From: a virus
Virus record (IMG/VR): IMGVR_UViG_3300020215_000138
Coordinates: 1 to 23,752 of that record
Reading direction: 5' to 3' (one strand)
DNA: 23,752 bases
The first letter of the stretch is position 1, and every line of letters starts with the position of its first letter. Under the pieces are notes generated by a model that was not told the DNA's origin, did no database searches, and worked only from the letters and a program-made list of their open reading frames with translations. Below are positions 1-23,752 of this stretch, in pieces. Made by a program: the position numbers and the translations under genes.

Positions 1-2
1 AA

Positions 3-2708
3 AATCTTGGGAAGCTTAAGGGGCTTATCCGAAAGACCACTCGGCGCATTCCGCCCATTGCCGCCGTTCGCGACCAGGCCGAGAAGATCATCGCCGACAA
101 GCGGGTGCGGGATATTAACCCGTTCCTATATCAGCGCGCCGAAGCCCAGGCGGCAAGACAAGCGGTCGAAGCGGTCCTCGCCGGCGACTTTGAAGCGGCG
201 TTTGAAGCCAAACAGCGCGAGCTTATGAACCACGAGCTGTATCGCGCGGCGGTGGACGCCAGAGAGAATATTGACGGAATCGTGTCGTACATGGCGCGAT
301 TCTCCCGCACACCGATTCGCGAGCGTCTAGGCAAGGCCGGGCAAAACTATCTCGAGCAAATTGACTCTATCCTTGAGCGATTCGATTTCCGTCGGAGCGT
401 ATCGCTCGTTCAGGTAGACCGTCGGAAATCCCTTCGCGAGTTTGTCGATGAACAGCGCGCGCTCGGTGTTGAGCCGGTCATACCCGACAAGCTTCTCGAT
501 GAAGCGTACCGGCAACACTACAAAGAGACGACGTACGAGGAACTAGTCGGCATTCGTGATGCCGCTAAAAACATCGAACACCTAGCAAAGCTCAAGAATC
601 AGCTTCTAAAGGCCGTCAAACAACGTGAGCTCGATGGTGCGATTGATGAGGCGGTGGCTTCCATTGAGGCCAATTCGAAGGGCGTTAGGAAGCGCGATTT
701 TGAAACGCGCCTCCCGCAAGACGAGCTTGCCCGTGGCGTCGCTGGATTTTTCGCGTCACACCGCAAGTTCGCGTCTCTTGTCCGAGCAATGGACGGATAC
801 AAGGACGGCGGCGTGTTGTGGGAACTCTTGACACGCCCGATGAATGATGCCGGGAACACCGAAGCCGTGATGAACGAGAAGGCGACAAAGCGGCTTAAAG
901 AAATCTTCTCTGCCTACTCGGCGAAAGATATCGGCTTTGCGACTCCGAAGCTTACGGATAGTATGCCGTCCTTCGCGACTGGCCTCTATAAAAAAGAGTT
1001 CCTTCCTGAAATCGGAGGGAGCCTTTCGAAGATGGCTCAGATTATGGTTGCTCTGAATTGGGGCAACGCCGATAACCGCCAAAAGCTCATGGAAGGCCGC
1101 GGGTGGACGGAGCAACAAGTCACCTCGGTTCTTCGCCGTCTCTCCGAAAAGGATTTGAAGGTCGTAAACGAGCTATGGGAATTCGTTGATACCTACTGGC
1201 CCGAGACGAAGGCCATGAGCGAGCGCGTCACCGGACTCTCACCTGAGAAGATCGAACCGACCCCGTTCGAAGTAAACGGCGTCAAGATGCGCGGCGGGTA
1301 CTTCCCGCTCAAATACGACGACCGCCTTGAGCCGAAGGCATACGGGCATCTCGCCAAAGAAGCCGCCGAGCGCGCGATGCGTGGCGCGACGGTGCGTTCA
1401 ACGACCAAACACGGCCATCGCGAGGAACGTGTCAAAGGCGTACGCATGCCCGTACGACTTGATTTCGGCGTCGTCTTTGAACACGTGGCCGAGGTCATCC
1501 ACGACCAAACGCACTACGAGTATTTAATTGACACGAACAAGCTTCTAGGTGATAGGCGGCTTCAGTCGGCCATCATAATGCACTACGGCGACCATGTGTA
1601 TAACGAGCTCCGCGACGCTCTCCAAGATGTCGCGGCCGGCGATGTCCCCGCCATCAAGGAAGTTGAGAAGGCGGTTAATTGGCTCCGGTCCGGTACGAGC
1701 ATCGCCGCGATGGCGTGGAATGTGACGACGACTCTACTCCAACCGCTCGGCCTCACTCAGTCCATTGTCCGCGTCGGTCCGATATGGGTGGCAAAAGGCA
1801 TCGGGCGTTGGCTTGGCGGCGCCGCTCGAATGGAGAACGCGGTCAAGATGATTCACGCGAAGTCTGACTTCATGCGTCTTCGCGCGAAGACTCAGATGCG
1901 CGAAATAAACGAAATCCGCAACAAGCTTCGCTTACGCGGCCAGGTGCTTGACGCAATCGAGAACTCATACTTTTGGCTTATCTCTCGAGGTCAGATGATC
2001 GCAGACGTTCCGACGTGGCTCGGTTCGTACGAGAAGGCGATTAGCGAGATGTCGAAAGACCCGGATATCAAGCCGGCTGAGATGGAAAAGCGCGCCGTGG
2101 CGCTGGCCGATCAAGCCGTGCTTGACAGTCAGGGCGGCGGTCAAATCAAAGACCTCGCCGGGATTCAGAAGGGGCATCCATTTAAGAAGCTCTGGACAAA
2201 CTTCTATTCATTCTTCAACACGACGTACAACCTCACGGCCGAGTCTATCGGTCGGACGAACTTCAAGTCGCCGACAGACATCGGGCGCCTTGCCGTCGAT
2301 ATGCTCATGCTCTACTCGGTCCCTGCGGTGTTGGGCCTCATGGTTAAAGAGGCTCTTCGCGGCGACGAGATGGATGAAGACGAGTGGTGGAAGCGTGTTG
2401 TCAACGAGCAAGTATCCTATCTCATGGGAACGGTTGTTCTCGCGCGTGAGCTTGGCGGCGCCGTCCAAGGGTTCAGAGGGTATGAAGGGCCAGCGGGAAC
2501 GCGGTTTTTCTCAGAGCTCGCCGGGCTCTACAAGCAAGCCGGTCAGGGCGAAGCCGATGAGGCGTTCTGGCGCGCACTCAACGACACGGCCGGAATCCTT
2601 CTGCACTATCCGTCGGCTCAGATAGATAAGAGCGTTCGTGGCTTCGTCGCCTACCAAGAAGACGAGGCCCGGCCGACCGCTCTCATTCTCGGGCCTCCGA
2701 GGGAGTGA
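3..2708 (+). CDS. Large phage virion protein, probable internal/ejection protein (5' end outside window)
   Basis: The frame is open from the first bases, so the gene starts upstream; an in-window GTG at 105 is not needed as a start. About 900 codons are visible. The protein is hydrophilic and helix-rich, without a signal peptide. Near its end (nt 2160-2360) it carries the F-N-T-T-Y-N-L and D-M-L-M-L-Y-S-V-P-A-V-L-G-L segments. That pattern is typical of the C-terminal part of very large phage proteins known as PLxRFG or 'large polyvalent protein-associated' proteins, which in podoviruses are packaged and ejected with DNA. Its position directly before the tail fibre fits a virion role. Seen: length, open 5' end, hydrophobic segment. 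Inferred: ejection function. It could instead be another structural protein of unknown role. Confidence 0.72.
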   Translation, partial: NLGKLKGLIRKTTRRIPPIAAVRDQAEKIIADKRVRDINPFLYQRAEAQAARQAVEAVLAGDFEAAFEAKQRELMNHELYRAAVDARENIDGIVSYMARFSRTPIRERLGKAGQNYLEQIDSILERFDFRRSVSLVQVDRRKSLREFVDEQRALGVEPVIPDKLLDEAYRQHYKETTYEELVGIRDAAKNIEHLAKLKNQLLKAVKQRELDGAIDEAVASIEANSKGVRKRDFETRLPQDELARGVAGFFASHRKFASLVRAMDGYKDGGVLWELLTRPMNDAGNTEAVMNEKATKRLKEIFSAYSAKDIGFATPKLTDSMPSFATGLYKKEFLPEIGGSLSKMAQIMVALNWGNADNRQKLMEGRGWTEQQVTSVLRRLSEKDLKVVNELWEFVDTYWPETKAMSERVTGLSPEKIEPTPFEVNGVKMRGGYFPLKYDDRLEPKAYGHLAKEAAERAMRGATVRSTTKHGHREERVKGVRMPVRLDFGVVFEHVAEVIHDQTHYEYLIDTNKLLGDRRLQSAIIMHYGDHVYNELRDALQDVAAGDVPAIKEVEKAVNWLRSGTSIAAMAWNVTTTLLQPLGLTQSIVRVGPIWVAKGIGRWLGGAARMENAVKMIHAKSDFMRLRAKTQMREINEIRNKLRLRGQVLDAIENSYFWLISRGQMIADVPTWLGSYEKAISEMSKDPDIKPAEMEKRAVALADQAVLDSQGGGQIKDLAGIQKGHPFKKLWTNFYSFFNTTYNLTAESIGRTNFKSPTDIGRLAVDMLMLYSVPAVLGLMVKEALRGDEMDEDEWWKRVVNEQVSYLMGTVVLARELGGAVQGFRGYEGPAGTRFFSELAGLYKQAGQGEADEAFWRALNDTAGILLHYPSAQIDKSVRGFVAYQEDEARPTALILGPPRE

Positions 2709-2749
2709 TGTTGCGTTTGCTGAAACATGCTAAAGCGTTGTTAATTATG

Positions 2750-2778
2750 TTGCGATTTTCACAATACTTAACTACTAT
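2750..2778 (+). promoter_or_regulatory. Promoter for tail fibre/lysis genes with operator-like dyad over the -35
   Basis: TTGCGA at 2750-2755 and TACTAT at 2773-2778 are separated by 17 bp, 19 bp before the tail-fibre start. The 15-mer TTGCGATTTTCACAA (2750-2764) is an imperfect palindrome and recurs at 6237 (one base different) and 22286 (two bases different). A ribosome-binding site AGGAGAG follows at about 2787. The promoter is inferred from spacing and from the parallel with the copy at 22286. Confidence 0.55.
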
Positions 2779-2797
2779 AGATATCTAGGAGAGCTCG

Positions 2798-5413
2798 ATG
2801 TCGATTGCTTCGACCACCAACCGGGTTGACTACACGGGCAATGGTGCTGTTGATACCTACGCCTATACCTTCCGCATTTTCTCAAAGACGGATTTAAAAG
2901 TTACCGTTCGCAACACGGCAAGCCCTCCGGTCGAAACCACGCTCACGGTTGACACGCATTACACCGTCACAGGGGCCGGGGATGAAAACGGCGGCAACGT
3001 CGCGCTCGTCAACGGGGCATTCGATTGGCTTGACGCTGACGGTGACCTGAAGACGAATTACAGGCTCACGATTCGCCGCGTTCGCCCTCTCACTCAGACA
3101 ACCGACATTCGCAATCAAGGCGACTTCTTTCCTGAGACACACGAAGACTCTTTTGACCACGGCGTGATGATCGCCCAACAGCTTGACGAAGAGATAGATC
3201 GCTCCGTCAAGAATCCTGAGACCGTCCCCACATCGACGTTTAGCCCGACTCTTCCGACTGATATTGCAACTGCCGACAAGGCTCTCGTCACGAATCCGAG
3301 CGGTAACGGCTTCAAGATGGGGCCGACCGTTTCTGAAATCTCGAGCGCTCAGACACACGCGACCAATGCCGCCGCGTCGGCGACGACGGCTCAGAACTAC
3401 GCCACGAAAACAGACGGCTATGCCGCCAGCACGGACAATAGCTCGAAATCTTGGGCTATCGGCGGCACCGGCGACGGTCAACCGACTGCCGGCCCCGCAA
3501 AGGATTGGGCGACAAAGACGAGCGCGGCGGTAAGCGGCACCGATTATTCCGCGAAGGAATACGCCCAAGGAACACAAGCGAGCACGGGCGGCTCGGCGAA
3601 GAATTGGGCGCAACAAACGGGCGCCGATGTCACGGGCGCTTCAGCGGGTGATAAATCCGCAAAGTCTTGGGCGCAAGAAACCGGCGCCAACGCTCCAACG
3701 GCAGGCTCCGCAAAGGAGTGGGCAACCGAGACAGGCGTTGTTGATGGTGGGTTAAAGGGCGCAAAGGGTTACGCCGAAGACGCTTCAACTTCAGCGACCG
3801 CCGCCGCCGCTTCAGCCACAGCCGCTCAAACAGCGGCAGACTCCGCACTCTGGCAAGACGTACTTTTCAAGACCGCTCACTACACTGTCGTAGCAGGCGA
3901 CCGTGGAAAGCTCATCTGTTGCGATTGCACCGGAGGCGCTATCACGATCACGCTACCGCAAATTAGCGGGTTGACGCTCTCCGACCCGTGGTCTATCGGC
4001 ATCAAGAAAACAGACTCGAGTGGAAACGCGGTGACGGTGAATCGTGCGGGAACAGACACGATTGATGGCGCAACATCTAAGACGATTAGCTCGGCCGACT
4101 CCGGTGCCGTCTTCATTCCTGATACCGACCCAACCCCGGATGAATGGACAACGGCCGAATTCGGCGCATCCGCTGGAAATCTCACGGTAGATCGATTTAG
4201 CGGAAACGGTTCGGCGGTGAACTTTACGCTCTCCGTTGATCCCGGCTCAGAGAACAACACATGGGTCCACGTGTCCGGTGTTTATCAGCAAAAGGATACA
4301 TACTCGGTTTCAGGCACGACCCTCACGTTTAGCGCGGCGCCACCGACGGGAACAAACAATATTGAAGTCATCATCGGCACTTCCCTTTCGATTGGCACTC
4401 CTAGCGATGGGACAGTAACAGCGGCGAAGCTCACCTATTCGGCTGTAAACGGACAGACGGCCGAGACGGCCCCGGCAACAGGCGACGAAGTTCTTCTTGC
4501 TGACGCAAGCGCAGCGGCACTTCGGAAGATGACCCTAGCGAATGTACGCAAGGCGGTCATACCCAAGCATTACCGCGATGGTATGTTCTGTCGGCAAGCA
4601 TCCACCACAACGCTTACCGTTGGTGTCGGCGTACTCGACGTTGCAGGGCTCGAAGTCTCTCTTGATGTAGAAACCACGCTAAACATTACGACGGCCGCAC
4701 ATTGGGCCGGTGGAGCATCGCTTCGCGCCGTGGATACGACAGGCTTCATCGGTGTTGACGCTTCAGGAAACATCAAGTTGCACACTACGGCACCGACGCA
4801 TTCCGATAGTGCGCTGAGTATCACAGCCGGCAAAAAGCGTTACGTCTCGTGGTCATCTACCACGTATCGCGTCATTGGATGGTTCCGAATGAATTCAACG
4901 GGGTCAGGCGAGCTCGACGCATTCGGAGTGTCGAACATCGCTGACGGGAATGCCAGGAACGAGGTCTATCGGGCATACACAGAAGTTGCCACCGGGACAA
5001 CGACGCTTCCGTTTGACGACACCATCCCTCAGAACACAGAGGGAGTTCAATTCATGATCGTTGGCTTCAGGCCGACTCATGAAAACAGCAAAATATGTAT
5101 CCAAGCTCACGCGAATACCGCGAACTCTAATTCCGGCGGCGGCCAAACGATTGCTCTCTTCCAAGATTCAACCGCCAATGCGTTGAAGGCAAACGGCAAT
5201 CAAGGCGACAACGCCACCAACAACGCACCAGTGCCGCTCTCTATGTTTCATGAGATGAAAGCCGCCGCCGTTTCGTTTACCGAATTCAAAATACGGTGCG
5301 GCGGTAACGGCGCGGGAACAATCACCTTCAACGGTTCAAGCGGGGCGCGCATCTACGGCGGCGTGATGGGTTCCTTTATACGAATTTGGGAAGAGGACGC
5401 ACCGCTAAATTGA
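2798..5413 (+). CDS. Tail fibre protein, T7-type N-terminus
   Basis: This is an 871-residue fibre. Residues about 1-150 resemble the T7 gp17-type N-terminal attachment domain: the Y-T-G-N-G start region, a DxxYxVTGAG-like strand, then NQGDFFPETHEDSFDHGVM followed by QQLDEEIDRSVK. Residues about 190-335 form an Ala/Thr/Ser-rich shaft with seven copies of an (S/G/P)-(A/S)-K-x-(W/Y)-A motif. Beta-rich domains follow at about 340-550. The last roughly 115 residues are a tip domain that is also encoded, diverged, by the next gene. The start is an ATG with an AGGAGAG ribosome-binding site. The protein should trimerise, join the tail through its N-terminus and contact the host surface with its C-terminus. 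No chaperone or lyase motif was recognised. Confidence 0.9.
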   Translation: MSIASTTNRVDYTGNGAVDTYAYTFRIFSKTDLKVTVRNTASPPVETTLTVDTHYTVTGAGDENGGNVALVNGAFDWLDADGDLKTNYRLTIRRVRPLTQTTDIRNQGDFFPETHEDSFDHGVMIAQQLDEEIDRSVKNPETVPTSTFSPTLPTDIATADKALVTNPSGNGFKMGPTVSEISSAQTHATNAAASATTAQNYATKTDGYAASTDNSSKSWAIGGTGDGQPTAGPAKDWATKTSAAVSGTDYSAKEYAQGTQASTGGSAKNWAQQTGADVTGASAGDKSAKSWAQETGANAPTAGSAKEWATETGVVDGGLKGAKGYAEDASTSATAAAASATAAQTAADSALWQDVLFKTAHYTVVAGDRGKLICCDCTGGAITITLPQISGLTLSDPWSIGIKKTDSSGNAVTVNRAGTDTIDGATSKTISSADSGAVFIPDTDPTPDEWTTAEFGASAGNLTVDRFSGNGSAVNFTLSVDPGSENNTWVHVSGVYQQKDTYSVSGTTLTFSAAPPTGTNNIEVIIGTSLSIGTPSDGTVTAAKLTYSAVNGQTAETAPATGDEVLLADASAAALRKMTLANVRKAVIPKHYRDGMFCRQASTTTLTVGVGVLDVAGLEVSLDVETTLNITTAAHWAGGASLRAVDTTGFIGVDASGNIKLHTTAPTHSDSALSITAGKKRYVSWSSTTYRVIGWFRMNSTGSGELDAFGVSNIADGNARNEVYRAYTEVATGTTTLPFDDTIPQNTEGVQFMIVGFRPTHENSKICIQAHANTANSNSGGGQTIALFQDSTANALKANGNQGDNATNNAPVPLSMFHEMKAAAVSFTEFKIRCGGNGAGTITFNGSSGARIYGGVMGSFIRIWEEDAPLN
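3440..3785 (+). repeat. Tail-fibre shaft repeats
   Basis: Seven degenerate repeats encode SSKSWA, PAKDWA, SAKEYA, SAKNWA, SAKSWA, SAKEWA and GAKGYA, spaced roughly 12-22 residues apart. This is typical of fibre shafts whose length changes by gain or loss of repeats. Confidence 0.75.
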
Positions 5414-5446
5414 TGAATGATGAAACGGAAAAGGCTATGACGATAG

Positions 5447-5932
5447 ATGGCTCTCACGACTGTTGATACAACGATGTTAGGCGCTGGTGGTGTCGTTCAG
5501 ATCGTAAACACGCAGACGGGTGCGGTTGCAACAGGCACGACCACTACGCCGCTTGACGACACAATCCCTCAAAATACTGAGGGGAATCAATACATGACGC
5601 TGGCAATCACGCCGAAGGCTACGACGAATAGGCTAAAGATCGAAGTGCAATTCGTCTACGCGCATAGCACTGGCGTCCACGTCACCGTCGCCCTCTTTCA
5701 GGACAACACCGCAAACGCACTCGCCGCGGTGGTTGATGGTACTGGAGTCGCGGACGCCATGTCGCCCGTGTCGCTCGTTCATTACATGACGGCAGGAACA
5801 ACGAGCGAGACCACATTCAAGGTTAGGGCTGGCGGCGTGTCAGGGACTCTCACGTTTAATGGGCGCGCCGGGGCTCGTATCGATGGCGGTGTTTTGGCCT
5901 CGTCAATCACCATCACAGAGTATGCGGCATAG
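5447..5932 (+). CDS. Second fibre/receptor-binding-type protein, paralogue of the tail-fibre tip
   Basis: This 161-residue protein matches the C-terminus of the preceding fibre. Both contain DDTIPQNTEG, then an (A/T)-(V/I)-A-L-F-Q-D-(N/S)-T-A-N-A-L block, then a (G/A)-x-(I/L)-T-F-N-G-x-(S/A)-G-A-R-I-(Y/D)-G-G-V ending. The nucleotide sequences are also visibly similar (about 5010-5060 against 5550-5600). It lacks the T7-type anchor domain and the shaft, and has no signal peptide. The start is ATG 5447; a weak AAAAGG lies about 12 nt upstream. It may be a separate tip or decoration subunit, or a spare receptor-binding domain. The homology to the fibre tip is seen directly; the function is inferred. 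Confidence 0.8.
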   Translation: MALTTVDTTMLGAGGVVQIVNTQTGAVATGTTTTPLDDTIPQNTEGNQYMTLAITPKATTNRLKIEVQFVYAHSTGVHVTVALFQDNTANALAAVVDGTGVADAMSPVSLVHYMTAGTTSETTFKVRAGGVSGTLTFNGRAGARIDGGVLASSITITEYAA

Positions 5933-5949
5933 AGAGGCGGTGGCTAAGA

Positions 5950-6237
5950 ATGGTGAGTGAAGACCTCCGTGCATCGATGACGCTTCTCCAAGAACGCATA
6001 GCGGTTATCGAGAGCAAGGTCACATCCGCTCATACGAGACTCGATAAGATGGAGTCTCTAGTGCGAGATGATTTCAAGGAGATGAAGGCCGAGCTTAAAG
6101 CGGTGACAGAAAAGATTCAGACGGTTATAGATTTCATGAACCGCAGCAAGGGGTGGGCCGCCGCCGGTATCTTCGTTATCAGTCTTATCGCGTGGCTGAT
6201 TCAGAAAGCACTCACGGCTTTATTTTCGCCGCGATGA
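5950..6237 (+). CDS. XhlA-like small membrane protein (lysis cassette)
   Basis: The product is 95 residues. Residues about 6-66 form a charged heptad-like coiled coil, followed by one transmembrane helix at about 69-90 and a short basic tail. This coiled coil plus one C-terminal membrane helix is the layout of XhlA/haemolysin-type phage lysis accessory proteins. The gene lies between fibre genes and a DUF5675-type gene. GAGGCGG lies upstream of the ATG at a longish distance. It could be a holin, a holin partner or a membrane tether; the class is inferred from architecture only. Confidence 0.65.
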   Translation: MVSEDLRASMTLLQERIAVIESKVTSAHTRLDKMESLVRDDFKEMKAELKAVTEKIQTVIDFMNRSKGWAAAGIFVISLIAWLIQKALTALFSPR

Positions 6238-6252
6238 TGCGATTTTCACAAT
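6237..6252 (+). promoter_or_regulatory. Third copy of the TGCGATTTTCACAAT operator-like element
   Basis: ATGCGATTTTCACAAT overlaps the stop of the coiled-coil gene and abuts the ribosome-binding site of the next gene. It matches the element at 2750 in 14 of its first 15 positions. There is no convincing -10 at 17 bp, so it is more likely a repressor-binding or relic site than a promoter. Confidence 0.4.
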
Positions 6253-6264
6253 AGGAGGTGTAGC

Positions 6265-6363
6265 ATGGATTTATTTGTGGCCGCTGTCTTCGGCGCATTC
6301 GTTGGTGTTCTACTTGAGAACCGGTTCCAAATCCTGAGCTTCATCCGCCGCCGTTTGAAGTGA
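6265..6363 (+). CDS. 32-residue membrane microprotein
   Basis: ATG 6265 follows an excellent ribosome-binding site (AGGAGG, 6252-6259 area). The product starts MDLFVAAVFGAFVGVLLEN: one short hydrophobic helix followed by a basic tail (IRRRLK). The stop TGA (6361-6363) overlaps the GTG start of the next gene by 4 nt, indicating translational coupling. This, with its position in the lysis cassette, supports a real gene. The role is unknown; a small holin/pinholin or a regulator of the holin is possible. Confidence 0.65.
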   Translation: MDLFVAAVFGAFVGVLLENRFQILSFIRRRLK

Positions 6364-6758
6364 AATCGGCTTTGCTCGAGCGATTCGAAAGCGGTGAAGA
6401 CGGGACGTTTGGTCGTCTCATCGTTTCGGGTATTTCGTTTTTTACGCTTGAGCGGCCTTGGAAAGACAACGAGCCGAACGTCTCGTGCATCCCTCTCGGG
6501 AAGTATCAAGGCACGTGGAGTTGGTCTCCCGCTTTAAAGCGCTTCGCGTACCTGATTCATCCAGTGGAGAAGCGCTCCGGCATAAGGGTTCACTCGGCGA
6601 ATGTCGCATCTCAGATTCAAGGGTGCATCGCTCTCGGCGAGGCCCGAGGGTGGATAGACGGCCATAAGGCGATTCTTCTGTCGGCGCCGGCGATTCGGCG
6701 ATTTGAGTCCTACATGAACCGCGAGCCGTTTGAAATGGAGGTCGTCAATGCTTATTAG
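6360..6758 (+). CDS. DUF5675-family protein
   Basis: The product is 132 residues and starts at GTG 6360 (GTGA overlap with the upstream stop). The pattern TLERPWKDNEPNVSCIPLGKY, then H-P-V-E-x-R-S-G-I-R-V-H-S-A-N, then Q-G-C-I-A-L-G is characteristic of DUF5675. These proteins are often found beside phage lysis genes. Conserved His/Cys/Gly residues (H-S-A-N, Q-G-C-I) resemble an enzyme site, so a cell-wall-acting role is a reasonable guess, but no activity is established. No other endolysin is visible in the late cassette, which makes this the best positional candidate. Confidence 0.75.
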   Translation: MKSALLERFESGEDGTFGRLIVSGISFFTLERPWKDNEPNVSCIPLGKYQGTWSWSPALKRFAYLIHPVEKRSGIRVHSANVASQIQGCIALGEARGWIDGHKAILLSAPAIRRFESYMNREPFEMEVVNAY

Positions 6759-7308
6759 TCTTCTCACTTCAATCTTCAGCGGCGGCGTTACCGGCCTTGT
6801 AGGCGTCATTGTTCAACGCTTCGCCGAATACAAGAACCGCCAGCTCGACCTTGCAGCCAACCGCGAGAAGATGGCGCACGAAGTGGCGCTCCGAAAAGCG
6901 GACGCTGAAATCATGGCCCAAGAGTGGGCGGCGAGAACCAAAGTCGCCGAGGTGGAGGCGACGGGGAGGGAGGCCGTCGAAGATTCGAAGGCTTTCGCGG
7001 TTGCTCTCTCAAGCGAACCCAAGCGCTACAGCGAAGGCGTTAAGCCATCACGTGGTCAAGGGTGGGCGCTTGTCGTTCTCGACATTATCCGCGGCATCGT
7101 GCGCCCGGCACTCACGATCTACCTTTGCGCTCTGACGACGTTTATCTATCTCCACTCGAGACATCTTCTGAACGACAAGCCTATCGGACCCGAACAGGCA
7201 ATGGAGCTTTTGCAGTTAATCATCGGGACGGTCCTCTACTTAACGACGACATGCGTTTTATTTTGGTTCGGGACGCGCAATAAGCAAGAGCCCCCTAGGG
7301 TCAGATGA
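6748..7308 (+). CDS. Holin-like protein with three hydrophobic segments
   Basis: The start ATG 6748 is chosen because GGAGG (6737-6741) lies 6 nt before it; an upstream TTG in the same frame has no such site. The 186-residue product has a glycine-rich hydrophobic N-terminus (3-23), a long charged Ala/Glu/Lys coiled coil (25-85), and two membrane helices (about 119-136 and 155-175), ending in a hydrophilic tail after FWFGTRNKQ. This layout recurs in many phages next to lysis genes and is usually called holin or holin-like. The gene overlaps the DUF5675 gene by 11 nt and the next gene by 4 nt. Confidence 0.72.
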   Translation: MLISLLTSIFSGGVTGLVGVIVQRFAEYKNRQLDLAANREKMAHEVALRKADAEIMAQEWAARTKVAEVEATGREAVEDSKAFAVALSSEPKRYSEGVKPSRGQGWALVVLDIIRGIVRPALTIYLCALTTFIYLHSRHLLNDKPIGPEQAMELLQLIIGTVLYLTTTCVLFWFGTRNKQEPPRVR

Positions 7309-7451
7309 GCTCCAAAGTCGCGAAGAAAATTCGGAAGTCGCTACGCAAGGCGAATATCAGCGCCCAAGTTGAATTTATGCGTTCAGTGAAGGACGCGCCG
7401 CTTTGGGACCGGATAGTGTTCGCCTGGCGAGTGATCTTCCGTGCCTTTTAG
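7305..7451 (+). CDS. 48-residue basic phage protein at the end of the late operon
   Basis: ATGA overlap (7305-7308) with the holin-like gene. The product has a Lys/Arg-rich amphipathic N-terminus and ends in D-A-P-L-W-D-R-I-V-F-A-W-R-V-I-F-R-A-F. Small proteins with this Trp-Arg tail commonly close phage lysis cassettes. The last 77 nt overlap the 3' end of the convergent integrase gene. Function unknown; peripheral membrane association is plausible from the aromatic/basic tail. Confidence 0.62.
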   Translation: MSSKVAKKIRKSLRKANISAQVEFMRSVKDAPLWDRIVFAWRVIFRAF

Positions 7452-8571
7452 CGAGGCCGCGAATCCTGATAAGTTCGGATGCGGCTGCCTCGGCTACCCG
7501 GCGCCGCGCCGTCCGCAACAAGAAAGCGTAGTTTCGCTCGGTGATCCGGGAGCCTCGAGCGTGGCCGAGGACTTGCCCGATTTGGTCAAGCTTCTCCCCC
7601 TTCGACAGAGCAAGCGAGGCAAAGAACTTTCGCAAGTCCCGCATTTGAAGCCCCGTAACACCCGCCCTATCGAGCAGCTTTTCCCACATCTTTTGAACCC
7701 CGACAAGGTGTGAGCCGGGCTTCTTTCCTGGGAATAAATGCGGGTTGTCTTGCTCCCTATGAAGCCGCTTGATGATCCTTCTTGCCTCATCGGAGAGCTC
7801 TATAAGGCGCCCTTTTTTGCGTCTTTTGGCCCTAGGAACGACGATTCCGGCCGGGGTGACCCATTCATGCCGGGCCTTCAAAATCTCGCCAGGGCGGCCC
7901 CCTGTAAACGCAAGAAGCCATATGTAATTGGCGAAGATGGGTTGCCGCTTCTCGGTTTCCTTGATAGCCAAGAGAAGCCGAAAAGCCTCGTCTTCCTCTG
8001 GCACCCGCTCCCGCGGTTCCTCGCCGTTAAGCTTCACTTGAACCGGGTTCGTGTGGCGTGGCCGCCATCCCCACCCTTCGGCGAGGTTGAACGCCGCCTT
8101 CAGGGTGGCGAGGACGCGGTTCGACTGAACCGGGCCGTGGCTCATGGACGCACGTAGCTTTAAGACCTCTTGCTCGGTCACGTCGTCAAGCTTCATCTGA
8201 CCGAGCGCGGGGAGTATGCGTTTATCCCATGCCCACTTGTAGTTTCGAAGAGTGCGGGTCTCAATGGTCTTGTAGTGGGTTTTCAGGCATTCGTCATAGA
8301 GCTCGCGAACGGTCTTCTGAGGCGCGGGTTTGATGGACGGGTCGCCGCCAGCGAGGACGATGTTTACTTTCTCTCTGGCAAGCTCACGCGCTCGGGGAAG
8401 GGTGATCGTGCCGTAATCGCCGAGCTTCGGCCTGAGCTGTTTACCCTGGCGGGTGCGGCACTTCAGATAGAACGTCCGCTTGTTCGGAAATATGCGGACG
8501 TGTAACCCGCGAATTTGGTCATCCCACAAAATCGCGCCCGGCTTCGCGGACTCGATTTGTCGGGTGGTCAT
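7375..8571 (-). CDS. int: Tyrosine-recombinase integrase
   Basis: This 398-residue integrase has an N-terminal DUF4102-like arm-binding domain (1-85), a SAM-like core-binding domain (about 87-175) and a C-terminal catalytic domain. Visible catalytic positions are R226 (TGGRPGEI), R314 (in RDLRKFF), H337 (LGHARG) and the nucleophile Y348 (ERNYAF). Box II, usually H-x-x-R, reads R-D-L-R, so the first histidine is replaced by arginine. The ATG start overlaps the stop of the upstream small gene by 4 nt. It should catalyse recombination between attP (9466-9519) and a host tRNA-Thr gene. Its 3' end overlaps a convergent late gene. Confidence 0.93.
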   Translation of the reverse strand: MTTRQIESAKPGAILWDDQIRGLHVRIFPNKRTFYLKCRTRQGKQLRPKLGDYGTITLPRARELAREKVNIVLAGGDPSIKPAPQKTVRELYDECLKTHYKTIETRTLRNYKWAWDKRILPALGQMKLDDVTEQEVLKLRASMSHGPVQSNRVLATLKAAFNLAEGWGWRPRHTNPVQVKLNGEEPRERVPEEDEAFRLLLAIKETEKRQPIFANYIWLLAFTGGRPGEILKARHEWVTPAGIVVPRAKRRKKGRLIELSDEARRIIKRLHREQDNPHLFPGKKPGSHLVGVQKMWEKLLDRAGVTGLQMRDLRKFFASLALSKGEKLDQIGQVLGHARGSRITERNYAFLLRTARRRVAEAAASELIRIRGLAKRHGRSLARRTLSGPKAARPSLNA

Positions 8572-8735
8572 CGCGCTTCAAGCGCGGCTTTCAGTTTCCG
8601 AACATCTTCTTTCAGATAGAAAATGTCTTGCTCGAGTTCGGCAATCTTACGGAGCTTCATATCCAGTTGCCACTCGGGCATGGCCCAAGCGTTTGACGAT
8701 ACAAACACGAGCAGAGAAAACACGATGATCTTCAT
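8568..8735 (-). CDS. 55-residue exported/anchored coiled-coil microprotein
   Basis: The product begins MKIIVFSLLVFVSSNAWA, a good signal peptide with a likely cut after AWA, followed by a short acidic/basic coiled coil (KLRKIAELEQDIFYLKEDV). It starts directly after the previous stop (TAA then ATG) and its own stop overlaps int's ATG by 4 nt, so it is coupled to int. Function unknown. A periplasmic protein in an int operon is unexpected; possible roles include superinfection exclusion or lysogenic conversion. Confidence 0.68.
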   Translation of the reverse strand: MKIIVFSLLVFVSSNAWAMPEWQLDMKLRKIAELEQDIFYLKEDVRKLKAALEAR

Positions 8736-8840
8736 TTAATCCTCCGGTCCGTCGCCATCGGGCCAAAATTCTGCGAGGCATGAGCGGCAGACAACGACGC
8801 CATCACGGCGAGTGTGGCGGTCATGGTGGTCACAATCCAT
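8736..8840 (-). CDS. 34-residue Cys/His microprotein
   Basis: The product begins MDCDHHDRH and continues through VVVCRSCLAEFWPDGDG. C3/H5/H6 with C18/C21 would make a small zinc knuckle. Its start overlaps the stop of the upstream gene, and its TAA is immediately followed by the ATG of the next gene. A different frame open across 8732-8938 was rejected because it does not fit this tiling. Function unknown. Confidence 0.62.
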   Translation of the reverse strand: MDCDHHDRHTRRDGVVVCRSCLAEFWPDGDGPED

Positions 8841-8979
8841 ATCGCTTCTTGTTCTCCGAATGCCAAATCGCTCGCAATTGTGCGAGCTTCATTCGACGGA
8901 ACTTCGCGGCGTCCGTCGGATACCGTTTTGAAAGCCACTCGATGATGTGCGCTCGCGGCGGGTTAGGCCAGTAGCTCAT
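8830..8979 (-). CDS. 49-residue small phage protein
   Basis: The product starts MSYWPNPPRAHIIEWLSKRY and has a basic helical C-terminus ending RYGL. ATGA overlap with the upstream stop and 11-nt overlap with the downstream gene place it in the int operon. I recognise the type (W-L-x-x-R-Y-P, then F-R-x-M-x-x-x-Q-L-R-A-I-W) as a recurrent small phage protein of unknown function. A DNA-binding role is possible from its basic helices. Confidence 0.68.
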   Translation of the reverse strand: MSYWPNPPRAHIIEWLSKRYPTDAAKFRRMKLAQLRAIWHSENKKRYGL

Positions 8980-9137
8980 CCGTGAGCTCTCAACGCGAGA
9001 GATGCCAATTCTTCCGCCGTGGCGTCTCTGTTATCCTCATGAGCGATTTCGGCAAGTAGCTCAAGGATGTCGGCAAAGCCGTATTGATGAACAAACGTCC
9101 GAAACCCGTTCACTTGCTCCTTTGGTATCCGATGCAC
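8976..9137 (-). CDS. 53-residue small acidic phage protein
   Basis: GTG start at 9137 with ribosome-binding site AAGGAGA just upstream. The helical product contains FRTFVHQYGFADILELLAEI and an acidic tail; the stop overlaps the next ATG by 4 nt. Function unknown. Its leader carries the first copy of a repeated hairpin element (9143-9173). Confidence 0.65.
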   Translation of the reverse strand: MHRIPKEQVNGFRTFVHQYGFADILELLAEIAHEDNRDATAEELASLALRAHG

Positions 9138-9142
9138 GTCTC

Positions 9143-9173
9143 TCCTTTTCCGCCCCGTCTCAGGGCTTTACTG
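9143..9173 (-). repeat. Leader hairpin element, copy 1
   Basis: Read on the minus strand: CAGTAAA, then a hairpin GCCCU-GAGAC-GGGGC, then GGAAAAGGA, which supplies the ribosome-binding site of the GTG at 9137. It is a diverged copy of the element at 9319-9349; stem and loop bases differ but the hairpin is preserved. Confidence 0.6.
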
Positions 9174-9196
9174 TGTGCGTGTAAATGATTCAGTGG

Positions 9197-9313
9197 TTAG
9201 CAATCCTCCGAATCGTGAAGGCATCGCTCCGAGCAATACGACCCGAGCGCATCTTCGCCGCATCCGATGCATGGTCTTATTCCGCGTTCTTTTTTTTGCT
9301 GTTCAGTCTCCAC
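9197..9313 (-). CDS. 38-residue zinc-ribbon-like microprotein
   Basis: GTG 9313 follows AAAAGGA of the second leader element. The product is short and polar, then CIGCGEDALGSYCSERCLHD and a final C: Cys at 15, 18, 27, 31 and 38 make a compact zinc-ribbon pattern. It is the first gene after the int promoter. The frame runs through an A8 tract (complement of T8 near 9291), so one slippage event there would destroy it. Function unknown; small zinc proteins in lysogeny operons are often regulators or interact with host proteins. Confidence 0.65.
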   Translation of the reverse strand: METEQQKKERGIRPCIGCGEDALGSYCSERCLHDSEDC

Positions 9314-9318
9314 CGTTT

Positions 9319-9349
9319 TCCTTTTCCGCCCGTCGTCGGGCTTTTACTG
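9319..9349 (-). repeat. Leader hairpin element, copy 2
   Basis: Minus strand: CAGTAAAA, hairpin GCCCG-ACGA-CGGGC, then GGAAAAGGA before the GTG at 9313. Same order and length (31 nt) as copy 1. On the plus strand the stem is followed by only four T, a poor terminator, so a 5'-UTR or translational role is favoured. Confidence 0.6.
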
Positions 9350-9365
9350 GCACCAGATTGGCACC
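9347..9365 (+). repeat. attP left arm: paired integrase arm-type sites
   Basis: CTGGCACC (9347-9354) and TTGGCACC (9358-9365) are direct repeats 11 bp apart, one helical turn. The same pair with the same spacing lies on the other side of the core at 9563-9581. This is the arrangement of arm-type sites bound by the N-terminal domain of tyrosine integrases. Confidence 0.65.
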
Positions 9366-9413
9366 CGGCAGCGGTGGTTTCCAATGGTCCCACCTAACCG
9401 GAGTGTTTCGTAA

Positions 9414-9442
9414 ATACTAACATCTAAAGCACTAAATGTCAA
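9414..9442 (-). promoter_or_regulatory. Promoter of the integrase operon
   Basis: On the minus strand TTGACA (9442-9437) and TAGTAT (9419-9414) are separated by exactly 17 bp. The predicted start lies near 9407, before the 38-residue gene. The promoter is on the int side of the attP core, so it stays joined to int after integration. Confidence 0.72.
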
Positions 9443-9465
9443 GGGATGACTTGTAATAATAACAA

Positions 9466-9519
9466 TGGAGCCGATTCGTAATCGGCAGGTCGCCGGTTCA
9501 AATCCGGCCGTCGGCTCCA
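9466..9519 (+). other. attP: attP core: 3' part of tRNA-Thr(CGU)
   Basis: Bases 9470-9519 fold as the 3' part of a tRNA: anticodon stem GCCGA/TCGGC (9470-9474/9482-9486), loop TTCGTAA with anticodon CGT at 9477-9479, variable loop AGGTC, T-stem GCCGG/CCGGC around TTCAAAT, 3' acceptor strand CGTCGGC, discriminator T, then CCA. No D-arm or 5' acceptor strand precedes it, so it is not a tRNA gene but the fragment that would restore a host tRNA-Thr after insertion. TGGAGCCGA (9466-9474) and TCGGCTCCA (9511-9519) are perfect inverted repeats. Confidence 0.85.
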
Positions 9520-9562
9520 TAAATCACGAAGTTACAACACACCCCGTTCCGATCCTCCCGTG

Positions 9563-9581
9563 TTGGCACCATATTGGCACC
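9563..9581 (+). repeat. attP right arm: paired integrase arm-type sites
   Basis: TTGGCACC at 9563-9570 and again at 9574-9581, 11 bp apart, matching the left-arm pair. The second copy ends 2 bp before the stop of the adjacent HTH gene. Confidence 0.65.
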
Positions 9582-9583
9582 GC

Positions 9584-9832
9584 CTAACTTCGCTTCGGCT
9601 TTGTGCCATCGTCGCCGAGCAGAAGCCAACAAGGGGAGGTCTTCAAATCTTTACTGAGGCGCATGAGGTTCGGATACGAAGGAACGATGCTCTTCGAAAT
9701 CCACCCATACAAGCTTTGCGTCAAGTAACCCTTCTCGCGACAGAAGCGGCTCACGTCGGGCCGGCCGTCTTTCACGAACCCTAAAAATTCCAATCGCTCC
9801 CGTATCCTTGTCCCTATCCCTGGATATCTCAT
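9584..9832 (-). CDS. XRE/Cro-type HTH protein beside attP
   Basis: The 82-residue product has the order of a Cro/CI-type HTH: GIGTRIRERLEFLGF (helix 1), a loop, FCREKGYLTQSLYGWISKSI (turn and recognition helix), then PNLMRLSKDLKTSPCWLLLGDD, the usual ending of small phage XRE proteins. ATG 9832 is used; no strong ribosome-binding site is seen. It is the last leftward gene before attP and would lie at one prophage end, next to the host tRNA. It may regulate int, excision or the adjacent host genes; this is inferred. Confidence 0.75.
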   Translation of the reverse strand: MRYPGIGTRIRERLEFLGFVKDGRPDVSRFCREKGYLTQSLYGWISKSIVPSYPNLMRLSKDLKTSPCWLLLGDDGTKPKRS

Positions 9833-9940
9833 CGACCATATTTTTTTCGCCTGTCGGGGAGCGTGTCGTCAAGCAATCGGTCGTTGGCATGTGGTCAATG
9901 TCTTTTGCAAAACGGCAGTTGTCATGCCATCCTCGTTCCA

Positions 9941-10057
9941 ATGGCCGCTCCCAAGCGTAAGAAGAAGCGCAACTTTACGCTTGAACACCGACGGCTTCTG
10001 AGTCAAAGAGCCTTCGAACGGTGGACGAAGATTCGCCGTCAGAAGAAGCGGAAGTGA
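9941..10057 (+). CDS. 38-residue highly basic protein
   Basis: The product starts MAAPKRKKKRNFTLEHRRLL and ends RRQKKRK. The motif F-T-x-E-H-R-x-x-L-S-x-x-A-x-x-R-W resembles short DNA-binding segments seen in small phage and NUMOD-like proteins. ATG 9941 is preferred because the upstream extension of the same frame looks unlike protein. It is the only rightward gene between attP and cI, and its stop abuts the stop of the convergent gene at 10058. No clear promoter or ribosome-binding site is visible, so it is less certain. Confidence 0.5.
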   Translation: MAAPKRKKKRNFTLEHRRLLSQRAFERWTKIRRQKKRK

Positions 10058-10315
10058 CTATTCGAGCTCCTTGGCGAGTTGGCGGATTTCATCAAGAATT
10101 TTTGTCTTCAATTCTGCTGGTGTGTATTCCCACTCGTCATTATTTTCATGTAGGAATTTAGTAGGAGTCTTAACCACAACCTTCGCACACCTCTCAGCCA
10201 TCCACCTTGCCGCCCATACCGCAGCTTGATGCTCCCTACAATCTGTTTCGGCTAGTTCAGGGCATCGATGAAATCTTTGTGCAAACGCCCCCTCAAACTC
10301 TTCGCGGAGGGTCAC
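10058..10315 (-). CDS. 85-residue hypothetical phage protein
   Basis: GTG 10315 is chosen because GTGA overlaps the stop of the upstream membrane gene by 4 nt, as elsewhere in this operon. The long in-frame extension upstream lies entirely inside the membrane gene in another frame and is not protein-like. The product is helical and charged, with MAERCAKVVVKTPTKFLHEN in the middle. Function unknown. Confidence 0.65.
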   Translation of the reverse strand: MTLREEFEGAFAQRFHRCPELAETDCREHQAAVWAARWMAERCAKVVVKTPTKFLHENNDEWEYTPAELKTKILDEIRQLAKELE

Positions 10316-10770
10316 GACGTCGCCCACATTGGTATGGCGAACGAGAGCCAGAGGCCGAGCATGATCGTGCCTCGGGTTAGGATGTTCGCGTATAGCTCGG
10401 CGCGGCACGGCGACTTGTAGTGCCAAGGGCAACCGGAAATTCGACGGACCAACTTGTAGTAAAACGCCCCAAGAGTTGACCCGGCATCCTCTGGAAACTG
10501 CGACGGAATCCCATAGCCGAGAGACAGGAAAACGAAAGCCGGGATGATCGCCGCATACGCCCAAGGGTTGGCCGTCGAGACAAAAACTGCGGCGGTCTGA
10601 ATGATGACGCAACCGCCGCGCCGCCAAATCTTCTTCTGACCAGGCGCCCCGCCCCAGGCCCAAAGGAGCGAACAGTTGATGGCAATTGGGATCGCAAGCC
10701 ATCCCGTCCACGGAAACATCGAGAGCCCGAAGACAGCTCCGTAAATCCTTTCTTCAGCGTTGAGCTTCAT
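10312..10770 (-). CDS. Small polytopic membrane protein
   Basis: The 152-residue product has about four hydrophobic segments (near 8-40, 54-68, 70-85 and 134-150), with a cysteine-bearing hydrophilic loop between the third and fourth (GCPWHYKSPC). ATG 10770 follows AAGAGG at good distance and lies inside the upstream zinc-finger gene (17-nt overlap). Function unknown. Early-operon membrane proteins of temperate phages may act in exclusion or host takeover; that is inference. Confidence 0.65.
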   Translation of the reverse strand: MKLNAEERIYGAVFGLSMFPWTGWLAIPIAINCSLLWAWGGAPGQKKIWRRGGCVIIQTAAVFVSTANPWAYAAIIPAFVFLSLGYGIPSQFPEDAGSTLGAFYYKLVRRISGCPWHYKSPCRAELYANILTRGTIMLGLWLSFAIPMWATS

Positions 10771-10879
10771 CGTCGCGCCTCTTTTTCAGTAAGCACCCGT
10801 TCCAATGTCCTGACTCGGAGCCGTCTTCTTTTTGTTCAATAAGCGCCTTGCATTCAGGACAAGAAAAATACTGTTTCAT
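10754..10879 (-). CDS. 41-residue zinc-finger-like microprotein
   Basis: The product reads MKQYFSCPECKALIEQKEDG, then GHWNGCLLKKRRD. CPEC with a later H-x3-C gives a C2HC zinc-ribbon pattern with a basic tail. ATG 10879 has a purine-rich AAGAGAGA upstream. The gene overlaps the membrane-protein gene and lies in the leftward operon. Function unknown. Confidence 0.62.
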   Translation of the reverse strand: MKQYFSCPECKALIEQKEDGSESGHWNGCLLKKRRDDEAQR

Positions 10880-10894
10880 TTGATCGTCTCTCTT

Positions 10895-11293
10895 TTATGC
10901 GTCCATCTTCGTGACTGTTACCCTAGCCTCGCCCCACTCCACGCCGCGCTTAGTGATTCCGCGCTTGCCACCGATGGCGTCGAACGCCGCTGGTGTTAAA
11001 TCGATGATGACGCCGCGCTTCGCTGGCCCACGACCTGGCCCGAAATCGTTTTGCCTGACGATGATCGAGCGGCCGGTATCTAGGTTTGTGACCTTGTACC
11101 GAGTCCCGAACTCCCTCGAGCGCGTGGCGCACGTCATAGCTCGCTCGCTATAGCGTTCGCCGTTGGCCGTAAAAATCCCGCTTGTTCCTTCGCGCTGGCA
11201 TGACTTCGTGCTGTAGTAGGTCGCGATTCCTTCGGCGGCGTGTGCTGAGACGGTGACGAGGCAGAGCGTTAAGACAAGGGCGGGGAGATTCAC
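10895..11293 (-). CDS. RlpA-like double-psi beta-barrel exported protein
   Basis: The 132-residue product has a signal peptide (MNLPALVLTLCLVTVSAHA, cut before AEG), then a double-psi beta-barrel: GIATYYS, T-A-N-G-E, M-T-C-A-T-R, FGTRYKVTNLDTGRSIIVRQ, N-D-F-G-P-G and V-I-I-D-L-T-P-A-A-F. This is the RlpA core; RlpA is a lytic transglycosylase acting on peptidoglycan without peptide stems. The usual N-D-R-G-P-F reads N-D-F-G-P-G, keeping the aspartate. There is no SPOR domain. GTG start immediately after the YopX stop. It is encoded in the early leftward operon, not with the late lysis genes. Confidence 0.85.
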   Translation of the reverse strand: MNLPALVLTLCLVTVSAHAAEGIATYYSTKSCQREGTSGIFTANGERYSERAMTCATRSREFGTRYKVTNLDTGRSIIVRQNDFGPGRGPAKRGVIIDLTPAAFDAIGGKRGITKRGVEWGEARVTVTKMDA

Positions 11294-11294
11294 G

Positions 11295-11717
11295 TCACTT
11301 CATAAGCTCCGGGTTCTCATGCACATTGCCGAGGACTATCAATTCTCTATTAAATAGTGACATTTGATATTCGCTGTCATCTTCAAAGTAGAATCCTTGT
11401 TGTGGTTTGTCATCAACACAGCATCCATTTTGGCAAATATGTAGTTCTATTTCATAGCGCCCGAACTTTACAACTCCCTTATCTCCTTTCTCGTTCTTTA
11501 CAACATCCCCCTCATATATCTCCTTGCCGTTCTTGTCGTGGAGGCCGGTGAATTGCATGAGTTCAATGCGATCAAGTTTTCGATAATCGGTGTTCGGGCC
11601 ACCAGGAAGGCAAGGACAGACTCGGTTTAAATTTCCATCAAATCCAAAGTCTAGAAGCCCGACTTCATACATTTTGTTGTCTATTTTGTCCCACGCCCTA
11701 AACTTAATCGGTCTCAC
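11295..11717 (-). CDS. YopX-family protein
   Basis: The 140-residue product has the YopX signature: R-P-I-K-F-R-A-W-D at the start, MQFTGLHDKNGKEIYEGDVV in the middle, and a C-terminal V-L-G-N-V-H-E-N-P-E-L. The family is widespread in phages and functionally uncharacterised. GTG start overlaps the upstream stop (GTGA). The coding sequence is visibly richer in A/T than its neighbours, suggesting recent acquisition as a cassette. Confidence 0.9.
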   Translation of the reverse strand: MRPIKFRAWDKIDNKMYEVGLLDFGFDGNLNRVCPCLPGGPNTDYRKLDRIELMQFTGLHDKNGKEIYEGDVVKNEKGDKGVVKFGRYEIELHICQNGCCVDDKPQQGFYFEDDSEYQMSLFNRELIVLGNVHENPELMK

Positions 11718-12076
11718 GACTTCACCACGCCCTGCTCGATGAGGTAGATGAGCATTTTGGCGCGGGCGTCGGCTTCGGTGTTTGCTTGCGTCTCATCATC
11801 GGGGTCTACAGTGCTCGGGTGGTCGCAATCCCAAACATTGCCGACAGACAATTCAAATCGCGTGGTGCGATAACCAGACGGAAGCAACTCGCCAATCTCC
11901 GCGACGGTGAAGGCGGCGATCCCGACATCCGGGCGAATTTTCGGCCTTTCGTGGAGTAAATACTTGCCGTCTGAAAATCCGTCGCGCATCCAAACAAACG
12001 CGCTCTCCTGCTTCACGCCGAGGGCTTTGAGACGCTTGGCAAGCTCAAGCGAACAAACTTGATCCTCAAGCCTCAT
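11714..12076 (-). CDS. 120-residue hypothetical phage protein
   Basis: The product begins with VCSLELAKRLKALGVKQESA, followed by IAAFTVAEIGELLPSGY and an acidic linker, ending in a helical D-A-R-A-K-M-L-I-Y-L-I-E. I recognise this layout as a recurrent small phage protein without known function. ATGA overlap upstream, GTGA overlap downstream. Confidence 0.72.
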   Translation of the reverse strand: MRLEDQVCSLELAKRLKALGVKQESAFVWMRDGFSDGKYLLHERPKIRPDVGIAAFTVAEIGELLPSGYRTTRFELSVGNVWDCDHPSTVDPDDETQANTEADARAKMLIYLIEQGVVKS

Positions 12077-12309
12077 GACTTCACCTCATCCGGTGCTTCG
12101 GCGAGGGCTTTATTAAGAGAGCTACAAAATCCGCCCTTAAACTCCAACATTTCTTTGGCTTTGAGCAATGCCCCATACGCCTTGCGGCTCCATATGGTGA
12201 GGGTGGAGAGTTCTTTACAAACGGGACAAAAGCTTAAGATTGACTGAACAAAATGTCCGGACTCACGCTGACTGCCTTCCTCTCTAATCTCGGATATGGG
12301 GTCGGTCAT
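12073..12309 (-). CDS. Small hypothetical protein with CPVC motif
   Basis: ATG 12309 (TGATG overlap with the upstream stop) gives 78 residues; a GTG one codon earlier would give the 4-nt overlap usual in this operon. The pattern S-F-C-P-V-C-K-E-L-S near residue 27 plus a late Cys may bind zinc. Function unknown. Confidence 0.6.
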   Translation of the reverse strand: MTDPISEIREEGSQRESGHFVQSILSFCPVCKELSTLTIWSRKAYGALLKAKEMLEFKGGFCSSLNKALAEAPDEVKS

Positions 12310-12515
12310 CACTTCACCTTCGGAATGCGGATGATCTTCGACCCTGCCGCCTTCGACATCTCCCGAATCGAGTTGATGGCGTTGAGCGCGTACGTGTGCG
12401 CCGGTGTCGAGTGATTGTTTACGACGGCTTGGATGAGCTCTTCAGCTCGAGGCGTACACGTCACCATCACGCCGCCGTCGAGACGGTCTTCAAAAACGAG
12501 GGTTACTTTAGCCAC
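12309..12515 (-). CDS. 68-residue hypothetical phage protein
   Basis: GTG 12515 preceded by GGGAGGT at ideal distance. The product (MAKVTLVFEDRLDGGVMV start) looks like a short beta-hairpin plus helices. Function unknown; kept because of the strong ribosome-binding site and operon tiling. Confidence 0.65.
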   Translation of the reverse strand: MAKVTLVFEDRLDGGVMVTCTPRAEELIQAVVNNHSTPAHTYALNAINSIREMSKAAGSKIIRIPKVK

Positions 12516-12518
12516 TTA

Positions 12519-12728
12519 TCACCTCCCATCTTTCGTGTTAACGGTCATTCGCTTTTCGTACTCCATGATGTCCGTGAGCTTGTAGAGCACCTTCGCGCCG
12601 CGGTACTTGCCGAGCTTCACAAACGGCGGTCCCTTCCTGACGCAACGCCAGGTGATGAGCGACTTCGGGTTCATATCCCATCGCCGCGCGAGGTCATCGG
12701 TTGTGAGCATCGTTTGGTCGGCCTTCAT
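12519..12728 (-). CDS. Excisionase/AlpA-type winged HTH protein
   Basis: The 69-residue product contains MLTTDDLARRWDMNPKSLI, then a recognition helix W-R-C-V-R-K-G-P-P-F-V-K-L-G, then V-L-Y-K-L-T-D-I-M-E-Y-E: the MerR-like layout of Xis, AlpA and 'helix-turn-helix domain-containing' proteins. No other Xis-like gene is visible, so this is the best candidate for the recombination directionality factor, made early from PL. ATGA overlap upstream. It could equally be a transcription factor. Confidence 0.75.
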   Translation of the reverse strand: MKADQTMLTTDDLARRWDMNPKSLITWRCVRKGPPFVKLGKYRGAKVLYKLTDIMEYEKRMTVNTKDGR

Positions 12729-12973
12729 TTCTCACGCTCCGCGAGCATGGCGTCGGCGAGTTGATATGACTCCCGTGCGATTTCCTCAAACGTCGCCGTC
12801 TTGCCGTCAACGTTATCGAATTGCAACATGAATGGCATCGCCTTCGCCGCAAAGTAGTCGCGGAGGGTCATGCCTTTTTGTGCTGGAATGGCGTCGTTGC
12901 CATCTTGAAGCGTGCCGTCTTTTGTGAACTCGCTTGCTGGTCTAGGAAACGCCGCTCCGCCATCGTTTTTCAT
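12725..12973 (-). CDS. 82-residue small phage protein
   Basis: ATGA overlap with recT. The N-terminus is G-G-A-A-F-P-R-P, followed by GMTLRDYFAAKAMPFML and a helical tail E-E-I-A-R-E-S-Y-Q-L-A-D-A-M-L. This is a very common small protein next to recombination genes in phages; function unknown. Confidence 0.75.
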   Translation of the reverse strand: MKNDGGAAFPRPASEFTKDGTLQDGNDAIPAQKGMTLRDYFAAKAMPFMLQFDNVDGKTATFEEIARESYQLADAMLAEREK

Positions 12974-14064
12974 AGCGGCACCTGTTCCTCGGCGGCGAGA
13001 GGCCGCACGGTTTCGAGCTTGCGGTAGGTCTTGCCGGCTTTCTCTTCCTCAAGGTAGGCAACGCGGACCGTGGCACCGGACTTCTTGGCGGCGACGATGA
13101 CCTCGTAGTGCGTACCTGAGAAGGTCGTATACCAAACGCCGCCGATCTTGCAGCCGTACATCGTCCACGCCTTGCCGTTGGTTGTTCCCGCCTTCGTGGA
13201 CACGTCCTCGATTACGCCGTCAACGACTTTGCCGTTGATCGGAATATCGGCCTCAGGCTCGTACTGAATCGGAGGCTCATCCATGACGGGCGGCTCTTCC
13301 TGAACGGGTGTAGCCGTTGCCTCGATGATCTTTCCGAGACGAGTCGGCCGCGTCTTCGGTTCCGGCTTCGACTCGTCGGCCTTTGGGTCGAAGTCGTAGA
13401 GCTCATCGTCTCGCGTGATGACTTGCTCGAGGTCCGTGCTCATGGGAAGCCGCTTCGACAGACGGCGGATGACGGTCTTTCTCCACATCTCATGCTCAAA
13501 AGAACCGGCCCAAGGACCGGACTTTGCCTTAGAGACGGCCTTGACGGCCATGACCTGGGCCTTGTCCATGACCTCGATATACACGGCGCCGTCCTTGGTC
13601 TTCGCCAGGGCATAGACGCCGATAGCCTCGCCGCGGTCGCCGAACATAAGCGGCTCGTGTTCGATGTGCTCACCGTCGCTATCGACCCAATACTTGAAGC
13701 GGTCGTTCTTGAAAACAATCTGCGACGTAATGGACGAGAGTTCGCCCGAGTTACGAACCTTCTTTAAGATGCCGGCCACCATCGGCATATAGGCAACGTC
13801 TTTGCCGAAGATGGTGAGCGTCGCTTCGCGGCCGTCCAGCATGAGGCCGTCTTGCGCTGCCTTCATGCACGAGTTGTAGAGCGTCGTGCGGTTAACGTCC
13901 GGCGCGATGAGGTACGGGTTCATCTGCACCGCCGTCACGACAATGCGGATGAACTTATCCGAGTTAATCTGCGGGGGAAGCGCCATTTTGAATTGCGGTT
14001 CCATCCTGACAAGCGCTCCGCTGACTTCCTCGAGCGTGGTGATTTTCTTCGTTTCGGTGGTCAT
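12970..14064 (-). CDS. recT: RecT-family single-strand annealing protein with extra C-terminal domain
   Basis: Residues about 30-225 are RecT: LPPQINSDKFIRIVVTAVQ, A-A-Q-D-G-L-M-L-D-G-R-E-A-T-L and Y-M-P-M-V-A-G-I-L-K-K-V-R-N-S-G-E. RecT anneals complementary strands produced by the partner exonuclease. A Pro/Glu-rich linker (about 235-285) leads to an extra C-terminal domain (about 285-360, V-V-D-G-V-I-E-D-V to K-L-E-T-V-R-P-L) resembling an OB fold. The second ATG (14064) is chosen: GGGAG lies 6 nt before it, whereas for ATG 14070 the site would abut the start. Encoded directly after the exonuclease, as usual. Confidence 0.9.
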   Translation of the reverse strand: MTTETKKITTLEEVSGALVRMEPQFKMALPPQINSDKFIRIVVTAVQMNPYLIAPDVNRTTLYNSCMKAAQDGLMLDGREATLTIFGKDVAYMPMVAGILKKVRNSGELSSITSQIVFKNDRFKYWVDSDGEHIEHEPLMFGDRGEAIGVYALAKTKDGAVYIEVMDKAQVMAVKAVSKAKSGPWAGSFEHEMWRKTVIRRLSKRLPMSTDLEQVITRDDELYDFDPKADESKPEPKTRPTRLGKIIEATATPVQEEPPVMDEPPIQYEPEADIPINGKVVDGVIEDVSTKAGTTNGKAWTMYGCKIGGVWYTTFSGTHYEVIVAAKKSGATVRVAYLEEEKAGKTYRKLETVRPLAAEEQVPL

Positions 14065-14076
14065 GTTCATCTCCCT

Positions 14077-15051
14077 TTATGCGGTTGCTTCCACCGCCAC
14101 ATCGGCGGCTTTCTTCCTAGGCCAGTTGATTCGGAAATTTCGGTATCCCTCCCGGTCGTATTCGATGTGAGCCGGACCGACGGAGTTCGCGCTAATCGTG
14201 AATCCGTCGCCGAGGACTTTTTCGGCGGCGCCGATCTTCATAATGAGTTGCGCCTTGATGGCTTCTTTGCTGGCCTTCGCGGTGTTCTCGATGTCGGCGA
14301 GGGCTTTGTGTTCAGCGCAAAGCTTTGCGAATTCAGCATCACCACGGGCGTCAAAAAGCTTGCCCGGCTCCGCGTATCCGTAAAGTTTGGAGATAACCTT
14401 CGCATCACGATAGAAGTCAGGTACGGGTTCCTTGCCGGATGCGATGGAGAACCAAAAGCTGGCGACCTGGGATTTGATGGCGTCGATAATCTTTGGGTCC
14501 GGTTCGCGCTTGATGAGGACAACGCGGTTGCCGCCGACGAGAGCGGCCAAGTAGGCAAAGGCACGACCCGAGACAGCGAGTTGATGCTGAACTTGGAGCT
14601 CGATGTGCGGCGGGGCCTCAACGTCATCGCCGTCTACGGACCATCCTTGATTGAAGGCGAGGCCATCGACGTTTTTGATTTCGAGAAGGCCGTTTACCTT
14701 ATCGTTTGTGCCGCCATCGTTGAAGTTATTTACACTCTGGATAGCGAAATCAAAACTCGCGCCCATCTTTAGATTAGGCTCGCGGATGTATTCGGTCATG
14801 CGCCGAATCGTCCACCCGTTGTCTTCAGCGATGCCGGCGGCGATAGCATCCTGAAGGCGGTTGCCCCACTTCATCCGCTCGGTCGGTTCAAATTCAACGA
14901 CGACGTTTTCTTTCTTCCGATGCCAGAGTTCGAAAAGGGTCGTGTACGGCGACACGCCGAATAAAGCCGCCACCTCGGTTGAGGTGATATCTTGCGTTCG
15001 AAGCCGCAACCACTCGGCCTCTGACTTTGGAACGATGGTCTCTAGTTTCAT
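14077..15051 (-). CDS. YqaJ-family recombination exonuclease
   Basis: The 324-residue product shows the lambda-exonuclease/YqaJ core: DITSTEVAALFGVSPYTTLF, M-K-W-G-N-R-L-Q-D-A-I (family usually has Glu where Gln67 stands), GASFDF (D101), LLEIKN (E124-x-K126) and IELQVQHQLAVSG. It should chew the 5' strand of double-stranded ends to supply RecT. GGAGGG lies 8 nt before ATG 15051. First gene from PL. Confidence 0.9.
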   Translation of the reverse strand: MKLETIVPKSEAEWLRLRTQDITSTEVAALFGVSPYTTLFELWHRKKENVVVEFEPTERMKWGNRLQDAIAAGIAEDNGWTIRRMTEYIREPNLKMGASFDFAIQSVNNFNDGGTNDKVNGLLEIKNVDGLAFNQGWSVDGDDVEAPPHIELQVQHQLAVSGRAFAYLAALVGGNRVVLIKREPDPKIIDAIKSQVASFWFSIASGKEPVPDFYRDAKVISKLYGYAEPGKLFDARGDAEFAKLCAEHKALADIENTAKASKEAIKAQLIMKIGAAEKVLGDGFTISANSVGPAHIEYDREGYRNFRINWPRKKAADVAVEATA

Positions 15052-15091
15052 GTAGCGCCCTCCGATGGTCGTTATGGATACCGAATTACTG

Positions 15092-15125
15092 TTGTGATTA
15101 TAGAAACACCATCGGCGAGTGTCAA
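15092..15125 (-). promoter_or_regulatory. PL promoter with overlapping operator-like site
   Basis: Minus strand TTGACA (15125-15120), 17-bp spacer, TATAAT (15102-15097): a perfect sigma-70 consensus, 46 bp before the exonuclease start. TTGTGATTATAGAAA (15092-15106) covers the -10 and shares 11 of 15 bases with the site at 16294 (TTGCGATTATCGGAA), consistent with repression by the adjacent cI-like protein. Confidence 0.85.
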
Positions 15126-15187
15126 CAACAATTTTGCAAAGGTTCCATTAGGCTGCTACGGTGTGAACTATGGTTAGCGGATCGGTG

Positions 15188-15820
15188 CTACGGACGAATC
15201 CAGAGAACCGGAGAAGCCCACTCAAGCGTGACGTTCTCAACCATCGCCGCCGATTTACCGCCGCTAACGCGCCAGGGCGTGAGGTTGTACGTACCGTTCT
15301 TGTAGCCTCGATTAACGAAGGCGACGGACGCTTGATCTTCGTTTTTCCCGACAACGCAAAGTCGCCCGATGATATCGGGCAAGAGCGTTCCGGGTTTCCT
15401 TATATAAAGAAGCCATCCGTCGATCATGTCTTGAACAGAGCGCGCGGTGCGACACCTAACCGCGACGGAATCCGGGGGCAGATCAACAGGCCCAGGAACC
15501 ATCTCGGCGTCCTTAATGCTCGCCATGTGAACGTTCAAGTCTTCGTCCACGTACCCGGCCACACGAAAGGAGCGATGTCCGTCTTCATGCATGGCGACAC
15601 CTGAATGTCTAAGAACCTCAACGAGTGGGACATCCAGGAGGTCGGCGAATTGGCGAGCTTCTTCAAGCCTCATCCCTCGTTTGCCGCGAAGCATGAGGGA
15701 AAGAGCCGAAGGTTCAAGCGGCCGGCCGTTCCGTCCTCGAATTTTGCGCGCAAAACGGCGTTGCGAGCCGTAGGGGCTCTGACGAATGAGCTCCATGAAC
15801 CACGCGGTATCGACCTTCAT
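15188..15820 (-). CDS. CI-like phage repressor (HTH plus S24-like C-terminal domain)
   Basis: ATG 15820 gives 210 residues starting MKVDTAWFMELIRQS; the upstream extension crosses the operators and is not protein-like. Residues 8-75 are an XRE-type HTH (S-Q-R-R-F-A-R-K-I, then PSALSLMLRGKRGMRLEEAR). Residues about 90-205 look like an S24/LexA-type fold (G-Y-V-D-E-D-L-N, then S-V-Q-D-M-I-D-G-W-L-L-Y-I-R-K). The G-D-S-M motif is not present as such and I see no clear catalytic lysine, so RecA-stimulated self-cleavage is doubtful. No ribosome-binding site precedes the start. Divergent from the Cro-like gene; probably silences PL, PR and perhaps late promoters. Confidence 0.82.
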   Translation of the reverse strand: MKVDTAWFMELIRQSPYGSQRRFARKIRGRNGRPLEPSALSLMLRGKRGMRLEEARQFADLLDVPLVEVLRHSGVAMHEDGHRSFRVAGYVDEDLNVHMASIKDAEMVPGPVDLPPDSVAVRCRTARSVQDMIDGWLLYIRKPGTLLPDIIGRLCVVGKNEDQASVAFVNRGYKNGTYNLTPWRVSGGKSAAMVENVTLEWASPVLWIRP

Positions 15821-15866
15821 TGCACGAAGTGTTTCATAAATCCCAACACGGGTCAAGTGGTTCGCA

Positions 15867-15886
15867 TTGCGTTTTTTGGAACGCAA
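15867..15886. repeat. Inverted repeat TTGCGTT/AACGCAA between cI and cro
   Basis: A perfect 7-bp inverted repeat with 6-bp centre, sharing the TTGCG half-site of the operator-like elements. It lies between the cI start and the PR -35. Possibly an additional repressor or Cro site controlling cI. Confidence 0.45.
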
Positions 15887-15894
15887 AAAAGTGC

Positions 15895-15924
15895 TTGACG
15901 GGTGTTCGGATAATCGGATAGTAT
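15895..15924 (+). promoter_or_regulatory. PR promoter for the Cro-like gene
   Basis: TTGACG (15895-15900), 18-bp spacer, TAGTAT (15919-15924), reading into the Cro-like gene at 15984. The spacer holds TTCGGATAATCGGAT and the bases after the -10 hold TTCGGAAATCGCAA. Confidence 0.7.
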
Positions 15925-15938
15925 TTCGGAAATCGCAA
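15905..15938. promoter_or_regulatory. Operator pair at PR
   Basis: TTCGGATAATCGGAT (15905-15919) and TTCGGAAATCGCAA (15925-15938, reverse complement begins TTGCGATTTCCG) are two related dyads 20 bp apart overlapping PR. Half-sites TTGCGA/TTCGGA recur at 16294 and at the late promoters. A separate perfect hairpin ACACGAT-GCCGG-ATCGTGT follows at 15938-15956 in the cro leader. Confidence 0.55.
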
Positions 15939-15983
15939 CACGATGCCGGATCGTGTGCGTTAACCGAGACCGAGGGCTTAATC

Positions 15984-16271
15984 ATGTTTCTATCTCCCGC
16001 TTTGTATGTCATTCACGTGTTTGGAGGCGTCCGTAAAACCGCTCGAGCCATCGGGCGCGGACCCTCTTCTGTTTCAAAATGGAAACTTCCTCGCGAGAAA
16101 GATGGATGCGAAGGCAACATTCCAAGTGCAGCTCAAAGAAAAATTCTGAAAGTCGCCGAAGAACAAAGTCTCGACATCACACCGCATGATCTTCTCTACG
16201 GTCGCAACGTTAAAAAGGCCGAAATAAAACTTAAATATCTCCTAGCCCTCGTCATCATCGCGCTCGCTTAG
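15984..16271 (+). CDS. Cro/YdaS-like HTH regulator
   Basis: ATG 15984 gives 95 residues; the open extension back to 15867 would span the promoter. The core FGGVRKTARAIGRGPSSVSKW followed by P-R-E-K and I-P-S-A-A-Q-R-K-I-L is the YdaS/Cro family HTH that faces the cI-like gene in many temperate phages. An odd C-terminal hydrophobic tail (K-L-K-Y-L-L-A-L-V-I-I-A-L-A) is encoded by the terminator stem region. The likely role is a Cro-type switch to lytic growth. Confidence 0.82.
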   Translation: MFLSPALYVIHVFGGVRKTARAIGRGPSSVSKWKLPREKDGCEGNIPSAAQRKILKVAEEQSLDITPHDLLYGRNVKKAEIKLKYLLALVIIALA

Positions 16272-16283
16272 GAGATTTTTTTT
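16237..16283 (+). terminator. Rho-independent terminator after the Cro-like gene
   Basis: ATCTCCTAGC (16237-16246) pairs with GCTTAGGAGAT (16266-16276) with a single bulge, and eight T follow (16276-16283). The arm overlaps the last codons of the gene. It resembles lambda tR1 in position, so the downstream genes need read-through, antitermination or another promoter. Confidence 0.7.
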
Positions 16284-16293
16284 CGTGAGCGCG

Positions 16294-16308
16294 TTGCGAT
16301 TATCGGAA
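16294..16308. promoter_or_regulatory. Operator-like dyad before the methyltransferase gene
   Basis: TTGCGATTATCGGAA, an imperfect palindrome, 20 bp before the methyltransferase start. No -10 box at the proper spacing, so it is called a binding site only. Confidence 0.5.
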
Positions 16309-16327
16309 CGGGTGTCGCTCGGATGAC

Positions 16328-17290
16328 ATGGGTGTACTTACCAATCTCTCATTATTCAGCGGCGCCGGAGGACTCGACCTCGGCGCAAAATTTGTCGGCG
16401 GATTCCGAACTATCGGATACGTCGAATTCGACCGCTACGCCCAAGCCGTCCTCATGTCGCGAATCCGAGACAGGCGGCTCGATGACGCCCCTATTTGGAA
16501 CGACATCACAACCTTCGACGCCAAACCCTGGCGCGGACTCGTGGATGTCATCTCTGGCGGCTTCCCGTGCCAAGACGTTTCCGTTGCAGGAAAACAACTC
16601 GGTCTCTTCGGTTCCCGCTCCGGCCTTTGGTTCGAATTCGCCAGAGTCATACGCGAGGTGGGACCGCGATTCGTCCTCGTGGAAAACGTCCCAGGCTTGC
16701 TTGCTCGAGGGATGGGAGACGTTCTCGGTGAACTTTCCGAAGCGGGGTTCGATGCTGAATGGTGGACTTTGTGCGCCGCGGATGTTGGAGCTCCCCACCT
16801 TAGAGAACGAGTCTGGATTGTGGCCTACTCCAAAGAGCTCGCCGAGCGGACCCGATTTTGCGCGCGTCAATCGACCTATGAGTGGCGGCGACGATCTTGC
16901 GACAGCCGTAGCGCGAACCACAATCCCAACACCGACAGTAGGCGACGCGAAGTCGAGCGGAAGCCGGAACACGGCGACGAGCAACGCACACTCGGGCCTC
17001 TCTTTGACGGACTTTGTGAAGAGGGACGGGGGCAAGGGGAGGATTCCAACGCCATCGGTGAACGACCACAAGGGATCATCGAGGCCGGGCCAACGACGAA
17101 GGCAACTCACGGACCCGGCGATGAACGTGATCCCCGCTGGTGGGCAACTGAACCCAACGTGGGTCGAGTGGCTCATGGGGTGGCCTTTAGGGTGGACCGT
17201 CTTAGACTCTGCGGCAACGGCGTGGTTCCTCTCCAATCGGCGCCAGCGTGGCGGCTCATCAAAGAACTCTCAGGCTTCGGCGCGCCATGA
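16328..17290 (+). CDS. DNA cytosine-5 methyltransferase
   Basis: The 320-residue C5-MTase carries motif I LSLFSGAGGLDLG (7-19), motif IV GGFPCQDVS (catalytic C81), motif VI V-E-N-V (118-121), motif VIII HLRERVW (R159, R161), and motifs IX/X at the end (C-G-N-G-V-V-P near 295). The target-recognition region (about 170-270) is variable, with D-S-R-R-R and S-N-A-I-G-E-R-type repeats. It would methylate phage DNA, probably against host restriction; no partner endonuclease is seen. The weak ribosome-binding site leaves ATG 16328 only moderately secure. A second open frame covers most of it. Confidence 0.93.
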   Translation: MGVLTNLSLFSGAGGLDLGAKFVGGFRTIGYVEFDRYAQAVLMSRIRDRRLDDAPIWNDITTFDAKPWRGLVDVISGGFPCQDVSVAGKQLGLFGSRSGLWFEFARVIREVGPRFVLVENVPGLLARGMGDVLGELSEAGFDAEWWTLCAADVGAPHLRERVWIVAYSKELAERTRFCARQSTYEWRRRSCDSRSANHNPNTDSRRREVERKPEHGDEQRTLGPLFDGLCEEGRGQGEDSNAIGERPQGIIEAGPTTKATHGPGDERDPRWWATEPNVGRVAHGVAFRVDRLRLCGNGVVPLQSAPAWRLIKELSGFGAP

Positions 17291-17294
17291 GTGA
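16482..17294 (+). CDS. Second long reading frame inside the methyltransferase gene
   Basis: This is the frame one base downstream of the methyltransferase frame, open throughout; ATG 16482 gives 270 residues starting MTPLFGTTSQPSTPNP. It contains A-R-W-D-R-D-S-S-S-W-K-T-S-Q, three P-T-P repeats (L-W-P-T-P, I-P-T-P-T-V-G-D-A-K, I-P-T-P-S-V-N-D-H-K) and GGQLNPTWVEWLMGWPLGWT. I recall this last motif and the M-T-x-L-F-G-T-T-S start in annotated phage proteins, so the frame may be a genuine overprinted gene. The alternative is a conserved shadow of repeated methyltransferase codons. No strong ribosome-binding site; function unknown. Confidence 0.45.
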   Translation: MTPLFGTTSQPSTPNPGADSWMSSLAASRAKTFPLQENNSVSSVPAPAFGSNSPESYARWDRDSSSWKTSQACLLEGWETFSVNFPKRGSMLNGGLCAPRMLELPTLENESGLWPTPKSSPSGPDFARVNRPMSGGDDLATAVARTTIPTPTVGDAKSSGSRNTATSNAHSGLSLTDFVKRDGGKGRIPTPSVNDHKGSSRPGQRRRQLTDPAMNVIPAGGQLNPTWVEWLMGWPLGWTVLDSAATAWFLSNRRQRGGSSKNSQASARHE

Positions 17295-17318
17295 TTCGAT
17301 TTCCTCTTCGGTGAATCG

Positions 17319-18719
17319 ATGACGCCAACATTACGCCCATATCAGACCCGCATCATCGATGAGTGCCGAGGCCACATGCAGCGCGGCACTCGTTCTATCG
17401 TTATCCAGTCGCCCACCGGATCGGGCAAGACGCTTCTGACCGCTCACATGGTGAAGACCGCCGCCGCCAAAGGTATGACCGCTTGGTTTTGCGTCCATCG
17501 CCGCGAGCTCGTCAAGCAATCCATTCGCGCCTTCGCTGAGGTCGGAGTCAATCACGGCGTTGTGGCCGCGGGATTCCTCGAGGCCAAGCGTCACGCGGTT
17601 CAAATCGCGTCGATTCAAACGCTCATTCGCCGGTACGAGCGGCTTCGCCGGCCGCAACTCATCATTTGGGACGAGTGCCACCACATCGCCGCCGGCTCGT
17701 GGGCGGCGCTCCGTAAAGCCATCCCCGAAGCTTTCCATATAGGACTGACGGCGACGCCCGAGCGCTTGGACGGCAAGGGCCTGGCCGAATACTTCGACGT
17801 GATGATCGAAGGCCCCTCGGTTGAGTGGCTTATCGAAAACGGCTATCTCGCGCCGTATCGCATCTTCGCGCCTCAAGGCATCTCGGTCGCCGGCGTTCAT
17901 ACCCGCATGGGCGACTTTGCCAAGGACGAGCTTCTTGCCGTAGCAGACAAGCCGACGATCACGGGTGACGCCATCAAGCACTACCTGAAACACGCCGCGG
18001 GAAAGCGCGCGGTCGTTTTTTGCGTGTCTATCGAGCACTCGAAACACGTCGTTGAACAGTTTAGACAAGCGGGAATCCCCGCCGTTCACGTGGACGGGGA
18101 AACGGAAACGGAGGCGCGAGACCAAGCAATAAGGAGGTTCACAAATGGAGAGGTGCGTGTTCTGTCGAATGTCGAGCTCTTTGGAGAGGGCTTTGACTTG
18201 CCTTCGCTGGAAGTGGCTATTTTGCTGCGTCCGACTCAAAGTTTGGGTCTTTATCTTCAACAGGTGGGTCGCGCGCTTCGTCCGTCGCCAGGAAAGACGG
18301 AAGCCATCATTCTCGATCACGCTGGCAACTGCGAAAGACACGGCCTCCCTGACGAAGAGCGTCAGTGGTCCATTAGTGGACGTGAAGATAAGACCCGAAG
18401 AGGTGCTAATGCCGTGGCATCTGTCCGTGTCTGCCCACGATGCTTTGCCGCTCAGTATCCAGGCCGCGCAAGCTGCACATATTGCGGCCACGTCTTCGAA
18501 GCCAAGCCCCGCCAGGTCGAACACGTCGAAGGTGACCTCCAAGAAGTCGATACCGCGGCACTCAGGCGGCAAAGGCTCCGCGAGCAATCGCGCACGGAAA
18601 CCTTCGAAGACCTCGTAGAACTCGGCCGCGCACGTGGCTACAAGCGGCCTTACTTGTGGGCGAAACACGTGTGGAACGCCCGTCAACAAAAGAAGCTCGC
18701 TGAAGGGAGGGCAGTTTGA
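17319..18719 (+). CDS. SF2 DEAD/DEAH-box helicase with C-terminal zinc finger
   Basis: The 466-residue product has Walker A SPTGSGKT (31-38), DECH (118-121), motif III T-A-T-P (144-147), a helicase C-terminal domain with SNVELFGEGFD (283-293) and motif VI QQVGRALRP (314-322), then CPRC (372-375) and CTYC (386-389) forming a zinc finger, and a basic tail. The layout resembles the UvrB/RecG-like 'DEAD/DEAH box helicase' of phage replication modules. ATG 17319 lacks a strong ribosome-binding site. It probably unwinds DNA during replication or recombination. Confidence 0.9.
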   Translation: MTPTLRPYQTRIIDECRGHMQRGTRSIVIQSPTGSGKTLLTAHMVKTAAAKGMTAWFCVHRRELVKQSIRAFAEVGVNHGVVAAGFLEAKRHAVQIASIQTLIRRYERLRRPQLIIWDECHHIAAGSWAALRKAIPEAFHIGLTATPERLDGKGLAEYFDVMIEGPSVEWLIENGYLAPYRIFAPQGISVAGVHTRMGDFAKDELLAVADKPTITGDAIKHYLKHAAGKRAVVFCVSIEHSKHVVEQFRQAGIPAVHVDGETETEARDQAIRRFTNGEVRVLSNVELFGEGFDLPSLEVAILLRPTQSLGLYLQQVGRALRPSPGKTEAIILDHAGNCERHGLPDEERQWSISGREDKTRRGANAVASVRVCPRCFAAQYPGRASCTYCGHVFEAKPRQVEHVEGDLQEVDTAALRRQRLREQSRTETFEDLVELGRARGYKRPYLWAKHVWNARQQKKLAEGRAV

Positions 18720-18880
18720 AAAACTCAAAACAACGCTTAATCGAAGACGGGCTTCGTGCCGGGTGGATTGACCGCCGAGAAGAACCGAGACCCGATGTTC
18801 TCGGAATCGTGCTTTGCATTGTCGTCTGTAGCGTCTTTTGGTTTCTGGCCGGACTATTCGCCGGGAAGTTTCTGATTTAA
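18716..18880 (+). CDS. 54-residue single-pass membrane protein, TTG start
   Basis: TTG 18716 overlaps the helicase stop by 4 nt (TTGA) and follows AAGGGAGGG at good distance. A charged N-terminus (GWIDRREEPRPD) precedes one long membrane helix (V-L-G-I-V-L-C-I-V-V-C-S-V-F-W-F-L-A-G). Function unknown. The rare TTG start is supported by the strong ribosome-binding site. Confidence 0.65.
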   Translation: MKNSKQRLIEDGLRAGWIDRREEPRPDVLGIVLCIVVCSVFWFLAGLFAGKFLI

Positions 18881-18884
18881 GTCG

Positions 18885-19124
18885 ATGCTTCATCTTTGCG
18901 TAGCCACCGGATGCGATAAGCGGTTGTCGCTTGAGCGAATCTTTTGCAAGCGGCATTGGTCTATGGTTCCGTCCGCTATTCGAAACCGAATCTTCGATCA
19001 CTACCGGCTCGGCCAGTGCTACGACCGCAAGCCGTCTAGCGCATGGCTCGAGGCCGTCAAGGACGCGGTTCTTTTCATCCGCGAGGCCGAGGATTTCAAG
19101 ATGTCGTGGAGGTCGCGTGTCTGA
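18885..19124 (+). CDS. Small Cys/His phage protein
   Basis: The 79-residue product has C-V-A-T-G-C-D-K-R-L, then F-C-K-R-H-W and V-P-S-A-I-R-N-R-I. This C-x4-C ... C-x2-H pattern is typical of a small zinc protein recurrent in phage replication modules. C-terminal helix A-V-K-D-A-V-L-F-I-R-E. Overlaps the nuclease start by 8 nt. Function unknown. Confidence 0.72.
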   Translation: MLHLCVATGCDKRLSLERIFCKRHWSMVPSAIRNRIFDHYRLGQCYDRKPSSAWLEAVKDAVLFIREAEDFKMSWRSRV

Positions 19125-19434
19125 GGCCGACATCATGCGCGATATCCAAGTCGCGTGTGCGCGCGTAGGCCACCGACTTTTCAGGAACCAAGTCGGCAAG
19201 TACCAGCTCGCCGATGGACGGTGGATTTCTTCAGGGCTTTGCATTGGCTCGTCCGACCTCATCGGGTGGACTGCATGCGGCCGGTTTCTCGCGGTCGAAG
19301 TCAAGACCGTACACGGCCGCCTGACGCCTGAGCAGCTTCGCTTTATCGACATCGTAAACGCCGCCGGTGGCGTCGCCTTCGTGGCGCAATCATCGAGGGA
19401 GGCATTAGAGAAATTAAACGAACGGATTAATTGA
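19117..19434 (+). CDS. VRR-NUC domain nuclease
   Basis: GTG 19117, with GGAGG 4 nt upstream, gives 105 residues (an open extension to 18931 lies inside the preceding gene). Motifs: S-E-A-D-I-M-R-D-I-Q, R-N-Q-V-G-K-Y, GSSDLIGW (metal-binding Asp), A-V-E-V-K-T (E-x-K) and L-T-P-E-Q-L-R-F-I (Gln). This is the stand-alone phage VRR-NUC (PD-(D/E)xK) fold, probably a Holliday-junction or flap nuclease working with the helicase and primase. Confidence 0.88.
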   Translation: MSEADIMRDIQVACARVGHRLFRNQVGKYQLADGRWISSGLCIGSSDLIGWTACGRFLAVEVKTVHGRLTPEQLRFIDIVNAAGGVAFVAQSSREALEKLNERIN

Positions 19435-19444
19435 TTGGGCTCGC

Positions 19445-21703
19445 ATGGACACCCGAGAATTGGATTTTGAAGGTTTAGCACGACATCTTTTAGGTAAAGC
19501 ACGTAACCTCCTACCTTTATGGCTTCCTGGCGGCGCGCTCCGCGGCGCCGAGTGGTGTTGCGGCGACTTACGAGGCGAGCGAGGGGATAGCCTCAAGGTC
19601 AACGTCAACACTGGCAAGTGGGCCGACTTCGCGACCGGCGATAAGGGCGGCGATTTAGTATCGCTTTACGCCGCCATCCACGGCATCAAACAGGCCGAGG
19701 CGGCGAAGCGGCTCGCGGAGTCTGAGAACTATTCAATACGCCCACAAGAAACGAACTCCGTAGCACGACGCGAGGAACCAAAACCGAGCAAGCCGGACCC
19801 CAAGCACCTCCATAACACCGCGGACTTTAGGCACGGTCAACACGGCGACCCGTCAACCATGTGGGAGTATAAGGACTCCGACGGGTCGCTCATGTTCTTC
19901 GTCGCTCGCTACGACACGTCCGCGGGTAAGCAAATCCTCCCGTGGTCATGGGTTGATGGCCGCTGGCAATGCAAGGGTTGGCCGGCACCACGACCGCTCT
20001 ATGGCCTCCAAGAGCTCGCGGCGAACCCGGCAAAGCCCGTCCTCATCGTTGAAGGCGAGAAGGCCGCGGATGCCGCGCGCAAGATCGTCGGGAGCGTGTA
20101 CGTCGTTGTTACCTGGCCGAATGGTTCCAAAGCTGTCTCCAAAGCTGATTGGCGCCCTGTCTATGGTCGAAAGGTTCTAATTTGGCCGGATGCGGATGAG
20201 GCGGGAATCAGCGCGGGGTACGATGTTGCGAAAATCTTAACACAACACGTCCCTGAAGTCAAGCTCATCGACCCTAGCGTGAATCCGAGCCTTAGTGCCA
20301 CCTCCGGGTGGGACGCGGCCGACGCGCTCGCGGCCGGGTGGACGTGGAACGACTTCAAGGAGTGGGCGAAAACCCGCGTCTCAGTCTACAAGACGCCCGA
20401 CCTCATCCAAGCAACCGCCGTCGCCGAGACAGATAAAACGATAGCCGCTGCACAAGTAAATGTGCAACTGCACACCGAGGATGGCGTCGATATCCCAGGC
20501 AACCTCCAAGAAATCTATGCCTCGCTCGGTATCATGTCCACGCGCCAAGGCGCTGCGGTCTGCAATCTGAATAACATAAACCGTGCGCTATCCGGTCTTG
20601 ACCGCTTCAAAGGCTCCATTTGGTTCGATGACTTCCACCGGAAGTTCTTTACGACTCTCGACTCAACCGAACCGCATGAGTGGTTGGACATAGACGACCT
20701 TCGGCTTACGAACTACCTTCAAGAACGCCTCGGTTTTCTTAAAGTCTCCGACGACCTCGTAAATAAGGCCGTCCGGCTTTTTGCCAAAAGCGACATTCGT
20801 AACGAACCGAGGGATTGGTTCGAAACCCTCGTGTGGGATAAGAAACCCCGCATCGAGAGCTTCTTCATCGATTGCGCCGAGGCCCCCGACAACGACTACG
20901 TACGCGCGGCAAGCCGCAACTTTTGGGTCTCGATGGTTGCCCGTGTCTATAAGCCAGGGTCCAAGGTCGATAACATGGTCATCTTGGAAGGCGGCCAAGG
21001 GAAGTTTAAATCGACCCTCCTTGCCACTATCGGTGGCAAGTGGCACTCGGAATCGTCCGAAGCCATCGGCACGAGCAACTTTTATCAATCGCTCAATGGC
21101 AAGCTCATTATCGAGTTTGCCGATCTATCCAACTGGCCGAAGTATGATGTCGATGTCCTCAAGAAAACCATCACCTGTCGGGTTGACCGCTACCGTGCGC
21201 CTTACGCTCGAAACTCTGAGGACTTCCCCCGCACATCGATCTTTGCCGGGACAACCAACGAGTCAATCTATCTTCGTGACGACACAGGCGCGCGACGATT
21301 CTGGCCTATTCAGACGGGCTTTATCGACATCGCACGGACCTCTGAGCTTAGGGAGCAGCTCTTTGCCGAGGCGGTTGAAGCTTTCAAAGCCGGTGCGTCA
21401 TGGTGGGAAATGCCAGACTCAGCGTTAAACGAACAAGAGCTTAGACGCATCTCGGATGAGTGGGAGCATGTCATTGCTGACTTCCTTATCCAGCGCGAAG
21501 AAATCACTATCAAGGAAATCGCGCTCGACTCGCCGCTTAAGATCGACCTCGCCAAGCTCGATAAGTCGATTCAAATGCGTATAGCTCGGATTATTAAATC
21601 GCTCGGTTGGGAGAGACGGACGGTGAGAACAGGTGGGAACATTCAAAAGATGTGGTTTCGGAACCGTAACCACGGTGGCGGTAATGATGAGGTTCCGTGG
21701 TAA
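19445..21703 (+). CDS. Primase-helicase: TOPRIM domain plus VapE-type ATPase
   Basis: The 752-residue product has an N-terminal primase zinc-like region (25-75, with W-A-D-F-A-T-G-D-K-G-G-D), a TOPRIM-like domain (about 185-300, with VEGEK at 202-206 and D-A-D-E-A-G at 249-254), and a C-terminal virulence-associated-E ATPase: Walker A GGQGKFKST (516-524), Walker B K-L-I-I-E-F-A-D-L (553-561) and F-A-G-T-T-N-E with D-D-T-G-A-R-R-F-W (600-620). It probably primes and unwinds at the phage origin. ATG 19445 has a weak ribosome-binding site. Confidence 0.9.
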   Translation: MDTRELDFEGLARHLLGKARNLLPLWLPGGALRGAEWCCGDLRGERGDSLKVNVNTGKWADFATGDKGGDLVSLYAAIHGIKQAEAAKRLAESENYSIRPQETNSVARREEPKPSKPDPKHLHNTADFRHGQHGDPSTMWEYKDSDGSLMFFVARYDTSAGKQILPWSWVDGRWQCKGWPAPRPLYGLQELAANPAKPVLIVEGEKAADAARKIVGSVYVVVTWPNGSKAVSKADWRPVYGRKVLIWPDADEAGISAGYDVAKILTQHVPEVKLIDPSVNPSLSATSGWDAADALAAGWTWNDFKEWAKTRVSVYKTPDLIQATAVAETDKTIAAAQVNVQLHTEDGVDIPGNLQEIYASLGIMSTRQGAAVCNLNNINRALSGLDRFKGSIWFDDFHRKFFTTLDSTEPHEWLDIDDLRLTNYLQERLGFLKVSDDLVNKAVRLFAKSDIRNEPRDWFETLVWDKKPRIESFFIDCAEAPDNDYVRAASRNFWVSMVARVYKPGSKVDNMVILEGGQGKFKSTLLATIGGKWHSESSEAIGTSNFYQSLNGKLIIEFADLSNWPKYDVDVLKKTITCRVDRYRAPYARNSEDFPRTSIFAGTTNESIYLRDDTGARRFWPIQTGFIDIARTSELREQLFAEAVEAFKAGASWWEMPDSALNEQELRRISDEWEHVIADFLIQREEITIKEIALDSPLKIDLAKLDKSIQMRIARIIKSLGWERRTVRTGGNIQKMWFRNRNHGGGNDEVPW

Positions 21704-21729
21704 CTCGCAAGTCGTTTGTTTCCAACTAT

Positions 21730-21918
21730 GTAACCTCTGTTACCACTGTTACTACTACTATAGATAGGTACTATTTAATCTACTATATACAGAGGATGTT
21801 ATAGGTATGGGGATAATACGTATACAAAACGTAGCAACTCTTATAAAAGGTGGGTTTTGCGGTAACAGCGGTAACTTTTTTTGTAACCCGATCTTTCCGA
21901 ATAACTTGCGGTGTTACC
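21730..21918. other. Candidate replication origin: GTTACC/GGTAAC iterons in an AT-rich gap
   Basis: Seven copies or near-copies of GTTACC or its complement lie at 21730, 21739, 21748, 21861, 21870, 21883 and 21913. The first three and the pair at 21861/21870 are tandem 9-bp repeats (for example GTTACCACT; GCGGTAACA). Between them is an AT-rich stretch (21755-21855) with TATA-like steps. Placed just after the primase-helicase gene, this looks like an iteron origin. Inference; a regulator-binding array is the alternative. Confidence 0.45.
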
Positions 21919-21919
21919 T

Positions 21920-22282
21920 GTGAATTCTAGCGAGGTGGTATCAAAGCTATCGTGTCTTCGCTGTCTGCATACGTGGTGGCCTAGGTCGAACAAGCGTCCG
22001 GTCCAATGCCCAAAGTGCAAGGCAACTGAGTGGTGGAGAGAAGCGAGACAACGCATCGACCTCGCTAAACGCTCGCCAGGCCGACCGCCGATCTATGCTT
22101 TTCATACGATTAATGCAGGTGATTCAGTCATCGTCCCTTGGTTCGTTGATCGACTCAACCGACCCGACCTTATAGCGAACTCACGAATTTATCAGGCGGT
22201 ACACGCACATGCCCGGCGAAGTGGGAAGAGGTTTCGGACCGAACCTATCAGCGCCGGCCTCAAGGTCACACGCATCTCATAA
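21920..22282 (+). CDS. Zinc-ribbon phage protein, possible regulator
   Basis: GTG 21920 (or GTG 21911) gives about 120 residues. N-terminal zinc ribbon: L-S-C-L-R-C-L-H-T-W-W then C-P-K-C-K. A basic linker (A-K-R-S-P-G-R-P-P) leads to a C-terminal basic domain ending VHAHARRSGKRFRTEP and G-L-K-V-T-R-I-S. The pattern resembles small DNA-binding phage proteins between replication and packaging genes. It stands immediately before the terminase promoter, so late-gene activation is conceivable but unproven. Confidence 0.68.
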   Translation: MNSSEVVSKLSCLRCLHTWWPRSNKRPVQCPKCKATEWWREARQRIDLAKRSPGRPPIYAFHTINAGDSVIVPWFVDRLNRPDLIANSRIYQAVHAHARRSGKRFRTEPISAGLKVTRIS

Positions 22283-22285
22283 GTG

Positions 22286-22314
22286 TTGCGAAATTCACAA
22301 TGGAAGCGTATACT
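22286..22314 (+). promoter_or_regulatory. Promoter of the terminase/late genes with operator-like dyad
   Basis: TTGCGA (22286-22291), 17 bp, TATACT (22309-22314). The dyad TTGCGAAATTCACAA (22286-22300) differs from the 2750 element at two central positions. Lies 4 bp after the previous stop and about 78 bp before the small-terminase start. Confidence 0.6.
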
Positions 22315-22395
22315 TATCCTGTAATCCTTTCGCTAGGGAGCGCGAACGTCGGCGTTGACATAGACGTGACGGCGGGAGAGACCGCAAGTTTATGA
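22300..22395 (+). CDS. Possible 31-residue protein before terminase
   Basis: MEAYTYPVILSLGSANVGVD and a short tail; its stop overlaps the terminase ATG by 4 nt, as in other real pairs here. Against it: no ribosome-binding site, and the ATG lies upstream of the -10 of the promoter at 22286. If both are right, the gene would be read only from upstream transcripts. Confidence 0.3.
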   Translation: MEAYTYPVILSLGSANVGVDIDVTAGETASL

Positions 22396-22937
22396 CTCAA
22401 GACAAAAACCGAATTAAGCGCACTCAAGAAAAGCTGAGTGACCCGAAGACGCTCGAGGTCATCACGGCTCACGTCGCAAACGGTGGGAGCCTCATCGACC
22501 TTTGCGAGATGTGGGACGTGCGCTATTCGGATTTCATCGCCTGGATTTACGCCGATCCTGAGCGCAAGAAAACCTACGAACAGGCCATCGTCGCTCAAGG
22601 CGAGTGGGCCGTTCAGCGTGTTCTCCAAGAAATCCGCTCGCTTGCCTTTGTCGATATCCGAAAGCTCTATGACTCCAACGGCCAGCTTAAGGCGCCGCAT
22701 GAAATCCCGGCCGATGTCGCGCGCGCGGTCGCCGGCATCGAAGTGGATGAGCTTTTCGAAGGCTCAGGCAAAGAGCGCTCGCAAGTCGGATGGACGAAGA
22801 AGGTCAAGTTCTACGACAAGGTTCGCGCGCTTGAACTCTTGGGGAAGAACCTGAAGCTCTTCACCGAGCGCATGGAACACTTCGGCAAGGTCACGCTCGA
22901 GGATGTCATCTCGGGTTCATGGGAGAAGTCCGCGTGA
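22392..22937 (+). CDS. terS: Terminase small subunit
   Basis: The 181-residue product has an N-terminal HTH (V-A-N-G-G-S-L-I-D-L-C-E-M-W-D-V) matching terminase small-subunit DNA-binding domains, then the Terminase_2-type block A-F-V-D-I-R-K-L-Y-D, E-I-P-A-D-V-A-R-A-V and KVKFYDKVRALELLGKNLKL. It should recognise the packaging site and load the large subunit. The site itself may lie nearby (22315-22391), but no defining sequence is visible. Confidence 0.88.
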   Translation: MTQDKNRIKRTQEKLSDPKTLEVITAHVANGGSLIDLCEMWDVRYSDFIAWIYADPERKKTYEQAIVAQGEWAVQRVLQEIRSLAFVDIRKLYDSNGQLKAPHEIPADVARAVAGIEVDELFEGSGKERSQVGWTKKVKFYDKVRALELLGKNLKLFTERMEHFGKVTLEDVISGSWEKSA

Positions 22938-23068
22938 TGCTAGAGCACCTCTTGCAAAACATCATCGCGGCCGAACGCCTTCGCCGATATCTTGAGTATT
23001 GCGACACGGACCTATGCGCTCATTGCGTCGCCGACTCGATTAAACCGGAGCATTTGCGCGGCCGGTGA
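22937..23068 (+). CDS. 43-residue Cys-containing microprotein
   Basis: TGATG overlap with the terminase stop. Helical N-terminus (L-L-Q-N-I-I-A-A-E-R-L-R-R-Y), then Y-C-D-T-D-L-C-A-H-C. Four potential zinc ligands in a short stretch. Its own stop overlaps the next GTG by 4 nt. Function unknown. Confidence 0.6.
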   Translation: MLEHLLQNIIAAERLRRYLEYCDTDLCAHCVADSIKPEHLRGR

Positions 23069-23235
23069 ACTCAGTTATCACGGCTCACGTCTGGCCTTGC
23101 GGCTTCTGCGCTGAGTGGCGCGACTCGATGTACGGAGTTCAGATGCACGAGCATATGAGCCACGGTCAGCCCGCGCCGCGTAAGAAGCGCGCTCAACTGA
23201 ATGGAGATAGCCATGCCGAAGAAAAAGCCGCGTAA
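23065..23235 (+). CDS. 56-residue zinc-finger-like protein
   Basis: GTG 23065 (GTGA overlap). C-G-F-C-A-E-W then M-H-E-H-M-S-H forms a C2H2-type finger (CxxC, then HxH or HxxxxH) followed by a basic tail. Lies between terminase genes; function unknown. Confidence 0.6.
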   Translation: MNSVITAHVWPCGFCAEWRDSMYGVQMHEHMSHGQPAPRKKRAQLNGDSHAEEKAA

Positions 23236-23254
23236 GCCGAAGCCGAGATATTGA
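23213..23254 (+). CDS. 13-residue basic peptide (possible)
   Basis: MPKKKPRKPKPRY, with GGAGA 6 nt before its ATG, overlapping the end of the preceding gene in another frame. A strong ribosome-binding site and striking Lys/Pro composition suggest translation, but it is very short. Confidence 0.3.
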   Translation: MPKKKPRKPKPRY

Positions 23255-23258
23255 GGCC

Positions 23259-23507
23259 GTGTCAGATCGCATCCACGTCTATCCAGTAGACAGGCAAAAT
23301 CGATCAACGCATTGCACAGACAAAACCGGCATGTGTTGGTGTAAGCCGCGCGTGATGCAAGTCTGTCAAGAATCCGATGACCACGGCAGATGCGCCGCTG
23401 ATTGTTGGCGATGCAATGGCTATGGGCTTGTTCAGCCTTACGATGAACTCCTAAATTATCTGATTATTCACAACGAAGGTCAGGCGTCGGTTCCAATACC
23501 GAAATGA
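23259..23507 (+). CDS. 82-residue small Cys-rich phage protein
   Basis: GTG 23259. S-D-R-I-H-V-Y-P-V start, C-W-C-K-P-R-V in the middle, then extra Cys (C-x6-C, C-x2-C) and a C-terminal Y-L-I-I-H-N-E. The start, C-W-C-x-P and V/I-H-N ending are common to a small protein preceding large terminase genes in many phages. ATGA overlap with terL. Function unknown. Confidence 0.72.
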   Translation: MSDRIHVYPVDRQNRSTHCTDKTGMCWCKPRVMQVCQESDDHGRCAADCWRCNGYGLVQPYDELLNYLIIHNEGQASVPIPK

Positions 23508-23752
23508 CCCCCGCTCAGGCTCGCATCAAGCGTTGGCGTGAGAACCCGCTAACGTTTGTCACCGAAGAACTCCACGCCGAGCCTGACGCCTGGCAACAGA
23601 AAGTCCTTGAGGTCTTCCCGTCGCAAGACGTAGATAAAATCCGCATCTCGATGCAAGCATGCGCCGGTCCCGGTAAATCGGCCGTGCTCGCATGGTGCGG
23701 TTGGAACTTCCTAGCCTGTTACGGTGACAAGAACGAACACCCAAACGGCGCC
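23504..23752 (+). CDS. terL: Terminase large subunit (3' end outside window)
   Basis: 83 codons are visible. R-W-R-E-N-P-L-T-F-V, L-H-A-E-P-D-A-W-Q and the Walker A-like A-C-A-G-P-G-K-S-A (52-60) identify the packaging ATPase N-terminus. The ATG overlaps the previous stop by 4 nt. The nuclease domain lies beyond the window. Confidence 0.88.
   Translation, partial: MTPAQARIKRWRENPLTFVTEELHAEPDAWQQKVLEVFPSQDVDKIRISMQACAGPGKSAVLAWCGWNFLACYGDKNEHPNGA

Follow-up and report, generated by a model that had tools for sequence, protein, structure and literature searches.

The window analysed here is the whole of a 23.75 kb virus record. By eye, its left part carries structural-type genes and an integrase-like gene on the minus strand. 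The window also holds RecT and YqaJ recombination genes and an early operon running rightward, in which genes for a helicase, a VRR-NUC nuclease and a VapE-type primase/helicase come after a DNA methyltransferase (MTase) gene. Upstream of the MTase gene, at 15188–16271, a divergent regulator-like pair was recognised by eye, with an ORF similar to a CI-type repressor on the minus strand and a small Cro-like HTH ORF on the plus strand. Antisense to the helicase gene lies an open frame of 723 codons (17331–19502, minus strand), which is probably a product of codon bias.

The MTase gene, here called alpha (16328–17290, plus strand), was assigned to the C5-cytosine DNA methyltransferases, as a large subunit with motifs I–VIII and X, from its matches to PF00145 (E=1.5e-37, covering only profile positions 3–169 of 324) and phrog_363 (1.6e-73) and from an alignment of relatives (alignment A2). 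Motifs I, IV (PCQ), VI (ENV), VIII and X are all present in this alignment. Motif IV, GGFPCQD with the catalytic Cys (16556–16576), is invariant; motif VIII, RERVWIVA (16802–16825), aligns to single-chain MTases; and motif X reads GNGVVP (17213–17230). PF00145 enzymes have motif IX in the same chain, and a search for it in alignment A2, including the stretch before motif X, showed that it is absent from alpha. An earlier preliminary description of this DNA had given both motifs IX and X to the MTase frame; motif X is indeed there, but motif IX lies in the second frame. The same division, with motif IX in the +1 frame and motif X in the alpha frame, was found by profile search in 80 of 80 loci. 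The variable region of alpha between motifs VIII and X differs greatly in length among relatives (L102, L001 of alignment A2 and similar ones), as expected for a recognition region, with both frames kept open.

The +1 frame on the same strand is open from stop to stop between 16272 and 17294. From an ATG at 16323 to the stop at 17294 it encodes 323 aa (16323–17294, plus strand), and this ORF, called beta, is proposed to be a small subunit; alpha and beta are nearly co-extensive over about 970 bases. The two open frames on one strand noted in the preliminary description were confirmed, and the overlap of about 810 nt from 16482 that it reported is real, although both ends lie outside those coordinates and the overlap is longer. 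The likeliest beta start is the ATG at 16323–16325, 5 nt upstream of the alpha ATG at 16328, as judged by the layout of starts in relatives; no clear Shine-Dalgarno sequence was found for this start in the window. The ATG named earlier as the second-frame start (16482–16484, MTPLFGTTS) is probably not used as such, and an ATG in that register is not general among relatives. Another internal ATG at 16752–16754 (MLNGG), from which beta would be 180 aa long, lies in a register (418/421) where ATG is frequent in relatives.

Beta contains three PTP repeats followed by motif IX. The first repeat, WPTP (16821–16832), is read as VAYS in alpha, and the second and third, both IPTP (16923–16934 and 17043–17054), fall within PNTD and SNAI of the alpha stretches PNTDSRRR and SNAIGER, so the previously described coincidence of repeats in the two frames holds. 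Motif IX, LNPTWVEWLMGWPLGWT (17148–17198), is read from the same bases as EPNVGRVAHGVAFRVD in alpha and is the most conserved stretch across the beta family. Window beta matches phrog_1008 at 1e-25, a family that is also matched by other betas and, in their C-terminal half, by single-chain enzymes. Pfam and NCBIfam searches with the tested betas gave no significant match.

Openness and constraint of the +1 frame

To evaluate the second frame, synonymous codon shuffling within alpha was used as the null model, and the longest open stretch in the other frames was measured. Within the window itself, 319 of 320 codons are open in +1 compared with an expected mean of 182 (p about 0.01), which is modest by itself. 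The same shuffling was then applied to related loci; relatives of the window are only about 45–50% identical to it. Across 104 loci retrieved from viral contigs with either beta or alpha, the open +1 frame covered 97% of alpha where shuffling predicts 43%, and 101 of them reached p<0.05; the +2 frame and all three antisense frames were near expectation. A second set was fetched with the alpha profile only, to avoid selection on beta; all 54 new loci were open in +1 (98% versus 40% expected), and the other frames showed no effect. Stops thus do not appear freely in the second frame of homologues, a point raised in the preliminary description, and its view that this frame exceeds chance is correct. 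Canonical single-chain C5-MTases, some of them from the same bacterial genomes, served as a control and gave 0.23 against 0.24 expected in +1, with an effect in 1 of 15, whereas alpha-type genes from the control genomes showed the +1 effect in 7 of 7. As the loci are mutually related and the counts are not independent events, it is the contrast between frames, together with the canonical MTase controls, that carries the argument.

A third, antisense frame (16352–17236) had also been reported as open. Although its length in the window stands out (p 0.003), it is near chance in the relatives, where p<0.05 was reached in 12 of 104 loci and the mean was 43% against 40% expected, and we rejected it as a gene. 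Its weak match to phrog_28355 is probably an antisense by-product.

The second frame has also left traces in the synonymous codons of alpha. The four Trp residues of beta in WVEWLMGWPLGWT require that the alpha Val codons beneath them (17159, 17168, 17180 and 17192) be GTG, and among relatives 321 of 322 such codons are GTG, compared with 535 of 1889 (28%) for valines elsewhere in alpha. In all 95 cases the alpha codon from which beta Met285 arises has AT as its last two bases, whichever of Asp, His, Asn or Tyr it encodes. The 5′ sequence of most relatives is (A/G/T)TG-AAT-GAG: alpha begins with the first of these codons, and the beta ATG is 4 nt downstream in +1, often immediately preceded by an in-frame TGA; the window, with its beta ATG upstream, is a variant of this order. 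The Asn codon that creates the beta ATG is AAT in 80 of 80 relatives and in 52 of 52 of the alpha-selected set, against a preference for AAC over AAT (602 to 330) at Asn codons elsewhere in alpha. The constraint beyond the MTase frame that the preliminary description had proposed to look for is therefore present, both in the GTG codons under the beta Trp residues and in the AAT at the beta start.

Amino-acid identity per frame, compared with synonymous shuffles, rose most in +1 and was also raised in the frames that include alpha third positions; this test shows extra constraint without naming the frame, so the assignment of the constraint to +1 rests on the stops, the starts and the GTG and xAT codons. 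By codon-position divergence, third-position change was lower in alpha than in neighbouring genes in many pairs from the same locus, for example.12/.05/.13 in alpha versus.14/.04/.36 in the neighbour for the pair L099/L104. Because averages by identity band were mixed (.368 versus.349 in the 80–90% band), these values are used as supporting evidence only.

A non-coding second frame, arising as a by-product of codon bias and MTase sequence constraint, would be in keeping with the long antisense frame of the window and with the conservation of synonymous sites in every frame including the alpha third position. It would leave unexplained why the +1 frame is singled out by synonymous shuffling, by the canonical MTase controls, by start-codon conservation and by the fixation of GTG and xAT codons, and we give this explanation practically no weight. 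The second frame is open and is constrained beyond what the first frame explains, and the data strongly support the +1 frame as a genuine overlapping gene, with real dual coding and not a chance open frame.

Homology of the two frames to single-chain methyltransferases

Some relatives carry the motifs of both frames in one chain. In Propionibacterium phage PFR1 gp45 and Mycobacterium prophage prophiT49-1 gp22, motifs I–VIII, LPTP repeats, an (L)xARFxEWMxGxPxG-type motif IX and motif X are found in a single frame, and about 40 viral contigs have the same arrangement. Alpha aligns to positions 7–190 of a single-chain profile (100%, E 4e-47), and beta aligns by its PTP repeats and motif IX to positions 221–373 (hhalign, 97.6%, E 2.6e-12). 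On the strength of this profile alignment, beta is homologous to the C-terminal half of the single-chain MTases, and because these relatives have I–VIII, PTP, IX and X in one frame, beta is most likely the other half of the MTase. The predicted single-chain fold matches M.HhaI from end to end (Z 19.0, 220 residues, rmsd 3.1 Å). The IX/X region of HhaI, KLHPRECARVMGYPDSY..GNSVV, also aligns with that of the single-chain forms, a weak match that is not significant alone. In the +1 frames of PFR1 and prophiT49-1, beta-like FSETWPxSG and LLxTP motifs persist, which suggests that these single-chain forms may derive from overlapping ancestors.

The existence of single-chain fusions also bears on programmed ribosomal frameshifting between the frames, which would yield one longer protein; in actinophages, one +1 shift would link motifs I–VIII to IX–X. 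In the window, however, motif X is in the alpha frame, and a complete enzyme would need a +1 shift and then the reverse shift. With motif X back in the alpha frame, a product of one frameshift is unlikely. Moreover, alpha is conserved through to motif X, and beta has its own conserved ATG in most relatives, often after the TGA, with its N-terminal half open throughout. Overall, we regard frameshifting as very improbable.

The preliminary description had raised the possibility of an overprinted gene. A new protein distinct from an MTase that is complete in itself is not supported, as the second frame holds motif IX, which the MTase frame lacks, and is homologous to the single-chain C-terminal half. 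A broader alternative is a true overprinted gene, with beta having nothing to do with the MTase and acting, for instance, as a regulator or an anti-restriction protein. For most of the N-terminal half of beta (MTWVYLP..., SSWKTSQ..FSxxWPxxGMxxNG), the single-chain MTases offer no counterpart and Pfam no match, and this half may do something else. Beta alone also does not fold confidently: AlphaFold gave a pLDDT of 55.6, with confidence only near residues 111–122 and in the motif IX helix. We set this model aside as fold evidence; low confidence is as expected if beta folds on alpha. Against an unrelated function, the most conserved segment of beta is the very motif missing from alpha, located at the expected place of motif IX, and the C-terminal halves of beta and of the single-chain MTases are homologous. 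Furthermore, beta without alpha was seen in none of 202 loci, in a sample picked by similarity to the alpha/beta pair. An unrelated function is thus improbable in our estimation, though less so than frameshifting, and the likeliest role of beta is that of the small subunit, reading the DNA, in a heterodimeric phage MTase.

The proposed two-subunit enzyme, its distribution and known counterparts

Taking the evidence together, we consider it very probable that this locus specifies a phage C5-cytosine DNA methyltransferase that is a heterodimer, its two subunits being encoded in different frames of nearly the same DNA. Translation of each would begin independently, at start codons lying 4–5 nt apart on one message, so that both subunits would be made together. 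Alpha would provide AdoMet binding and catalysis (motifs I–VIII) as well as motif X, and beta would provide motif IX and the PTP-repeat region, corresponding to most of the small DNA-recognising domain of the single-chain enzymes. Because the model of beta alone is mostly of low confidence, its role as the recognition domain is one that we infer. Alpha and beta would associate and methylate cytosine in phage DNA, and this methylation would probably serve as protection from host restriction. For the window phage, we infer translation of both frames, association of the subunits, an active enzyme, DNA reading by beta and the anti-restriction role.

When 276 loci were sorted by frame, 188 were nested as in the window, with motif X in alpha, 17 had motifs IX and X in the second ORF, and 43 were single-chain; the remainder were incomplete or had no recognised motif. 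A tree of the large domain (85 rows), whose bootstrap support is not fully settled, requires 12 changes of architecture; in it, switches between single-chain and IX+X-split forms recur among actinophage relatives, and the nested type falls mostly in one broad group. The arrangement is conserved among phages and prophages from many bacterial phyla. Genome hits of the nested form come from many phyla, mostly Pseudomonadota and also Verrucomicrobiota, Acidobacteriota, Actinomycetota and archaeal MAG contigs, some of which may be phage or misbinned. In one viral relative (L113:2400–3900), a likely HNH endonuclease ORF (CECCRTEM...CEACGYTRALQAHHIDQDKTHNDSENIQTLCKHCHDFWH) lies in another frame between MTase motifs IX and X, and a frame change near motif IV joins alpha and beta.

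We favour, with some reserve, a wider proposal, namely a large family of phage MTases, spread across phyla, for which encoding in two almost co-extensive frames with complementary halves of the enzyme is obligatory, and whose lineages pass between fused, partly overlapping and nested states through small changes of frame. If so, the recognition region would evolve under constraint from both frames simultaneously. With halves of one enzyme in the two frames, and with both fused and unfused relatives in nature, such a system would make it directly testable how overlapping genes arise and persist. In our judgement, the region would also rank with the longer and more deeply conserved of the known cases of dual coding on one strand in bacteria and phages.

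The proposal would also affect annotation, since hundreds of phage genes called "hypothetical" or a second "DNA methylase", or dropped as spurious, would be subunits of one enzyme. Similar second-frame ORFs are annotated in other phages, as the preliminary description had stated: Paenibacillus phage Diva has a "g49 internal gene", and beta of Mycobacterium phage Qobbit (gp82) is annotated as a second "DNA methylase". In Acidovorax phage Alfacinha1, gp46 (L206:1496–2629), annotated as a cytosine-specific methyltransferase, corresponds to the beta frame, and the large subunit is unannotated in another frame. Pipelines that bar long overlaps would lose one subunit in this way, as in Alfacinha1, where the beta frame alone is annotated. 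A literature search covering only a minority of subscription journals found no publication describing the phage family.

Among annotated relatives, gp50 of phage Diva is a +1-frame beta nested in an MTase gene, with a phrog_1008 match of 1.1e-73; it differs from our reading in being annotated as hypothetical, without a subunit role. PFR1 gp45 and prophiT49-1 gp22 share the large domain, the PTP repeats and motif IX with the window, but have everything in one frame with motif X directly after motif IX. The reconstituted enzyme would resemble M.HhaI in overall fold and motif order, although M.HhaI is a single chain read in one frame.

In M.EcoHK31I, too, the beta gene (176 aa) occupies a different frame within its alpha gene (309 aa). 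Two natural two-polypeptide C5-MTases have been described, M.EcoHK31I, with motifs I–VIII and X in the large polypeptide and IX in the small one, and M.AquI, split naturally between motif VIII and the IX region, with IX–X in the small polypeptide (PMC3404938). The actinophages phi-BT1, Lilbooboo and Qobbit resemble M.AquI (CYCGRG) in holding IX and X together in the second ORF, whereas in the window motif X stays in alpha and the small subunit has motif IX without X. Compared by motif distribution, the window shares with M.EcoHK31I (YGGCCR) the division into a large I–VIII plus X part and a small IX part. It differs in that its MTase is phage-borne and does not belong to a restriction-modification pair within the window, and in the reach of the beta open frame, which covers the whole of alpha and could encode as many as 323 aa, the two starts being no more than 5 nt apart.
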